64,000 nt of DNA, from the NCBI GenBank assembly GCA_010672585.1, contig JAAHGF010000002.1:62001-126000 (forward strand), in the 5' to 3' direction. The position numbers and the translations under genes are program-made. Numbering within the stretch: the first letter of the stretch is position 1; each line of letters starts with the position of its first letter. The notes under the pieces are model-generated. The model ran no database searches. It was not told the origin of the DNA and saw only the letters and a list, made by a program, of their open reading frames with translations. Source of the stretch: Okeania sp. SIO1I7. GTDB lineage: Bacteria; Cyanobacteriota; Cyanobacteriia; Cyanobacteriales; Microcoleaceae. Positions 1 to 64,000 of the stretch are shown here, one piece after another.

Positions 1-2198
1 AACCTCCTAAAACTTGTTATACAAAGAAACCAGTTTCTTATCAAAATTATATGATTGCCCAAACATTACGGCAAATGCGAGACTTTAATGGTTCAATGAT
101 AGTTGCATCAACTGGATTAGGAAAAACAGTTGTTGCTGTTCATGTAGCTATACATTTAAAAGAAGAAGATTTGATTGATAATGTAATGATTATTGCACCA
201 AAAGCTGTTGAGAGTAACTGGCGAAAAGAAATGCGAGAAGCTGCACTTCCTTATGAATTTTTTGTGCAAAAAATATTTGATAAAGAAATGAAATATGCTC
301 GGCATAAACTCAAAGAATTTACAGACATTTTAGAAGTGGTTGAACAGCAAAGTTGGTTATTAATTATTGATGAGAGTCACGAATTTAGAAATCGCTTTAA
401 AAAAGACCTGTCTAATAGGAGAAAAAATCCTTCTGAACGAACAGCTTTTACTAGACTGAGAGAATTAGTAAAAAAAGGTAATGCTAAAGTTTTACTTATG
501 ACAGGTTCTCCCTATGGTACAGATATTGATAATATTAATAATCAACTTTATCTGCTACCTCATAAAGCTAATAATCCTCATGAATTTGAACATTTTTTGA
601 GTGTTTTGCCAGACCAGAAATATTTATTTCCTCAAGAAACTGAAAATGTCAAAATTTGGTCTGTTGAAAGCACAGACGAATTTATAAAACTGCCAGTAGT
701 CAGTCAATTAACAACTTCTCACGTTGCTCAATGTTATGGTCAAAAAGATGAGCAAGGAACTTATATTAACTTCAGTGATGAAAAACGTTATATTCCTAAT
801 ATGGTTCTTCATACTATCAATTTTCAACTGATTTTTGAAGCAGAATTAACTGAAGCTATAACCCAAGGATATTTTGAAGTTACGGGAAACCATCTGTCTA
901 AATACCTATTTAATCAATTAGTTAAAATTTCTTGGGCAAGTTCTCCTTTAGCACTTCAAGACATCCTAGAAAGTATTGCTGATACTCCAGGAGGGGAAAA
1001 TAGTTATGAACTTGAGAAGCTAGATTTTATATTTTCTCGTCCACAACGAGCAGCATTTTTAAAACCAATCATTACTAAGCTAAAAAAATTCAATTACAGC
1101 AACGATCATAAAATTATAGCTTTATCAAAAATTCTTGAAAAAGTATTAAAAAATGAGCAAAAAGTTATCATCTTTTCTGAGAGAAGACCAACTGTAGTTT
1201 ATTTGTTTCAAACACTAAAATTAAAATTTCCTGATTTAAAGATTGCAGCCACTATTGAAAAAAGTGAAACCGAGGAAAAATTCAAAAAAAAATTCAAGAT
1301 GAAAGATAGTCGAGAAATTGAAGATATGATTAACCAATTTGCTCCTATTGCCAATAAAAAAACTAATCAATATTCAGAAACTTATGACATTTTTATTTCT
1401 ACAGATACTCATGGTGTAGGTGTAAATATGCAAGATGCTTCAGTAGTAATTAACTACGATATTGACTGGACTCCTATTAAACCAGTGCAAAGAGCGGGAA
1501 GAATTTTACGCTTTTGGCATTTGCCTCGTAGCGTGGAAATTTACACTTTTGTACCAAAACTTATTAATCAACATCAAGTAAGTACAATTAATTATGAATT
1601 AGTAGAAATTCAACAGCGATGGGAAAATTTAATGTCTCGTCATTACGAATCAGAAAAAGTAATGGATTCGCCTGTTTTAACTGCGGAAGAAACCCAAGAA
1701 ATAAACTTTTCAGAAATGGCATCTCAACCCACAAATAAATCTGGAGAAATAGATTTGAATGCTCTGGCAAATTTAGAAGTTCCTAAAGGAGAAATTTCTC
1801 CTTATTATCAACATACTGCAAAACTACAGCAAAATCGAGATTATGCTGAGACTTTGGCAGATGATTTAATTAGTAGTAAATTATCTTCAGATAAAGAACC
1901 TTTACTTTATATGGTACTGTTTCATCAAAACAAATATCATGGTATTTTTTACAACTCTAATACTAATAATTTGACTGAGCCTGAAATTGTCACAGTCTTA
2001 AATAAAATTGCTTGTGATGAAAATACCCCAACAGCTAATGTTAATTACGATGAAATAGAAACTCTAAGTAATATTTGTCTTGAGCTTTGGTGTGAGAATA
2101 ATCAAGTTTCTCCAGATGATGTCGAGCGAATTTGCACCTTGTATCTTAAACCAGAAAATGAAGGAGATAATTTCACAGAGTTACTATTGAAAAATTAA
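1..2198 (+). CDS. SF2/SNF2-like helicase, 5'-truncated by the window edge
   Basis: This is an ATP-dependent superfamily 2 helicase or translocase. In order, the protein shows a Walker A motif STGLGKT about 20 residues after the first Met (position 51), a DESH Walker B box, a motif III-like MTGSP, and a C-terminal helicase lobe with a QRAGRILR motif VI. The frame stays open from base 1 to the Met at 51, and the upstream residues look like a Q-motif region (PVSYQNYMIAQ). The real start therefore probably lies outside the window. About 180 C-terminal residues after the helicase core match nothing I recognise. Such helicases occur in defence, mobile and repair contexts, and nothing visible here decides between them. 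The superfamily is certain, the biological role unknown. Confidence 0.85.
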   Translation, partial: PPKTCYTKKPVSYQNYMIAQTLRQMRDFNGSMIVASTGLGKTVVAVHVAIHLKEEDLIDNVMIIAPKAVESNWRKEMREAALPYEFFVQKIFDKEMKYARHKLKEFTDILEVVEQQSWLLIIDESHEFRNRFKKDLSNRRKNPSERTAFTRLRELVKKGNAKVLLMTGSPYGTDIDNINNQLYLLPHKANNPHEFEHFLSVLPDQKYLFPQETENVKIWSVESTDEFIKLPVVSQLTTSHVAQCYGQKDEQGTYINFSDEKRYIPNMVLHTINFQLIFEAELTEAITQGYFEVTGNHLSKYLFNQLVKISWASSPLALQDILESIADTPGGENSYELEKLDFIFSRPQRAAFLKPIITKLKKFNYSNDHKIIALSKILEKVLKNEQKVIIFSERRPTVVYLFQTLKLKFPDLKIAATIEKSETEEKFKKKFKMKDSREIEDMINQFAPIANKKTNQYSETYDIFISTDTHGVGVNMQDASVVINYDIDWTPIKPVQRAGRILRFWHLPRSVEIYTFVPKLINQHQVSTINYELVEIQQRWENLMSRHYESEKVMDSPVLTAEETQEINFSEMASQPTNKSGEIDLNALANLEVPKGEISPYYQHTAKLQQNRDYAETLADDLISSKLSSDKEPLLYMVLFHQNKYHGIFYNSNTNNLTEPEIVTVLNKIACDENTPTANVNYDEIETLSNICLELWCENNQVSPDDVERICTLYLKPENEGDNFTELLLKN

Positions 2199-2373
2199 TC
2201 CAACTGATTAATTGGATTCCTCAAAAATTAGCATACTTTTTGTAAGTATTTCCTGCGGAATGCTGCGCAAACAGGTATTAGCGGTCATAACTATTAGTTG
2301 ACTAATACCAGTTTTATATGAGGTTGCATAGAATGATGAAATTCATTAAATCGATCTATCTTTATCTACGCTT

Positions 2374-2523
2374 ACCGAATAATTAATAATTAACAATTAA
2401 ATAATTCTGGTTTAAAGCCTCCCCTTAATCGGGGAAAAAAGACAATATTCCTTATATTCAATCAAGAGCGGTTTTAACCAGAGGTAATTATCAATTATCC
2501 ATTATCAATTATCCATTAATGAA
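2374..2523 (+). repeat. Dispersed ATTAATAATT/ATCAATTATC element, copy A
   Basis: This short non-coding element starts ACCGAATAATTAATAATTAA and ends with tandem AATTATCAATTATCCATT words followed by AATGAA. Its core holds a 'CCTCCCCTTAA' block, 'CCTTATATTCAAT' and 'GGTTTTAACC'. The same order of blocks recurs at 7285-7567 (inverted), 9531-9738 and 43374-43603. It fills most of the 2199-2765 spacer. The rest holds a copy of the TGCGGAATGCTGCGCAAACAG word (about 2255-2275) and no gene. Confidence 0.7.
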
Positions 2524-2765
2524 CTGCGGTCAATTATGCTTTAAATATTATTCGATGCAGCTTCATTTCAATTTGGTATAACAGCTCTTTTATAAGAAGC
2601 ACTGCTTAGGTATTAGCTTTTATTTATACTTTTAGTTTTCACTTCATCTGTCCATACTAATTTACTATCTAGCATACAATGATTTAATAACTAATGGCTG
2701 ATAGCTGACTGCTGAATGCTGAATGCTTACTACTTTTGATTCAATTAAACATCAATTAACTAAAG

Positions 2766-3902
2766 ATGACAAACCAAGTTTTAATCATCGGTGGATATGG
2801 CAGAATTGGTAGTAGTGTTGCTAGAGATTTAGCTACTTATACCAACTCAGAAATTACGATTACCGGACGTAAACCAGAAGTAAATATCAAAAAAATTCCT
2901 ATTTCCGGAGCTAAATATTTAACTTTAGATTTAGCAGATAAAGAAGGAGTGAAAAATATTATTCATTCTTATAGTAAATCTGCTGGAAGTTTAGTTATTC
3001 ACTGTGCAGGTCCATTTCATCATCGCGATACTAATGTTCTGAAAAATTGCATTGAAGCAGGTATTAATTATGTGGATGTTAGTGACTATCGAGGATTTAC
3101 TCGTAAAGCTTTAGAATATTCTGAAGCTGCCAAACAAGCTGGAGTTACTGCAATTATTAATACAGGGATTTTTCCTGGAATTTCTAATAGTTTAGCTCGT
3201 CAATCAGTAGAACAATTTGATGAACCAGAAGAAATTCATTTAAGTTATGTCGTAGGTGGTTCGGGTGGAGCGGGAGTGACAGTTATGCGGACTACTTTTT
3301 TAGGTTTACAAAATCATTTTGAGGTGTGGAAAAATAACAAGTGGGAATTTGTTAAACCTTATAGCGATCGCCAAGTTATTGATTTTTCTAAACCCTACGG
3401 AAAAATTGGAGTTTACTGGTTTGATCTGCCAGAATCTTTGACTTTGCCGACTTCTTTTCCCGTACAAACTGTAACTACAAAGTTTGGTTCTTTTCCTGAC
3501 TTTTATAATCATCTAACTTGGATGACTGCTCATTTATTTCCTGTTAGTTGGTTAAAGAATTCAGGGGTAATAGAATTTATGTCTCAAGTCAGTTATAAAA
3601 TGACTCAAGTCACAGATAAATATAGTGGTACTGGTGTAGCAATTCAAGCGAAAGTTATTGGTAAAAAGTCAGAGAAGAAAGCTGATTTTTGCTCGTCAAT
3701 TATACATAAAGATACTGCAACTGTTACAGGTATTGGTGCTGGTAGTATTGGTGAGTTAATTTTGTCTGGAAAATTGCATAAACCGGGTGTTTGGTCTGTA
3801 GAAAATAGTTTGTCTACTGAATTATTTGAACAAGTAATGAAGAGTCGAGGTTTTGTGAAAAATTATGGTGATAGTTATGTGGTTTATCAACCTTTGAACT
3901 GA
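2766..3902 (+). CDS. Saccharopine dehydrogenase-like NAD(P)-binding protein
   Basis: This 378-residue protein has an N-terminal Rossmann fold with the dinucleotide-binding motif GGYGRIGSSVA at residues 9-19. A saccharopine-dehydrogenase-like pattern follows (VIHCAGPFHH, GINYVDVSDYRGF, TAIINTGIFPGISN). Proteins of this family reduce or oxidise diverse substrates, and the true lysine-pathway enzyme is only one member, so the substrate cannot be assigned. The ATG at 2766 opens the frame directly after an A-rich leader without a clear Shine-Dalgarno. No membrane segments are evident. It stands alone between spacers rich in repeats and is not obviously in an operon with the helicase 570 bp upstream or the peptide genes downstream. 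Confidence 0.8.
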   Translation: MTNQVLIIGGYGRIGSSVARDLATYTNSEITITGRKPEVNIKKIPISGAKYLTLDLADKEGVKNIIHSYSKSAGSLVIHCAGPFHHRDTNVLKNCIEAGINYVDVSDYRGFTRKALEYSEAAKQAGVTAIINTGIFPGISNSLARQSVEQFDEPEEIHLSYVVGGSGGAGVTVMRTTFLGLQNHFEVWKNNKWEFVKPYSDRQVIDFSKPYGKIGVYWFDLPESLTLPTSFPVQTVTTKFGSFPDFYNHLTWMTAHLFPVSWLKNSGVIEFMSQVSYKMTQVTDKYSGTGVAIQAKVIGKKSEKKADFCSSIIHKDTATVTGIGAGSIGELILSGKLHKPGVWSVENSLSTELFEQVMKSRGFVKNYGDSYVVYQPLN

Positions 3903-3921
3903 ATTTTTACTTCTACATCGC

Positions 3922-4041
3922 CGTAATTTTTTAGGCTTTCAACTTTGTCCTCGTAGTTATTATGGTGAGAACCGCTACTATTCTAACTACCAACGTTATA
4001 ATTCTAGTTACTACAAAGGGAATATAAAAGGCTACTACTAA
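3922..4041 (+). pseudogene. Remnant of a Tyr/Asn/Arg-rich small peptide gene
   Basis: A frame of about 39 codons ends at a TAA and encodes a very Tyr/Asn/Ser/Arg-rich stretch (for example CPRSYYGENRYYSNYQRYN). It has no ATG; the open frame extends upstream only to a TGA at 3895-3897. The composition closely matches the core region of the double-glycine peptide gene at 4684 (CYGYSRSQRYYCRP and the shifted-frame RSYHYSRPVRYSYRR). It therefore looks like a leaderless, decayed paralogue. It overlaps no other gene. This could be chance, but two such Tyr/Arg-rich frames on either side of one repeat array are unlikely to be unrelated. Confidence 0.45.
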
Positions 4042-4200
4042 AGTATTTTTTTGTCTATATATCTATGAATTAAAGCACAATTAATTTTAACTTTATAGTA
4101 GCGATAAAGTAGTGAAGTACTATCCTATAGTGCTGATTATTCTGCTGCAAAAAAATATTTTACTCCAATACTTTAATCCCACTTTTAAATATAACTCTTA

Positions 4201-4657
4201 TGGAATCTATTAAGAATATCCAGAAAAGAGGGAGTAGATAGTTATCCGGATATTACCTGCTCATGAACAATAGTTAACTGTTGGAATCTATATATTACCT
4301 GCTCATGAAGAATACTTAACTGTTGGAATCTATTAAGAATATCCAGAAAAGAGGGAGTAGATAGTTATCCGGATATTACCCGCTCATGAACAATACTTAA
4401 CTGTTGGAATCTATTAAGAATATCCAGAAAAGAGGGAGTAGATAGTTATCCGGATATTACCCGCTCATGAACAATACTTAACTGTTGGAATCTATTAAGA
4501 ATATCCAGAAAAGAGGGAGTAGATAGTTATCCGGATATTACCTGCTCATGAAGAATACTTAACTGTTGGAATCTATTAAGAATATCCAGAAAAGAGGGAG
4601 TAGATAGTTATCCGGATATTACCCGCTCATGAACAATACTTAACTGTTGGAATCTAT
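4201..4657 (+). repeat. 81-bp tandem repeat array
   Basis: There are five near-identical 81-bp units (starting at 4201, 4324, 4405, 4486 and 4567), one unit shortened to 42 bp by an internal deletion (4282-4323), and a 10-bp partial unit (4648-4657). Each begins TGGAATCTATTAAGAATATC and carries inverted 7-mers AATATCC/GGATATT that bracket a purine-rich loop. Units differ only by scattered C/T and C/G changes. Although 81 is a multiple of 3, all six frames contain stops, so it is non-coding. It ends 26 bp before the double-glycine peptide gene. Confidence 0.95.
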
Positions 4658-4683
4658 AATGTAAAAACTTGAGGAAAATCTTC

Positions 4684-4833
4684 ATGCAAGAAACAAAAAA
4701 TAATCAACTATTTACTGAAATTTCTTCAGAAGAATCTGTCACTATTAATGGTGGTCATAATTTCGATGATTGTTACGGTTATAGTCGTTCTCAACGTTAT
4801 TATTGTCGCCCTGTTAGTTATCAACTACCGTAG
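4684..4833 (+). CDS. Double-glycine-leader small peptide (bacteriocin/RiPP-like precursor)
   Basis: This 49-residue frame has an acidic leader with the pattern LFTEISSEESVTINGG, a classic double-glycine processing site at residues 23-24. The core of 25 residues is rich in Tyr, Arg and Ser, with Cys at 30 and 41. In known systems such leaders are cleaved by the C39 peptidase domain of an ABC exporter; none is present in this window. A GAGG motif lies about 8 bases before the ATG. Immediately after the TAG, the +1 frame (4829-4888) continues with the same Tyr/Arg-rich composition and a Cys, ending in TAA. This suggests a frameshift has shortened a core that was once about 45 residues. It may still be functional in the short form. 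Confidence 0.6.
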   Translation: MQETKNNQLFTEISSEESVTINGGHNFDDCYGYSRSQRYYCRPVSYQLP

Positions 4834-4975
4834 TTATCACTATAGTCGTCCTGTACGTTACAGCTATAGACGTTACAATTGCTACTAAAAACTAGCTATG
4901 TAATTACCAACTAAATATAGTCTAAACAAATTTCATAAATTCCTTGCTTACTATCTCAAAATAGTGAATATATAT

Positions 4976-5686
4976 ATGAAATGGCATACAATATTAAGAG
5001 ATAAAAATTCATTTTTTAACAGAATAGATATTAATTTATCTGGCATTGATGTGGGAATTTTAGGGGTTGATAATTGCGGAAAATCTGTGTTATATAACTT
5101 TATTCTTACCCATCAATTAAAGCATGGTATTGGGAGTACAAGCTCCAGAAAAAACCAAAAAACAATATATATAGAAATAAAATTTGAAAATTCAAAAGAA
5201 TCAATTATTAAATTAAGAAATTTTTTTGATGTAGGTGGTCAACGCGACCTCTATGCTTTGAAAAAAGATACTTTTAATCAGAGCTATTGTATTATTTATG
5301 TTGTTAGAAGTGATTTAATACTTGATATTGGTGGTACTCAAGACAATGATGTAATAAGAAAATATAGAGCTGCTCTTGAACTAGATTTTGCTAATATTAG
5401 CCAATGGCAAAGAGACTTGAATTTCTGGCAAAGAAATTCATTCTCAAAGTTAATTATAGTTGGTAATTATTTTGGTGAAATTGATAATGAAAAAACTGTA
5501 TCTGATTATTTAAGTAATCAAAAAGATTATCACAGATATTTTAGGGATCGTTTTACAGATATTACTGGTGGTCTATATTTTCCAAAAACAGAAATCAAAT
5601 GGGTCACTGGAACTCTCGTTTCTCAAAAATTTGCCACTGAATTAGTTCACGGAATACTTAAATCCTTAATCTCACAAGAAACATGA
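4976..5686 (+). CDS. Arf/G-alpha-like small GTPase
   Basis: This is a GTP-binding protein of about 236 residues. The P-loop GVDNCGKS and the G3 box DVGGQRD are both of the Arf/G-alpha type (compare GLDNAGKT and DVGGQ in Arf proteins), not the DTAGQ of Ras/Rab. A Thr-containing segment that could be switch I lies between them. The NKxD box is not obvious: the equivalent strand reads LIIVGNYFGE. I prefer the ATG at 4976 over an in-frame GTG at 4964; neither has a strong ribosome site. The stop overlaps the next gene by 4 bases (ATGA), which indicates translational coupling. It heads a four-gene cassette. It could act as a molecular switch at the membrane with the next gene's product; that role is inferred. 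Confidence 0.7.
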   Translation: MKWHTILRDKNSFFNRIDINLSGIDVGILGVDNCGKSVLYNFILTHQLKHGIGSTSSRKNQKTIYIEIKFENSKESIIKLRNFFDVGGQRDLYALKKDTFNQSYCIIYVVRSDLILDIGGTQDNDVIRKYRAALELDFANISQWQRDLNFWQRNSFSKLIIVGNYFGEIDNEKTVSDYLSNQKDYHRYFRDRFTDITGGLYFPKTEIKWVTGTLVSQKFATELVHGILKSLISQET

Positions 5687-6273
5687 CTACTGATTTGTAT
5701 TTTTATATTGTAAATTACAATAAAAATGTTCCTATTTATATTGTCAAAAATACCAGAACTGTTGACTCGGATAGTATAGAAGGTCAAGAAGTAATTAAAA
5801 GTATTGATAAATTAAATGTTGCTGGAATTGCGGAAGTTACAGAAAATCAAATAAATATTTTATCTAGTAATTTAGACTTTTATATTGAAGCTATGACTAA
5901 TAAGTTAGATGCAACTAAACGCCCGGCAAAAATAGGCATTAAAGGGAAATTACCTGCATCATCTTTAAATTACTACTTTGAAGACTGGGTTTTTGAAATC
6001 CTGAACAAAATTCAAGACTTTGCTAAAAAAATTGAACAACCAATTCAAGAAAATCAGTTAGAAACCATAGAGTTTAATTTGCGTAAGATTTATTATAAAA
6101 ATCAAGACAAAAGAAAATTTTTACGCATAGGTAAACTATTAATAAAAATTTTTACTCCTGTAATACTAACCTTAATAATCATCAAATACTTTTTTAGTGA
6201 AATGGAGTTAATTTTAGTAGGATTGTTAATTTCTATAAATAACGTTATTATGTTGCTAATAGAAGATAAATAA
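5683..6273 (+). CDS. Unknown membrane protein of the GTPase cassette
   Basis: This 196-residue protein is of no family I recognise. The first ~145 residues are soluble and mixed alpha/beta, with a Lys-rich linker around residues 140-150. They are followed by two closely spaced hydrophobic segments (about residues 150-168 and 174-192) that should form a C-terminal hairpin or two membrane passes, leaving the N-terminal domain cytoplasmic. It overlaps the GTPase stop codon by 4 bases, so the two are probably co-translated. This suggests a membrane partner or effector of the GTPase. Composition (AT-rich, Lys/Asn/Ile-rich) is like that of its cassette neighbours. Confidence 0.6.
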   Translation: MTTDLYFYIVNYNKNVPIYIVKNTRTVDSDSIEGQEVIKSIDKLNVAGIAEVTENQINILSSNLDFYIEAMTNKLDATKRPAKIGIKGKLPASSLNYYFEDWVFEILNKIQDFAKKIEQPIQENQLETIEFNLRKIYYKNQDKRKFLRIGKLLIKIFTPVILTLIIIKYFFSEMELILVGLLISINNVIMLLIEDK

Positions 6274-6282
6274 AGGAGATAT

Positions 6283-6591
6283 ATGACAGAAGAACATTCT
6301 TTTCCTTATGGATATGAAGCAAATATTCCAGTTGATAATCCAGGTGAACGTCAAGTTATTTTAGTTTTACCTACAGGTATGCCTGAGAGAATTAAGTACG
6401 ATCCAGTTTATAGAAAATTAAGAGATTCAATTTTAATTAAAAATACTAATAAAACCAAAAATGGGTTGTGTATCGTAGAAGAATCTATTGATTTATATGA
6501 TGAAAGTAGTCAAACTTTTTTACAACTCTTACAACAAAAAGGTTTGATTGAGTCTGGGAATATTCTTATTCAAAATGCCTATAATCGTTAG
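6283..6591 (+). CDS. Small unknown protein of the GTPase cassette
   Basis: This 102-residue protein has a strong ribosome-binding site (AAAGGAG, 6 bases before the ATG), the best in the cassette, so it may be made in excess over its neighbours. It contains a central strand-rich segment (RQVILVLPTG) and an acidic C-terminal half, with no signal peptide, membrane segment or Cys pair. I do not recognise the family. It starts 9 bases after the membrane protein gene and ends 6 bases before the next gene, which places it firmly in the same transcript as the GTPase. Confidence 0.55.
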   Translation: MTEEHSFPYGYEANIPVDNPGERQVILVLPTGMPERIKYDPVYRKLRDSILIKNTNKTKNGLCIVEESIDLYDESSQTFLQLLQQKGLIESGNILIQNAYNR

Positions 6592-6597
6592 GATTAT

Positions 6598-7134
6598 TTG
6601 AAATTTGATGCAGAAAAAATTAAGACTGAAGTTATTTTCACAAAATGGCAACACTATACAATAGTTGCTGGTTACTTAGGTGCGAAAAAAGTTGAATTGA
6701 TTAATCAAAAAGATCGAGAGTTTGAGTCTAATAAAGATTTTAATTTGAAATCTAGTTTTAGCAGTTTACTTAACTTGTTGAATATAAGTGGAGATTCTTT
6801 TACTAAAAGTGTAGAAAAAGAACTCTACAAGATATCAGCAGAATTTAAAGGATCTTTACCAGATATAGAATCAGCTAAACAATATATTTCTGAAAACTTT
6901 TTGTCTCAAGACAATGATATTAATTTTCTAGTTAAAAATCGTGAAAAGAATAACCTAATGTTAAGCTTTGAACAAAATTTAAACTTATTTTCACAAATTG
7001 AGAACGGTTTTAGTTTAGCAATGAATATAAAAGTACCTCAATATTTAGTAGATGGAAAAGGGGAGTATAAACAAACTAACAAAAAAATTGAAAAATTTAT
7101 TACAAAAGTTGTTTTAACTTTTTCTGAATCCTAA
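6598..7134 (+). CDS. Unknown soluble protein of the GTPase cassette
   Basis: This 178-residue protein has a probable TTG start at 6598, directly after the preceding stop. There is no ATG near the front of the frame and the reading is consistent from this point. It is Lys/Glu/Asn-rich with no signal or membrane segment. A middle segment (KELYKISAEFKGSLPDIESA) and a Phe/Leu-rich part (SFEQNLNLFSQIENGFSL) suggest an alpha/beta fold, but I recognise no family. It is the last gene of the cassette; after it the sequence returns to repeat-rich spacer. The TTG start makes the exact N-terminus uncertain. Confidence 0.5.
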   Translation: MKFDAEKIKTEVIFTKWQHYTIVAGYLGAKKVELINQKDREFESNKDFNLKSSFSSLLNLLNISGDSFTKSVEKELYKISAEFKGSLPDIESAKQYISENFLSQDNDINFLVKNREKNNLMLSFEQNLNLFSQIENGFSLAMNIKVPQYLVDGKGEYKQTNKKIEKFITKVVLTFSES

Positions 7135-7284
7135 AGGGTAAATATGAAAATAACTAAAATTTTTTATTAAAATTCTACTTCTATAAACTAATAATCCTAG
7201 CTTCTCCTTTAGATACTGTAGCTAGAACATCTATTACTTTTGGCATTAAAATTTTCAAATCTACTAAACGATTTGAAGGTACTT

Positions 7285-7567
7285 TTCATTAATTGATAAT
7301 GGATAATTGATAATTGATAATTACCTCTGGTTAAAACCGAGAGGATTGAATATAAGGAAATATTATTTCTTTTCTCTTGGTCGATTGGATATGGCGAGGA
7401 GACCTCGCCATCCCACCCTACGGGAAGCTGCGCTACGACCGCTGTCTTGGTTGATTGGATATGGCGAGGGGACCTCGCCATCCCTCAACCGCTTTTTCCC
7501 CTTAAAAGGGGAGGCTTTAAACCAGAATTATTTAATTATTAATTATTAATTATTAATTATTCGGTAA
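7285..7567 (-). repeat. Dispersed ATTAATAATT/ATCAATTATC element, copy B (inverted)
   Basis: Relative to copy A this is in reverse: it begins TTCATTAATTGATAATGG and ends with ATTAATTATTAATTATTCGG. It is longer because the core holds a 'TATGGCGAGG' palindrome block (TGGCGAGGAGACCTCGCCA) present twice in near-identical form, about 7390-7410 and 7460-7482. Apart from a 3'-end fragment of the same family at about 7690-7745, the 7135-7801 spacer shows no gene. Small frames inside the element are repeat artefacts. Confidence 0.7.
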
Positions 7568-7801
7568 AACAATTACTGCAATATTGAACTGTGGTAAATT
7601 AAACTGAAATGATAAGTTGCGGTCAACTGTAATAAACACATCAAATTGTGTTTCTGCAAGAGCAAGAAGGAGAAACAAGAAAATATTTTCCTTTTATTCA
7701 ATCCTCTTCCTTTTAGGGAGAGGTAATTATCAATTATCAATTATTGAAGAGCTATACATTCATCCAAAATAATTTTCATTCTATGCCACTATACAAATAA
7801 T

Positions 7802-8014
7802 TTATTTTCCTATTTCTTCTAATAATTCAATCACTTGTTCTTGAGTAACGCTAGGAAAACCATCAAGAAAATCATCAATAGACTCTCCTGCTTTTCAATA
7901 GTCAAAAAGTGTTTCTACTGGCACTCTCGTACCAGCAAAAACTGGGGTGCCTCCCATAATTTCAGGAGATGTACTAATTATTGAAGAGTTTTTAAACATA
8001 CATAACTTCTCCAT
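7802..8014 (-). pseudogene. DUF433 antitoxin-like protein with an in-frame stop
   Basis: The encoded pattern PEIMGGTPVFAGTRVPVETLFDY, then KAGESIDDFLDGFP, then a C-terminal EQVIELLEE, is that of DUF433 proteins. These are about 75-residue DNA-binding antitoxins, usually paired with a PIN or DUF5615-type toxin. A TGA at 7895-7897 breaks the frame exactly where most members have Trp or Leu (DYW/DYL), with no frameshift on either side, so a single substitution killed or altered the gene. No toxin gene is seen next to it. Its first 23 codons and the spacer before them are repeated twice more upstream (see the repeat at 7947-8273). Confidence 0.7.
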
Positions 8015-8273
8015 CTTGACAACTGACAACTGATAACTGATAACTGAAAGAGTGCCTCCCATAATTTCAGGAGATGTACTAATTATTGAAGAGTTTTTAA
8101 ACATACATAACTTCTCCATCTTGACAACTGATAACTGATAACTGATAACTGATAACTGAAAGAGTGCCTCCCATAATTTCAGAAGAATTACTAATTATTG
8201 AAGAGTTTTCAAACATACATAACTTCTCCATCTTGACAACTGATAACTGATAACTGATAACTGATAACTGAAA
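7947..8273 (-). repeat. Triplicated 5' end of the DUF433 gene
   Basis: Three head-to-tail copies start at 7947, 8052 and 8164 (spacings 105 and 112 bp). Each contains GTGCCTCCCATAATTTCAG, the codons for MEKLCMF and ATAACTGATAACTGATAACTG words. The first spacing is a multiple of 3, so copies 1 and 2 are fused in one frame giving a 74-residue chimeric frame; the third is out of frame. The difference in spacing is due to the number of GATAACT words, which suggests slippage or recombination there. Confidence 0.9.
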
Positions 8274-8626
8274 TGACCTCTAGAAAACTCTTTGGGAAGT
8301 TTCTCCAATAAAAATACTAATGGCTAATTTATCCTCCTTTACTAATATTAGCCATCAGTAGTGAAAATTTTGATACTTAAATACTACTACCAACATTATT
8401 CTGACTTAGCAGTAAAATTTCCTTCTTTGTGAGAGCGATCGCTAACTTTTTCTATCCAGTTGAATAACCTCTTTGAGACTTGTAGTTTACCGTTAATAAT
8501 TGTGTCAGATAAGACGATTGTGCTTGCCAATATGGAGATGCAAATTATACTCATATTACTAATTCTATAGTTAGACTAGACCGTATAGTTTGATTATATT
8601 TATAATATATAACTACAAGTTTGATA
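8274..8626. other. Spacer without a recognised gene
   Basis: I see no gene. The stretch holds a HIP1 octamer at 8435-8442. Just before the TetR gene there are two direct TATAGTT words around 8565-8590 and a TATAAT at 8601-8606. These could be a promoter and operator half-sites for that regulator; this is a weak inference. Confidence 0.4.
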
Positions 8627-9286
8627 ATGTCAACTCAGAAAGAAAAAAAATCTCAAGGAAAAAAGTTAATGACCAAAATCAAGAGGCTGAAAAAACACGG
8701 CCAGGGTGCTGTCGGCAAAGCAGAACAAATATTAAGAGGAGCAATACCAGAATTTCTCAAGAATGGTTATGCTTGTACCAGTATGGACAAAGTAGCCAAA
8801 GCAGCAGGGGTATCGAAGCAGACACTATATAGTCATTTCACAGATAAAGAAGGATTATTCAAAGCTTTAGTCAAGCGAGTAGCTACCAAAAAATTTAACT
8901 TTGTCTGGTCACAACCACTTGAAGGAGAACCAGAACAAGTATTGCGCAACTTAGCGGATAGATTACTCACAGAAAATATTAATGATACTGAATATTTAGA
9001 ATTTGTTAGATTAATTATTGCTGAGTCAGGAAAATATCCAGATTTATCCAAATTATTTTTAACTCAAATAGCGAAACCAGCAGTAGAAATTCTGACAAAA
9101 TATTTGCAAGAACATCAAGAATTAAACCTTGACGATCCAGAAGCAACAGCTAGAATTTTTGTCGGTTCTTTAGTATATTTTATTCTGAATCAAAAAGTAC
9201 TCCATGGTATGGAAGTAATGCCAATGGAAGCTAGCCGTTATATTGATAATTTAGTAGCTTTAATTTCTAGGAAAGACAGAAAATAG
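8627..9286 (+). CDS. TetR/AcrR family transcriptional regulator
   Basis: The product has about 219 residues from the ATG at 8627 (a TTG two codons earlier is less likely). The N-terminus is a Lys-rich tail. The TetR helix-turn-helix follows: EFLKNGYACTSMDKVAKAAG, then VSKQTLYSHFTDKEGLFKAL. The all-alpha ligand-binding and dimerisation half contains a C-terminal hydrophobic stretch (VGSLVYFILNQKVLHG) typical of TetR_C domains acting on efflux or lipid genes. A TATAAT lies 20 bases upstream. Such proteins usually repress themselves and a neighbour. No transporter is adjacent, so the regulon is unknown. Confidence 0.85.
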   Translation: MSTQKEKKSQGKKLMTKIKRLKKHGQGAVGKAEQILRGAIPEFLKNGYACTSMDKVAKAAGVSKQTLYSHFTDKEGLFKALVKRVATKKFNFVWSQPLEGEPEQVLRNLADRLLTENINDTEYLEFVRLIIAESGKYPDLSKLFLTQIAKPAVEILTKYLQEHQELNLDDPEATARIFVGSLVYFILNQKVLHGMEVMPMEASRYIDNLVALISRKDRK

Positions 9287-9530
9287 CGTTATGTACAAGT
9301 CAAAAATTAAAAGTAATCTCTGAGAGAATTTTTCCTAAGAAAAGAAGGATTAGGGAGTAGGAAGTAGGGGAAATAATGTAAGCATTTTCTGCGGAATGCT
9401 GCGCAAACAGCTCTTAGCAGTCAGCTATCAGCAAATAATGAATAATTTCTTATAATCTTAAAAAAAGCATAATTTTACAGTAAGTTTTAATTCTATCCAA
9501 ATTTCTCAATTGCATTTCTCAATTACTTTT

Positions 9531-9738
9531 ACCGAATAATTATAATAATTAATAATTAAATAATTCGCGCCTTGAAGCCTCCCCTTTTAAGGGGAAAAAG
9601 CGGTCGAGAGATGGCGAGGTCTCCTCGCTGTCCGACCATCGGCCAAGAGAAGAAATAGTATTTCCTTATATTCAATTCCGTAGCGGTTAAAACCCGAGGT
9701 AATTATCAATTATCCATTATCAATTATCAATTAATGAA
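9531..9738 (+). repeat. Dispersed ATTAATAATT/ATCAATTATC element, copy C
   Basis: It starts ACCGAATAATTATAATAATT and ends TTATCAATTAATGAA. The core has CCTCCCCTTTTAAGGGG, then the GGCGAGGTCTCCTCGC palindrome block, then CCTTATATTCAATTCCG and GGTTAAAACCCGAGG. It is nearly collinear with copy D (43374-43603). Upstream in the same spacer (about 9379-9400) is another TGCGGAATGCTGCGCAAACAG word. No gene is visible from 9287 to 9993. Confidence 0.75.
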
Positions 9739-9907
9739 CTCCTCCGATAGTTAATAGCTTACTGCTGAATGCTTACAAAATAATTGATAGTTTATGTACG
9801 ATAATTAATTTGATTTTTTATGATTGAAAATGTCTAATTAGCTAACAGGCAACAGGGATACAAAAGGATTATATAAATCGGCAAAACCGATGTTTATGGC
9901 TTTAGTC

Positions 9908-9946
9908 TTTACAGTAGTAAAATTGTGCTAGTATAATTTTACTACT
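9908..9946 (+). promoter_or_regulatory. Promoter overlaid by a perfect 12-bp inverted repeat
   Basis: TTTACA (9908-9913) and TATAAT (9932-9937) are 18 bases apart, a good sigma-70-type promoter. A perfect inverted repeat, AGTAGTAAAATT (9913-9924) and AATTTTACTACT (9935-9946) separated by 10 bases, covers the spacer and the -10 box. This is the usual placement of a repressor operator. It lies 47 bases before the EACC1-like gene and would control that gene and the caspase gene behind it. The elements are read directly; regulator identity is unknown. Confidence 0.6.
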
Positions 9947-9993
9947 ATTGTATTGTGTAAATTTAAAATCTGCTTAAACTGAGTAATTATTAT

Positions 9994-10392
9994 ATGAAAG
10001 CTTATATTAAGTTAGAAGGAAATACTACTAATGATGATTCTAAAAGTTTGAACGAACTTGCTAATCTTATTAGGAAAGACTGCGACCTGTCTGTAGAAAT
10101 TGAAGAAAAAAAGCCAGAATCTGGAGATAAAGATGGTGGTTTAGCAATAGCAATAGCGATCGTCTCATTGGCGGTAGCTACTATTCAAACTTTAATCTCT
10201 GTGTTCCAATACTGGCAATCAAAAAGACCTAAGTATTCTTTATCTATCACTTTTCATAGTCCAGCTCGGAAAGAAACTTTATTGCTTGAAAGTTCATCAA
10301 CACAAGAAATTCAAGAAATGATATCTCTACTGAAGTCTCAATCTTTCCCTAAGTATGAATATATCGAAGTTCAAATATCAAAACATCAGTAA
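9994..10392 (+). CDS. EACC1-like effector-associated component
   Basis: This 132-residue protein starts with a short strand-rich N-terminal part. A hydrophobic segment follows at about residues 49-68 (GLAIAIAIVSLAVATIQTLI), introduced by the Gly/Asp-rich turn ESGDKDGG, and then a C-terminal strand-rich tail (YSLSITFHSP, YIEVQISKH). This layout is that of the EACC1 (effector-associated constant component) proteins found next to caspases, trypsins and NTPases in bacterial conflict systems. It ends 6 bases before the caspase gene, so the two are co-transcribed. It probably recruits or anchors that protease; the exact mechanism is not established. Confidence 0.65.
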   Translation: MKAYIKLEGNTTNDDSKSLNELANLIRKDCDLSVEIEEKKPESGDKDGGLAIAIAIVSLAVATIQTLISVFQYWQSKRPKYSLSITFHSPARKETLLLESSSTQEIQEMISLLKSQSFPKYEYIEVQISKHQ

Positions 10393-10398
10393 AGAACA

Positions 10399-11925
10399 AT
10401 GTCAGAAGACCTTCCAAAAAGAATTGCTTTAGTCTTGAATTCCTTAACTGGTGAAGAACTCAAAGGAGGAAAGCAAGATGTTTCCAGAGTTTACTCTATT
10501 CTGACAGATCCACAAAAGGGGATGTGTCTAGATAGTGGATCTACAGCAGTATACGACTGTGAAAGTAGAGGCAGCTTTGAAAAAATTTTGAGGTCTACTC
10601 TCAAAGGTTGGAATATCAAAACTCAGCTAGTCTTCTACTTTTCAGGACATGGAGATATTAGGAATAATCTGTATTGTCTAAAAATGGGGTTAGATAATTC
10701 AGAGTGGTATCCGTTCAAAAATTTAATGAATGAGTTAGACTTGGCAGGAGTTAGACGTGCCATTATTATTCTTGATGCTTGCCATAGTGGAGCTGCTCTT
10801 GAAGGAAGCAAAAGTTTAGGTGATAATATGTTGAATTCTATAAAATATGATATTCCTCAAGGAATTACTATTATTGCTTCGTCTCTAGAGACTCAACAAA
10901 GTAAAGAACTACCGGATGGTTCGTCTGGAGTGTTCACTGAGATTTTTTGCACGGGTATTGAAACGAGTCTTGATGGAAAAGGAACAAATGATGGAAAAAT
11001 TTATGTTGAAGATATTGTTAGTTATATTAATCATAAATTAGAAACAGAAGAACAATACTCAAATTTTGTGCAACGTTCAGCTTTTTCTCTTGATAGAGCT
11101 GAGAAAAAAATTTGGATTGCTAAAGGGAAAAAGAGGGAAAATTCTACAGTTTTGCATAGTCAAGATTTTCTAGAGAATGAAATAGAGAAAATAGTTCAGA
11201 AATACGTTACTAAGTTTGTTCAAAGTCAAGGTAATACGACTAATTATCGGGTTGCTGACTTAACTAAATTTGTCAAAGATAATGTTCAGAATGAAGTTGG
11301 TGCATATATTGACTTAAAGCTAGAGAAGGAGCTTAAACGCTTTCCTCATGCTATTCTAACTCCTACTCCCCCTCCTCCGCAACGACTGTCGAGTTTAAAT
11401 TGGCGAACGGCAGCTATCATTAGCGGTGTAATTGGAGTATTGAACTTAGCTGGTTTGGTTTTAAGTAACTATCAAAATCAACAACTCAATCAGATTTTTG
11501 TAATAGAACCAACACCTACATCATCTCAGCTACCACTAGAAGCATCTATCTCACGGGAGAAAGCTGTTAATTTGATTCAGAAATACTTAGAAGCAAAAAA
11601 AGTAACCTTTGCTCCACCCTATAATAGTCAAATTCTTGCTGAAATAGCCACTAGCGAGTTTTATCAAAAGGCAGTTGGTACAAGAAATTGGTTGCAAAGC
11701 AATGGTGCATACTATCGCTATAAACCTTACACGATTGAAGTTGAGGAGTTTGTTTTATCTGGTAATACAGCAGAAATTAAAGTAAAGATAACGGAAGATA
11801 TCACCCTTTACCATTCAGACGGTTCAATTGACAGAAGTAATAGTTATTTGAAAACTGTAACGGTGATCTACAACATGAGACTGATTAATGGAAACCCGAA
11901 AATTTATGACTCTAAAATAATTTAA
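10399..11925 (+). CDS. Caspase-like protease (C14) with membrane segment and ARC6/IMS-type C-terminal domain
   Basis: In this 508-residue protein the N-terminal caspase fold (about residues 5-250) shows the catalytic His in FYFSGHGD (about residue 83) and the catalytic Cys in LDACHSGAA (about residue 128), so the protease looks intact. A helical linker and a Pro-rich stretch (PTPPPPQ) lead to a single membrane segment at about 338-358. The last ~120 residues (from SREKAVNLIQKYLEAK) resemble the IMS/ARC6-like domain of cyanobacterial membrane proteins. Bacterial caspase homologues are effectors of cell suicide or signalling; Arg or Lys specificity is usual but not shown here. It follows the EACC1-like gene by 6 bases. 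Confidence 0.8.
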   Translation: MSEDLPKRIALVLNSLTGEELKGGKQDVSRVYSILTDPQKGMCLDSGSTAVYDCESRGSFEKILRSTLKGWNIKTQLVFYFSGHGDIRNNLYCLKMGLDNSEWYPFKNLMNELDLAGVRRAIIILDACHSGAALEGSKSLGDNMLNSIKYDIPQGITIIASSLETQQSKELPDGSSGVFTEIFCTGIETSLDGKGTNDGKIYVEDIVSYINHKLETEEQYSNFVQRSAFSLDRAEKKIWIAKGKKRENSTVLHSQDFLENEIEKIVQKYVTKFVQSQGNTTNYRVADLTKFVKDNVQNEVGAYIDLKLEKELKRFPHAILTPTPPPPQRLSSLNWRTAAIISGVIGVLNLAGLVLSNYQNQQLNQIFVIEPTPTSSQLPLEASISREKAVNLIQKYLEAKKVTFAPPYNSQILAEIATSEFYQKAVGTRNWLQSNGAYYRYKPYTIEVEEFVLSGNTAEIKVKITEDITLYHSDGSIDRSNSYLKTVTVIYNMRLINGNPKIYDSKII

Positions 11926-12089
11926 TAAAAATGAATTTGTTTAAAACTGAGACATTGTAGTTTAAAAAACGGTTAAAGTTTATCATAAATGCTGTTTCTG
12001 TTGCTAGAATAATTGTTTTGTTTGGAATGGTAGTCCTAGAGTTTTTACCTAAAAATTCGCCTCTTGATGTCATATATAATTAGACTGAA

Positions 12090-12172
12090 AAGTCGTCATT
12101 GCAACAATAGGAAGCAATATCGTACAACCCTTGAGATTGCTTCCTTCCACCCCGTTACAGTCGCAATGACTT
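12090..12172. repeat. Small inverted-repeat element (AAGTC..TCATTGC ends)
   Basis: An 83-bp stretch begins AAGTCGTCATTGC and ends GTCGCAATGACTT. Its termini are imperfect inverted copies, and inner words GGAAGCAAT/ATTGCTTCC pair as well, so the whole can fold into one long hairpin. It is not coding. The rest of the 11926-12422 spacer holds a HIP1 octamer and no gene. Confidence 0.6.
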
Positions 12173-12422
12173 AGAATAACTAATTATCAGGATTGATGTC
12201 AGTGGGATAGTCAATCTATAGTCCAATCTAACTTAGCTCAACAATAGCGATCGCCTACAATTATAATCACAGAAATTAGGTAAATATTCTATGATTATAG
12301 TGTACCACAAAGAATGTATAATTGTGTATAATATTGTCCAATTATTTGACTTCAGTAGTTAGCCCGATTAAATTATTCAATATCTCATAAACAAAAATTA
12401 ACACTTAAGGACAAACAAAAAA

Positions 12423-13778
12423 ATGACTACACCAATTGTTGCCTTACAACAACCAAAAGATATTTCTCTAGGAGAAATAGAAGAAGAATTAAGTAAAATT
12501 TGGCTTAGTCAAAATGGAGGAAAAGCAGCACCCATTGCTACCAGAGCTGCTACCTTTAGCATGGTAATTTACGAACCAGAAGAATTTCAACAATTGCTGG
12601 GAGGATTAGGATTCTACGAAGGCCCCATTGATGGCATTCATGGGCCACAAACCAGGGATGGAATTAGAAATGCACAAAAGACATATCAACTACCAATCAC
12701 GGGTAGAGTAGACCCCAACACCCTAGCTAAATTGCGCGAGGAATTTGCCAAACAACCAGGAGACCGACAACAAGTCACAAATATTAATGTTAGAGGATTT
12801 AGTTTAGCAGACGCGATCGCAACTCAAAACCCCTGTCGTATCGTTACTCTGTGCCCAAATATTGGGGAAGAAGATACAGGAGTAACAGCTCAAGTATCTG
12901 CTTACTGCCCAATTCAGAAGCAAAATACCTCAAACCTAGTTTGTAGTGAGTACGTCACCCTACGGGGAACAAAATCAGCAATGGAAAGGGTAGGTGAAAC
13001 AGTAACATCATTAATGATTCCCGATCTACCTAAATTTGTATGGTGGAAAGCAACTCCCAACACAGAGCAGGAATTATTTCAGAGTTTGTGTGAGACCAGT
13101 AATTGCATAATTATGGACTCCTGCTACTTTTCCGATCCAGAATCAGAGTTTTTAAAGATGCAGGAATTGATTGATAACGAAACCTATATTGCCGATCTCA
13201 ACTGGCATCGTCTTTCAGCTTGGCAAGAGTTAACTGCTGCTACTTTTGACCCTCCCCAACGAAGGGCAGCTTTATGGGAAGTTGATACTATTACACTTGA
13301 CTATGAAAAAGGAAATGCTGCTCAAGCACTAATGTTTTTAGGTTGGTTTGCTAGTCGTCTTAATTGGAAACCAGTTTCTTATGCAGAAGTGGGTGGTGAC
13401 TATGATCTTACTCATATAAAATTTTATGGGCAAAATAATCAAGAAATTGTTGCCGAATTAGCAGCTATTCCTACTGCTGACTTTGGTGAGATTCCTGGAG
13501 ACTTAGTCGGTGTGCGTTTGGGCTCGACTAATGCTGATGCTGATATTAATTGTTGTACAATTTTGTGTTCTGAAACTACTGGTTGTATGCGTTTAGAATC
13601 TGGCGGTAAGGCGCAGTCTTGTCTGACGGAGCAGGTGACAGCATTAACCGATCAGAAGGCAGAAGCGTTGATGGCGCAACAGTTACAACGTTGGGGAAGG
13701 GATGTTTTATATGAGGAAAGTTTAGAAATGACAGCACAGATACTGAAGTTAAATAAGCAATCAGCAATCAGCAGTTAG
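12423..13778 (+). CDS. opcA: Glucose-6-phosphate dehydrogenase assembly protein OpcA
   Basis: This 451-residue protein is the allosteric activator of glucose-6-phosphate dehydrogenase (Zwf), which in cyanobacteria drives the oxidative pentose phosphate pathway in the dark. Visible hallmarks are the N-terminal APIATRAATFSMVIYEPE segment, a peptidoglycan-binding-type helical module (about residues 53-110, GFYEGPIDGIHGPQTRDGI) that cyanobacterial OpcA proteins carry, RIVTLCPN, PKFVWWKA and a Cys-rich part near SCYFSDP. Two Cys pairs could support redox control; that is inference. In many cyanobacteria zwf lies just upstream. Here the upstream gene is the caspase, so opcA stands apart from zwf. 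Length fits the family. Confidence 0.9.
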   Translation: MTTPIVALQQPKDISLGEIEEELSKIWLSQNGGKAAPIATRAATFSMVIYEPEEFQQLLGGLGFYEGPIDGIHGPQTRDGIRNAQKTYQLPITGRVDPNTLAKLREEFAKQPGDRQQVTNINVRGFSLADAIATQNPCRIVTLCPNIGEEDTGVTAQVSAYCPIQKQNTSNLVCSEYVTLRGTKSAMERVGETVTSLMIPDLPKFVWWKATPNTEQELFQSLCETSNCIIMDSCYFSDPESEFLKMQELIDNETYIADLNWHRLSAWQELTAATFDPPQRRAALWEVDTITLDYEKGNAAQALMFLGWFASRLNWKPVSYAEVGGDYDLTHIKFYGQNNQEIVAELAAIPTADFGEIPGDLVGVRLGSTNADADINCCTILCSETTGCMRLESGGKAQSCLTEQVTALTDQKAEALMAQQLQRWGRDVLYEESLEMTAQILKLNKQSAISS

Positions 13779-14339
13779 CACTCAGGAGTAAATTTTTAGC
13801 AGGAGATTTAAACTTCTCCGCGCACCTTCCGGTTTATAGAAAGCATTTGAGATCTATTGAAAAACAGAGGGATAGTGTGGGAACCCACCCCTAGCCCCTC
13901 CCAGGAGGGGATTGGGGAGTGTGGGAACCCACCCCTAGCCCCTCCCAGGAGGGGAATGTGGGAAACTCCCAGGAGGGGACTCAGGAGGAGAATGTGGGGA
14001 GATGGGAGCAAATTTAAACCTGCTTGGTGCGCGTTCCCTTTCTTGGTCAGCATTTTTGTTCAAAAGGAAGGAACGAACTAATCTTTACGGACGTTGCATG
14101 CAACGTCCCTACCTACCCCCTAAGTACGAAAATCATAGCTAAATTCACCAACGCCTGATTTTTTAATTTTGACTGATAACTGATACAGTAGTTTCCGAAG
14201 CTATGAGGTACAGTTGTTTTGATTCTTTTCTGTTCCCTGTTCCCAGTTAAGTGTTCCCTCAAACCTAAAATTTTGTACCTCATAACAACGGGAAACGCTG
14301 TAACTGATAACTGATAACTGTTCTAGAGGAGTGTAATAA
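13779..14339. other. Spacer with G/C-rich palindromic repeats
   Basis: No gene is visible. The stretch holds two copies of GTGGGAACCCACCCCTAGCC with the CCCCTCCCAGGAGGGG palindrome (about 13878-13951). It also has a perfect 20-bp palindrome GGACGTTGCATGCAACGTCC at 14089-14108, and CTGATAACTGATAACTG words just before the WD40 gene. The frames across it on both strands are products of the repeats. Confidence 0.7.
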
Positions 14340-16598
14340 ATGAGTGAAGTCCGTAACTGGTTGAAAAGTATTCCTGCCGAAAATAAAAAAACTGCTGTTC
14401 AAATGAAAGTTGGGGAGTTATTAGAAGCTGGAGATTTCCAACAGTTATATCAATATTTAATAGATTTTGATTTTATTAAAGCTAAAATTGCTGTGGATGA
14501 CCTCCAGATATTAATAGAGGATTATAACTCATTATTACACCCTGCAAAACCTTCAGATATAACTGCTCAACAAATAGAGACTTTGAGATTAATTCAAGGA
14601 GTAATTCGTCTATCAGAAGATATTATAAAACAAGATAAAAAACAACTAATAGAACAACTTTGGAGTCGTTTAGTAGGTATTGAAAATCCAGATATTAAAA
14701 ACTTATTAGAACGGGCAAAAAAAAGTAGAAGAACTGCTTGGTTACGCCCTTTAGTTCCTACTTTCGCACCCCCCGATACAGAATTAATTCGTACTATCAA
14801 AGGTCATACAGCAATTATCAATGCTGTAGTAGTTACAACGGATAATCAATACATAATTTCTGGTGCTAGAGATAATCAAATTAAAGTGTGGAATCTGGAA
14901 ACAGGAAAAGAAATATTTACTCTCACTGGTCATAAAAAAGAAGTCACATCATTAGCAGTAACATCTGATGGAAAACTACTTATTTCAGCCTCAGCAGATG
15001 AAACAATAAAAGTTTGGGATTTAATTGAAAAAAAACCAATAATGACCCTAAATCTACATTGTGGACCAGTAACTTCAGTAGTTCTTACACCAGACGAAAA
15101 AGAATTAATTTCTAGTTCTGATGATGGTACTATTAAAATCTGGAATCTAGAAACAGGGGAACTTCTTCACTCTATTAAAGCTCATAAAGCAGAAGTAAAA
15201 TCTGTCACAATTACACAGGATGGAAAAAAAATAATTTCAGCTTCCTTTGACAAAACTATCAAAGTTTGGAATCGAAAAACAAGGAAATTAATTAAGACAC
15301 TTAAAGGTCATACTGCAGAAGTTGAAGGAGCAGCAGTTACACCAGATGGAAAGCGAGTTATTGGATACGACCTTGATGGAGAATGGGAGTTCTTGTTCGG
15401 TTGGATTTATGTTTGGGATATAAAAACAGGAGAACAAATATTTCAATTATCTGGTCATGATAGTGTAGTTGAATCTGTAGCAGTAACTCCTGATGGTAAA
15501 CACTTAGTTTCTGCATCCGGTGATTCAACAATTAAAGTGTGGGATTTAGAAACAGGAAAAGAAATTGCTACTTTTAGAGACCATCGTCGTTATGTAAATG
15601 ATATTGTCATTACAAAAGATGGTAAACTGGCAATTTCTTGTGGTTCTGAGGCTAGTATAAAAGTTTGGGATTTAACAAAAGTTTGGGAAAAAAATCGGGT
15701 AAATTATACTCCTATTGGTCATCCAGAAGAGGTCAATGCTGTTGCTATTGCTCCTAATGGTAAATGGGCAATTTCTGCTGCTTGTGACTTTAGATTAAAA
15801 GTGTGGGATTTAACAAATTTTTCTGAAGTTTGTAATATAGAAATAGAAGGCTTTCAAGTAGTACATTGTTTTGCAATAACTCCAGATAGTAAACAGATAT
15901 TTATTGGTTTTAGCAGTACAGAACCTAGTACTGAAATCAGAAAAATGAAATGTCGTAATCCCAGAACTCAACAAGAAACATTTGCTTTTTTATCCCCTTT
16001 AGATTTAGGAAATTTTATGGTATTAACCCCAGAAGGTGAAGCTCTTATTTCTGGATATTGGGGAAACCGTGGAATGAAGATTTGGGATTTAAAATTAAAG
16101 CAAGAAGTTGGCTATTTAGGAGGTCATGAAGAGGAGGTATCTTGTATAGCAATAAGTCCTGATGGTAAGTATGTTATTTCAGGTGCTCACGATACAAATG
16201 TTATGGTTTGGGATTTAGAAACAGAAGAAAGAGTTTTGGTTTTGACTGGTAATGTTGGCTTCGTTAATTCTGTGGCAGTGACTCCTGATAATAAGTATGT
16301 TATTTCAAGTTCTTATGATTATGATGTGAGAGTTTGGGAGTTGGAAACAGGTGATCAAGTTGGTGTGTTTAGAGGTCATGAAGGAACTGTATTAGATGTT
16401 GTAGGATTAGCAAATAGTCGAGCTATCTCTGCTTCGGAAGATAAGACTTTGAAATTGTGGGATTTAAAAACTAAGAAGGCGATCGCTACTTTCATCGGAA
16501 GTAGTGGATTCAAACGTTGCGCAGTTGCACCGGATGGAAGAACTATTGTTGCTGGTGATTATTTTGGGAGATTACATTTTTTGTATTTGGAAGGTTAG
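14340..16598 (+). CDS. WD40-repeat protein with helical N-terminal adaptor
   Basis: In this 752-residue protein, residues 1-140 are helical. They end in a linker (RAKKSRRTAWLRPLVPTFAP, then a Pro-Asp turn) that in other cyanobacterial proteins joins an AP-ATPase or effector-associated domain to its propeller. From about residue 145 to the end there are some fourteen WD40 blades with the pattern IKVWDLETGK...LTGH, enough for two seven-bladed propellers. No NTPase, kinase or protease domain is present, so it is probably a sensor or scaffold working with a partner in trans. A ribosome site AGAGGAG precedes the ATG. A perfect CCCCCCTTTGAAAGGGGGG palindrome lies just downstream (16624-16642). Confidence 0.85.
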   Translation: MSEVRNWLKSIPAENKKTAVQMKVGELLEAGDFQQLYQYLIDFDFIKAKIAVDDLQILIEDYNSLLHPAKPSDITAQQIETLRLIQGVIRLSEDIIKQDKKQLIEQLWSRLVGIENPDIKNLLERAKKSRRTAWLRPLVPTFAPPDTELIRTIKGHTAIINAVVVTTDNQYIISGARDNQIKVWNLETGKEIFTLTGHKKEVTSLAVTSDGKLLISASADETIKVWDLIEKKPIMTLNLHCGPVTSVVLTPDEKELISSSDDGTIKIWNLETGELLHSIKAHKAEVKSVTITQDGKKIISASFDKTIKVWNRKTRKLIKTLKGHTAEVEGAAVTPDGKRVIGYDLDGEWEFLFGWIYVWDIKTGEQIFQLSGHDSVVESVAVTPDGKHLVSASGDSTIKVWDLETGKEIATFRDHRRYVNDIVITKDGKLAISCGSEASIKVWDLTKVWEKNRVNYTPIGHPEEVNAVAIAPNGKWAISAACDFRLKVWDLTNFSEVCNIEIEGFQVVHCFAITPDSKQIFIGFSSTEPSTEIRKMKCRNPRTQQETFAFLSPLDLGNFMVLTPEGEALISGYWGNRGMKIWDLKLKQEVGYLGGHEEEVSCIAISPDGKYVISGAHDTNVMVWDLETEERVLVLTGNVGFVNSVAVTPDNKYVISSSYDYDVRVWELETGDQVGVFRGHEGTVLDVVGLANSRAISASEDKTLKLWDLKTKKAIATFIGSSGFKRCAVAPDGRTIVAGDYFGRLHFLYLEG

Positions 16599-16713
16599 TG
16601 AAGGAAGAAGGTATCCCCCCCAACCCCCCTTTGAAAGGGGGGAGTTAGAAGGAAAAATATTGCTTTGTCTGAGTTTTACAGCGCTTTTCATAATGGATAA
16701 TTAGAATAGTCCA

Positions 16714-16838
16714 GTAGGGTGTGTTAGCGGAGCGTAACGCACCGCAAAGTAGTAGACCGACACAAATAAAATGGTGCGTTACGACGGATTGTTAAATCCC
16801 TTTCATAGTCTGAATTTAAGCCGTCTAACGCACCCTAC
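16714..16838. repeat. Small element with GTAGGGTG(C/T)GTTAG ends
   Basis: Begins GTAGGGTGTGTTAGCGGAG and ends GTCTAACGCACCCTAC, giving 14-bp terminal inverted repeats with one mismatch. A second inner pair (AACGCACC and GGTGCGTT) is also present. At 125 bp with no coding capacity, it is typical of a non-autonomous element. It lies between the convergent WD40 and NACHT genes. Confidence 0.7.
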
Positions 16839-16889
16839 AAAATTTACTACTACTGTGTCAGTCTACTACAAAATTTACTACTTTAAAAT

Positions 16890-19856
16890 TTACTGTTGTT
16901 GTTGACAAGCTCCTTCCGACTGAGCAACTGCTGCAGCAAATTCTGGATTTTGTTGTAGGTCTTCTGGAACTTCTCTTGCTTCATGTAAATTAATAGTATT
17001 TAACCAGATGGTTTGATTATTCCATTTGATATTACTGAGGTCGGCATCACTGAGGTAGGCATCAATGAGGTCGGCACCACTGAGGTTTGCACCACTGAGG
17101 TTTGCACCTCTGAGGTAGACACCACTGAGATCGGCACTAATGAGGTCGGCACTAATGAGGTCGGCATCATTGAGGTCGGCACCTCTGAGATTTGCACCTT
17201 TGAGGTCAGCACCACTGAGGTCGGCACCACTGAAGTCGGCACTAATGAGGTCGGCATCATTGAGGTCGGCACCTCTGAGATTTGCACCTTTGAGGTCAGC
17301 ACCACTGAGGTCGGCACCACTGAAGTCGGCACCACTGAGGTCGGTACCACTGAGGTCAGCACGAATGAGGTAGACACCACTGAGGTCGGCACCACTGAGA
17401 AAACCACCTAATATTTTCAAAAAAGCAACAACCTCAAGACACTCGCTATAACCAATAATCCTCAATAGTCTTGTTCGATCAAAATCTTCACTATCAGGTT
17501 TACCACAAGGATGAAAATGCAACTTCTCCTGCAATTTCTCCTGAGACCTCCCATAACGATGCAACTTAAACAACAAGATCATTACATTCAACCCCGTATA
17601 AATATCCACCTGACGTTGCCCAGACTCAATACCCCACTGCCACAACTGCCTTGCCTTTTTCTGAGGTAAAACTTCCTCCCTCTCCTCAATAAACTTCCCA
17701 TCACACCAGTCTAAATAAAACCCATGCAACCGCTCAAACAACACCACCAACTCAACCTGACTTTTCACCAACAACGCCATTAAATATTCGACAACTTCCG
17801 CTGTCAAACTGTCATAACCAAAAAGATCGTAAACCCGCCACTCAAATTCCTCATCAGACACCACATAAGTCTTACGTCGCTTCCCAGTTTTCTCCGTCAA
17901 ATCCTCCAGACTTTCCACCATCCGTTTTGCACAGAGAAACTCACCAAAACTCTTGTGGAAAAACTCCACCGAATTTTCTGCCTTTGCTGCCGACTTCAAA
18001 TAAAAGGCAGCTAAAGCATTTTTCAATCCATCCTCTCGTTCATCTTGCCTAGCTTTTTTAATTAAATTCTGCAACTCTTTATATCCCTGTTTCAGCAGTC
18101 GGTCTTCTATCATTTTTATTGCAGCATATTCTCCTCCAGACTGCACCACACATAACCCTGCTTCTGCTAACAAAATTTCTAAATCTTCCGGGCCCAACTT
18201 TGTAATTTCCGGATTAAGATTTCTGCCATCTTCTACTCGCTGTTTTTCCAGTACCCATTCCAATGCTTGCTCATAAATCAAAACTTTCGCTCCACCAACA
18301 TCAGCATTAGCAAACATCTCTACTTTTAACTGCTTATCCCGGTGCATTGCAGCAAGCAAATACAACAAAAGTGGTTCTCTTGCCAATTCCTGAACCTGCT
18401 TCGGACATTCTTGACTCTGCAAAAATTCCCGGAACTTTTCTGTTTCCTCTTGTGCAACAATAGTCTGCCACTTCTCAAACCACTGTTGCTGAATTTCGTC
18501 ACCCATAGGCAAAATACTTACCCGTTCTAAATTAGGAGGCATCAACCTTTCAATGCCATAAAGTGCCAAAGGTCTACCAGTAATTAAAACCCGATGACCG
18601 CGTTCGTTATTTTCTGCTGCCTGTTTCTGAAACTGTGCCACCTGGTCTAAAAATACTTTCAACTCATTACTAGCGCCACGTTCCAACAATAATTCATCAA
18701 ACCCATCGAGCAAAAACAGAAATCGAGTATTGTGGTCTGTCAACCAACCACTATCAGTCTTAATAAAATCCCAACCTACTACATCAGCTAAAGTTTCATC
18801 AATATTTGCAGCAAAATTTCTTATATCCCGTAACCGAATTAAAATCGGAGTATATATAGGATGTAATTCCTGACGTACCCAGTCGGCAAACATTCGGCAA
18901 AATACACTTTTTCCTCTTCCCGGTCCTGCTTGAATAAATAACACTTGTTTGTCTTTGTTTTCATCCAACAAAATTGTTTTTGCCCACTCCTCAATATTCT
19001 GGGGTGTTGCTGTTTGTTCAACTTCTCCATTAGAGTTAACAGTTTTTACTTCAAGTGGCACATAAATTTGTCGAAAAGTGAATTTTTCATCAAATACTTT
19101 TTCTTGTGGTTTAGTGGCAATATTCTTCTCCAAATATTTATCAATACTGCCATAAATTTCCAAATCTTTCTGCCACCCATCCCCATAAATTCCGGCTAAT
19201 TTATTAGCATTGTCTTTCACCTCTACCACTGCTTCTTTCATATAACGGTGGGTACTGCGAGAGATTCTTTCGGCAACAATTTTGGCTTTATTTTCAGCTA
19301 AACCAGATTCTTTCAAACGAGCAAATAAAATCTCATCAAACTTTTTTCTCAAAGGTGAATCATAAAAACAAATCAAAGTATCCTTAGCATATCGGTCATT
19401 AAAATCAATATCTTCATCCAACTTATTGATCTGTTTTTTAACCGACTCTGAAGCCTCAATTTCTATCAACTTATCTTGAATTTCTGGAAAATCTATAAAG
19501 AATTGTCTCATACTTTCTAAATAAGCCACCTGAGCCACCAACTGCACCGCATCTTCTAAAGTTGGTTCCTTGCCAGTTTTATAAACAATAAAAGCAATAA
19601 TTCCAGTTGCAATAGGCAAAAAAGGTAAACCCGCTCCGGCAACTTTTCCCAGGGGAGAATTTAACACATCCAAAACAGAATCAATATTTTCAATAAAAGG
19701 TTTTAATTCTTTAGCATCCTTATTTTCTTGTAGAGCTTTTGCTATTTCCAAAACCGCCTTACCAGACTCAACCCCACCTTTAACAGTTTCCGATAAATTC
19801 AATTCTATTTCTGTGTTGAGAACTCGCCGAATCTTCTGCCAGAGTTTACTTGCCAT
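16890..19856 (-). CDS. NACHT NTPase with C-terminal pentapeptide repeats
   Basis: The product has 988 residues from the ATG at 19856 (AAGGAAG site upstream; a longer reading from 19925 would start inside a repeat). Residues 1-250 are a helical N-terminal domain with one hydrophobic stretch (LPFLPIATGIIAFIVY). The NACHT domain has Walker A AGPGRGKS (about 310-317) and Walker B FLFLLDGFDEL (about 380), then a helical region. Pentapeptide repeats (A(D/N)LSG/RG type) span about 820-945. NACHT-STAND proteins of bacteria often act in phage defence, oligomerising when a sensor domain binds its target; here the beta-helix is the likely sensor. A 98-bp stretch of the repeats is perfectly duplicated with period 90. 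The effector role of the N-terminal domain is unknown. Confidence 0.85.
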   Translation of the reverse strand: MASKLWQKIRRVLNTEIELNLSETVKGGVESGKAVLEIAKALQENKDAKELKPFIENIDSVLDVLNSPLGKVAGAGLPFLPIATGIIAFIVYKTGKEPTLEDAVQLVAQVAYLESMRQFFIDFPEIQDKLIEIEASESVKKQINKLDEDIDFNDRYAKDTLICFYDSPLRKKFDEILFARLKESGLAENKAKIVAERISRSTHRYMKEAVVEVKDNANKLAGIYGDGWQKDLEIYGSIDKYLEKNIATKPQEKVFDEKFTFRQIYVPLEVKTVNSNGEVEQTATPQNIEEWAKTILLDENKDKQVLFIQAGPGRGKSVFCRMFADWVRQELHPIYTPILIRLRDIRNFAANIDETLADVVGWDFIKTDSGWLTDHNTRFLFLLDGFDELLLERGASNELKVFLDQVAQFQKQAAENNERGHRVLITGRPLALYGIERLMPPNLERVSILPMGDEIQQQWFEKWQTIVAQEETEKFREFLQSQECPKQVQELAREPLLLYLLAAMHRDKQLKVEMFANADVGGAKVLIYEQALEWVLEKQRVEDGRNLNPEITKLGPEDLEILLAEAGLCVVQSGGEYAAIKMIEDRLLKQGYKELQNLIKKARQDEREDGLKNALAAFYLKSAAKAENSVEFFHKSFGEFLCAKRMVESLEDLTEKTGKRRKTYVVSDEEFEWRVYDLFGYDSLTAEVVEYLMALLVKSQVELVVLFERLHGFYLDWCDGKFIEEREEVLPQKKARQLWQWGIESGQRQVDIYTGLNVMILLFKLHRYGRSQEKLQEKLHFHPCGKPDSEDFDRTRLLRIIGYSECLEVVAFLKILGGFLSGADLSGVYLIRADLSGTDLSGADFSGADLSGADLKGANLRGADLNDADLISADFSGADLSGADLKGANLRGADLNDADLISADLISADLSGVYLRGANLSGANLSGADLIDAYLSDADLSNIKWNNQTIWLNTINLHEAREVPEDLQQNPEFAAAVAQSEGACQQQQ
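17145..17332 (-). repeat. 90-bp perfect duplication inside the pentapeptide region
   Basis: Bases 17145-17242 and 17235-17332 are identical (98 bp, offset 90). 90 bp is six pentapeptides (30 residues), so the frame is kept. Perfect identity at synonymous positions points to a very recent expansion. Confidence 0.95.
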
Positions 19857-20285
19857 AGTTAATATTTCTTCCTTTAATTTTTGCACAATATATAGCGCTA
19901 TGCGCAGGCAACAGGCAACAGGCAACAGGCAACAGGCAACCCACCCCTAACCCCTCCCAGGAGGGGAATAAAAAACGATAATATAAGACTTTTAGCTATT
20001 TGGCCCCTCCTGCAATTTGTAAATATACCAGCGCTCATTGCTATATTTGTATATCTACAGTTTGATTTCTGTAAATTCCTGATGTTAAAAAAATTGTAGT
20101 CCAGTAGTGGACTGACACATCTAATTTTATGCATTAGATTATTGAGGTGGGGGCGAGTTTACCCAGTCGTGGTTGACACCATTAACTTAACGCGGAACTC
20201 GCCCCTACTATTGTATGTTTACTTCCCTCCCACACTTCCCACACCTCCCACACTTCCCACACTTCCCTACTCCCCTACTCCCCTA
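19857..20285. other. Spacer between convergent/divergent gene blocks
   Basis: No gene is seen. The stretch contains a heptamer microsatellite (GCAACAG)n at about 19905-19938, one CCCCTCCCAGGAGGGG palindrome (about 19946-19967), and a CT-rich tract CCCACACTTCCC repeated at 20229-20285 next to the end of the SelD fusion gene. Confidence 0.6.
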
Positions 20286-22844
20286 CTAACAAATCTTAAT
20301 TGGCAGTACTCCCGTATCCAACATTACTACTCTACCAATAATTCTACTTTCAGAATATTCCTGTTGTAACGCCTGCAAACAAGCAGTCGCTGACTCCCCA
20401 GGTACAGCAGCAAGCAACCCACCAGAAGTCTGTGGGTCAAACAACAATGGATAAAGAATATGACTACTTACCTGGTCTGAATTTTGAATAGATGCAGACA
20501 TCCTCAAATTTTCCGGATACAGCGAACTAAAAATACCTTGCTGCAAAATTTCTGCCACTCCTGGCAACACAGAAATCGCCTCTATTTCCAACTCCACAGC
20601 AACTTGAGAAGCTTTTACCATTTCCAGCAAATGTCCTACTAATCCAAATCCCGTTACATCCGTACAAGCAGTCGCACCGTATTCCAATAACAATTTGGCA
20701 GCATTCTGATTTGAAACCAACATTGATTCAATTGCACTTTCAATCCAACGTCCCTTTGCCCGCAAACGCATATCAGCAGCAAATAACACCCCCGTCCCCA
20801 ACGCTTTCGTCAATATCAACACATCTCCCGACTGCATCCCTTTGTTGTACAATAGTTTCTCCGAAAATGCTAAACCATTGCAGGTAAGACCGAAAGCTAA
20901 TTCTGCTTCCTCAGTTGTATGACCCCCCATCAAAACAGCACCTGCTTGATTAAGAATTTCCGTTGCTCCCAATAACAATTGATATAAATCATTCTCTTGT
21001 TGAGTGGATGAAGCATAAGGAATAGTAGCGATCGCTAAAGCACTTTGAGGTGTTGCTCCCATGGCAAATAAATCGCTCAAACAGTGATTAGTCGCTATCT
21101 TTCCCAATAAATAAGGGTCATCCACCAATGCCGGAAAATAATCAATAGTCTGCACCATCACCTTATCTGTTGGCACCCTAACTACTGCAGCATCATCAGG
21201 GGTATTCATACCAATCAAAATATCATCCCTCTGTGTTTGCTGTTGAATACGGTGCAGCACCTTCTCCAAAACCTTACTGCCTACTTTTGCTCCACAACCA
21301 GCACAGTGCATAATTTCGGAATCTTTCCTCTTTCTACCCTTCCCTTTCCAAGAAGAGGAATAGCTTCTACCTTCCATCTTCAGGTTAGTAAACTTATCCA
21401 TAAATTTCCGGTCAATGTGGTCTTTCCAACGCCAAAGTAAAGACTCAGGACCAAATCCAATTTTGCCACGAGAAGCGATCGCTCGTTGGTCTCCAGTACC
21501 AATTAAAATCAGGAATTTTTTCTGAGGTATAAATGACTTTAGGGGTTTTTTCTGGAGAGCGCGTTGTAAATTTTCCAATAACGGTTTTCCTTGTCGTACT
21601 GCAAAAACACCAGCTTTTGGTCGTGAATGGTTAACCATTGTTGCCACATCTCCCGCAGCAAAAACTTGTGGATGAGAAATTGATTGTAGTTTGTCATTGA
21701 CTAAAATAAAACCACTGGCGTCTGTTGCTAACCCCGCTGTTTGTAACCAAGGTGCAGCAGATGCTTGAGTTACCCAGAACAGAATATCGCATTCTATTTG
21801 TAATCCCGAATTACACTCAATAATTTTGGGTGCAAAATCTTGAATTTTCCGCTCATTCATCCGTGTATCCGTGGCAAAATCACTGTCTTGCTCATCAGTG
21901 GCAAAATCACTGTCTTGCCCATCCTTGTCTTGCATTTTCCGCTCATTCATCCGTGCATCAGTGGCAAAATCACTGTCTTGCTCATCAGTGGCAAAATCAC
22001 TGTCTTGCCCATCCTTGTCTTGGGTTTTCCGCTCATTCATCCGTGCATCAGTGGCAAAATCACTGTCTTGCTCATCAGTGACAAAATCACTGTCTTGCCC
22101 ATCAGTGGCAAAATCACTGTCTTGCCCATCCTGACTTTTCACCCCAGTAACATTTTCTTCTAAATGCAATACCACACCGCGACTTTTCAGAATTTTCTCA
22201 ACTTGCTTTCCCACCCAACGATGGCGTTCAGGTAATAGTCTTGTACCTCGATGAAACAGATGCAACTCCAGATTATTAGTAGGTTGTCTAGCATTTTGAT
22301 AAATGTTGTGGAGATGACTTTGCACTGCAAATGCTAACTCCACACCCCCGACACCACCTCCAACTATTCCGATACAGATTTTTTGTTCTGGTGACTGAGC
22401 AACTGTTGTGGTTATCTGATGCCAATAGGTGAGAAATTTTGATATGGGTTTAACGGGAATACTATACTCTCTTGCTCCCGGAACAGTTAAACTAGCGGGA
22501 GTACTGCCAATATCAATAGATAGTACATCAAAATTTACAGGTGAACGGTTAGCGCAAATTACCAGATTTTTCTCCAGGTCTAAACCAATAGCGCGGTCTA
22601 CAAATATCCTAGCTCCGGCAAATTTGGCGAGGGGACGCAGGTCAATATGACATTGGTCGAAGGTATATAAACCTGCCACATATCCAGGTAGCATTCCAGA
22701 ATAGGGAGTATGATATACATCTGTAATTAGGGTTAATCTTACTCCTGGTATAGGGTTCATCGCAAAATTTTTAATAGCGATCGCGTGGCTATGACCACCC
22801 CCTATTAGCACTAGGTCTGTTTCTGCTGGTGTGGATAATTTCAT
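20286..22844 (-). CDS. selD: NAD(P)H dehydrogenase-like oxidoreductase fused to selenide, water dikinase
   Basis: In this 852-residue protein, residues 1-~500 are a two-dinucleotide-fold FAD oxidoreductase related to NDH-2 (LVLIGGGHSHAIAI at the N-terminus, a second Gly-rich motif GIVGGGVGGVELA, a VFAAGDVA FAD motif). From residue 512 follows SelD, which makes selenophosphate from selenide and ATP: HCAGCGAKVG with the catalytic Cys at 517, DDAAVVRVPTDK, and C-terminal DPQTSGGLL. The fusion is known in cyanobacteria and some eukaryotes. The use of selenophosphate here (tRNA 2-selenouridine or selenocysteine) cannot be told. Residues about 237-335 are an unusual in-frame 30-residue repeat inserted in the oxidoreductase half. 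Confidence 0.9.
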   Translation of the reverse strand: MKLSTPAETDLVLIGGGHSHAIAIKNFAMNPIPGVRLTLITDVYHTPYSGMLPGYVAGLYTFDQCHIDLRPLAKFAGARIFVDRAIGLDLEKNLVICANRSPVNFDVLSIDIGSTPASLTVPGAREYSIPVKPISKFLTYWHQITTTVAQSPEQKICIGIVGGGVGGVELAFAVQSHLHNIYQNARQPTNNLELHLFHRGTRLLPERHRWVGKQVEKILKSRGVVLHLEENVTGVKSQDGQDSDFATDGQDSDFVTDEQDSDFATDARMNERKTQDKDGQDSDFATDEQDSDFATDARMNERKMQDKDGQDSDFATDEQDSDFATDTRMNERKIQDFAPKIIECNSGLQIECDILFWVTQASAAPWLQTAGLATDASGFILVNDKLQSISHPQVFAAGDVATMVNHSRPKAGVFAVRQGKPLLENLQRALQKKPLKSFIPQKKFLILIGTGDQRAIASRGKIGFGPESLLWRWKDHIDRKFMDKFTNLKMEGRSYSSSWKGKGRKRKDSEIMHCAGCGAKVGSKVLEKVLHRIQQQTQRDDILIGMNTPDDAAVVRVPTDKVMVQTIDYFPALVDDPYLLGKIATNHCLSDLFAMGATPQSALAIATIPYASSTQQENDLYQLLLGATEILNQAGAVLMGGHTTEEAELAFGLTCNGLAFSEKLLYNKGMQSGDVLILTKALGTGVLFAADMRLRAKGRWIESAIESMLVSNQNAAKLLLEYGATACTDVTGFGLVGHLLEMVKASQVAVELEIEAISVLPGVAEILQQGIFSSLYPENLRMSASIQNSDQVSSHILYPLLFDPQTSGGLLAAVPGESATACLQALQQEYSESRIIGRVVMLDTGVLPIKIC
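21838..22135 (-). repeat. In-frame 90-bp tandem repeat insertion in the selD fusion
   Basis: About three units of 90 bp, with sub-repeats of 30 bp (CAGTGGCAAAATCACTGTCT on the plus strand). They encode 30-residue units of the form DGQDSDFATDEQDSDFATD then ARMNERK. The block is highly acidic, low in complexity and unlike the rest of the protein. It sits between GVKS and a FAPKIIECNSG segment of the oxidoreductase. Confidence 0.9.
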
Positions 22845-23482
22845 TATTATTAATAATATTTAGTTATAGTATCAGTAAGGAAAAAGTAAGAAGGAAGAAG
22901 GAAGAGGGAAGAAGTAAGAGGGAAGAGGGAAGAGGGAAGAAGTAATAAACAAATCAGAACAAAAGGCAAAACAATCGAAATAGCTAAATTCTAGTATTGG
23001 AGTGGTTATTTTTAGGCATAATTTTCAGCCTTTTTTTTGTAGCATTCTTTTTTGATGATTGGTATAATTAAAATTTAAAAAATTTGATACTGAATTTTGC
23101 CCCCCTAGCCCCCCAACTTTGGGGGGAATAAGAGTCAATTTGCTTCATTAAGTCCCCCAATATTGGGGGATGCGCGGGGACATTGACTAAACCCAAGATT
23201 ATTCCTTTAAGAGGATATCTGAAAAGTTGTTTGATACTGAATTTTGCCCCCCTAGCCTCTCAACTTTGGGGGGAACAAGATTCAATTTGCTTCATTAAGT
23301 CCCCCAAAATTGGGGGATGCGCGGGGGCTTGGATATAGTAAATGAGACTTCTCAGACAGCCTCTAATTAGAAATTGGTGAAAAATAGAAATTCTTGGACA
23401 GACTACTATTCTGCCCAAGAAATACCAGAAATTATCAAAAATTGAAAAATTAAAACATTCTATCGCTACCGCGATCGCCTAC
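22845..23482. other. Spacer with a duplicated ~97-bp C/G-palindromic repeat
   Basis: No gene is seen. Two direct copies (23083-23179 and 23231-23326) begin TTGATACTGAATTTTGCCCC, contain the hairpins CCCCCCAACTTTGGGGGG and CCCCCAATATTGGGGG (second copy CCCCCAAAATTGGGGG) and end GATGCGCGGGG. Upstream is a purine tract of GGAAGAGGGAAGAAG words (about 22878-22950). A HIP1 octamer lies near 23471. Confidence 0.8.
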
Positions 23483-23605
23483 TTAGTGGGCACAACCATT
23501 TCCATGATAATCATCAGTATCATAAAATCCATTCTTAGTGCCAAAGAATAGACAACCAACAGTAAACAACACAGTTAATCCAATTAAAATTAATTTGATA
23601 TCCAT
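23483..23605 (-). CDS. 40-residue single-pass membrane peptide
   Basis: The frame encodes MDIKLILIGLTVLFTVGCLF then FGTKNGFYDTDDYHGNGCAH. This is one membrane helix (about residues 4-22) followed by a short acidic/His tail with a C-terminal Cys-Ala-His. A strong ribosome site (AAAGGAG, 8 bases before the ATG) and intact start and stop support a real gene. It is too short for usual gene finders. The start is only 18 bp from the divergent DNA glycosylase start, so the promoter of at least one of them must overlap the other's coding region. The family is unknown to me; photosynthetic membranes have many peptides of this size, but no specific assignment is possible. Confidence 0.65.
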   Translation of the reverse strand: MDIKLILIGLTVLFTVGCLFFGTKNGFYDTDDYHGNGCAH

Positions 23606-23623
23606 AATGACAAGCTCCTTTAT

Positions 23624-24241
23624 ATGAATTTAACTCAAACAAATGAAATTATAGACAATACTTGGCTGGAACGCCCATCTCCCGAAGTTGCCCCAGATTT
23701 AGTAGGCTGTACTTTAGTGCGACGGATGTCCAACGACAAAATTATCCGTAGCACCATCGTAGAAACCGAAGCTTATGCACCAGGAGACCCTGCTTGTCAC
23801 GCTTATCGCAGTCGTACCCCACGAAATGCCGTGATGTTTGGTCCTCCAGGAATGAGCTACGTTTACTTCATTTACGGAATGTACCACTGTTTAAATATTG
23901 TGACAGATGCAGATGGGGTTCCTAGTGTTGTCTTAATTAGAGCTTTACAATTGGAGTCTGTCCCAGATTGGTTATGGGAATATATCCCAAAACAAAAATC
24001 AAAACCTAAATTTTCTCGTCTTGCTGCTGGCCCAGGTAAGCTTTGTCGTTTACTTGATATTGACCTTAGTTTGAATGGTTCACCTTTGCGAGTGGGGGAA
24101 CCTATATGGTTGGAACATCGCACGAGTCAATTTCAGGGAGATTTGCAAATAGTACAAACAACTCGTATTGGCATTACAAAAGGGACTGAGTTACCGTGGC
24201 GGTGGTATTTGGCAAACTGCGATTCTGTGTCTAAAACTTAA
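23624..24241 (+). CDS. mpg: 3-methyladenine DNA glycosylase (AAG/MPG family)
   Basis: This 205-residue protein is a base-excision-repair glycosylase that removes alkylated or deaminated purines from DNA. Family features are the catalytic Glu in IVETEAYAPGDPACHAYRSR, the minor-groove wedge region FGPPGMSYVYFIYGMYHCLN, and a C-terminal AAGPGKLCRLLDID segment. Length is normal. There is no recognisable ribosome site before the ATG; the AAGGAG in the gap belongs to the divergent membrane-peptide gene. Translation could be leaderless, or the true start slightly downstream. Confidence 0.92.
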   Translation: MNLTQTNEIIDNTWLERPSPEVAPDLVGCTLVRRMSNDKIIRSTIVETEAYAPGDPACHAYRSRTPRNAVMFGPPGMSYVYFIYGMYHCLNIVTDADGVPSVVLIRALQLESVPDWLWEYIPKQKSKPKFSRLAAGPGKLCRLLDIDLSLNGSPLRVGEPIWLEHRTSQFQGDLQIVQTTRIGITKGTELPWRWYLANCDSVSKT

Positions 24242-24507
24242 TTAGGAGTCAGGAGACGGGAGACAACCCACCCCTAGCCCCTCCCAGGAGGGGAAGACAG
24301 GAGACAACCCCTCCCAGGAGGGGAGAAATGGGAATGAGGGAGGAGGTAGGAGTAAGAATTGTCAATTTGGGATTTTTCTGCCCAACTATGAGCCTAAAAT
24401 ACTAACTTTTTGAGCGTTTTAGACTGAAAAACAGGTACTTTTTTCTACCTCAAAAAGGCACTTGTTTTTATATGTCAATGCTTTTAGATTTAATCAGCAA
24501 GCCATAA
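24241..24507. repeat. Degenerate copy of the TTAGGG(C/T)TTGCTGA element
   Basis: The right part (about 24330-24507) matches the interior of the elements at 40661-41113 and 50669-50943: TTTTTCTGCCCAACTATGAG-like, CAAAAAGGCACTTG, and the end AATCAGCAAGCC. The left part contains two CCCCTCCCAGGAGGGG palindromes (about 24279-24325). It ends 10 bases before the NERD frame. Confidence 0.5.
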
Positions 24508-24517
24508 ATAAAAAATC

Positions 24518-25240
24518 ATGAGAATTTTAAAACAATCTCCATCACTACAACAAGCTTTTCAAGCAAAAATTCAGGAAAAAATTTCTAACAATAGACAAGA
24601 AGTAAAACAAGATTTAGGGGGTGGTTTATTTGGAGAAATTGGCGCTGGTTTTTTTCAATTTAAACAATTTAGAAACCAAATTAAAGGCAACTTAGGCGAG
24701 ACTTTTTTATCATTATTACTCATGTCACTACCTGACAATTGGGTAATGTTTAAAAATGCTTTAATTCCCACAAAATCTAGAAATCTTACAGAAATAGACC
24801 TTTTAATTATTGGCAATGCAGGTGCTTTTTTAGTAGAAGTAAAAACTTGGAAAGGTTCATTTTCTGCTAATCAAGATAAATGGAAAAGACGAGAAGGAGC
24901 AAAGTAGGTTCCCTTAGAAAATAGCCCTACTTCTCAAAGTATGTATCACAAAAAAATGTTTGAAAATTGGATTATTCCTCAAGTTTCTGGTTTCCCTGAA
25001 AATTTTATATTTGCTCCTGTTGTTTTTCCTGTAGCAAAATGGATTGGCACAACTAATTGTTCTGTGCCTGTATTACACGGTTTTCAAGAACTAACACAGA
25101 TGTTACAGCAAGACCCTAAATGTTTAACAAATGAACAAGTTTTAATAATTAGTAAATTAGTTGAGAATTGCGATATTTCAGATATCCCTAAACCTTCTGC
25201 AAAACCAAAGCCTATTTTACGAAAACCTTCTGAAAAATAA
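24518..25240 (+). pseudogene. NERD-domain nuclease-like protein with an in-frame TAG
   Basis: The N-terminal half carries the nuclease-related (NERD) domain: GNLGETFLSLLL, then EIDLLIIGNAGAFLVEVKTW, the D...ExK pattern of the PD-(D/E)xK fold. A TAG at 24905-24907 interrupts the frame at REGAK*VPLENSP. In related proteins this position is commonly Trp, so a TGG-to-TAG change explains it. Reading continues in the same frame for another 110 codons to TAA at 25238-25240, with protein-like composition and a Pro/Lys-rich end. With readthrough the product would be about 240 residues. NERD proteins are linked to DNA processing and often to plasmids or defence, but function is poorly known. Confidence 0.7.
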
Positions 25241-25658
25241 TTCATAATCATACCAATTTGAAAAAATAATTTTACAAATAATTTGTGTAATTAAAAGACT
25301 TTATAGGAGATGGCTCTTGGACTAAAAAGATAAATTAATACCTAAAAACTGCTATTAAAGTTATTCATTCTGACTCTTGACTTCTGACTCCTAACTCCTA
25401 AGAAATATCCTAACTATTTGTAGCAAAATTTATCAATTTGGTATAAGAAAAACTGCTGCAAATTCTTCTACTCTACTACAGAATAAAAAGAACAGTTCAC
25501 TTATTCCTCTACTCCCTTACTCAAGAAAATGCAGCAAACACTTATCACGCTTGGTATAATATTTTTGGCCGATAATTTTTGTGAACAAAGTATATGCAAC
25601 TTACCCAGAATTGCTCTACTCTATATTATGTACTCAATAATTAATATAGAGTTGTAAT
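25241..25658. other. Spacer with a dispersed ~75-bp repeat
   Basis: No gene is seen. A stretch at about 25369-25444 (GACTCCTAACTCCTAAGAAA, then CTAACTATTTGTAGCAA and TTTATCAATTTGGTAT) recurs at about 36291-36361 with few changes. Confidence 0.6.
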
Positions 25659-26180
25659 ATGCCCAGAACTCAACGAAATGATAACTTCATTGACAAATCA
25701 TTTACGGTCATGGCAGATTTGATTTTGAAGCTGCTACCAACAAATAATCAAGCTAAAGAGGCTTTTGCTTATTATCGTGATGGAATGTCCGCACAGGGTG
25801 ATGGTGAATATGCTGAAGCATTAGACAATTATTATGAAGCTTTGAACTTAGAAAATGACCCTAATGACCGGAGTTATATTCTTTATAATATAGGTTTAAT
25901 TCATGCTAGTAATGGCGAACATGATCAAGCATTAGAATACTATCATCAAGCTTTAGAAAATAATCCAAGAATGCCTCAAGCTTTAAATAATATTGCTGTG
26001 ATTTTACACTACAGAGGAGAACAGGCAAAAGAAAAAGGTTCATCAGAAGAAGCAAATGGTTGGTTTGATAAAGCAGCGGAATATTGGAAACAGGCAATAA
26101 GTTTAGCTCCTAATAATTATATTGAAGCTCAAAATTGGTTGAAAATTACTGGGCGGTCAACTAAAGATGTATTTTTCTAA
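25659..26180 (+). CDS. ycf3: Photosystem I assembly protein Ycf3
   Basis: This 173-residue protein, the exact family length, is required for assembly of the PsaA/PsaB core of photosystem I on the thylakoid membrane. The N-terminus [20 protein letters not shown] is the conserved Ycf3 start. Three TPR units follow: [40 protein letters not shown] and the [15 protein letters not shown] repeat. This gene marks the host as oxygenic-photosynthetic. It is followed 42 bp later by gatC on the same strand. Confidence 0.97.
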
Positions 26181-26222
26181 ATGTAGTTAATTTTAGAGTT
26201 TTGAAAAGAGGAAAAATTACTA

Positions 26223-26513
26223 ATGATTGACAGCGAACAAGTGCGTAAAGTTGCACATTTAGCTAGATTAAAACTTAACTCAGAAGAAGAAGAAAAATTT
26301 ACGACTCAGTTAAGTAGTATTTTGGATTATTTCGAGCAGTTAAGTGAATTAAATACAGAGAAAGTAGCTCCTACTACTAGGGCAATTGATGTTAGTAATA
26401 TCACTCGTGATGATGATTTGGAAAAGTTTCCAAATAGAGAAGAAATTCTCTCTTGCGCTCCAGAGCAAGATGGAGACTTTTTTAAAGTTCCTAAAATTAT
26501 GAGTGAAGAGTAA
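26223..26513 (+). CDS. gatC: Aspartyl/glutamyl-tRNA(Asn/Gln) amidotransferase subunit C
   Basis: This 96-residue protein is the small stabilising subunit of the GatCAB complex, which converts Glu-tRNA(Gln) to Gln-tRNA(Gln) and Asp-tRNA(Asn) to Asn-tRNA(Asn). Family features are EQVRKVAHLARLKLNSEEEE, FTTQLSSILDYFEQLSELNT and the C-terminal FFKVPKIM. Length is normal. GatA and GatB are not in the window, as is common for the scattered gat genes of cyanobacteria. A GAGG-type site precedes the ATG. Confidence 0.95.
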   Translation: MIDSEQVRKVAHLARLKLNSEEEEKFTTQLSSILDYFEQLSELNTEKVAPTTRAIDVSNITRDDDLEKFPNREEILSCAPEQDGDFFKVPKIMSEE

Positions 26514-26684
26514 TAGTTGAACGATCAGGGTTTTTAGATTTACAGCGCTTTTCATTTCAGTAGACCACAGTAGGGACGTTGCATAAGGGCGTCCCTACAG
26601 GGTTTTAGTTATGGCGATGTGGTTCATCAATTTGAAAACCGCTATAATCAGCAAACCCTAAGTATTCAAGCGGACATGATATAA

Positions 26685-26938
26685 CCTACATTCCGCACTT
26701 CAAAATGTAGTATTGAAGAAGGAGACAGGAGACAGCTATACTGGAGACAGAATTTTAGAAGAAAATCATAGCTATCGCGATCAAACCAACAATTAAGTAA
26801 GTATTGATGCTTAATTATTTACTCGGAATTTAATGAACGAAAAAAGTAATTGAGATGATTTGCATAGTATAAATACTTACTAAGCTACAGATTTTTATAC
26901 TACTTTTAATGTTACGCTCTTGACGTGCGGAATGTGGG
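26685..26938. mobile_element. Non-autonomous element, ACATTCCGCAC family, copy 1
   Basis: 254 bp with terminal inverted repeats CCTACATTCCGCAC and GTGCGGAATGTGGG (one mismatch in 14). It is flanked by ATATAA (26679-26684) and ATGTAA (26939-26944), a 6-bp target duplication with one change. It has no coding frame. Inner sequence (AAGTAAGTATTGATGCTTAA, TATAAATACTTACTAAGCTA) is shared with the element at 60851-61090. The rest of the 26514-27048 spacer holds no gene. Confidence 0.85.
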
Positions 26939-26950
26939 ATGTAACACATT

Positions 26951-26988
26951 AACAAAAAAAAGATGCGTTAGCTTCATGCTAACGCATC
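26951..26988 (-). terminator. Rho-independent terminator of the secreted protein gene
   Basis: Read on the minus strand this is a perfect 11-bp stem GATGCGTTAGC with a 5-base loop, followed by eight T. It lies 60 bases after the stop codon of the gene at 27049-27651, so the transcript of that gene, and perhaps of the whole RHS locus, ends here. Confidence 0.9.
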
Positions 26989-27048
26989 CCGCTCGCGCAT
27001 TAATTCAATGCAAGGTAATCTTGCGATCGCGCAACCTTAAGACTTTAA

Positions 27049-27651
27049 CTACTCGCAATATTCAAGAAAAGTCCAAAGGTGAACGTTTGGTTCTGTGGTT
27101 AAATAACCGCTATCAGTTGGGGTCATGAATTCATTATAATCACGGTTAATTACGTAAACGTTCTCACCGTATTTAATCGGTTCTTCACTGAAATTACTAG
27201 GTCGCTCGATGCGCCAGTCGGTTTTAGCGCCGTAGTCTTCCCAGTAGTAAAGCTCGGTGCTGTCTGCAAATGCTCCGAGCAGATCGCGATGAAGCCAACC
27301 TGGATCCCAACCATCTTTATCTAAAGTTTGAAGTTGAATGTTTTGGCCATCATAGACCGGACCGCCAGTTCCTTGGATTTCAAATTTTCCTGCCACTGGG
27401 TAGTCTGGTGTTACTGTCGGGTAGTAATATCGGACGCCCGAGTAAGACTTTCCTGTATAGATATCGCCCTGGTCTTGTAAGTAAACGGTGTCGCCACCTG
27501 TAACGTAACCAGTGCCATTACACTGAGCTAGAGCAGAAGGCTGGACAGTAAAGAAAACTGAGAATGTCATCAAAGCGACGCAAGAAATTACGCCAATGAC
27601 TTTTTTTAGCTGAAACATCTGCTTTGCAAAGCTTGTCAAGCTGACAAACAT
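27049..27651 (-). CDS. Secreted protein of unknown function, downstream of the RHS locus
   Basis: This 200-residue protein has a signal peptide: a Lys pair at about residues 16-17, a hydrophobic core VIGVISCVALMTFSVFFTV and a likely cleavage after ALA-Q (about residue 42). The mature part (~158 residues) is rich in Tyr, Gly, Asp and Trp (DGWDPGWLHRDLLGAF, ELYYWEDYGAKTDWRIERP) and has only two Cys, one near each end of the mature protein, which could form a disulfide. A good ribosome site (AGGAGAAA) precedes the ATG. I do not recognise the family. Position, strand and secretion suggest it works with, or protects against, the RHS protein; this is inference. Confidence 0.65.
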   Translation of the reverse strand: MFVSLTSFAKQMFQLKKVIGVISCVALMTFSVFFTVQPSALAQCNGTGYVTGGDTVYLQDQGDIYTGKSYSGVRYYYPTVTPDYPVAGKFEIQGTGGPVYDGQNIQLQTLDKDGWDPGWLHRDLLGAFADSTELYYWEDYGAKTDWRIERPSNFSEEPIKYGENVYVINRDYNEFMTPTDSGYLTTEPNVHLWTFLEYCE

Positions 27652-27973
27652 AAACTATTTCTCCTGAGTAAAATTCAACTTGAAGTACGCAAATTTAAAG
27701 ATTTGCAATACTGTCGCACAATACTTAAACAATTCCGACCAACCTTGGCAAATCTTGGTAAGGCCGGTCTTGGCGATCGCTTCCTGCTTCAATCTAGGGA
27801 GGAGTCCCCTTCTAGTCCGCAGGCGTAACTTCGGATGCAGCCACTCTAGTAAATTGAATGGACTTCCTTATATTGGGAGAAGGCTAACGCTGCATTAAGA
27901 TTAGCATACCCTAAAATTAGACCTATTGCAAAAGTAATGCAGAAAATTTTCTGGGGACTACTTTTATTGAAAA

Positions 27974-28258
27974 TCAGTCCCTCCCTTCCCTCGACGCGAT
28001 CCTTGGGACAACTGCCACGAAGTCTATGATTGGCTTAACAAGGTCGATATTTTTTGCTTTCCTTGAGTCCAAGACTTTCTCAGGATCTCGTTCTGGTTGC
28101 ATGATTGGATCGCCGCCAAGCAATTCGACGGCGACTAAACGAGCGAGCCACTTATGACCCATTGGCGAGAGCCCGGTGGGGTACTGAGTGAAGCTCAACG
28201 TTGGGGCAGGGAAAAGGAGAACAGTGCCAGCGAGGAATAAAATGCTGGCGAAAGTCAC
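27974..28258 (-). CDS. Small secreted-type protein directly downstream of the RHS gene
   Basis: 94 residues from a GTG start, with an N-terminal hydrophobic stretch (FASILFLAGTVLLFPAPTLS) like a signal peptide. A segment SPMGHKWLARLVAVELLGGD and a charged C-terminal part follow. It starts 88 bp after the RHS stop, which is where immunity genes of polymorphic toxins normally lie. The GTG has no well-spaced ribosome site (AGGA abuts it), and the frame ends without a known domain, so it may be a fragment of a longer protein. The 27652-27973 spacer before the next gene holds no other recognisable feature. Confidence 0.45.
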   Translation of the reverse strand: MTFASILFLAGTVLLFPAPTLSFTQYPTGLSPMGHKWLARLVAVELLGGDPIMQPERDPEKVLDSRKAKNIDLVKPIIDFVAVVPRIASREGRD

Positions 28259-28345
28259 TCCTAGTTTTGGTTTTGCGGAAAATCAACTTGAGTATTTTTG
28301 TTAAAAGCATCTCTGATAGCAGCAATTTCTGCATGAAGATGCTCG

Positions 28346-31300
28346 CTACCCATGCCACCACGCTTCATGACCGTATAGCCAACCTTTTCCCTCGAGCCAG
28401 CTCTGATAACCCGGCGTCGTTTTAGTATCTATTCCTTCGATAAATAAATATTTTCGTGGAATATCTCCCTCATAAGCCCATGCCCCATTTGTAGATTTTC
28501 CACCCAATTGTCCCATGTTATCACCCTTTAAAGTTGATGTGTTTAATCCTTGCTTTCTAATTCTGACTCTTACTGCCCCTCCCCTTGACTCAATACCATC
28601 TGCACCTTTCATTCCTTTTTCTGAACTATCCCACATAAAAACGTGCTGGTGATGTCTTAGTTTTTCACTGCCTTCAGACAGCTTAATATTCCTACGTTCT
28701 GCTGTTTGTAAGCCGTTTTCGTTCAAAGATTTACGCAATGTATTTAACCCTGAATCATTTTTATCTATGGCCATATGAGTGTACTCTTGAGTAGGAGGTT
28801 TTAACAAATTAGCACATGCTTTCATCATATTATGTACGAGTACACGATTGCCAGACACATAATAAGTATGCGCCTCATCAACCTCGAAGTTATAAACCCG
28901 CGTACTGTCTGGGCGAGACTCTAAATCAGTAACAGTAGCTACTTTTCCGCCAAGCCGAACTAAGGTCTCACCAATCTGGAGGTCTTCAGCCTCGACCCAA
29001 CCGTTAGCGGTATAAAACTCGTGTTCTGGAGTCGTAGCTATAACCTCTTCTCCCACCGTCACAACTATCGACTCGGGCGCTATCCGAGTAAACAAGTGCG
29101 TGACGGGATACTCTCCTTCCTCACCAGTCTTCTCGTTATAAGCAAGGACGGTATCGCCGACGGCAACTTCTTCAATAGCCTTTTCTCCTTCAGCAGTAGC
29201 AACCTCAGTGCCAGCGACAAACGAAGCACAACCACCGACTTCGGCATACTGTTTGCCCCCTTTCTTCAGTCGCGTTCCCGCATCTATCCCTAAGGACAGA
29301 ATATCCATTCCTAACTGAATGCCATTTTCCACAGAAGGATCGGTAATAGTGAGGACAGCGTTGTAACCCGTATCAAGAGCAGTGACAACCGGACCTATGT
29401 ATGGAGCTGCAAATAACGCACCCGTGCCAAAACCAATCCCAAAAGCTGCCGCCACATCGCCGGCGTCACCCCCTCCCATCGCGGTAAAGGATGCATTCAT
29501 CGTACCCATGATACCCCCAGCGAGGGCCATATTTGCAGCCGCCGTAGCGGTAGTGCTCAGACCGGCAGCAGCGATCGCGCCCCCGGCAGCAATTCCTACC
29601 CCTGCCGAAGCACCACCAAGAGCCGCACCACCGACAACACCGCCCCAAGTTTTACCAGAACTCCAATCCCAACTGGCCGGGTTAAAACTGTCGTTAACAG
29701 TGGCACCACCCATGTAAGCACCTACTGTCGCCCCGATGACAATAATGGTCAAAGTCACGAACTCTTGGCCATTAGGGTCAATCCCACTAAGAGGATCGCC
29801 GTTACCATAAACGTAAGGACTAAAGTATTGACTTGCCGGGTCTGGGGTGAGGAAGCGCCCTAAATTGGCATCGTAGTAACGCGACCCAAAATAGTACAAC
29901 TCGCTATTGCTGTCGTATTCCTTGCCCGTAAATTTCGGTCGGAAATTATCTTCACCCGTACTGGAGTCTGCTATCGCCCCATAAGGTTCGTAGTTAACTT
30001 GGCTGACGATATTAGCATTCGCGTCGGTGACCAAAGTTGTACTACCCAATTGGTCGTAGTGGAAGTAGAGCACTTGTCCCGCTATGGGATAACCACCGCC
30101 GCTATCTGCGGGTGTCAATTCTGCGAGCAAATTCGGCCCGCTCAAACTGACTGAGGAAAAGGAAATCAGAGCTAAAGCAAAGGAGATAGGACGATGCCCG
30201 GTTTGCAGTAGCCAGCCTTTTGCTTGGGGAGCTATCCAGTCTTCGGCTGTTTCTGGTGTGATCCAACCCATCGTGACGGAGATTTGCGCCACCATTGCTC
30301 GACTTTTACCTGTCCAACTCTCCCTCGAAGCAGAGCGCCAGAAGCGATACATCCAAATCCACAGGGCGCATAATAACCAAGCTACCAAGACCCAAGCAAC
30401 AAGAATTTGCGCCACATTATTGCTGAAGGCTAGTTGGTTGAACTTTGCAGATAAGAATTGCGCCAACCCTGTCCAAGAATGGGGGTCGTAAAGTTCGGCT
30501 TCGAGATTGGTGCTGTTGCCCTTGATAGCAGCGATGAGGTTAACATCGTCTCCATCTTTAGAGATAGCCGCGATCGCCCCTTGAGGACCGACGATATATT
30601 TGGTGTGGACTTGAGAACTGTCGGCATTACGCACTACCTCGTAGAGAGGAGCTACATAATAAGTTACCGTTCCATCCGATTCTATTTTGCTCAAGCGATC
30701 GCCAGAGTCATCATAGGTGAATTCGTTAACGGTGCCCGAAGTTTCCCGGTCTACTTTGAGCAACTGGTCTTGAGCGTCGTAAGTGTAAGTCCAAGACCCG
30801 TCCTGCGTTGTATTGCCGTTATCATCGTAAGTTGCATCCGCAAGTTGGTGTTTCTTATCGGGTTTGTACTCGTAGGTGGTGTCGTTGCGTTTGGTGATAT
30901 TACCAGCAACATCGTATTCGTAGCTCAGGTCTTCGTAGGGGTCGCCGTTTGCACTGCTCAATCGTCCGACAATATTGTAACCAAAGTTCTGGTTGAGTCC
31001 TTTGCTAGCATTGTCAGAAATGGCGAGAAGTTTATCAGCTTTATTCCAAGTGTAGCTGAAGTCGAAGTAGGTCTGAGCCGCTTTCGTCGTCTTACTGGTA
31101 GCAATCCGTCCGAGGGCATCGTAGGTGTAGTTCGACTCAACTAAGTTGGGATTGTAAGTAACCTTGCCAATCCCTCCGAGGGCATTGTATTCTTCGTAGG
31201 TGGCATAAGCTGTAAAGTCATTTTCCCCTGTATCTTTGAGGGCTACTTCAGACAGTTCTCCACCTTCATTGTAGGTATAGCGAACTATCGCGCCGTCGGG

Positions 31301-34300
31301 GTAAGTGACGTTATTGGGACGACCCGCTGCATCGTAGGTATATTGACTGATGTAGGTTTCCTGACTTCCATTCCCATCAGTGTCGATCGCTACCTTTTCT
31401 TGTTTAAGCTGACCGCGATTGTCGTAAGAAAACGTATAGGTAGCTTCAGCTATAACGATTTTCGTCAGCGCTCCTTTCCCATTCTCTACGCTCGGATCGT
31501 CGTACTCATAGACGATGGTTGTTGTCGGAGTAGAGTCGCTTTCCTGGTCGTAAACCTCTTTCTCAATGACGCGACCCAAAGCATCGTACTCTAAGCTGAT
31601 TTTCTGACCTTTGGCATCAATTTGACTGGTAACTTTACCGTTATCGTTGTAGAAGTATTGGTTTGTTCCCGTTTCTCTGGTCGTTTCCGAGATTACTTGC
31701 CCCAAGGAGTTGTAAACCATAGTTGTCTCTTGTCCGAGGGGATCGGTTATACCGATCGCTTGCCCGAGGCGGTCGTAGGAATAGGAGGCACTACTCTCAT
31801 CAGGTGCTATTTTCTCCTTCTCCCAACCACGAGACGTATTTTTGACCAGCGCATCAACTAAATTATTTCCATCCGGAGCATCGCTAGGATCGGGATAGAA
31901 AAAAGTAATGTTGCGAGCGTCACCCAAGCTGTCGTAGTCCGAGCGAGCGATTGCATTCACCGGATTAGTGGTTTCTATGACATTGCCGCGAACGTCGTAT
32001 TCGTATGCAAAGAAGTTTTCCACATCGCCAGTGTAGTAGGGGAGGAATTCCTTTCCAACTTGTCCGACCGAGTTAAATTCTTGCTTGCTCGCGATCGTCT
32101 TGCCGTCATGGCCTTTCCCTTCACTTTTATAAGTCCGCCCCAATCCGTCGATATATTCTTCTTCCCAAAGCCAAGTATCGTCTGGAGTGTCTTGACCCTC
32201 CCACTGAGTTCGATACCAAGTTTTGATGGAAAGTCCGTTTTCTCCGTCTAACAACTCGCTTTTGCTCAGAGTAACTAAATCGCTGCTGTCTGGTTTGATG
32301 CCTCGAACTTCCAATACTCGACCGAATCCATCGAGCCCACTGTCTGGAATCAGCATAGCCGTATTCCCGTTAGCATCGATGATTTTGGTTTTAATACCAA
32401 ATTTCGGCTCGTATTCCGTGCTTACCACCAAACTGCCATTGCTCGTTGCTGGAGTTTCGTGTCGTGCAGGAAACGTGTGATAAGTACTGTCGTAACTAAT
32501 GCTGCTAGTATTGTTTGAAGAATCTGTCAAGGTAATGACATTACCGTAAACATCATAGCTCATGGTCGTATTCAGCCATTTCCCTTGGGTTGTATCCGGA
32601 CTGCTTTTATCCTGCCAGTTGCTATGACCAGTTAAATTCATCAGATCGTCATAACTGAATTGCTCCCAACGCAGGTCTGTTGCCGCGTTCCAGTTACTGA
32701 AGTTCCCACAATCCTCTGCCGAACTTTGAATGGTTTTTTGGTTGCTTGGGAAAAAGCTCTTCCACCACTCCTCTCCCGTGCCTTCAGCGTAGGCCAAACA
32801 GGTGTAAGCGTTGTCATTGGGATCGTCTATATCTCCTAAATCAGAGATAGCGACCGCATTTTGATAATTGTCATCGTACTCGTAGGACCGCTTGAGGGTG
32901 TAGTTATAATTACCCGCAGTATAGCTTTCCATTGTTACGTCAGTTTGCCAGAATTTATAAATTCCGTCTGCATCCTTTGAATACTCGTAGTCTGAAGACA
33001 TTTTACCCAATAATTGATCGGCTTGGATGTCTTGAATTTCGCGACCGCTAACCAATCCCAACAGAGGGAAGTCCGTATGATAGTTTGTCGTCGTTTGCGT
33101 CTGATTTTGAACGTCAACCAAGGTTGTTTTCTCAAATCCTAGCCAACCGCGATGGCGGTCTATTTTTGCCCCTTCATACTGGTGTTGGTAGGTAAAGGTA
33201 TTGACTGGATTCGTTTCCGATTCCGCAATTTCGTGTTTCGATACGACATAAATAGGGGTTTGGATATCGACTTTTGGATAGACCGCTCCAGTTCCTTTGG
33301 TATAAACATTACTGTCTGTCAGGGGAGCGTACTCAATGCTAATGACTTCCCCAAGACCATTGACAATCTTTGTGATCAGATCGCTTTTGTCTTTGGATAG
33401 AGAGACATAGACTCCCTCGTTTCCAAAGCCGACCACATCCGCTTGTCCATCTCCATCACTATCGGCCATCATGCGAATACTATTTGTTGTCGTCCATTCT
33501 CCAGTCGGACCCTCTGAAGTAAAATCATCAATCCAGGTATCGTAGGGACCAAAAGTGACCGCTCCATCGGACAGAGACACTTCAACGCCTTGATTTCCAA
33601 AACCAACTATGTCTGAGAAACTATCGCCGTTGACATCTGCCATCATGCGCAAATCATCTTTTGTAGTCCATCCCCCAGCGGGGCCATTAGAACCAAAATA
33701 ATTAATCCATAAACTCTGCGGATTGAAAATTATTCCATCGGACAGAGACACTTCAACACCATCTCGACCAAAACCCACGATGTCTGAGAGACCATCTCCA
33801 TTCACATCAGACATTGTGCGTATATAATTCTCGTCGTTCCATCCCCCCGCAGGACCATTCCAGCCAAAATAATTAATCCACCGTCTGGCTCCCTCATCTT
33901 TCTGGAAACTCTCTCCATCGGATAGCGCTACATAGACTCCATCGTAACCAAAACCCACCACATCTAATAAACCATCTCCATTGGCATCGGCCATGGTGCG
34001 CGGATACTTGCCTATGAGCCATCCTTCATTATTGTTGCTGCCACTATAATTTCTATAGCCAAAATCGTCGATCCACTCTTGCGCTGGATCGAATCCCTCT
34101 CCATTAGACTGAGACACATATATTCCATTATTGCCAAAACCGATCACGTCCGAGCGACCGTCCCCATCGATATCTGCCATCAGGCGTATATGCTTGTCCG
34201 TAGTCCAGCCATCATTGTTGATATTGTTATTGAGGACACCAAACTCATTAATCCAAATCTCGGCTGAATCAAATCCTATTCCATTAGACCGAGAGATATA

Positions 34301-35821
34301 CACTCCATTGTCTGCAAAACCCACGATATCTGAGAGACCGTCCCCATCAACATCTGCCATCAAGCGGGGATTCTCATTGATTAACCACCCCCTCTGGTTG
34401 ATGTTTCTGTTGCCACGACCAAACTCGCTAATCCACTTTTGGGATTCATCGAAATCTATTCCATTGGACGGAGATACATAAACTCCATCCTCTCCAAAAC
34501 CAACGATATCTTCGCGACCATCCCCATCGACATCAGCCATCAAGCGGATATAGTCCCCCGCATTCCATTGCCAAGGGTGGGTCGATATGTTTCCAAAGTC
34601 ATCGTTCCATTTACTTGATTCACTAAATGCCAGTTCTCCATCCTGATAGGTTAACTTGGTTGCTGGTAGACACGCTCCTGCGGAATCGCATTCTTGTAGG
34701 TCGATTAAGCGACTGAAATTGGTTCCCGGACCGTATTCGTAAATCAGGTGATAATCCTTCACTAAGTTGGTTGCTGCTGCTAGGTTGCTCCCGTCTCCAT
34801 CCAGATCAACGTAGGTTTTTATATGTGCCAGTCGTCTTGTAGTTTCTGCTTTCGAGCCTCCTGCATACACGATAATCTTGTCATCGCGGTCTTCGTAGTC
34901 AAACTTCACCAATCGCTGAGGAGCAACTCCCGAGTTTGAGTTTCCCGTGTAGCGAATTTCCGTGGGAAAATACCCTAGAAATGTCGTGCTTATACTCCTT
35001 TTCACTCGAGTGCTTGGTTCTTGAGCGTCTATTTGATAGCTAGCTTCGACAATGTTACCATTGCGATCGCTCATCTGATTTAGCGCCCAGACTCGCACTG
35101 CTTCATCCTCTCGATCTTCTGCTGCTAAGATCTTTGAGTCTTCTGTATTGCCAAATTCTAGTTGATGACCATCTTTAGTCGTGAGGCTAAACCATCGCGG
35201 CCCGTTTTTGCCATCAACTGTATGGGAAACCACCTTTGCCCATGTTTCCCGTTCCGTTCGATATTCCGTACCGTCGGCCCCATATTCACCATTGACCGCT
35301 ATTAAACGCTGTCCGTCCCAACAGAAGCGATCCTCGCTATCGAAGTTCACTCCTCCTTTGGTCCCATCGGTGGCTATGGTTTTACCGCACCGCGCGATCG
35401 CCGACAGTCCTGCTAGCTGCCAATCCATTCCCAATAGGCCATTCTGCTGTTGGTTGTTATAGACCAAAGATAAATTTGGCTGTACTCCATTAATTCCTGG
35501 AGGGACTTCTATGGAAACAGAATAGGTTGCGCCTCCGTTCCCATTCACCGCAAACTCTCCCGGAATTGTCCCTAATTCTTGGCTGATAGCTGGTACTGCC
35601 ATTGCTGGTGTATTTCCCCAGAACGGCCAAGTAGGTGAAAATGAGAAAAGTATAAATATTAGGCTTAAAGCGATCGATTTGAAACACTTAAAGCACCTTG
35701 AATTGCTGCCACCAGTGTGACCCGTTGGGTCAATCATATCTGGTATCAGACCCTCTTTACTGGAGCTGTTGGCTGTCCTATTTTCCTTGGAAAGCCCAAC
35801 AAGCTTACTTATAGAAATCAT
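28346..35821 (-). CDS. SpvB/VCBS/RHS-repeat polymorphic toxin with Hint domain and novel C-terminal tip
   Basis: This is a 2491-residue protein. In order it has: a long N-terminal leader with a signal-type hydrophobic segment (about 48-75); an SpvB-like domain (PGEFAVNGNGGATYSVSIEV onward); seven FG-GAP/VCBS repeats of the type MADVDGDGxxDIVGFG (about 410-810); a Tc-toxin-like middle; many YD/RHS repeats; a hydrophobic segment (AWVLVAWLLCALWIWMYRF); the RHS core ending YYFGSRYYDANLGRFLTPDP; an Ala/Gly-rich hydrophobic stretch; a Hint autoprocessing domain (2198-2331, CASFVAGTEV to VLVHN); and a 160-residue tip (2332-2491). The RHS shell encloses the tip until release. The tip has HHQHVFMWD and a GGAVRVRIR strand; I recognise no toxin family. 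No frameshift is visible. Confidence 0.9.
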   Translation of the reverse strand: MISISKLVGLSKENRTANSSSKEGLIPDMIDPTGHTGGSNSRCFKCFKSIALSLIFILFSFSPTWPFWGNTPAMAVPAISQELGTIPGEFAVNGNGGATYSVSIEVPPGINGVQPNLSLVYNNQQQNGLLGMDWQLAGLSAIARCGKTIATDGTKGGVNFDSEDRFCWDGQRLIAVNGEYGADGTEYRTERETWAKVVSHTVDGKNGPRWFSLTTKDGHQLEFGNTEDSKILAAEDREDEAVRVWALNQMSDRNGNIVEASYQIDAQEPSTRVKRSISTTFLGYFPTEIRYTGNSNSGVAPQRLVKFDYEDRDDKIIVYAGGSKAETTRRLAHIKTYVDLDGDGSNLAAATNLVKDYHLIYEYGPGTNFSRLIDLQECDSAGACLPATKLTYQDGELAFSESSKWNDDFGNISTHPWQWNAGDYIRLMADVDGDGREDIVGFGEDGVYVSPSNGIDFDESQKWISEFGRGNRNINQRGWLINENPRLMADVDGDGLSDIVGFADNGVYISRSNGIGFDSAEIWINEFGVLNNNINNDGWTTDKHIRLMADIDGDGRSDVIGFGNNGIYVSQSNGEGFDPAQEWIDDFGYRNYSGSNNNEGWLIGKYPRTMADANGDGLLDVVGFGYDGVYVALSDGESFQKDEGARRWINYFGWNGPAGGWNDENYIRTMSDVNGDGLSDIVGFGRDGVEVSLSDGIIFNPQSLWINYFGSNGPAGGWTTKDDLRMMADVNGDSFSDIVGFGNQGVEVSLSDGAVTFGPYDTWIDDFTSEGPTGEWTTTNSIRMMADSDGDGQADVVGFGNEGVYVSLSKDKSDLITKIVNGLGEVISIEYAPLTDSNVYTKGTGAVYPKVDIQTPIYVVSKHEIAESETNPVNTFTYQHQYEGAKIDRHRGWLGFEKTTLVDVQNQTQTTTNYHTDFPLLGLVSGREIQDIQADQLLGKMSSDYEYSKDADGIYKFWQTDVTMESYTAGNYNYTLKRSYEYDDNYQNAVAISDLGDIDDPNDNAYTCLAYAEGTGEEWWKSFFPSNQKTIQSSAEDCGNFSNWNAATDLRWEQFSYDDLMNLTGHSNWQDKSSPDTTQGKWLNTTMSYDVYGNVITLTDSSNNTSSISYDSTYHTFPARHETPATSNGSLVVSTEYEPKFGIKTKIIDANGNTAMLIPDSGLDGFGRVLEVRGIKPDSSDLVTLSKSELLDGENGLSIKTWYRTQWEGQDTPDDTWLWEEEYIDGLGRTYKSEGKGHDGKTIASKQEFNSVGQVGKEFLPYYTGDVENFFAYEYDVRGNVIETTNPVNAIARSDYDSLGDARNITFFYPDPSDAPDGNNLVDALVKNTSRGWEKEKIAPDESSASYSYDRLGQAIGITDPLGQETTMVYNSLGQVISETTRETGTNQYFYNDNGKVTSQIDAKGQKISLEYDALGRVIEKEVYDQESDSTPTTTIVYEYDDPSVENGKGALTKIVIAEATYTFSYDNRGQLKQEKVAIDTDGNGSQETYISQYTYDAAGRPNNVTYPDGAIVRYTYNEGGELSEVALKDTGENDFTAYATYEEYNALGGIGKVTYNPNLVESNYTYDALGRIATSKTTKAAQTYFDFSYTWNKADKLLAISDNASKGLNQNFGYNIVGRLSSANGDPYEDLSYEYDVAGNITKRNDTTYEYKPDKKHQLADATYDDNGNTTQDGSWTYTYDAQDQLLKVDRETSGTVNEFTYDDSGDRLSKIESDGTVTYYVAPLYEVVRNADSSQVHTKYIVGPQGAIAAISKDGDDVNLIAAIKGNSTNLEAELYDPHSWTGLAQFLSAKFNQLAFSNNVAQILVAWVLVAWLLCALWIWMYRFWRSASRESWTGKSRAMVAQISVTMGWITPETAEDWIAPQAKGWLLQTGHRPISFALALISFSSVSLSGPNLLAELTPADSGGGYPIAGQVLYFHYDQLGSTTLVTDANANIVSQVNYEPYGAIADSSTGEDNFRPKFTGKEYDSNSELYYFGSRYYDANLGRFLTPDPASQYFSPYVYGNGDPLSGIDPNGQEFVTLTIIVIGATVGAYMGGATVNDSFNPASWDWSSGKTWGGVVGGAALGGASAGVGIAAGGAIAAAGLSTTATAAANMALAGGIMGTMNASFTAMGGGDAGDVAAAFGIGFGTGALFAAPYIGPVVTALDTGYNAVLTITDPSVENGIQLGMDILSLGIDAGTRLKKGGKQYAEVGGCASFVAGTEVATAEGEKAIEEVAVGDTVLAYNEKTGEEGEYPVTHLFTRIAPESIVVTVGEEVIATTPEHEFYTANGWVEAEDLQIGETLVRLGGKVATVTDLESRPDSTRVYNFEVDEAHTYYVSGNRVLVHNMMKACANLLKPPTQEYTHMAIDKNDSGLNTLRKSLNENGLQTAERRNIKLSEGSEKLRHHQHVFMWDSSEKGMKGADGIESRGGAVRVRIRKQGLNTSTLKGDNMGQLGGKSTNGAWAYEGDIPRKYLFIEGIDTKTTPGYQSWLEGKGWLYGHEAWWHG

Positions 35822-36550
35822 AAGTGAGACTTACAGAGTGGATAAATTTTACATTCTTCATTATAGTAAGCTATGTTCAGAAAATTTTATGAAATTTTGT
35901 TAATTATTGTGGAGGTTATGCTTTTTTGGTAATAGCAATTTCATAAAATATTGGTATAGTTATACCAAGCGTGAAAAAAGAATGTTACGAATAGTAAGAG
36001 CGATAAAAATACTTTACAGGAGCTGTCCCTTTGACAAAGCGGTGCGACCCCGCGACGACGATAGTCGCAAGTGGTCAGACCCCGCGACGACGCAAGCTCC
36101 CTTGCGGAATGCTGACCAAGAGAGGTAACGCGCACCAAGAGAAAAAGATAACGCCCTAAAAAATGGTATTGAAGCCATTCCCATAAGACATCTCCAGAAA
36201 AGAGGCAATAGGCAACAGGCAACAGAAAGAAATAATTGATAATTTATGGATAAGAATTGATTTGATTTTTGATTTTTGGAGATGTCTATACGACTCCTGA
36301 GGACTGACTCCTAAGAAATAGCCTAACTATTTGTAGCAAGCATTTATCAATTTTGGTATTATACTCCTGGGAGGGGGAGGGGCGAGGGGTGGGTCTCCAT
36401 CTACCCATCTCCCCATCAATTTTTCTCTAGTGGCAAAGAATTAGCCCTACCTCCCAGGAAGGGATGGGGGTGGGTTGTGGTTTTGAGCCAAATAAGTAGT
36501 AAGTTTACAGGACTTTTTGTAGTTTAATTACCATCTAATTTTTTTTATTT
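35822..36550. other. Spacer with one small inverted-repeat element and G/C palindromes
   Basis: No gene is seen. The contents are the AGACATCTCC element (36186-36287), the ~75-bp repeat shared with 25369-25444, two G/C-rich palindromic words with CCTCCCAGGA or TCCTGGGAGG (about 36364-36475), and a CGACGACG-containing stretch near 36050-36090. Confidence 0.6.
36186..36287. mobile_element. Non-autonomous element, AGACATCTCCA family, copy 1
   Basis: 102 bp bounded by perfect 11-bp inverted repeats AGACATCTCCA and TGGAGATGTCT. The interior has CAACAGGCAACAG words and ends TTTGATTTTTGATTTT. The flanks read ATA on both sides, which may be a target duplication. No coding capacity. Confidence 0.8.
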
Positions 36551-37855
36551 CTACAACACCCTCAATACACTGGGAATACTATCGATCGCATCTAATGATT
36601 GAATTTCTTCTAATGCTTGTCGGAAGTTGCCTTCTTTTACATCATGGGTGACAACAACTATTTCTGCAAGTAGATCGCTCATTCCTGTTTGTACCACAGA
36701 TTCTAAACTGACATCATGGTTGCCAAAACAAGTACCCAGTTTACCAATAACACCAGGGTTATCTTTTGTCAGAAACCTAGCATAAAATCTGGTAACAAGT
36801 TCTGCCATTGATGCTGTTTCACAATAGTGTTGATGGGTGCAACTTAACAATGGGTGAGGAATAGGTTCGGTTTCTGTTTGTAGAATAGCAGCAATACTCA
36901 TAATGTCGGAAACAACTGCACTCGCTGTGGGACCTGAACCTGCACCAGGACCGAAAAACATTACTTGTCCAATAGGTTCTCCTTCTACCAGAATGGCGTT
37001 ATAAACATCATTAATACTCGCGAGGGGATGAGTTTTAGGAACGAGGGTAGGATGTACTCTCAGTTGTAATTCGTCTGTGTTGGGGTTGGTATTGTTGGGG
37101 TGGCGTTTGGCGATCGCTAATAATTTGATGACAAAGTCTAGTCTGTCAGCATAGGCAATATCAGCTGCCGTTACTTGACGAATACCTTCGCAATGAATAT
37201 CTTCTAATTTAATTAAACCGCCAAAAGCGAGAGAAGCCAAAATTGCGATTTTATCTTTGGCATCTAACCCTTCTACATCTGCTGTGGGGTCAGCTTCTGC
37301 ATAACCTAATTTTTGAGCATCGGCAAGAACATCTGCAAAGTCTGCTCCCTCTTTTTGCATTCTGGTGAGGATGTAGTTGGTTGTCCCGTTAATGATACCG
37401 ATAACCGAATGAATGCGATTAACTCCCAAAGATTCTTTGAGGGGTTGAATAACAGGAATACCGCCACCCACTGCTGCTTCTAACATGACGTAAACACCTT
37501 TTTCATTCGCTGCTGCAAAAATTTCTGGGCCATAGCGAGAGATAACAGCTTTGTTGGCGGTGACGACGTGTTTGCCATGGGTAATAGCTTTGAGGATCAG
37601 GCTTCTTGCCGGTTCCAACCCACCGATCAGTTCTACTATAATATCTATGTGTGGGTCAGTAGCGATCGCTTCTAAATCTGTTGTTAAAATATCTGGAGGT
37701 AGATTAATATCTCTGGTTTTGGAGATATCGCGCACTCCCACTCGCTGTATTTCCAATTCCTGAATTAAGGGATGACGACCTTCTGGAGATAGCAAAATTT
37801 TTGCTGTCCCTATACCGACTGTACCTAATCCCAATAAACCAATTTTGAATCCCAC
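36551..37855 (-). CDS. hom: Homoserine dehydrogenase
   Basis: The product has 434 residues from the GTG at 37855 (VGFKIGLLGLGTVGIGTAKI); an upstream ATG at 37906 adds 17 residues that do not look like the family. It reduces aspartate semialdehyde to homoserine with NAD(P)H, the branch point to Thr and Met. Visible features are the Rossmann motif GLLGLGTVG at the start, VTANKAVI with the substrate-site Lys, GGGIPVI, a TADVEGLDAKDK catalytic segment, FGPGAGSGPTASAV, and a C-terminal ACT domain (about 355-434) that gives feedback control by threonine. The gene stands alone. Confidence 0.95.
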   Translation of the reverse strand: MGFKIGLLGLGTVGIGTAKILLSPEGRHPLIQELEIQRVGVRDISKTRDINLPPDILTTDLEAIATDPHIDIIVELIGGLEPARSLILKAITHGKHVVTANKAVISRYGPEIFAAANEKGVYVMLEAAVGGGIPVIQPLKESLGVNRIHSVIGIINGTTNYILTRMQKEGADFADVLADAQKLGYAEADPTADVEGLDAKDKIAILASLAFGGLIKLEDIHCEGIRQVTAADIAYADRLDFVIKLLAIAKRHPNNTNPNTDELQLRVHPTLVPKTHPLASINDVYNAILVEGEPIGQVMFFGPGAGSGPTASAVVSDIMSIAAILQTETEPIPHPLLSCTHQHYCETASMAELVTRFYARFLTKDNPGVIGKLGTCFGNHDVSLESVVQTGMSDLLAEIVVVTHDVKEGNFRQALEEIQSLDAIDSIPSVLRVL

Positions 37856-38095
37856 GATTGTTAACCCATAGTGAATTAAATGTTTTGAGCAAGGTTCAGC
37901 CATCATAGCTGAATACTATCCTAAATATTATAGCAGAAGGAAGAAGAAAGAAGGAAGAAGAAAGAAGGAAAAATTTTACGTTGTCTGAGTTTTAAGCTGT
38001 CGTTCTGTCCGCGCCCTTTCCTTCGACTGCTATAATAAATAAATCGAACAAAAAATAGTCTTTTTTGGCAAAATATTCCTTTGGAAAAATGTTTA

Positions 38096-38929
38096 ATGCA
38101 TCAACTTAACTTAAATAATTACAAACAAGAAATAGCAGATTTATATACTCGCAGAAGCGATAAATATGATAATAGTGATTGGCACTGGAGAATTGCTAAT
38201 CGTTTAGTTGAATATGGGCAAGTAGATACTGGTCAAAAAATTTTAGATATTGCTACAGGAACAGGTCATTGTGCAATTGCCGCAGCTAAATTAGTGGGCA
38301 GTTCAGGTAAAGTAATTGGGATTGATATTGCACCTGGAATGATTACTAAATCCCAAAAAAAAGCGAATATTTTCGGTCTAAATAATCTAGAATTTTTACT
38401 AGCTGATGCTGAAAATATTGATTTTCCTGCAAATCATTTTGAGCGGATTTTTTGTGCATCTGCATTTATTTGGATCTCCGATCTAGTTAAGTCTCTACTT
38501 CTGTGGCGTAAATTTCTCAAACCTGGAGGAATTCTGGGAATTCAAGCTTTTGCTGAAACTGCGTTTGTTGGTGGAGTTATTACACAAAATATTCTGAAAA
38601 AATATGGTATTTCATATTTGATGAGTCAGCCAACTGGAACGGTAGAAAAATGTAAAAATTTACTTCAAAAAGCGAGTTTTGAGTTAATTGAAATTAAAGT
38701 TGAAAAAGATGGTAATTATATTAGTTTAGAGTCAGCAAAAAAAATGTGGGCTGGAAAATCTCATCCTGCACCCGGACAATATCCTCACCCTTTATCAAAG
38801 CTTTCAACAGAGGAATTGAATCAAGCTAAATTAGAGTTTGAAAATGAATTAAAATCCTTACAAACTGACCAAGGTATTTGGAATGACATTACGACTTTCT
38901 ATATATATGGTCGGAAACCAAAGGTCTAG
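38096..38929 (+). CDS. Class I SAM-dependent methyltransferase (UbiE/COQ5-like)
   Basis: The product has about 277 residues from the ATG at 38096; a TTG at 38081 would add five. The SAM site is seen as ILDIATGTGHCAIAAAKLVG (motif I), GIDIAPGMI (acidic residue of motif II), LADAENIDFP and the motif FERIFCASAFIWISD. The N-terminal YTRRSDKYDNSDWHWRIANR is typical of methyltransferases acting on small molecules near the UbiE group. The acceptor substrate is unknown. It lies upstream of the broken guanine deaminase gene but is separated from it by 260 bp of AT-rich repeats. Confidence 0.8.
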   Translation: MHQLNLNNYKQEIADLYTRRSDKYDNSDWHWRIANRLVEYGQVDTGQKILDIATGTGHCAIAAAKLVGSSGKVIGIDIAPGMITKSQKKANIFGLNNLEFLLADAENIDFPANHFERIFCASAFIWISDLVKSLLLWRKFLKPGGILGIQAFAETAFVGGVITQNILKKYGISYLMSQPTGTVEKCKNLLQKASFELIEIKVEKDGNYISLESAKKMWAGKSHPAPGQYPHPLSKLSTEELNQAKLEFENELKSLQTDQGIWNDITTFYIYGRKPKV

Positions 38930-39188
38930 ATTTTTCAACAATTAATAATTAATTATTAACTGGAGAGTACAAAATTTTTCAGAAAAATGATTTCTTTTAA
39001 AGACTGAAAGTATTACTGGAAAAGGCTTACAGCACCTACAGTTCTTAATGTAGAATTTCTAACCTTGAGATCCCTGAAAGCCTTAGCTAGCAATAGTTAT
39101 TCCAAGAATTTTGCACTGTCTAGATTATTAATTATTAATTATTAATTATTAATTATTAAATATACTCTTACCAAAATATCGGATAAAA

Positions 39189-40532
39189 ATGAATCAAAAT
39201 ATTAACATTTCAGCAATCAGAGGTTCATTTATAGATTTTGTTGCAGATCCGTTTTACTACCCAGAATTAGAAACCATTCGTTATATCCATGATGGTTTAA
39301 TGATTATCTCCGGAGGCATAATTCAAGAACTAGGAAGCTACGATAAATTAAAGCCTAAATATCCTGAAATTCCTATTACTTCTTATCCAGGAATGCTAAT
39401 TTTACCAGGATTTATCGATATTCATATCCATTATCCCCAAACAGAAATAATTGCCTCCTCTAGCAAACAACTTTTAGAATGGTTAGATAAATATACTTTC
39501 CCAGTAGAAGGAAAATTTAAAGATAAAACCTATGCTCAACAAATAGCATCCTTTTTTCTCGACCAACTACTAAAAAATGGCACGACAAGTGCCTTAGTTT
39601 TAACCACAGTTTATCCTCAGTCAGTTGATGCCTTATTTGAAGCAGCGGAACTATGAAATATGCGGATAATTGCTGGTAAAATGCTTATAGACCGAAATGC
39701 TCCAGATTATTTATTGGATACCCCAGAAACTAGCTACGAAGATAGCAAAAATTTGATTAAAAAATGGCATGGTAAAGGTAGACTTCTATACGCTATTACT
39801 CCGAGATTTGCCATTACTTCTACTCCCGAACAACTACATCTAGCTGGAGTTCTCAAAAAAGAATTTCCAGATGTTTATGTACATACACATTTATCTGAAC
39901 AAAAATCTGAAACTGAGAAAGTTGCCCAACTTTTTCCTAATAGTAAAGACTACTTAGATGTTTATTAAAAGTTTGATTTAGTTAGTAATAAATCAATTTT
40001 TGCCCACGGTATTTATCTCAGTGATTCTGAATTTAATCGACTCTCACAAGCAGGTTCAACCATTGCATTTTGTCCGACTTCAAATCTATTTTTAGGCAGC
40101 GGTTTATTCCAACTACACACAGCAAAATCTCAACAAACTCCAGTGAAAGTTGGTTTAGGTACAGATGTGGGAGGTGGCACTAGCTTTTCAATATTTCAAA
40201 CTATGAACGATGCTTATAAAATCTCTCAATTACAAGGGCAAAATTTATCTTCTTTAAAAGCTTTTTATCTGGCTACTTTAGGAGGAGCAAAATCTCTATC
40301 TCGGTAACAGAAAATTGGCAATTTTGATGTAGGAAAAGAAGCAGATTTAGTTGTGCTAGATACCAGAGTAACTCCGTTGTTAAAGTTGCGTAATTATCGA
40401 AATAATCCTAATTCATTAACTGACATTATTGATGAATTATTTACCCTGATTATTTTGGGAGATGAACGAGTAGTTAAAGCTACTTATATAGCCGGAAATT
40501 TAGTTTATGAACCTAAAATTTATGTCGAATAA
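39189..40532 (+). pseudogene. guaD: Guanine deaminase with three in-frame stop codons
   Basis: The whole 447-codon reading matches guanine deaminase, which converts guanine to xanthine. It shows the zinc motif PGFIDIHIHYP, then NGTTSALV, VHTHLSEQ, SIFAHGIYLSD, FCPTSNLFLGSG, GLGTDVGGGTSFS and a C-terminal GKEADLVVLD. Stops occur at 39654-39656 (TGA, probably from CGA), 39966-39968 (TAA) and 40305-40307 (TAA). All lie in one frame with no insertion or deletion, so the gene died recently or is decaying only by substitution. All metal-binding residues are still encoded. Three separate fragments cannot form an enzyme without readthrough. Confidence 0.9.
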
Positions 40533-40660
40533 CTGTAAGCATTTCCTGCGGAATGCTGCGCAAACAGCTATTAGCTGTCAGCTCTCAGGAAAAGGATGGG
40601 GTTTTGAATGAATATAGACTTTAAGGCCAGCTTTTATAGTAAGTATAAATTATGACTTAA

Positions 40661-41113
40661 TTAGGGCTTGCTGATTAATTTTCGCGTGTATTGACTGAAT
40701 ATTAGCTTTAGCGTTTTTGGGTTGAAAAAAAGTGCCAGCTTTTCGGTGGAAAAAGCTCAAGAAGCTAGTATTTTAGGATGATTATAGCAGAAAAATTGAG
40801 GGGCAATTTTTCCGACTACCTCCTCTATAATTCCTCGTTCCTCCTGTCGTAAGCATTCAGCTATTAGCATTTCCTACAGAATGCTACGCAAACAGATGCA
40901 TGAAAACATTCAAGCAATTACTAAGGTTAGCGGATAATCTTTTTCTTTCGGTCTGAATGCGGAGCAAACATATTTCACTCCTTGGAGACTAATTCCTCCT
41001 TCGGTACGATAATGAAATAACTCATAGCTGATAGCTGATAGCTGACCGCTGAATGCTTACCTCCTGTCTCCTGTCTCCTACCCCTACTAAAAGACTTTTT
41101 CAGCAAACCCTAA
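40661..41113. mobile_element. Non-autonomous element, TTAGGG(C/T)TTGCTGA family, long copy
   Basis: Begins TTAGGGCTTGCTGATTAA and ends TTTTTCAGCAAACCCTAA, imperfect terminal inverted repeats. The left part matches 50669-50943 in reverse orientation (CAGCTTTTCGGTGGAAAAAG, AAAAATTGAGGGGCAA). The middle has been enlarged by other repeat words (TTTCCTACAGAATGCTACGC, CTGATAGCTGATAGCTGA). No gene. The 40533-41421 spacer is otherwise filled by the element at 41278-41405 and one TGCGGAATGCTGCGCAAACAG word near 40547. Confidence 0.65.
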
Positions 41114-41277
41114 TTAGTAAAGCTTTTATCTAAAATTAAAAGCAATAGCTGAAGTTCGCAGTTCCGACCTAGGAGGCTGGCTGAATGCTTACGAATAACT
41201 TTTTCCTACAGCAAAGAACGAATTGCTAAAAACATAGACTGATGATGAATTAAACACAGTCCGATTTTTTTTTCATT

Positions 41278-41405
41278 AGACATCTCCAGAAAAGAGGAAA
41301 TAGGGAATAGGGAACCCACCCCTCGCCCCTCCCCCTCCCAGGAGGGGAAATAAATGATAAGTTATGTACGATAGTTGATTTTATTTTTTATTTTTGGAGA
41401 TGTCT
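41278..41405. mobile_element. Non-autonomous element, AGACATCTCCA family, copy 2
   Basis: 128 bp with the same perfect 11-bp termini as the copy at 36186-36287, and the same internal order (AGAAAAGAGG.. at the left, GATTTTATTTTTTATTTTTG at the right). It carries an ACCCACCCCTCGCCCCTCCC block with the CCTCCCAGGAGGGG palindrome in its middle, so that palindrome spread into it later or travels with it. Confidence 0.85.
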
Positions 41406-41421
41406 ACTTTTCCCTGCTATA

Positions 41422-42171
41422 TTACAACTTCAACACATGATATTGAACGCCTGTTTCAAAAATTCTTACCCCTCCACCTTCAGCAACAGTTTGTCTTAAA
41501 GCTTGGGAATTACTAACAGTTACTCCCGCCAAATAATCAATCCCAAATTGTTTAAAATCAGCCAACCAAGGCATAGTCGGACCCATCAAAACTAACTGAG
41601 AATTTTTTGCCAATTCCACCAAACGAGGAAAAGTCTTATTAGCAATAGAAGTCGCTGTCAAAAACACCCATTCCGCCTCTGGCAATAAATACTCCGATGC
41701 TTGATCTGGAAAATCATCCGCTCCTGGTTGCCTTTCGATGACAGTCATTTCCATCTCATTTTCATAACGAGACAACCTAGGATACCTACCAATAATAGCT
41801 ACTTTTTTCCCTCGAATCATTGGTAGAAAATATTCAAATACTGCCAAATTTCCCGGTCCATAAGGAGATAATGATTCTCCTTGAGCAGGAAGTGGCGATC
41901 GCCCATTTATTTCTGCATTAATAGCTGCCATTCCCACCGTTGCCTCAAAACTATTCCAAGAGTGCAACCAGGATGCCAACTCTTTGAGAGGTTTATTAAC
42001 CAGAGTTCCCGACCAAGGTAATGTGCGTGTCACTGTACCCGGACTCATACATAAACCAATACTTTCAGTTTCACACAGAGTCCAGGTTAAACCAATTAAT
42101 ATTTCTTTGATAGGAGTATTAGTGTTGCCATAATCTAACAACAAATCGTATATTTCTTTTGGATGCACCAT
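41422..42171 (-). CDS. DUF364/DUF4213 Rossmann-like protein (putative metal-chelation family)
   Basis: This 249-residue protein has an N-terminal DUF4213 part (about 10-100; EILIGLTWTLCETESIGLCM, TLPWSGTL). The DUF364 domain follows with a Rossmann-like strand-turn KKVAIIGRYPRL, then AEWVFLTATSIANKTFPRLV, LVLMGPTMPWLADF and GVTVSN. Members are linked by structure and context to heavy-metal chelation or transport; the biochemical role is not settled. Length is normal. It is followed upstream by CAGTTATCAGTTATCAG words and the EEP-family gene on the same strand 42 bp away, so the two may be co-transcribed with the EEP gene first. Confidence 0.85.
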   Translation of the reverse strand: MVHPKEIYDLLLDYGNTNTPIKEILIGLTWTLCETESIGLCMSPGTVTRTLPWSGTLVNKPLKELASWLHSWNSFEATVGMAAINAEINGRSPLPAQGESLSPYGPGNLAVFEYFLPMIRGKKVAIIGRYPRLSRYENEMEMTVIERQPGADDFPDQASEYLLPEAEWVFLTATSIANKTFPRLVELAKNSQLVLMGPTMPWLADFKQFGIDYLAGVTVSNSQALRQTVAEGGGVRIFETGVQYHVLKL

Positions 42172-42213
42172 AGTTATTTCAGTTATCAGTTATCAGTTAT
42201 CAGTTATCAATTA

Positions 42214-43188
42214 TCAGTTACCAGTAATTATTAAATCTGTAATTAAAGGTAAATGATCTGAACCTATATTTTTACCACTTTTTATTTTGACAACCCTAAT
42301 ATCTTGACTTACCAAACAATGGTCTATTGGAATAGATAATAAGGGGATGAAGCTTGGCCAAGTAGGAATCATACCAAAGCCTGTTCGTGCATTATACAGT
42401 CCAGAATTACGAATCAACTCTTTGTAATATGGAGACCACATCGTTATATTCAAATCCCCAATGACTACAATTGAGCTTTTCTGACTTGCTACATAACTGG
42501 CAATTTCTGATAGTTGTTTATTCCTCAAATTAAACTTATATTTTCCAATACTCCAAGTAGGATGGGTTGCTAATATTGAGAGAGTTTTTCCCTGAATCTC
42601 AACTTGGGTACTTATGGTTTTTCTTCCTCCTCCTAAATCTTGTATCGATGTATTTTTTAGAGGTATCTTGCTATAAACTGCTATTCCCAAATTTATATTT
42701 TTACCGAAAGCAATTTGTGGATCTTGATGAATCACCGAATAAGAATAATCTTGTTGTAAAAGTTCTAATTTTTCTGCCCAAGCATCAGTCACTTCTATAA
42801 ATATGGCTACATCGGGATTTTCTTCTTTGACTTCAGAGATTAATCGCTTATACTGTTGGTTCATATAGAAGACATTCGCTTCCAAAAATCTGATTTTTTG
42901 AACGCTCCCATCTTTGATTATATTTCGGGAAATATAAAACGGGATTACTTCTAACAAATTAATCGTCAGGCAGAATAAACTAATCAGCAACCAGAGAGAA
43001 TTGCCAACCCATAAAAAAAACGATATCCCCAACAAGCTAAGAAATGTATATTGGATTTTAAAATGGCAGGTTAGTTCGAGCAGAAAATGAAACTTCCCTA
43101 AATAACTTGCCAGAGAACATAGAGTCACTAAAACGATGGTAATGACAAAAATCAAGTATAGTAGTTTTTCTATCCCCAAAATATCCAT
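42214..43188 (-). CDS. Membrane-anchored endonuclease/exonuclease/phosphatase-family hydrolase
   Basis: This 324-residue protein has three or so hydrophobic segments in the first ~85 residues (LLYLIFVITIVLVTLCSLA, FLSLLGISFFLWVGNSLWLL, ISLFCLTINLLEVIPFYI). The EEP catalytic domain follows: a strand RFLEANVFYMN (Asn of motif I), DVAIFIEVTD with the metal-binding Glu, VVIGDLNITMWSP (Asp-x-Asn), PIDHCLVS and the C-terminal GSDHLPL catalytic His. All active-site residues are present. This arrangement (N-terminal membrane part, EEP domain on the outer side) is common in bacteria, with probable action on lipid or other phosphodiesters. Confidence 0.85.
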   Translation of the reverse strand: MDILGIEKLLYLIFVITIVLVTLCSLASYLGKFHFLLELTCHFKIQYTFLSLLGISFFLWVGNSLWLLISLFCLTINLLEVIPFYISRNIIKDGSVQKIRFLEANVFYMNQQYKRLISEVKEENPDVAIFIEVTDAWAEKLELLQQDYSYSVIHQDPQIAFGKNINLGIAVYSKIPLKNTSIQDLGGGRKTISTQVEIQGKTLSILATHPTWSIGKYKFNLRNKQLSEIASYVASQKSSIVVIGDLNITMWSPYYKELIRNSGLYNARTGFGMIPTWPSFIPLLSIPIDHCLVSQDIRVVKIKSGKNIGSDHLPLITDLIITGN

Positions 43189-43373
43189 CAGATTTCCTGT
43201 TTAAATTACCAAGCAAAAATAGTCTTATCAAAATAATTGGGTCTAATCAGCTGTTGTGCATTTAAACCACTTATTTGTTGTGTACCTAATATAAAGTATA
43301 ATCCCTATTAATTCTGACTTCTGACTTCTAAACTTCTGACTTGCTAAGGCACATTTTAAATGTGTCTTAGCTT

Positions 43374-43603
43374 ACCGAATAATTAATAATTAATAATTCA
43401 ATAATTCGCGCCTTGAAGCCTCCTTTTTTAAGGGGAAAAAGCGGTCGTTAGCGGAGCTTCCCGAAGGGTGGGATGGCGAGGTCTCCTCGCTGTCCGACCA
43501 TCGACCAAGATAAAAGAAATAATACTTCCTTATATTCAATTCCGTAAAGGTTAAAACCCGAGGTAATTATCAATTATCCATTATCAATTATCAATTAATG
43601 AAC
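43374..43603 (+). repeat. Dispersed ATTAATAATT/ATCAATTATC element, copy D
   Basis: Collinear with copy C: ACCGAATAATTAATAATTAA at the left, GAAGCCTCC and GGGGAAAAAGCGGTCG, the GGCGAGGTCTCCTCGC palindrome block, CCTTATATTCAATTCCG, GGTTAAAACCCGAGG and the ATCAATTATC terminal words. A palindromic CCCTCCTGGGAGGGGGAGG word follows at about 43658-43676. No gene lies in 43189-43718. Confidence 0.75.
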
Positions 43604-43718
43604 CCGTCTTTTAAGGCGAAATATTTTTGGAGAGTTGCTCACGCATCCTCTACTTCCCCTCCTGGGAGGGGGAGGGGCGAGGGGTGGGTTGACTTCTGAC
43701 TTCTGACTTCTGACTTCG

Positions 43719-44567
43719 TTATTGGGGAAGTGCCAGAACATTTATACTTCCACCCGGAGGACATAATTTTTTGATCGCCTCCTTTGTCATCAGAATTGGA
43801 TATTTAGCAGTTAAATGTACTAATCGATATTGAGCATCTTTTAACTCAGCAAGCAATTTCTCTAATTGTTTTTCCTCTTCCTCATTCTGACGAGCCATCT
43901 CAAGAATTATCTTGGGGGAATCTCGTAAAAGAAGCTTCCTTGCACCTTTAAGAACAGCTAGTTCATAGCCATCCACATCTAACTTAATCAGATCGACTTT
44001 CTTGTGGGGATGCTTCTCGAAATATCCATCCAGTGATATCCCTTGACCCCCATCAGTAGTCATTAATCTTCCTTTGTGTTGTGGGTGCGTCAATTTGTCC
44101 TCGCTCGCCGACAGATTCCAACTCGAATACACAAAAGATGGCAGTTCTTTTTCCTCCTCTAGTAACATCATCTGCTCAGTCCTAACCCGATTGAGCAAAT
44201 GAGGATTTAAAGATAAATTATTCTGTAACTTACCATAGGCCCATGAGGTGGGTTCAAAAGCAATAACACATCCATCAACTCCCACATATTCAGCTAAGGG
44301 AAGGGTTAGTGCGCCGATGTTTGCACCGATATCCACAACAACATCTCCCGGCTTGATAATACGCTTTAGTTCCTTGATTGTTTCTGGCTCGTAAACTCCT
44401 AAATAAATAGCAAGGTCTATACCCTCTTTTAAATCAAGAGACCAATGTAAACCTCGACGATATACTTTAGTAATTGATGAAAGCCCAAAGATTGCTCTAA
44501 CCCCAACAATCAAATTACTAATAAATCGGGCAATTGTGATTTTTTTCTCAGTTGCAAGTCTCACCAT
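43719..44567 (-). CDS. FkbM family methyltransferase
   Basis: This 282-residue protein has the SAM-binding motif DVVVDIGANIGALTLPLAEY (about 93-113) followed by VIAFEPTSWAYGKLQNNL, the characteristic FkbM start of the domain. The later motif KVDLIKLDVDGYELAVLKGA is the family's second signature. FkbM enzymes O-methylate sugars or polyketides, and the acceptor cannot be read from sequence. It belongs to a loose group with the oxidoreductase and glycosyltransferase that follow on the same strand. Such genes are typical of surface polysaccharide modification, but the long spacers argue against one operon. Confidence 0.88.
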   Translation of the reverse strand: MVRLATEKKITIARFISNLIVGVRAIFGLSSITKVYRRGLHWSLDLKEGIDLAIYLGVYEPETIKELKRIIKPGDVVVDIGANIGALTLPLAEYVGVDGCVIAFEPTSWAYGKLQNNLSLNPHLLNRVRTEQMMLLEEEKELPSFVYSSWNLSASEDKLTHPQHKGRLMTTDGGQGISLDGYFEKHPHKKVDLIKLDVDGYELAVLKGARKLLLRDSPKIILEMARQNEEEEKQLEKLLAELKDAQYRLVHLTAKYPILMTKEAIKKLCPPGGSINVLALPQ

Positions 44568-44926
44568 GTCATTTCAGTTATCAGTTATCAGTTATCAGTA
44601 CCTCTGGCTGTTTGCGCAGCATGACCTAGGAAACCCAGAGGTTTGAAATACGGAAACTTAATTTTTTCATCCCCTTAAAAGGGGAAGCTTTAAACCTTAT
44701 TTTTTGGTAAAATTACCATTCGTTAATTAACATCATCCTACAGAAATCTTAGCAAAAGTCTCCCTGAAAGGGGAAGGCTTCAGACCCGCTTTTTCGGTTA
44801 AGCCTTTCAATATTTTTCTCCAATGGCACGTTATACCAATTCACTTTAAATATGTGAAATTATTTCCTGAAGTAGCTGTAGTGTCAAAGTTCTGAGTCTA
44901 TAAAATCTTACTTTTGACTTTTGTAT

Positions 44927-44946
44927 GGGCGAATGGCCATTCGCCC
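44927..44946. repeat. Perfect 20-bp palindrome
   Basis: GGGCGAATGGCCATTCGCCC, extended by GTA/TAC outside one mismatched pair. It is a strong hairpin in either strand. It lies in the repeat-rich 44568-45178 spacer, which has no gene. Confidence 0.9.
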
Positions 44947-44987
44947 CTACGAATTTTGACTTCCGTGAAACGGTATTTGAATCTATA

Positions 44988-45139
44988 ATATCATGTCCGT
45001 TGGGGCGCGTTTGTGTATAAAGTTGGGGAAATATCTAGCGCCATTAATGGTTTTTCCTTCTCTTAAAGCTTCTTCCTTCTCCCAACTTCGGTCTTCCTTA
45101 CCTTCACGCTTACAATACCGATGCTACCGGACATGATAT
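44988..45139. mobile_element. Non-autonomous element, CGGACATGATAT family, copy 1
   Basis: 152 bp with perfect 12-bp terminal inverted repeats ATATCATGTCCG and CGGACATGATAT. The interior is not coding and is rich in CTTCTTCC words. Further single ends of this family are at 26673, 56577 and 56668 (CGGACATGATAT or close variants). Confidence 0.75.
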
Positions 45140-45178
45140 AAAATCTTACTTTTGAATTTTGACTTTTGAATTTTGACT

Positions 45179-46243
45179 TCACTGAAGAGGAACGCCACCT
45201 CCTTCGCTGGACTGGTAGGCTGCTTCGACGCAGGACATGGTGACGAAGGCATCTTCCACCGAAGTAGGCAAGGGGCGAGATGGGTCTTCCAACTTGCGCA
45301 TCAGGCTGGACATGGAACCAATGAAGGCTTCTGGGAACCACGACCCCCGAATATCGTAGCTTTGCCACCCCGCTTCCTCTTCCCCCTGCAACAGGCAAAC
45401 TTCAAATTCATCGCTAGTTCCCTTGGGATAATCCATCATCACCCCCAGGCGGATCTTGATGGCTCCTTGGGTACCCTCGAATTTCAAATATGATTCCTGA
45501 TGTTTCAGACCAAATTTATGAGCATGGTTAGTGTTAATGGTAGCCCGCACAAACTCCCCATAGTCCAACATTAAGGTTGTGCGCACTGACGCTATCTTCA
45601 TCAGATCGGGATGCTTTACTGTTTTTGCGTAAACCCCCTTGGGGTTTCCCAAGAATGAGCGGATGAGGTCGATATAGTGGATGCTGTGGTAAAGAATTTC
45701 TACCCGCTGGCACTTTTCAAAGAAGTCCCATAAATGCCAAGGGGTGTCAACTGTAACCCGCATCTCAATATCGAGAAGCTCGCCCAGGCAACCTTCTTCT
45801 ATCAGGTTGCGGGCTGCTATCACAGGCGGTGCTGTGCGCAACTGAAAATTAATCGCCGCAGTGTACTCCCGTTCGCGACAGATGCTTAACAACTGACGTG
45901 CCTGAGCTAGATCCTCGCCCATGGGCTTTTGGATCAATATCCCAGCTCCTCGCGGAAACTTGGGCAGCAGTTCCAGCAAAGCTGAAGCTGGTACAGCGAT
46001 ATCGAAGACTGCGTTTGCTGGAGCATGGGTTACAGCTTGTTCAACACTGGCGTAAACTTTGGGGATGGAAAATTTCTCAGCCAGCGAGACTGCTTTCTCC
46101 TGCTTGATATCAATAATTCCTGCTACCTTAAAACCAGCGATCTGATATGCTGGTAGGTGAGCATCGGATACAATGCCACCAGCACCGATAATTACTATGG
46201 GTCGTGGCTGTTCAGGTATGGGAATTTGGTCATTTATCTGCAT
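45179..46243 (-). CDS. Gfo/Idh/MocA family oxidoreductase
   Basis: The product has 354 residues from the ATG at 46243; a TTG at 46255 would add four. It has an N-terminal Rossmann domain (PIVIIGAGGIVSDAHLPAYQ), then DIAVPASALLELLP and the family's lysine motif, seen here as ILIQKPMGEDLAQA (Gln where EKP is most common). The C-terminal alpha/beta substrate domain includes EILYHSIHYIDLIRSFLGNP with the catalytic His. Such enzymes act on sugars or inositols with NAD(P). The G+C content is visibly higher than in neighbouring genes, with little AT bias at third positions, so acquisition from another genome is possible. Confidence 0.88.
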   Translation of the reverse strand: MQINDQIPIPEQPRPIVIIGAGGIVSDAHLPAYQIAGFKVAGIIDIKQEKAVSLAEKFSIPKVYASVEQAVTHAPANAVFDIAVPASALLELLPKFPRGAGILIQKPMGEDLAQARQLLSICREREYTAAINFQLRTAPPVIAARNLIEEGCLGELLDIEMRVTVDTPWHLWDFFEKCQRVEILYHSIHYIDLIRSFLGNPKGVYAKTVKHPDLMKIASVRTTLMLDYGEFVRATINTNHAHKFGLKHQESYLKFEGTQGAIKIRLGVMMDYPKGTSDEFEVCLLQGEEEAGWQSYDIRGSWFPEAFIGSMSSLMRKLEDPSRPLPTSVEDAFVTMSCVEAAYQSSEGGGVPLQ

Positions 46244-47503
46244 TAGTGACACCAAAATATTACAACTTAGGGTTTGCTGAATAAAATCTTTTGGTAAGGG
46301 TAGGAGTCAGGAGTCATATAGAATCCATTTGGGATCTATTTAAAAATAGAGGAGGAGTAGGGGAGTAGGGGAGTAGGGGAGTAGGGGAGTAGGGAGCATT
46401 TTTATACCTACTTGGTGCGCTACCAAGTGTGACTAACCGTCGCGGGGTCGCATCCGCTTTTTCCGCTATTCTAGTTCCTGAATTTCCACTGGCTCGCTCA
46501 GACTGAGAACCACAGCCAAAAGTACATCCCACGTGGAAAGATACGGTTAGGGGTTCTATAGAGTCTGGTTATATAACTATATGTTCATAATTTTATCTAG
46601 ACTTCAATATCCAATCTCCTCCTATATCCTATCTTCCCATCCCCCTCAAATATATAATTAAGTGTTTAACCTGATTTTATATGAGGCTTTGGAGACTAAA
46701 TGAGGGGTCTGACCCTTAACTGCAACGTTGTAGTTATTCTGAGGGGTTTGACCCTTAACTGCAACGTTGTAGTTATTCTGAGGGGTCAGACCCTTAACTG
46801 CAACGTTGTAGTTATTCTGAGGGGTCAGACCCTTAACTACAACGTTATAGTTATTGAAATTTTTGGATGATATAGAATCTGGTGATTTAACGAAGTCAGA
46901 AGTCAGAAGTTAACCCACCCCTAACCCCGACCGTGGAGGGGAAGTAGGGGATTTGAGCTTCGCTCCAAAAATATTGCGCCTTAAAAGGCGGGGTTTTAGA
47001 CCCATATTATTTTGATAATATGTGTTCATAATTCTCGATAAGACTTCAATATTCAATCTCCCCTACTGCCCAAACTATATATAAGTACTATTCAACCGGA
47101 TTTGATATCAGGTAAGGGAGCCGTCGGATTAGCGATGTACAGGAGAAATGGGAATTATAGAGGAAGTCGTTGGAAAAACTGTCCATAGATTTTTCTGCCA
47201 TAATCAGCCCAAAATACTAGCTTTTTGCAGCTCTTTCCACTGAAAAGCTGGTACTTTCTCCAACCCAAAAAGGCACTTGCCTTTATCTTTCAATACGCGG
47301 GAGATTTAATCAGCAAGTCCTACTTAAATAGCTATTAGTTTTTAGCATTTCCGTTCCGGAATACTTTCTTAGGTCATGCTACGCAAATGCAAACAGCTAT
47401 CAGCTTTTAGAGAAAATCAAGTCTATAGATTTCTTAGTAAACCAGTATTATTAACTAGGCTATAGATAAATATAAAAATTTCTGAAAAAATTGCATTAAT
47501 TGT
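46244..47503. other. Long repeat-filled spacer
   Basis: No gene is supported. In order it contains: an end-like GGGTTTGCTGAATAAAATC (46268) of the TTAGGG-TGCTGA family; a GGGGAGTA microsatellite (about 46353-46395); four 39-bp tandem repeats (46702-46857); a CCCACCCCTAACCCC word (46915); an internal part of the TTAGGG-TGCTGA family (about 47157-47327); and a diverged GGAATACTTTCTTAGGTCATGC copy of the TGCGGAATGC word. Confidence 0.7.
46702..46857. repeat. Four tandem 39-bp palindrome-rich repeats
   Basis: Units start at 46702, 46741, 46780 and 46819, each GAGGGGTC(T/A)GACCCTTAAC then TGCAACGTTGTAGTTATTCT. Each unit holds two short palindromes, GGGTCAGACCC and CAACGTTG. The second unit has TTTGACCC, which spoils the first palindrome; the fourth has ACAACGTTATAG. 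They are not coding. Confidence 0.92.
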
Positions 47504-48265
47504 TCACCTTTTAACCTCTAAAGCAGTATATAAAATCATTTTTAAAAGTTGGAAACCGCCTTGGATATGTTTAAGATTTGATTTCCCATAAGTTCTTGGT
47601 AAATATTCTACAGGAATATCCTGAATAGTTAAGCCAAATTTTTTGCACCCAATGAGCAAATCAAAATCCCCAAAAGGATCGTATTTACCAAAGTTTTGCC
47701 AATTAGCAACTATCTGGAGATAGTTTTCTTTGCTAATAGCTTTAGTTCCACAAAGAGAATCTTTAATTTCGACTCCCAATACGATTGATAGTAGTTTAGC
47801 AAAAAAGCGATTAGCAAGTTGATTGAGCAATGGCATCGTTTTCAATGATACTGAATGAGTGAGTCGCGATCCATTCGCTAATTGGCAATTACCTGAAGCG
47901 ATCGCCTCGAAAAATTTGGTTAATTCTTTTGGTTGAACAGTTAAGTCAGAATCTAGAATAATCAGAACATCACCTGTTGCCATATTAAAACCCTGACGAA
48001 CAGCATCACCTTTTCCTTTACCATTATTCTGACATATTTTGATATCCCATTCCTCCTTATACAAGCTCTTAACTCTCTTGATTTCTTCCCAAGTATTGTC
48101 TGAGGAATTACTCTCAATAAATATAATTTCTGTGTGTTTACCTAGTTTTGGCATTTGAGTAATGCAATCTTCTATAGTACCAGTTTCGTTTCGGGCCGGT
48201 ATAATTACACTTGCTGTTTTTTGATGACTTGGTGCTTTTTTTGTGACTTCTAACATATCTAACAT
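47504..48265 (-). CDS. Family 2 glycosyltransferase
   Basis: This 253-residue protein has the GT-A fold with ASVIIPARNETGTIEDCITQ at the N-terminus, TEIIFIESNSSDNTWEEIKR, GKGDAVRQGFN, and the metal-binding acidic motif as ILDSDLTV. A later segment DSLCGTKAISKENY and the FDLLIGCKKFG region resemble the dolichol-phosphate-mannose-synthase-like group, which transfer sugars to lipid carriers. There are no membrane helices. Two Met codons three apart can start the protein. The acceptor is unknown; surface glycan synthesis is likely. Confidence 0.88.
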   Translation of the reverse strand: MLDMLEVTKKAPSHQKTASVIIPARNETGTIEDCITQMPKLGKHTEIIFIESNSSDNTWEEIKRVKSLYKEEWDIKICQNNGKGKGDAVRQGFNMATGDVLIILDSDLTVQPKELTKFFEAIASGNCQLANGSRLTHSVSLKTMPLLNQLANRFFAKLLSIVLGVEIKDSLCGTKAISKENYLQIVANWQNFGKYDPFGDFDLLIGCKKFGLTIQDIPVEYLPRTYGKSNLKHIQGGFQLLKMILYTALEVKR

Positions 48266-48375
48266 ATATTACCTATCTTTATTATTTATAGTCATCTTTT
48301 GTGTAACAAAGCAGTGTTTTACCTAAAATGACATTATACCAAATATTCATACTTAATACTACTAAAAATTAACCA

Positions 48376-50610
48376 CTAATTTTGCAGCGATTCATACAAA
48401 GCTTCTAATTTAGCAGAAACATCTGGAGGTTTAGCCGTAAAATGAATATAAAAATTTCCATTTCCTGCTTTTTTCTCTAAAACCTTGCCATAAACATCCT
48501 CACTTTCTACTCCATCCCAGATAAAATTAAGCTTAATATTAATCAAAGCTGGTGGCAGATCATCTCGTGCTTGCATACCCTGAATTTCTGCTTCTTTTTC
48601 TGATAGTTTGATTAAACTTCCTTTTTGCAAACTATCACCGACATTTTTACCATCTAAAACTACATAATGTAAAGATATTGGTTCTTGAAGTGGTAGATAA
48701 TGTTCTTCTTCTTTTGTCAAAAATAAATTATATTTACCCTCAATACCAGCAACATCATAAATAGTAATTGGTTGTTTAACTCCTTTTGGCATTACTTCTT
48801 TTTCATCATTAATTTTAATTATTGGTCCCACATTTTTTAAGGTTGTCTCAGAAATTAAAATTTGACCACCTGTAGTATAAGATTCAATCCGATAAGTTAA
48901 ATTTACCTGACTGCCTACCACACCATATTTTGTCCGTTTATCAGAGCCAATATTACCAACAACAACCTCTCCAGTATTAATACCAATTCCCATTTCTAAT
49001 GGTGGTAAACCCCATTCTTTCATCTGTTTATTGACAGGTTCCATTGCTAATTGCATATCAATCGCACAAGCAATAGCTCTTACCGGGTCGTCTTCTCTAG
49101 TTATTGGGGCACCAAATAAAACCAAAATTCCATCCCCCATAAACTCATCAATAGTTCCCTGATACTTAGTAATTACATCTGCCATATATCCCAAATAAAA
49201 GTTAAGAATTTTCACAACTTCTTCTGGTGTTATACGTTCTGATGTGGCAGTAAACCCTCTTAAATCAGAAGTTAAAATTGTGATGTTTCTACGTTCGCCT
49301 CCTAACTTTAATCCTTCAGGACTTTCTAATAAAGTAGCCACTACTTCATCAGTTAAATAACGACCAAAAGTTTTGCGAATATCTTGTGCAGTACGAGCAA
49401 TATAAGCTGTAATTGTAACTGCTGACATACTCATACCTAAAAACGCTGGAATTACTGGCAACCAAAAATTCCAGACAAAAGCAGTATAGGTACTAGCGAA
49501 TAAAACTATACCTGCAGCGAACATTGTCAATACTTTCCAAATAGAAAAATAGCTAACACCACCAGCAGTACGCCATTTCCAGGTTGTCGCTGCCCCCACT
49601 AAAGACCAGAATAAAATCCATGCCCACTCAAGAGGTTCTGCCCAAATCTGAATCAGAGAACGACCACTAATAGCAGAACTAATTAGTTGACTGATTAGAT
49701 TAGCATGAACTTCTACCCCACTCATTGGTTCTAGAGTTTTAATTAAGTTACTACTGTGGGGAGTAGAAAATAAATCATTAAACCCTTCACTAACTGCTCC
49801 AATCAAGATGATGCGATCGCGACCCCATTCAGGTGGCACTCTGTCTTCGAGAATATCCATCATGGACACAATATCAAAGTGGCGACTCGGACCCCGGTAA
49901 TTTAAAAGCATTAGATAACCACCTGCATCTGCCCTGATATAACCACCATCGTTGGCTTCAAATGGCTCTATTATTGTCTTTCCTAGCTGAAATTTGTCAC
50001 CATCAATTTTCTCAAGACTAATCTCAAAAGTATCTAAGTAACGCAAAGCAATATGAGAAGCAAAACTCCAGACATTTTCTCCGTTTTGCAGCGTGACATA
50101 TAAATAACCTCGTCGAATTTTTTTATCTGGGTCTACCTTTACATCATTAGCCCCTGCCTGGTTATTCGCTTCCAGAGCTGGTGGTGCTTCTATTACGTCA
50201 TTTTGCCTTTCCCCCACTACTTTTTTAATCCCTACCAAGTTGGGGGTAGACTTGAATACTTCCACTAATTTCTGATGGCCAGGTTCTACAGGTAAGTCTC
50301 GATAAATGTCTAAACCAATGACTTTTGGCTCCATTGCTTTTAATTTATTCAGCAATTTAGCATAAATAGCGTCAGGAAAAATTGGTTGCCCGACTGCTCT
50401 GACATCATCTTCATTAATACCTACAATGACGATACGATTGTCTGGACTCTCCAAAGGCCGCCATCGCATATATTGGTCATAAGTTGCCCATTCCCAAGCT
50501 TGTAGTAAGCCAAGAAAACGTAGTAGGATTACTAACCCTGTGACGCTCGGGGCGGTAATCCATACGCCATACCACTGAGAAAAAAAATTTTGGCATTTAT
50601 TCCATAACAT
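48376..50610 (-). CDS. CHASE2-domain class III nucleotide cyclase
   Basis: The product has 744 residues from the ATG at 50610; a TTG further upstream at 50661 lies beside repeats. After an N-terminal membrane helix (TAPSVTGLVILLRFLGLLQ) comes a CHASE2 extracytoplasmic sensor domain (WRPLESPDNRIVIVGINEDD to about 330), three membrane helices (WAWILFWSLVGAATT, VLTMFAAGIVLFASTY, FLGMSMSAVTITAYI), and the cyclase domain from about 430. Both metal-binding Asp are present (TSDLRGFT, FMGDGILVLFG). The position usually Lys in adenylate cyclases (IDKFxGD) is Glu here, as in guanylate cyclases; this substitution is common in related cyanobacterial sequences and does not settle the substrate. The C-terminal ~130 residues are an unassigned domain. 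Confidence 0.9.
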   Translation of the reverse strand: MLWNKCQNFFSQWYGVWITAPSVTGLVILLRFLGLLQAWEWATYDQYMRWRPLESPDNRIVIVGINEDDVRAVGQPIFPDAIYAKLLNKLKAMEPKVIGLDIYRDLPVEPGHQKLVEVFKSTPNLVGIKKVVGERQNDVIEAPPALEANNQAGANDVKVDPDKKIRRGYLYVTLQNGENVWSFASHIALRYLDTFEISLEKIDGDKFQLGKTIIEPFEANDGGYIRADAGGYLMLLNYRGPSRHFDIVSMMDILEDRVPPEWGRDRIILIGAVSEGFNDLFSTPHSSNLIKTLEPMSGVEVHANLISQLISSAISGRSLIQIWAEPLEWAWILFWSLVGAATTWKWRTAGGVSYFSIWKVLTMFAAGIVLFASTYTAFVWNFWLPVIPAFLGMSMSAVTITAYIARTAQDIRKTFGRYLTDEVVATLLESPEGLKLGGERRNITILTSDLRGFTATSERITPEEVVKILNFYLGYMADVITKYQGTIDEFMGDGILVLFGAPITREDDPVRAIACAIDMQLAMEPVNKQMKEWGLPPLEMGIGINTGEVVVGNIGSDKRTKYGVVGSQVNLTYRIESYTTGGQILISETTLKNVGPIIKINDEKEVMPKGVKQPITIYDVAGIEGKYNLFLTKEEEHYLPLQEPISLHYVVLDGKNVGDSLQKGSLIKLSEKEAEIQGMQARDDLPPALINIKLNFIWDGVESEDVYGKVLEKKAGNGNFYIHFTAKPPDVSAKLEALYESLQN

Positions 50611-50668
50611 TTGTGTTAGCTGCTTTGTAGAAATTAAAAGTTTTTGAGGGTGGTTCAACAATTAATAA

Positions 50669-50943
50669 TTAGGGTGTGCTGAAAAAGTCTTTTAGTAGGG
50701 GTAGGAGACAACCCACCCCTCGCCCCTCCCAGGAGGGGAATACAGGAGACAGGAGACAGGAGGAACGGGGAATTTAGAGGAGGTAGGAGCGGGCGTTTTG
50801 TCCCTAAATTTTTCTGTTCCTGATTTGCCCAAAATGCGCTCCTTTTTGAAAGTTTTAGACTAAAACCAGCGCACTTTTTGGGAATATCAGAAGGCTAAAA
50901 CCTTTATTTATCAATGTTTTGATAATTAATCAGTAAGCCCTAA
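50669..50943. mobile_element. Non-autonomous element, TTAGGG(C/T)TTGCTGA family
   Basis: 275 bp. Begins TTAGGGTGTGCTGAAAAAG and ends AATCAGTAAGCCCTAA, imperfect inverted repeats. Inside lie an ACCCACCCCTCGCCCCTCCC palindrome block (about 50710-50738) and AAAACCAGCGCACTTTTTGG. Related sequence is at 40661-41113 and, in part, 24330-24507 and 47157-47327. After it, ATTAATTATTAATT words fill the space to the DUF928 gene end. Confidence 0.65.
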
Positions 50944-51071
50944 CTATTAATTATTAATTATTAATTATTAATTATTAATTATTATTTACCCGCCTTTACC
51001 ATAAAATCAATGTGATAGTAGTGTACCAGACTCAACTTAGTTACTGACAGCTATTTCAATGCTAATTTAAT

Positions 51072-51806
51072 TTATTCTTCTACTTGACAGCAGGGTGCAA
51101 AGGGTTCAGAAGCAATCTCTTGTAATCCAACTGATGTGAGTAATTCTTCCCACTCTGTCGGGTTAGAATTGCGTAACTCGGCCACGGTAGCGATCGTTTC
51201 ATTCCAAATCTTGGCTTTTGCATATATCTCTGCTTGTTCGAGGAGACTAGCATTTTTTAAGCTATTTTCTAAGTCTGAACTGATTTCTACTTTTTTGACA
51301 ATTCCTTCAACAGATTCGTTAGCACTGTAATCCCATTCATCGCAAATCATAGCAAATCTCCAAGTATATTCTTTATTAGTTGTCAAACTTACATTTTTTG
51401 GCAGGGCAAGTTTGACAATACCAGAAGTCTCGGAAATATCTAATTTTGTTACATAGATGCTCTTACCTGATTTATCTGTTATTTCAAATTGTGCTGACTT
51501 TGCTTCGTGTTCGGGAACATACACGAAAAATTTGGGATTATCAGCAACTGTTGTTCCGACATTATCTCCAGGCATTAAAGCTGTCAATTTGGTTTGACCA
51601 GGAGTACAGTAGGATTCTGGAGCGCGAGTACCCCCACCTCTTGTTTCTCCTGAGCTTTCCCTTTGTGGCCCAGAAGGAAATTCTATACTAATCAGCAATT
51701 CTGCGGTTGACTGTGCTTGTGCTAACTGCACACCTGAAAAAGTTACAATAATTGGGGATGTAGCTAAAGCCAAAAGTCCCCAAAGCTTGATATTTTGCCT
51801 CCCCAT
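51072..51806 (-). CDS. DUF928 exported protein
   Basis: The product has 244 residues from the ATG at 51806, with a signal peptide (LWGLLALATSPIIVTFSGVQLAQAQ). The family pattern follows: YCTPGQTKLTALMPGDNVGT, then NPKFFVYVPEH, TSGIVKLALPKN, EYTWRFAMICD. DUF928 proteins are common in cyanobacteria, often next to CHASE2 or other sensor genes. Here the CHASE2 cyclase gene lies 460 bp away on the same strand, downstream of this one. The function is unknown; a periplasmic partner of the sensor is an inference from that repeated neighbourhood. The C-terminal third is helical with a final Cys pair (CCQVEE). Confidence 0.85.
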   Translation of the reverse strand: MGRQNIKLWGLLALATSPIIVTFSGVQLAQAQSTAELLISIEFPSGPQRESSGETRGGGTRAPESYCTPGQTKLTALMPGDNVGTTVADNPKFFVYVPEHEAKSAQFEITDKSGKSIYVTKLDISETSGIVKLALPKNVSLTTNKEYTWRFAMICDEWDYSANESVEGIVKKVEISSDLENSLKNASLLEQAEIYAKAKIWNETIATVAELRNSNPTEWEELLTSVGLQEIASEPFAPCCQVEE

Positions 51807-53159
51807 AATCAAAGATATCTCCTTTTTTTGATATTTTCACTATACCTGTAATCCTAACATACCTCTAAATCGGTTTTTATCAGTGTATTAATTTACTTCA
51901 AACCTTTAATTATTTATCTTTGATAGATTATTACTGATAATTAATCAGATATGCAGTTTTATGTTTATAAATTAAGTGAGTAGGGTACAGGGAAAATAAG
52001 AGAGTCAAGAAGGATAGGGTAGAAAAAAGTTTTTTTAAGGCTAATTAAGCGGACATCATATAACCTATTATATATATTGTTAATCAATAAAAATAATTAC
52101 AAACAATATTTACGCTATATCTTGCAATAGAGGAGTGAGAAGATAAAATTTTTGTTGTAATTTGTTCTTAGATATACTTACTTAACAATCGATATCAGCA
52201 ACCAGAAGGAAAAAAAGATTAAATTTTTACCTTGATCAAAAAGTTTATGGATAGAGCTACAAAAAAAGGTAAGCTCACAGCTAGACAATGATCTATAGCT
52301 TGAGTTTCAAGCGAATTTAAGCCTGCTCTCGAAGATAAGCTTGCAGACTGCGGTCAGTGGTCTTCAGTGTTTGCGCAGCATTGCGTCAGCACGCGCAGGA
52401 AGCTATCTCCAAAGCTCATGCAACCATGTATGGGTAAGTTTGGGTAAGTTTAGTAGAACGGAATCTAGAAATGTATCATACACATCGCGTATTTTTGGGA
52501 AAATTATATATTTACCGAAATTGGATTTGTTAGATTTGATATATAAGTAAGGGATGATGAGAAAGTAAATCTAAAATAGATGTGAGGGGATAGGCAAATT
52601 GATGAAACATAGTAATCAAGCAAGACAAAATAGAACAACATTTAGGAAAATCTTGATTTGTTGTTGTAGCTACCATTTGAATCAATTAACAATTATTTAG
52701 TTAGTCTCCTGGGGAGGAACTGCACAATTCAGGTGTATGATAGAAAATGAGCGACCTACCACAAAGGTGCACCACGCACTTTTCCAACATAAACGTGGGG
52801 GTATTAAACAAACCTGTTAAAAATATTAACTTTTAACTGATGACTGATAAATAACATCTTTAAATACTGAGTTAATTGACAATATCTCACAAAAATTTTC
52901 AACAAGAGTCTGTTTTTTTATGGGATGTATTATAAAAGTTGTTAGTGATGTATACAAAAATTGCCTACTTATCCGGCCTCTGTTTCTCAATAGTCCCAAC
53001 CTGGTGAAAAGATAGTTAAGGTACTCTATATAAATACAGCTTTTTATTTGGGCTAAGTATATACTCTAGCTTATAATTATTACTCAAAGCTATTGATATT
53101 TTGAGTCTGTCGATCGAGTAACCTAACATTTATAGTAGCAGATTTAAGAAAGAGGTAGT
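51807..53159. other. Long spacer without a supported gene
   Basis: No gene is supported on either strand. The AT-rich stretch has scattered near-matches to repeat words (GCGGACATCATATAACC at about 52053, GTTTGCGCAGCATTGCGTC near 52371, ATGGGTAAGTTTGGGTAAGT at about 52431). A frame of 69 codons at 52341-52550 lacks a ribosome site and protein-like pattern. Regulatory RNA cannot be excluded. Confidence 0.5.
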
Positions 53160-53453
53160 ATGACTATTTCATTATTCAAACAACTCGGTTTTATTTCTTT
53201 TATACCTATATTTTTAATCATATCTTTTGAGTATCCTTCTTTGTCAAAAAATTACACTCAAAATCAAAAATTCTCAGATAATGAAGCAAACAATAAATTC
53301 AAACTGAACAAGCCTAAATCGACTAAACTGCAAAATCAACCTCCTAATAAATATCTAAAAAATAGAATAGAAGTATCTGAAGATGGATGTATAATTAAGA
53401 ACTTGAGATTGAGAAATGGTATCAATATCAAAATCCGACAAAATTGTAATTAA
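53160..53453 (+). CDS. Small secreted protein of unknown function
   Basis: This 97-residue protein has a signal peptide-like start (LFKQLGFISFIPIFLIISF, cleavage possible near residue 29). A Lys/Asn-rich region and a C-terminal part EVSEDGCIIKNLRLRNGINI containing two Cys follow. An AGAGG site lies 8 bases before the ATG. I do not recognise the family. Codon use is the same AT-rich type as the neighbourhood. It may be transcribed independently: the next gene on this strand is 450 bp away. Confidence 0.5.
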   Translation: MTISLFKQLGFISFIPIFLIISFEYPSLSKNYTQNQKFSDNEANNKFKLNKPKSTKLQNQPPNKYLKNRIEVSEDGCIIKNLRLRNGINIKIRQNCN

Positions 53454-53901
53454 GTGAAATTTTAAAAAATCAGGTTGGAAGAAGAAGTCAGGAGTCAGAA
53501 CTCAGGTAGGGGAGCCGTCGGATTGGCGACGTACAGGAGAATGCAGTTTATGGACATTATCACCCCACCAACAGTATTTGCACCGCGAGTGATGGTGGGA
53601 TATTAAACCCATAAGGGAAAAGATAAATAATACAATTATTTGACAGCCAATAATTAGGAATTAAACTGAATTTACTGATAATTATTGAAGTATTAAAAAT
53701 TCAAATAATGCTCTGGTAATAGCAACTTCAAAAATCAATACTTAACAGTAAATTTAAGTAGACAATAAACCTTTTTCAGGCTAATGTTGTCGGTATCCAA
53801 AAAATAATTAAATATTTTAAATACTACCCATTTTGACTTGCTATTAGAATTAGAATATATTTGTTGACTGCAATATCCTAATTCAGCAAGGTAATGCAAC
53901 T
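53454..53901. other. Spacer upstream of pilT
   Basis: No gene is seen. It contains GTCAGGAGTCAGAACTCAGG words and a stretch GGGGAGCCGTCGGATTGGCGA (about 53501) that also occurs near 47107 (AGGGAGCCGTCGGATTAGCG). A promoter for pilT should lie in the AT-rich last 150 bases, but I cannot single it out. Confidence 0.4.
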
Positions 53902-55197
53902 ATGACACAAACACCACCACCTCGTCCCCCAGCTCCCCGTCCTCCTGGAGGCCGTGGTTTACCACGTCCCCCAGCTCCACCTAGTCCACCAGCAGCAAGA
54001 AAACCGCCAACATCTCCTCCACCTTCTTCCGATCCTTCAGTATCATCAACATCTGTTTCTCAACAACTGATTCCTCCAACGGAAACTGCACCAGTAGCTC
54101 AAATAGCAACTTCTGGTGGCCCACAACTGGGTTCTGGACAAATACCGCTAACAGATATTGTCCGGCGAGCTAATGAAGAAGGTGTTTCAGATGTTCATGT
54201 AGGGGTCAAAGAAATACCACGGTTCCGCAAACGTGGAGACCTTCTACCGCTTGAATATCCAGAAACTGACTTGAACACCTTTATGTTTTGGTTGCGAGAA
54301 ATTCTTACAGATGAAGAAATTCGTGCATTCCAAGAAAATCTTGACTTTGATGGTGCTGCGGACTTAGGTTTTGTACGGATTAGGATTAGCTTGTTTGACT
54401 CTCTTGCTGGTCCAGGGATGGTTTTACGACTGATTGGGTCTAAAATCCTGACTATGGAGCAACTTAAATTGCCAGAAGTCTTTAAAAAAGTCTGCCATTA
54501 CCATAAAGGGTTAATTTTGGTGACCGGACCTACAGGTTCTGGTAAGTCTACCACCATGGCGGCGATGATTGATTATATGAACAATACTTTTCCTTATCAT
54601 GTAATCACGATCGAAGACCCTGTAGAATTTGTCCATGAAAGCCGAAAATGTTTGATCAAGCACCGGGAAGTAGGTAGACATACTCTAAAATTTTTCAATG
54701 CTCTTAAAGGTGCTCTCCGTCAAGACCCTGACTTAATGTTAGTAGGGGAAATTCGAGATAAGGAAACGGTGGGAATAGCGATTAAAGCTGCTTCTACAGG
54801 ACACTTGGTGATGGGAACATTGCACACCAACAGCGCCATCAAGACTCTGACTCGTATTCTGGATATGTTTTCTGCTGAGGAACAACCGGCGATTAAATTA
54901 GCTCTTTCAGAAATTCTGGTAGCAATTATTGCTCAGTTGTTGTGCAAAACTACTGATGGTAAGCGGGCAGCTTTCCATGACATTTTGATTAATACTGATG
55001 TAATTAAGGAATATATTATTAAAGACCAGTATGAAGAAATTAACCAAATTATGCTCAAAGATACTTATGAAGGTATGACTACCATGAATAGGTCTTTGTT
55101 TGAGCTTTACCAAGAGGGTCGAATTACAGAAGAAACAGCAATAGATCAATCTCCTTACCCAAATGAAATGGCTCAGATGTTACGAGGTAGAATTTAA
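53902..55197 (+). CDS. pilT: Type IV pilus retraction ATPase PilT
   Basis: This 431-residue protein is the hexameric cytoplasmic ATPase that depolymerises type IV pili, driving twitching, phototaxis and DNA uptake. After a Pro-rich N-terminal tail of ~70 residues, typical of cyanobacterial PilT1, come ILTDEEIRAF, Walker A TGPTGSGKSTT (about 208-218), the Asp box VITIEDPVEFVHESRKC, Walker B DLMLVGEIRDKET with the catalytic Glu, and the His box GHLVMGTLHTNSA. All motifs are intact. The usual C-terminal AIRNL-like motif is not clear. A KaiB-fold gene follows on the same strand 140 bp later. Confidence 0.95.
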   Translation: MTQTPPPRPPAPRPPGGRGLPRPPAPPSPPAARKPPTSPPPSSDPSVSSTSVSQQLIPPTETAPVAQIATSGGPQLGSGQIPLTDIVRRANEEGVSDVHVGVKEIPRFRKRGDLLPLEYPETDLNTFMFWLREILTDEEIRAFQENLDFDGAADLGFVRIRISLFDSLAGPGMVLRLIGSKILTMEQLKLPEVFKKVCHYHKGLILVTGPTGSGKSTTMAAMIDYMNNTFPYHVITIEDPVEFVHESRKCLIKHREVGRHTLKFFNALKGALRQDPDLMLVGEIRDKETVGIAIKAASTGHLVMGTLHTNSAIKTLTRILDMFSAEEQPAIKLALSEILVAIIAQLLCKTTDGKRAAFHDILINTDVIKEYIIKDQYEEINQIMLKDTYEGMTTMNRSLFELYQEGRITEETAIDQSPYPNEMAQMLRGRI

Positions 55198-55335
55198 AAA
55201 GATTGTGAAGTTTTAAATTTTAAGCTCTCAGGATGAACTAGAGTAAAATAAATTAACGGTAAAGTTTTAAGTTAAGCTAATGCTTTAAGCAGTCGAGTTT
55301 AATGTAAAAACTCAAAAGTCTGTAGTCGATCCTAA

Positions 55336-56124
55336 TTGATTTTCTTGAAACCAGCTCCAGAAAAATTCCCCCTGTTGTTCAAAGGTATTGCTTTGTTTAC
55401 ACCTGGGGGGGATTTAATTTATTGTATAGACCCAAGTAAACAAAATCGATGGCATCTACACCTATGTGTAGAGCTACAAGAGATATTGGGGTTATCAGAA
55501 CCACCTCATTTCTTAATACCAGGATACACTGCAACTATTGATAAATGGCTAGACCATCGTACTCAAGAAGTCCAAGTTTCTGCTGAAGCTTATGCTCCAG
55601 TCTTAAGATATCAAATATTACTTAATGCCATTTTTAAGACGGATAACTTAATTTGGCAACCTGCTCCTTGGTCAGAGGAATTTTGTAATCCAATGGTAAT
55701 TGCTACTTATTACGACCAGTTTTCTCAACTCTGGGAAAATCATGACCTTGTTGTACATCTTGAGCAGCAAGAGGCTAATCTGGACTCAACTCCAGAGGAA
55801 TTTTTGACCTCCAGTCTCGACCTACAACTAGAAAAACCACAAGTTCAAGGGTATGTTCTCCGCTTATTTGTATCGGGTAACAATATTGGGACTGAGCGGA
55901 CTCTGAAGAACCTGCACCAAATATTAGAACAGTCTCTTTCTCATCCTTATACTTTAAAGGTAATAGATGTGTTGCAACATCCGGAACAAGCTGAAGCAGA
56001 TCAAATTACTGCGACTCCTACCCTGATTAGGGTTTGGCCTCTACCTGTGCGGAGAATTGTTGGGGAATTTAATGATGTGGAAAAAATTCTTAAGTTGTTG
56101 GAAGGTGCTAATTCTAGATTTTAA
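55336..56124 (+). CDS. KaiB-fold circadian-type protein with an extra N-terminal domain
   Basis: 262 residues from a TTG at 55336 (a TTG at 55345 is an alternative; TAA directly precedes the first). The N-terminal ~170 residues have the pattern FKGIALFTPGGDLIYCIDP and SQLWENHDLVVHLE, of no fold I recognise. The C-terminal ~90 residues (from VLRLFVSGNNIGTERTLKNL to the end) are a KaiB/thioredoxin-like domain with DVLQHPEQAEADQITATPTL and LPVRRIVGEF, the cis-Pro region of KaiB. Classical KaiB is ~105 residues and lacks the N-terminal part. It sits just after pilT, which may mean a link to motility; that is inference. Confidence 0.85.
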   Translation: MIFLKPAPEKFPLLFKGIALFTPGGDLIYCIDPSKQNRWHLHLCVELQEILGLSEPPHFLIPGYTATIDKWLDHRTQEVQVSAEAYAPVLRYQILLNAIFKTDNLIWQPAPWSEEFCNPMVIATYYDQFSQLWENHDLVVHLEQQEANLDSTPEEFLTSSLDLQLEKPQVQGYVLRLFVSGNNIGTERTLKNLHQILEQSLSHPYTLKVIDVLQHPEQAEADQITATPTLIRVWPLPVRRIVGEFNDVEKILKLLEGANSRF

Positions 56125-56129
56125 ATGTT

Positions 56130-56337
56130 ATATCATGTCCGGATAATTAGTTATAAAAAAACTTTCTCCTTCAACTCCAGTTCTTCTTCTTTCTTCCCTC
56201 TTTCCTCCTGAGGACTGACTTCCCCTCCCCTCCTGGGAGGGGTTAGGGGTGGGTTGGGAGGGGGAGGGGCGAGGGGTGGGTTGACTCCTGAGGACTCCGT
56301 AGTTATTTATTTATCACTGTTTAACCGGACATGATAT
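56130..56337. mobile_element. Non-autonomous element, CGGACATGATAT family, copy 2
   Basis: 208 bp with perfect 13-bp inverted ends ATATCATGTCCGG and CCGGACATGATAT. The interior holds two CCCTCCTGGGAGGGG palindrome words (about 56225-56285). The rest of the spacer to 56799 has two more single CGGACATGATAT-type ends, a GGACGTTGCATGCAACGTGCC near-palindrome (about 56507-56527) and CTTCTTCCTT words, but no gene. Confidence 0.8.
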
Positions 56338-56799
56338 TAGATTTTTGTGGCATTTGGTAGTAATATTATGTCTGGTGGAAGGAAGGCAGAAGACAGAAGG
56401 TTTTTTCCCATTGCTACCTTATTTTATACACTAGACATCTGGTGAGCATCAAAAATAAAATCAATTATCACGCAAAAATCATCAATTCTTTCCCCCTACT
56501 CTGTACGGACGTTGCATGCAACGTGCCTACCTAATCCCTACTCCCTCTTTTTTAGAGAGGTCTACTAACAATGTTACCGGACATGATATCAAAACTCAGA
56601 ACTCAGGAGGGAAGAAGAGGGGGTTTTAAGGTATGAGAAAGTTTTTTTGTCACGCTCTTATCCAGACATGATATTGAATCCGGTTAAACATGGTTAAGTC
56701 TTTAGGAGTCAGTTAGGAAATCACAAAGATTAAAAGCTTAAAACTCAGACAACGTAAGATTTTTCCTTCTTGCTTCTTCCTTCTTGCTTCTTCCTTGTG

Positions 56800-58308
56800 C
56801 TATAAACAGACATCAGGAGCGCACAAACCTGGAAAATTTACGGTTGTGACTTCCAAGGTATCTAGCTCAACTTTGCGGATCATACAATTATTTGTATCTG
56901 CAATAAATAAATGTTGCGCGATCGCACTTAATCCTGATGGCTCAAAAAATTTACAGTTAATACCTTGTCCATCTTGATGACCTGCTGTGCCATCTCCCAA
57001 CATGGTAAGGCATAAACCTGCGTGATATTCTACCCGCTTAATTTTGTGATTATAGGTATCAGCAACCCAGACATAATTTTGGGTATATTCTATTCCCAAA
57101 CAATGTTGTAGCAAAACTTCTGAACCTCGGCCATCTTTGTCGCCAAAGCCAAATAGTCCTCCACTACCACAAATAGTCCGCACTTGGGGATGGTCATTAA
57201 TACCTACTGCCCGAATAGAGCTAACTTCACTATCCGCCACAAATAATTCATTGCCATCCGTACTAATACCGCTAGGTTGAGCAAAAGCAGATTTTGTTAG
57301 AGAGCCATCTAAACAAGCTTCTGCACCAGTTCCCCCATAAGTGCTAATTATCCCAGTATCAAGTTGCAACAGCCAAATTTGATGGGAACCTGCCATAGCA
57401 ATAAAGATGCGATCGCCCACTTTGTCCACATCCCAAGGTGAATTAAGTCTAGTTTCTCTAGCAACTCCACTATGAGGTGAAATTTGATAACTTTTTTCTC
57501 CAGTACCTGCAATAGTTTCGACCTGCTGAGTTCTAAAATCAATTTTGCGTAAAGCATGATTTTCTGTATCGGCAACATATAAAACTTGATTCTTGGCATC
57601 AAAAGTCATACCTTGGGGAGCAAAAAATTGAGCTTCAGAAAATGAACCATTAATTAATCCTGCTTTACCAGTACCAATAATGTGCAAAACTTCTCCCTCA
57701 AGAGTACTAACAACAATACGATGATGTCCTGAGTCAGCGACAAATAATTGATTAGTATCACTATCAGCGAGAACTTTACCCGGAAAAGCTAAAGGTGTAG
57801 TCAAAGGTTGCTTTTGCTTTTCTAGAATTGAGCTAACTTCACTAAAATTAATAGTACCTTTGTCTTGATGTTCTTCTATCAACTTACCAATAATTTCATC
57901 CAAGAAATCACGTTTACCTTCACCAGAAACAGACCCCACTATATACCCTTCTGGATCAATAATTTTGAAAGTCGGCCATGCACGAACAGCATATTGTTGC
58001 CAAACTCTCGAACCACTGTCCACTAAAACAGGATGTCCAATGTCGTAGCGGAGGATAGCTTGTCGGACATTTTCCAATTCTTTTTCATTCTCGAATTTTG
58101 CTGAGTGGACACCGATAATAGTCAGACTATCTGGATATTTTTGTTCTAGGAATTTTAGGTCTGGTAGAACGTGGAGGCAATTGATACAACAGTAAGTCCA
58201 GAAGTCCAGGATAACCACTCGTCCTTTTAGAGATTCGAGGGATAGGGGTTTGTCTGTATTTAGCCAGGGATAATTTTGGGGTAGTTTAGGTGCTCTGATA
58301 CGGGACAT
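56800..58308 (-). CDS. Thioredoxin-like/NHL-repeat protein (NHLRC2-like)
   Basis: This 502-residue protein has an N-terminal thioredoxin fold (about 10-150) with the modified active site YCCINCLHVLPDLKFLE and IIGVHSAKFENEKELENVRQ. NHL repeats follow from about 170 to the end (GKVLADSDTNQLFVADSGHH, FDAKNQVLYVADTENHALRK), forming a six-bladed propeller. The order is that of bacterial and animal NHLRC2. The Cys pair suggests a redox or scaffold role, but the reaction is not known. It lies upstream of the PIN-domain gene pair on the same strand, separated by ATTAATAATT words, so a common transcript is unlikely. Confidence 0.88.
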   Translation of the reverse strand: MSRIRAPKLPQNYPWLNTDKPLSLESLKGRVVILDFWTYCCINCLHVLPDLKFLEQKYPDSLTIIGVHSAKFENEKELENVRQAILRYDIGHPVLVDSGSRVWQQYAVRAWPTFKIIDPEGYIVGSVSGEGKRDFLDEIIGKLIEEHQDKGTINFSEVSSILEKQKQPLTTPLAFPGKVLADSDTNQLFVADSGHHRIVVSTLEGEVLHIIGTGKAGLINGSFSEAQFFAPQGMTFDAKNQVLYVADTENHALRKIDFRTQQVETIAGTGEKSYQISPHSGVARETRLNSPWDVDKVGDRIFIAMAGSHQIWLLQLDTGIISTYGGTGAEACLDGSLTKSAFAQPSGISTDGNELFVADSEVSSIRAVGINDHPQVRTICGSGGLFGFGDKDGRGSEVLLQHCLGIEYTQNYVWVADTYNHKIKRVEYHAGLCLTMLGDGTAGHQDGQGINCKFFEPSGLSAIAQHLFIADTNNCMIRKVELDTLEVTTVNFPGLCAPDVCL

Positions 58309-58334
58309 AACAATTAATAATTAATAATTAATAA

Positions 58335-58697
58335 TTAATAATCACCTTTTCCTAGATTAAAGGTTGCTACAAAGCGCCTAAAATCAATAGGAGGTAATTG
58401 CTTTTGTAAAATAAGTAAGACTTTTTCAATTAATTCTTTATCATTTGGGGGTGTTGTTTGAGTTTGTTCATGTATATCTTTATTTTCTCGTTCTTTCATA
58501 GCTTCTTCATAAATGCTATCAATGGTTTCATTTTTAAATAATTGCTCTTTAAGTTTCACATAATCCCCTTGATTTCCTAAGTTTAAAGTGGTAACAATAT
58601 CTAAAAACTTAGCAGTTTCTAATTGATTAAAGAGGATTAATAACGCTTCTTGGATAATTTGATCGTTATGGGTTAGGTTCGTTTTCATCACATACAT
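58335..58697 (-). CDS. Small acidic protein encoded downstream of and overlapping the PIN gene
   Basis: This 120-residue protein has two similar halves. Each has an LLILFNQLETAKFLDIVTTL- or LLILQKQLPPIDFRRFVATF-type segment followed by NLG(N/K)(Q/G)DY, so it is an internal duplication. It starts 32 bases inside the 3' end of the PIN-domain gene in another frame, the coupling expected of a toxin-antitoxin pair, with PIN first. There is no clear DNA-binding motif. A role as antitoxin is an inference from position only. Confidence 0.6.
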   Translation of the reverse strand: MYVMKTNLTHNDQIIQEALLILFNQLETAKFLDIVTTLNLGNQGDYVKLKEQLFKNETIDSIYEEAMKERENKDIHEQTQTTPPNDKELIEKVLLILQKQLPPIDFRRFVATFNLGKGDY

Positions 58698-59118
58698 CTA
58701 AGATGAAGTTAACAGGATTTAGGGTTTTTAAAGAAAGGTTTTGGCAACGACTAATCAGTCTTTTATCGCAGGTGAGAAAATAATCAGCTTGTATGATTTC
58801 TGCACAAGCAACATGATAAGCATCAAATTGTTTGATTCCTTGTTGGGTAAGTTCATTTGCTCTCTCTTTAATGGCTAGGTTAAGGGGTTGATAGAGGGTT
58901 GCTTTCTGTAGATAACGACTCATTATCAATTTTTGTAATAAATAAGGGTTTTTTCTATTCTCTAATTCTAATGCTTCGGAACTAACTAGAATAATTGATT
59001 TTTCCTCTATCATTTGAAAAATGAGTTTAACTGCTTCAGTTTCTAAGGCGATTTTTTTCTGTGTTTGGTCATCAAAAGGACGATTATAAACACTGGTATC
59101 TAAATAAACCCTAATCAC
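58666..59118 (-). CDS. PIN-domain protein (VapC-like ribonuclease)
   Basis: 150 residues from a GTG at 59118. It has the PIN fold: MIRVYLDTSVYNRPFDDQ with the first acidic residue, an ALETEAVKLIFQMIEEKSII helix-strand, VSSEALELENRKN with Glu, a GIKQFDAYHVACAE segment with the third acid, and DYFLTCDKRLISRCQ. All four metal-ligand positions can be identified, so a Mg-dependent ribonuclease is likely. The downstream partner overlaps by 32 bases. DVCDEN residues near the C-terminus are in the overlap. Confidence 0.8.
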   Translation of the reverse strand: MIRVYLDTSVYNRPFDDQTQKKIALETEAVKLIFQMIEEKSIILVSSEALELENRKNPYLLQKLIMSRYLQKATLYQPLNLAIKERANELTQQGIKQFDAYHVACAEIIQADYFLTCDKRLISRCQNLSLKTLNPVNFILDVCDENEPNP

Positions 59119-59176
59119 ATCATACTACCTCCTCAATTAATATGGTATAGCAATCAGGAATGATTTATGAGATATT

Positions 59177-59384
59177 GGGCGATCAGTAGTTTCGGTACGA
59201 AAACCTACGCGCTTGACCACTTGAGCTGCTGCAAGAATCCTTAAACCCTGATTAATTCGTAGATACTGCACTTGTGAAGTTTATAGACTGTGAAATTTAC
59301 CTAAAATTTTAGCGCCTCAAATTCAATTATAGTAATAGTTTCAGCCAAGCGCGTACAAATTAGTTCCATTACTACTGATTGCCC
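59177..59384 (+). mobile_element. ~207-bp inverted-repeat element, GGGCGATCAGTAGT family, left copy
   Basis: 208 bp bounded by GGGCGATCAGTAGT and ACTACTGATTGCCC (14-bp inverted repeats, one mismatch). No coding frame. The same element in opposite orientation lies at 60830-61282, where a second element has split it. The two copies agree over nearly all positions (for example GCTGCTGCAAGAATCCTTAA and AGCGCCTCAAATTCAATTAT are identical). Confidence 0.9.
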
Positions 59385-59761
59385 TAATCTGTTGTTGGGG
59401 AAAGTAGTAAAGCTGTCACCAGGGGCAATCTGGAAATGAAATCGTCTCGATATAAGAGTTTCAGCCTACTATTTTTAGATAGGTTTAATTGGTTTAGATT
59501 CAAATAAGCACCAATTTGGTACTTATTTGGTTCGGCTATCCACCCTTTTTATACCACTACGGTGATATTTTTAAGATGTTAAGATGTTAAGTATTACAGC
59601 ATATTTCACTGAAATGATGTACAGGACAAATGATGAAAGTCTTGTAGTGCGGTCATCTTGTCCGACGATTGTGTACCTCCTAACAACAAAAAATGCTGTA
59701 TAGAAAAATACAATAAAGGAATGATTAAATGAAAGTACCAAAAGAGTTTTGCTCACCTTTT

Positions 59762-59860
59762 TTCTTCTTCCCTTTAGAAAGTTTAGGGAAGATGTTGAAG
59801 AAGAAACAAATTTTCTTCTTCCCTTTACCTTTAGAAAGTTTAGGGAAGATTGTCAAGAAG
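59762..59860 (+). repeat. Two tandem hairpins (TTCTTCCCTTTAGAAAGTTTAGGG)
   Basis: Two adjacent copies of a sequence CTTCTTCCCTT-(TACC)-TTAGAAAGTTTAGGGAAG, each able to form a CTTCCCT/AGGGAAG stem. They lie before the ribbon-helix-helix gene; the open frame that runs through them upstream of 59971 is an artefact of the repeat. Confidence 0.7.
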
Positions 59861-59970
59861 GAACAAAACTAAGGATCTGGTATAACTCCTCACTTAAAGC
59901 AATTGGGATAATTGTTTTGGGAGAGGATTTAAACCTTTCTATCCCCTCTATCGTTTCAATATGTGAAATC

Positions 59971-60213
59971 ATGAAAAAAAGAAATCAAGCTGTCAACCCT
60001 CCAACTATAAATAAGCGGATGTCTGTGAGCTTGCCTGGAGAAGTAGCTGAAATGTTAGAGTATCTGGCTACTTCTCAAGGCATTACTCAAAATGAGGCAG
60101 TTCGTAAAGCTATTGCAACCGAGAACTACTTTCGCAAAGAAATAATTGAAGGTGGTACTATTTTAATTATGAATGCTGATAAAAAATCAGTAAAAGAAGT
60201 AGTTTTACGATGA
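59971..60213 (+). CDS. Ribbon-helix-helix (CopG/Arc-type) DNA-binding protein
   Basis: 80 residues from the ATG at 59971 (MKKRNQAVNPPTINKRMSVS). The frame is open 222 bases further upstream, but that part runs over hairpin repeats and is not protein-like. The pattern RMSVSLPGEVAEMLEYLA, then GITQNEAVRKAIAT is the strand-helix-helix of CopG-type antitoxins and plasmid regulators. A membrane protein gene follows 55 bases later. No toxin gene is recognised. Both genes lie between inverted copies of one ~207-bp element. The family is secure; its partner or target is unknown. Confidence 0.75.
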   Translation: MKKRNQAVNPPTINKRMSVSLPGEVAEMLEYLATSQGITQNEAVRKAIATENYFRKEIIEGGTILIMNADKKSVKEVVLR

Positions 60214-60268
60214 TACTTTTCTGCTTGCTTAGGTTAGGAGGTTTATAAAACCAGAATTACCTAATATT

Positions 60269-60688
60269 ATGAGTGGAAACCAAGAACAGAATAACCCGGT
60301 AAACGACAATAGTAGTCACATTTCTGAAAAAGAGTTAACTCCCGCAGAATTGACAGGAATACTAAGAAAGTTAAGTGAACGAGATGAATATCAACATCAA
60401 AATAGAACTGTCAATCACATTTCTGAAAATTCATTATCCCCAGAAAATTTTGAAATACTAGAGGAGATAAATGAGGAGAAGGGGATTAATGAAGAGAAAA
60501 TTAGGGAAATGTACGCTAAAATAGCTTTACAGCTTTTCAGTGCATCTGTGTCGTTTTTGGTTGGTGGTTTAATATTTGCAACCCCTGTTACTAAATCTAG
60601 AATAATAAAGGCTATACCTTTGATTATTGGACCACAGGCAATATTGGTGAATAAAATAGCTAGTTACTATTTTAAAAATCAGGGTTAA
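60269..60688 (+). CDS. Small membrane protein of unknown function
   Basis: This 139-residue protein has a soluble, acidic N-terminal ~85 residues with a SENSLSPENFEILEEINEEK segment and a similar earlier SEKELTPAELTGILRKLSER segment (an internal near-repeat). A hydrophobic pair follows at about 88-110 and 117-132 (LFSASVSFLVGGLIFATP, IIKAIPLIIGPQAILV). It is placed after the ribbon-helix-helix gene on the same strand and followed by a good terminator (60797-60820). It may be a membrane-active partner of the DNA-binding protein, as in type II pairs; this is speculative. Confidence 0.55.
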   Translation: MSGNQEQNNPVNDNSSHISEKELTPAELTGILRKLSERDEYQHQNRTVNHISENSLSPENFEILEEINEEKGINEEKIREMYAKIALQLFSASVSFLVGGLIFATPVTKSRIIKAIPLIIGPQAILVNKIASYYFKNQG

Positions 60689-60796
60689 CATAACACAGTA
60701 GCTATTGTACAAATTTAAATAGTTGGTGTAATCATTAAAAGTCAAGTTATGAAACTATCATTCAACAGATTGCCAACTTAGCTCTACCACGAAAAG

Positions 60797-60820
60797 CGAG
60801 GTTCCTTGACCTCGTTTTTT
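60797..60820 (+). terminator. Rho-independent terminator
   Basis: A CGAGGT/ACCTCG stem with a 6-base loop, followed by six T. It lies 108 bases after the stop of the membrane protein gene and closes the ribbon-helix-helix/membrane-protein transcript. Confidence 0.8.
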
Positions 60821-60829
60821 ATTGTAAAA

Positions 60830-61282
60830 GGGCGATCGGTAGTAATGGAACCTACATTCCGCACGACAGAATGTATTACGGAATGAGGAGTCAGGAGTCA
60901 GGAGTCAGGAGACAGAATTCAGGAGAAAGTCATAATAGTGAAGAATTAAGTGAGTATTGATACTTACTTAATTCTTGAGGATTTGACTTGGGAGAAAGTT
61001 AAATAGAGATATTTTTAGAGTATAAATACTTGCCAAACTACAAATTTTCCTGCTGATTTTTATACTACATCTTGTCGTGCGGAATGTGGGATGGAACTAA
61101 TTTGTACGCGCTTGGCTGAAACTATTACTATAATTGAATTTGAGGCGCTAAAATTTTAGGCAAATTTCACAGTCCATAAACTTTACAAGTGCAGTATCTA
61201 CGAATTAATCAGGGTTTAAGGATTCTTGCAGCAGCTCAAGTGGTCTTAGCATAAGTTTTCGTACCTAAACTACCGATCGCCC
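60830..61282 (-). mobile_element. GGGCGATCRGTAGT element, right (inverted) copy, split by a second element
   Basis: Ends GGGCGATCGGTAGT (60830-60843) and ACTACCGATCGCCC (61269-61282). Removing the 240-bp insertion and one 6-bp duplication leaves ~207 bp, matching the left copy (59177-59384) in reverse. It fills the spacer between the terminator and sbcC. Confidence 0.9.
60851..61090 (+). mobile_element. Non-autonomous element, ACATTCCGCAC family, copy 2 (nested)
   Basis: 240 bp with CCTACATTCCGCAC and GTGCGGAATGTGGG ends and a perfect 6-bp target duplication ATGGAA (60845-60850 and 61091-61096). It is inserted inside the older GGGCGATC element: the left copy of that element reads the uninterrupted site. 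It shares its ends and interior words (AGTATTGATACTTACTTAAT, TATAAATACTTGCCAAACTA) with the copy at 26685-26938. Confidence 0.93.
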
Positions 61283-61304
61283 ACTCCCTACTCCCTAATA
61301 AATA

Positions 61305-64000
61305 TCAAACAGATAACATAATTTGAGAACCTTGAGGGGTTTTACTCACTTCAATTCGCGCCTGAAAAGCTTCTTTAAAATGAGGAATATGAGTCACGGT
61401 TAAAATACAGGAAAAATCAGAGGAAATGGCGTTAATAGCTGCAATTAATCTGTCGCATCCTTCAGCATCTTGAGTGCCAAAACCTTCATCAATAATTAGC
61501 AGTTGTAATGCAGTTCCAGAACGTTGTGCTAATAATTTTGATAATGCTAAACGAATGGCAAAGTTAACTCGAAAAGCCTCTCCTCCGGAATAAGTTTCAT
61601 AAGGTCTTGTTCCTTGAGTATCTGCAATTAAAATATCCAAAGTATCTATCCATTTACTATTTTTTTTACTGCCTTTTGTAGCTTTTTGAGTCACAAATTG
61701 AATGTGTAATTGATTACCACTTAATCTTGCTAAAATCTGATTTGTTTCGGCTTCTAATTGTGGCAAAATATTTTCAATCATTAGCGCCTGAATACCTTTT
61801 TTTCCAAAAGCTAAAGATAATTCTTGATAAATTCGATATTGCCGTTTAGCAGTTTTTAATTGTTCCAATTGTTCGCTGGTTTGAACTTTCAATTTCTCTA
61901 AATGTTGTAACTGTTGTTGCACTTTTCCTAAACTTCCCAACTGTTCATCTAACTGCCGACGACGGTCCTGAATTTTTTTATCTAAAAATAGAATCTTTTC
62001 ATCTGCATCAGGAGTTTGTTCTAACTGTTGATTTAAAGTAAAAATCTGGCTTTTAATTCCTGCTAAATCTTGTTGTTGATTTTCTATAACTTCTTTCAAT
62101 TCATTAATTCGTTTTAGTAGGTGGGGATATTGTTTTTGAGCCTGACATAATTTTTCGACACGAGTTAACCAAAATTGTGTTTTTCTCAATTCAGACCTCA
62201 CACAATTATGTGCTTCTAAATCATATCCAATTTCAGCAATTTCTCTCTCAATCGCAATAATTTGCTGTTGTACATGAGAAGTTTGTTTTTGCTGCTCCAA
62301 CTCCTGTTTTAAATTAACTATTTGCTCTTCAATTTCTGGCAGATGAACGCGAATTTTCCCTAGCTTTGTCTCCGCATCTTTAATCTGCCCATATTTAATT
62401 TCTGCCCACCTTAATTTCTTCTCTTCTTGTCTCGCTAAACTATGACTCCGGTCATCATAATTAAGCTGTTTAATTTTTTCCTCTAAAATGCTAAGTTCAG
62501 CATATAAATTAACTGCAAAATCTCCCGTTTGTAGCGATCGCTCTACCTGCTCCACTTCCCTTACTAACTCTTGCAACAAAGTTTCATCTTTGCCAATATT
62601 ATCCAACTGCGCTTGTAAACTACCTCGACATTCCCGCAACTCATCATATTTAGCTAACTCTCCCTCTATTTGCCGATATTCCGTTCTCAAAACCTGAATT
62701 TCCCGCTCAGAAATAGCTAGTTGTTCCCGTGCCACCCATAATAAATCTCTAATTTCCTTTTGCTGATCTTGATGTTTGTCCACGACTAAATTCCAGTGAT
62801 GTTCATCCAAGGGACGGTTGCATAATGGACAAGGTGGGTACTCTGTCACTCCTATTTCAATATTATCGGTACCTTTATTTAATAATTTCAACTTTTGGTC
62901 TAACTCTGTCAGTCTAGTTTCATAGTCTTTTTTATTACGAACTAAACGTTCGAGAAAATGATGTCTTTCCTGTCCCTTCTCCTGTACCCGTCGCAGATAA
63001 ACTCGCTTATTATCTAATGTAGAAATTTCTTCTACTACTTCCTGTAATGCTGCTTGTAATTGAGGTTGCTTTTGCCGTTGAGTTTTTCTGAGTTGCTGCA
63101 CTCTAGAATTGAGTTCTTCCAAACGAGCGCTCAAACGTGCTTGTTCCCTTTCGAGTTCAGTTTGTAATTTTTGGCGTTGTTGCTGTAGTGGGGTAACTTC
63201 CACTTGTAACTTATCTAGTTCATTTAATTTTGTTCTGGCAGTTTGCAGTTGTTCCAGAGCAGTTTCAATATCAGCACGCTTACTCAAAATATCTAAATTT
63301 TCTTGTTCCTGCTGTTTGAGAGAATTTAACTGTGCTTGATGTTGCTGAATTTTGTTTTGTACTTCTTGCAGTTGTTGACGTTGTTTTTCCTGGAGTTGTT
63401 GACGTTGGTTCAGAGCATTTTGATGAGTTCTAAATTTTGCAGATAAACTTTCTTCGGTAGTTTGCAAGTTTTGGAAATGAGCATATCCAGCTTTAATTTC
63501 ATTTTCCTGTTCCAAAACTGCTAATAGTTCGTCTTGTTGTTGTTGGGTAGTTTTGAATTCCTGTTGGAGGCGATAACATTCTTGCACCAGTTTGTCATAT
63601 TGTTGTTGTTGTCCGTGAAGTAGCTTTTCCCAAGTTAGACGATGGTTTTGTTGAGTATGCAGTTGTTTGAGTCGTTCTTTATCACATTCTTGTTGTTGCT
63701 GGAGTTGAGTAAAGGTAGTTTGAAGGTGAGTCTGTTGTTGGGCGATCGCTTCTTTTTGTTCGAGTTGTTTTTGGTTTACTTCTAAGGTCTGTTCGAGTAA
63801 TTCCACTTTCGCTTTAAATTGTCGAGCAGTATCTTTTGCTTTTTCTCCCAGGGTGTCATATTGGTCAAGTTTGAGGAGGTTGGCAAGAATTTCTTTCCGT
63901 TCATTAGGACGTTTGAGCATAAATTCATCTGCTCTACCTTGACGCAGATATGCTGAATTCACGAATGTGTCGTAGTCGAGTTTGAGATGTTGGATAATAG
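61305..64000 (-). CDS. sbcC: SbcC-like SMC-family exonuclease subunit, N-terminus beyond the window
   Basis: About 890 C-terminal residues of the Rad50/SbcC family ATPase, which with the SbcD nuclease opens and degrades hairpin or blocked DNA ends. The frame is open to base 64000. The first residues in view (HLKLDYDTFVNSAYLRQG) match the segment after Walker A, so that motif lies outside the window. Long Gln-rich coiled coils flank a zinc hook CPLCNRPLDEHHW (first in-window third). The C-terminal lobe has the ABC signature TYSGGEAFRVNFAIRLALSK, Walker B LLIIDEGFGTQD and a D-loop/H-loop HIPHF. Its presence fits a genome full of inverted repeats, though that link is speculative. Confidence 0.95.
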   Translation of the reverse strand, partial: IIQHLKLDYDTFVNSAYLRQGRADEFMLKRPNERKEILANLLKLDQYDTLGEKAKDTARQFKAKVELLEQTLEVNQKQLEQKEAIAQQQTHLQTTFTQLQQQQECDKERLKQLHTQQNHRLTWEKLLHGQQQQYDKLVQECYRLQQEFKTTQQQQDELLAVLEQENEIKAGYAHFQNLQTTEESLSAKFRTHQNALNQRQQLQEKQRQQLQEVQNKIQQHQAQLNSLKQQEQENLDILSKRADIETALEQLQTARTKLNELDKLQVEVTPLQQQRQKLQTELEREQARLSARLEELNSRVQQLRKTQRQKQPQLQAALQEVVEEISTLDNKRVYLRRVQEKGQERHHFLERLVRNKKDYETRLTELDQKLKLLNKGTDNIEIGVTEYPPCPLCNRPLDEHHWNLVVDKHQDQQKEIRDLLWVAREQLAISEREIQVLRTEYRQIEGELAKYDELRECRGSLQAQLDNIGKDETLLQELVREVEQVERSLQTGDFAVNLYAELSILEEKIKQLNYDDRSHSLARQEEKKLRWAEIKYGQIKDAETKLGKIRVHLPEIEEQIVNLKQELEQQKQTSHVQQQIIAIEREIAEIGYDLEAHNCVRSELRKTQFWLTRVEKLCQAQKQYPHLLKRINELKEVIENQQQDLAGIKSQIFTLNQQLEQTPDADEKILFLDKKIQDRRRQLDEQLGSLGKVQQQLQHLEKLKVQTSEQLEQLKTAKRQYRIYQELSLAFGKKGIQALMIENILPQLEAETNQILARLSGNQLHIQFVTQKATKGSKKNSKWIDTLDILIADTQGTRPYETYSGGEAFRVNFAIRLALSKLLAQRSGTALQLLIIDEGFGTQDAEGCDRLIAAINAISSDFSCILTVTHIPHFKEAFQARIEVSKTPQGSQIMLSV

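Follow-up and report, generated by a model that had tools for sequence, protein, structure and literature searches.

A mobile, patchily distributed three-gene cassette headed by a divergent small GTPase in cyanobacteria

Introduction

Do the closely packed reading frames at 4976–7134 of a cyanobacterial contig form a gene unit in their own right and, if so, what might a small GTPase be doing at its head? The stretch of DNA analysed here (hereafter the window; 64,000 nucleotides, G000:C22:62001-126000) belongs to a genome of 9.5 Mb (G000), and the nearest named loci are those of Okeania sp. SIO2C9 and SIO3B5 (n = 2). A first-pass annotation, made from the letters alone, had proposed a membrane-linked cassette of four genes headed by an Arf/G-alpha-like GTPase. 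All counts of genomes and loci given below include the window's own genome.

An in-frame stop codon divides the third gene

The proposed reading frames (4964 (GTG) or 4976 (ATG) to 5686, 5683–6273, 6283–6591 and 6598–7134) are all present, and re-reading the sequence returned the same tight spacing, with a 4-base overlap between the first two frames and gaps of 9 and 6 bases thereafter. They resolve into the following features.

4976..5686, + strand: gene A, a predicted divergent small GTPase of 236 aa counted from ATG 4976 (alternative start GTG 4964), called from G1 (GVDNCGKS), the G2 Thr, G3 (DVGG) and a G5-like TGTL, without NKxD
5683..6273, + strand: gene B, an undescribed protein of 196 aa with a soluble N-terminal part and a C-terminal hydrophobic pair (predicted TM hairpin), called from its ORF and hydropathy, without a credible Pfam, NCBIfam or PADLOC match; adjoins A in 12/13 loci
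6283..7134, + strand: gene CD, an undescribed soluble protein, a single frame broken by an in-frame TAG; called from a continuous 282-aa ORF in loci L022 and L023, without a credible family match
6589..6591, + strand: the in-frame TAG, which interrupts CD in the window's genome

The last two frames had been counted as genes three and four. Both pieces (6283–6591, 102 aa; 6598–7134, 178 aa) lie in the same frame with the TAG and two codons between them, and the sister Okeania loci L022 and L023 carry the uninterrupted 282-aa ORF, 92–93% identical to the window over its whole length; we therefore treat the cassette, A-B-CD, as three genes spanning ~2.2 kb. A four-gene unit is further ruled out by the 102-aa piece, which as a query matched its own genome only (1/386 phylum genomes). 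The CD profile match likewise runs across the stop codon in the window ('1 TAG'). Because CD is interrupted, the cassette copy in the window has probably lost its function or works poorly; translation might restart at TTG 6598. A promoter and terminator scan returned no terminator and 24 promoter-like sites, compared to 17.7 ± 4.1 in shuffles, and an Rfam search gave no usable lead.

Gene A is predicted to be a divergent P-loop GTPase

Judged by its motifs, A appears to be a divergent P-loop GTPase that retains G1–G3 and a G5-like motif. Across the 15 aligned A sequences used for motif counts, G1 (GxxxxGK[ST]), the G2 Thr and the G3 Asp are each found in 15/15 and DxxG in 14/15, and a motif resembling G5 (G[ST]L or similar) is present; the members scored are 224–242 aa long. 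The GVDNCGKS and DVGGQR boxes noticed at the outset are indeed present in the window, and the impression that NKxD is altered was correct: window A reads NYFG at this position, and the full G4 motif [NT]KxD occurs in 0/15 relatives (N or T kept in 15/15, Lys in 0/15, Asp in 6/15, namely L027, L030, L125, L034, L026 and L082). With the Asp retained in six sequences and the Lys in none, guanine specificity may differ between A members.

Kinship to Arf or G-alpha proteins, as originally suggested, was not supported. DVGGQ with its catalytic Gln is restricted to 2/15 A proteins, both from Okeania, and the Gln right after DxxG is missing in the other 13. Window A reaches 22.2–22.8 bits with the Pfam Arf model (cut-off 22.3), a match that says little for A, since 12 of 14 control genomes, those of E. 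coli and B. subtilis included, also hold sequences above the cut-off of this model. Pfam matches on 13 A members were weak throughout, comprising Roc in 13 (best 7.2e-7), Arf in 12 (best 1.5e-5), MMR_HSR1 in 12, and Ras. With Roc, window A scores 24.5–25.4 bits, below the cut-off, compared to 89.6–95.9 bits at four other places in the same genome; a small Ras-like GTPase of this genome reaches 93 bits (Roc) and 48 bits (Arf), and hhalign aligned the A profile to it over 79 columns (probability 84%, E 7.6e-6). An Era-type housekeeping GTPase was rejected as an identity for A (NCBIfam era, 13 bits versus a cut-off of 116). PADLOC gave weak matches only on the 13 members, with PDC-S01 in 7/13 (best 8.6e-5) and PtuA, HerA and others weaker still.

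By hydropathy, an N-terminal hydrophobic helix is found in 10/13 A proteins and is missing in the two Okeania ones and in L031. A membrane helix followed by a G domain recalls SRbeta, and G-alpha and Arf chains head the PDB sequence and profile matches of A, over the G1–G3 half only. As differences from the Arf, SRbeta and G-alpha group, DVGGQ is no feature of the family and the full NKxD is lost. The helix and the PDB matches could point to a device for membrane remodelling, insertion or cargo docking, in which a TM-anchored Arf/SRbeta-like GTPase would recruit CD to the membrane. We regard this as improbable: the Arf resemblance is unspecific in bacteria, no cargo genes were recognised, and the cassette is accessory and missing from most of the relatives searched.

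B and CD lack credible relatives in family libraries

The partners of A had been placed outside recognised families, and the library searches agree. B had no credible family match in Pfam (12 members) or, for window B, in NCBIfam and PADLOC; its azurin and RNase III matches (E at least 0.2) were discarded. For CD, Pfam, NCBIfam, PHROGs and PADLOC gave no credible family, and the weak matches that did appear were set aside (NCBIfam best E 0.0083, in 2/13; Pfam best 0.023, in 3/13; PHROGs best 0.036; PDB best 0.68 with a 13-row profile). PADLOC returned no CD match at all, nor did the PDB sequence search with a 14-row profile. Links from B to an EACC1-like protein and from CD to a DUF1822 protein or a TRADD-N protein were also rejected, with hhalign probabilities of 0.1–0.3%. 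No effector domain was recognised in the cassette proteins.

The C-terminal membrane hairpin that had been read into the second gene is supported by hydropathy, with a hydrophobic pair within residues 146–195 of window B and a corresponding pair in 12/12 B proteins scored; the L082 protein, shorter at 177 aa, lies outside this count. Hydrophobic membrane segments occur in 0/13 CD proteins, consistent with a soluble protein. An AlphaFold2 model of CD built from 14 sequences (mean pLDDT 71.0, pTM 0.72) is mixed alpha/beta, with a long helix at 94–115 and weak stretches at 1–13 and 141–153. Via alignments, the TAG corresponds to residue 89 of this model, within a predicted strand (87–93), and would therefore not fall at an obvious domain border of CD.

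The gene order recurs and is under purifying selection

Searches with A as a single query matched 9/59 relatives, and B and the 178-aa CD piece each matched 10/291 order genomes. The A profile (E ≤ 0.001) extended this to 30/291 order genomes, with full-length matches in 12 genomes (13 loci, E ≤ 1e-42); the other 18 genomes divide into G016, with a 61-residue fragment, and 17 with partial P-loop matches (E at least 9e-5). Whether the genes ever occur together elsewhere, a point on which the first-pass annotation had made its proposal depend, is answered by the order A-B-CD in 12/13 full-length A loci, other families included; at the remaining locus, in G002, A is accompanied by a truncated CD without B. 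Outside the 291-genome sample, the same gene order is found in G601, G001 and G004; in G004, A and B contain stops. The CD profile was found in 6/386 phylum genomes, near-full in three (among them the window, with its TAG) and partial in three (G481, G006 and G255). Pairwise distances among 11 loci agree closely between A, B and CD (matrix r 0.94–0.97), as plain common descent would also produce. Separate trees of A, B and CD agree on the g3 group, on the group of L029, L032 and L033 and on the pairing of L023 with L031, and differ in where they place L034, L025 and L082. Beyond Cyanobacteriota, the search drew on records of phages, plasmids and viral contigs and on a single pattern scan with A: the A profile found nothing in phage records, the cassette was found neither in plasmid records nor in viral contigs, and the degenerate-pattern scan of genome contigs with A returned only the two Okeania sisters.

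In nine pairs each, dN/dS was 0.33–0.84 for A, 0.25–0.68 for B and 0.23–0.39 for CD; the Okeania values are much the same, with a minimum of 0.18 for the second part of CD. No value reaches 1, and the cassette is under purifying selection. Given that the order recurs in other families and that dN/dS is below 1 for all three proteins in every pair tested, a chance origin of the genes or their order is very unlikely. With predicted membrane segments in A and B and a recurring order, the tight, membrane-linked, GTPase-headed cassette of undescribed partners survives from the first reading in its three-gene form. A exceeds B in dN/dS in 8/9 pairs and CD in all 8 shared pairs. The faster evolution of A fits a sensor under pressure; relaxed constraint fits too.

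The cassette is mobile, patchy and repeatedly decaying

As an accessory cassette, A-B-CD moves horizontally, is patchy within genera and repeatedly decays. In genus g3, nucleotide homology between sites is limited to a ~2.8-kb block comprising a divergent gene, A, B and CD, which ends just past the stop codon of CD; inspection by eye showed no obvious target duplication or inverted repeat. Within the 7–8 kb fetched, the site-1 permease gene stands without the cassette in G289, G027, G033, G601, G024 and G015, and in G006 all that remains of the cassette beside it is the C-terminal 52 residues of CD. Near-full CD is present in 5/10 g3 genomes (a sixth has a remnant only) and in 2/14 of the family of G182. 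Between families, CD identity of L029 (family f1) to L032/L033 (family f8) amounts to 96–97%, compared to 87–93% within g3.

At the window's own site, 3/5 Okeania genomes (G000, G001 and G004) carry the cassette; G003 has a gap of ~0.4 kb in its place and G002 has 4.7 kb of other DNA. Across the Okeania trio, dS is 0–0.16 for cassette parts versus 0.24–0.27 for the flanking dehydrogenase gene, which suggests that exchange of the cassette probably postdates the divergence of its hosts. Its low GC content (0.25–0.28, window 0.379) adds little to the case for mobility, as near neighbours range from 0.31 to 0.41.

The divergent gene of the g3 block (L024 6095-6670, - strand; copies in L027, L028, L030 and L125) accompanies the cassette. 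It measures 169 aa from the printed start in 4/5 copies and 198 aa in L027, and has a helix-turn-helix character by eye, with a single weak Sigma70_r4 match in one copy.

Decay takes different forms: L022 (8001-9313) has several in-frame stops in A and B and an open CD, opposite to the situation in the window, and CD is cut short in G002 and G006. These stops and shortened copies, together with the TAG in the window's CD, make it an even bet that the window locus is a decaying relic or that its TAG is an assembly error. Either would be compatible with the family-level readings considered here; at other loci, members of the family are intact, and selection on them is purifying.

Mobility also bears on the idea of a selfish, addiction-type cassette that follows toxin-antitoxin logic and maintains itself rather than defending its host. 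The cassette is compact, mobile and AT-rich, a DUF5615 gene is present at L028, and ORFs that we take to be PIN- and DUF433-like adjoin some copies. Three genes with a GTPase switch are at odds with this idea, and the loss or breakage of cassette parts in several genomes argues against strict addiction, so that we hold this account to be the least probable of those considered.

A-B-CD differs from the nearest known systems

Closest in kind are the conflict systems centred on GTPases (Kaur et al. 2020, PMC7159879), the AP-GTPase systems (Kaur et al. 2021, PMC8195603) and the Rup/MglA type. Each has a defining feature that A-B-CD was tested for and lacks, and we assign the cassette to none of them.

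According to PMC7159879, GTPase-centric conflict systems are mobile neighbourhoods that pair a GTPase with a dedicated partner and are often membrane-linked, and DO-GTPase/GAP1 systems are described as nearly completely absent in cyanobacteria. A-B-CD shares with the latter the mobile GTPase, the dedicated partners and the membrane link, but the variable effectors of known conflict systems have no counterpart, all three genes being constant. The DO-GTPase/GAP1 Pfam models matched neither window A, B and the CD pieces nor the B and CD members, and were not among the best 25 of 32 Pfam families for A members.

Rup Group 1 GTPases, as described by Wuichet and Sogaard-Andersen 2014 (PMC4316618), lack the G3 glutamine and have conserved unknown partners, namely a coiled-coil protein, a protein in which TM and OmpA domains are frequent, and a signalling output. 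A-B-CD resembles this description in combining a small bacterial GTPase, mostly without the G3 Gln (13/15), with undescribed partners; A differs in lacking the full NKxD and in often carrying a TM helix, and B and CD have no Pfam match to an OmpA or signalling-output domain. That bacterial small Ras-like GTPases often have dedicated partners, a membrane one in Rup Group 1 among them (PMC4316618), would suit a signalling or polarity module in MglA/MglB or Rup style, with A relaying a membrane signal from B to CD and no role in conflict. The distribution, however, is patchy, mobile and decaying, and B and CD, the immediate neighbours of A, have no Pfam match to a roadblock (MglB), kinase or c-di-GMP domain; we consider such a module unlikely, though less so than the remodelling device.

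With Roc GTPases (ROCO), A shares matches to the general Roc model in 13/13 members but is a stand-alone small protein of 224–242 aa without a Roc-COR polypeptide, and no COR domain was matched in window A or among the best 25 of 32 families for A members. Within the family libraries and the open-licence papers searched, A-B-CD and its partner families are undescribed.

Genomic neighbourhood and proposed function

Conflict-type genes lie near some copies. The window contains an EACC1-like gene and a caspase gene (9994-11925, + strand); the former scores 20.9 bits against a Pfam cut-off of 23.6, and the latter 39.2 bits, above its Pfam cut-off, and 66.8 of 140 with the NCBIfam model for EACC1-associated caspases. 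At L082 (3223-8448, + strand), two genes run divergently from the cassette, the first with HTH-like, TRADD-N and DUF1822 parts, the second of CHAT-NACHT-HEAT-NCAB1 type. Other loci have a DUF5615 gene (L028), an integrase-fragment gene or ordinary genes nearby. Large cyanobacterial genomes may commonly contain caspase, NACHT and CHAT genes. On the loci annotated, these neighbours are at most suggestive of a conflict role.

A conflict (defence) role, to which genomic context and the pattern of evolution point, is nonetheless the likeliest, if unproven, reading of A-B-CD. At slightly below even confidence, we propose that the cassette is mobile, probably conflict- or defence-like, and codes for a membrane-tethered GTPase switch, A, which has B as its integral membrane partner and CD as its soluble one. 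The mechanism is modelled on proposals for GTPase-centred biological-conflict systems and assumes that A, B and CD would form a complex and undergo a switch cycle. Its own N-terminal helix or, for A of the Okeania type, partner B would tether A to the membrane, and in one nucleotide state A would stay off until a cue arrives. This cue, perhaps recognised by the fast-evolving A itself, would alter the nucleotide state of A, whereupon B and CD would be rearranged at the membrane and act on it, causing a permeability change or arrest.

A bolder version of the conflict reading, which we put forward as a tentative possibility, casts the cassette as an undescribed mobile immunity module of multicellular cyanobacteria, with membrane-anchored A, which lacks the full motif for guanine specificity, as a fast-evolving invader sensor that signals to the hairpin protein B and to CD as a new soluble protein; setting it apart from DO-GTPase, ROCO, MglA and Rup systems belongs to this version and is equally tentative. 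If the conflict reading is true, the cassette, built on another GTPase and on two partner families that lack a credible Pfam match, would fill the cyanobacterial gap in GTPase-centred conflict systems noted in PMC7159879. Its small size (three genes, ~2.2 kb) makes the cassette directly testable in laboratory cyanobacteria.

Other features of the window

Several further observations were made around the cassette. The caspase gene encodes a C-terminal ARC6-like IMS domain, and G002 (L093) lacks most of the EACC1-like/caspase pair (window 10158-12241), its flanking sequences there lying almost next to each other. Upstream of A, a 49-aa ORF (4684-4833, + strand) has a GG-type leader, EISSEESVTINGG, and presumably resembles a peptide (RiPP) precursor; a close copy is present in L022 and none was found in L023. 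An 81-bp tandem repeat (4292-4657; 4.5 copies, 97% matches; Rfam negative) lies directly upstream of this ORF. Downstream of the cassette, three copies of a 105–112-bp tandem repeat (7895-8273) overlap a short minus-strand ORF, which we take to be a broken DUF433-type gene. Further along, two proteins were recognised by eye, one NACHT-like with pentapeptide repeats (16890-19925, - strand), the other RHS-like, 2491 aa long and containing an intein/Hint-like stretch (28346-35821, - strand).
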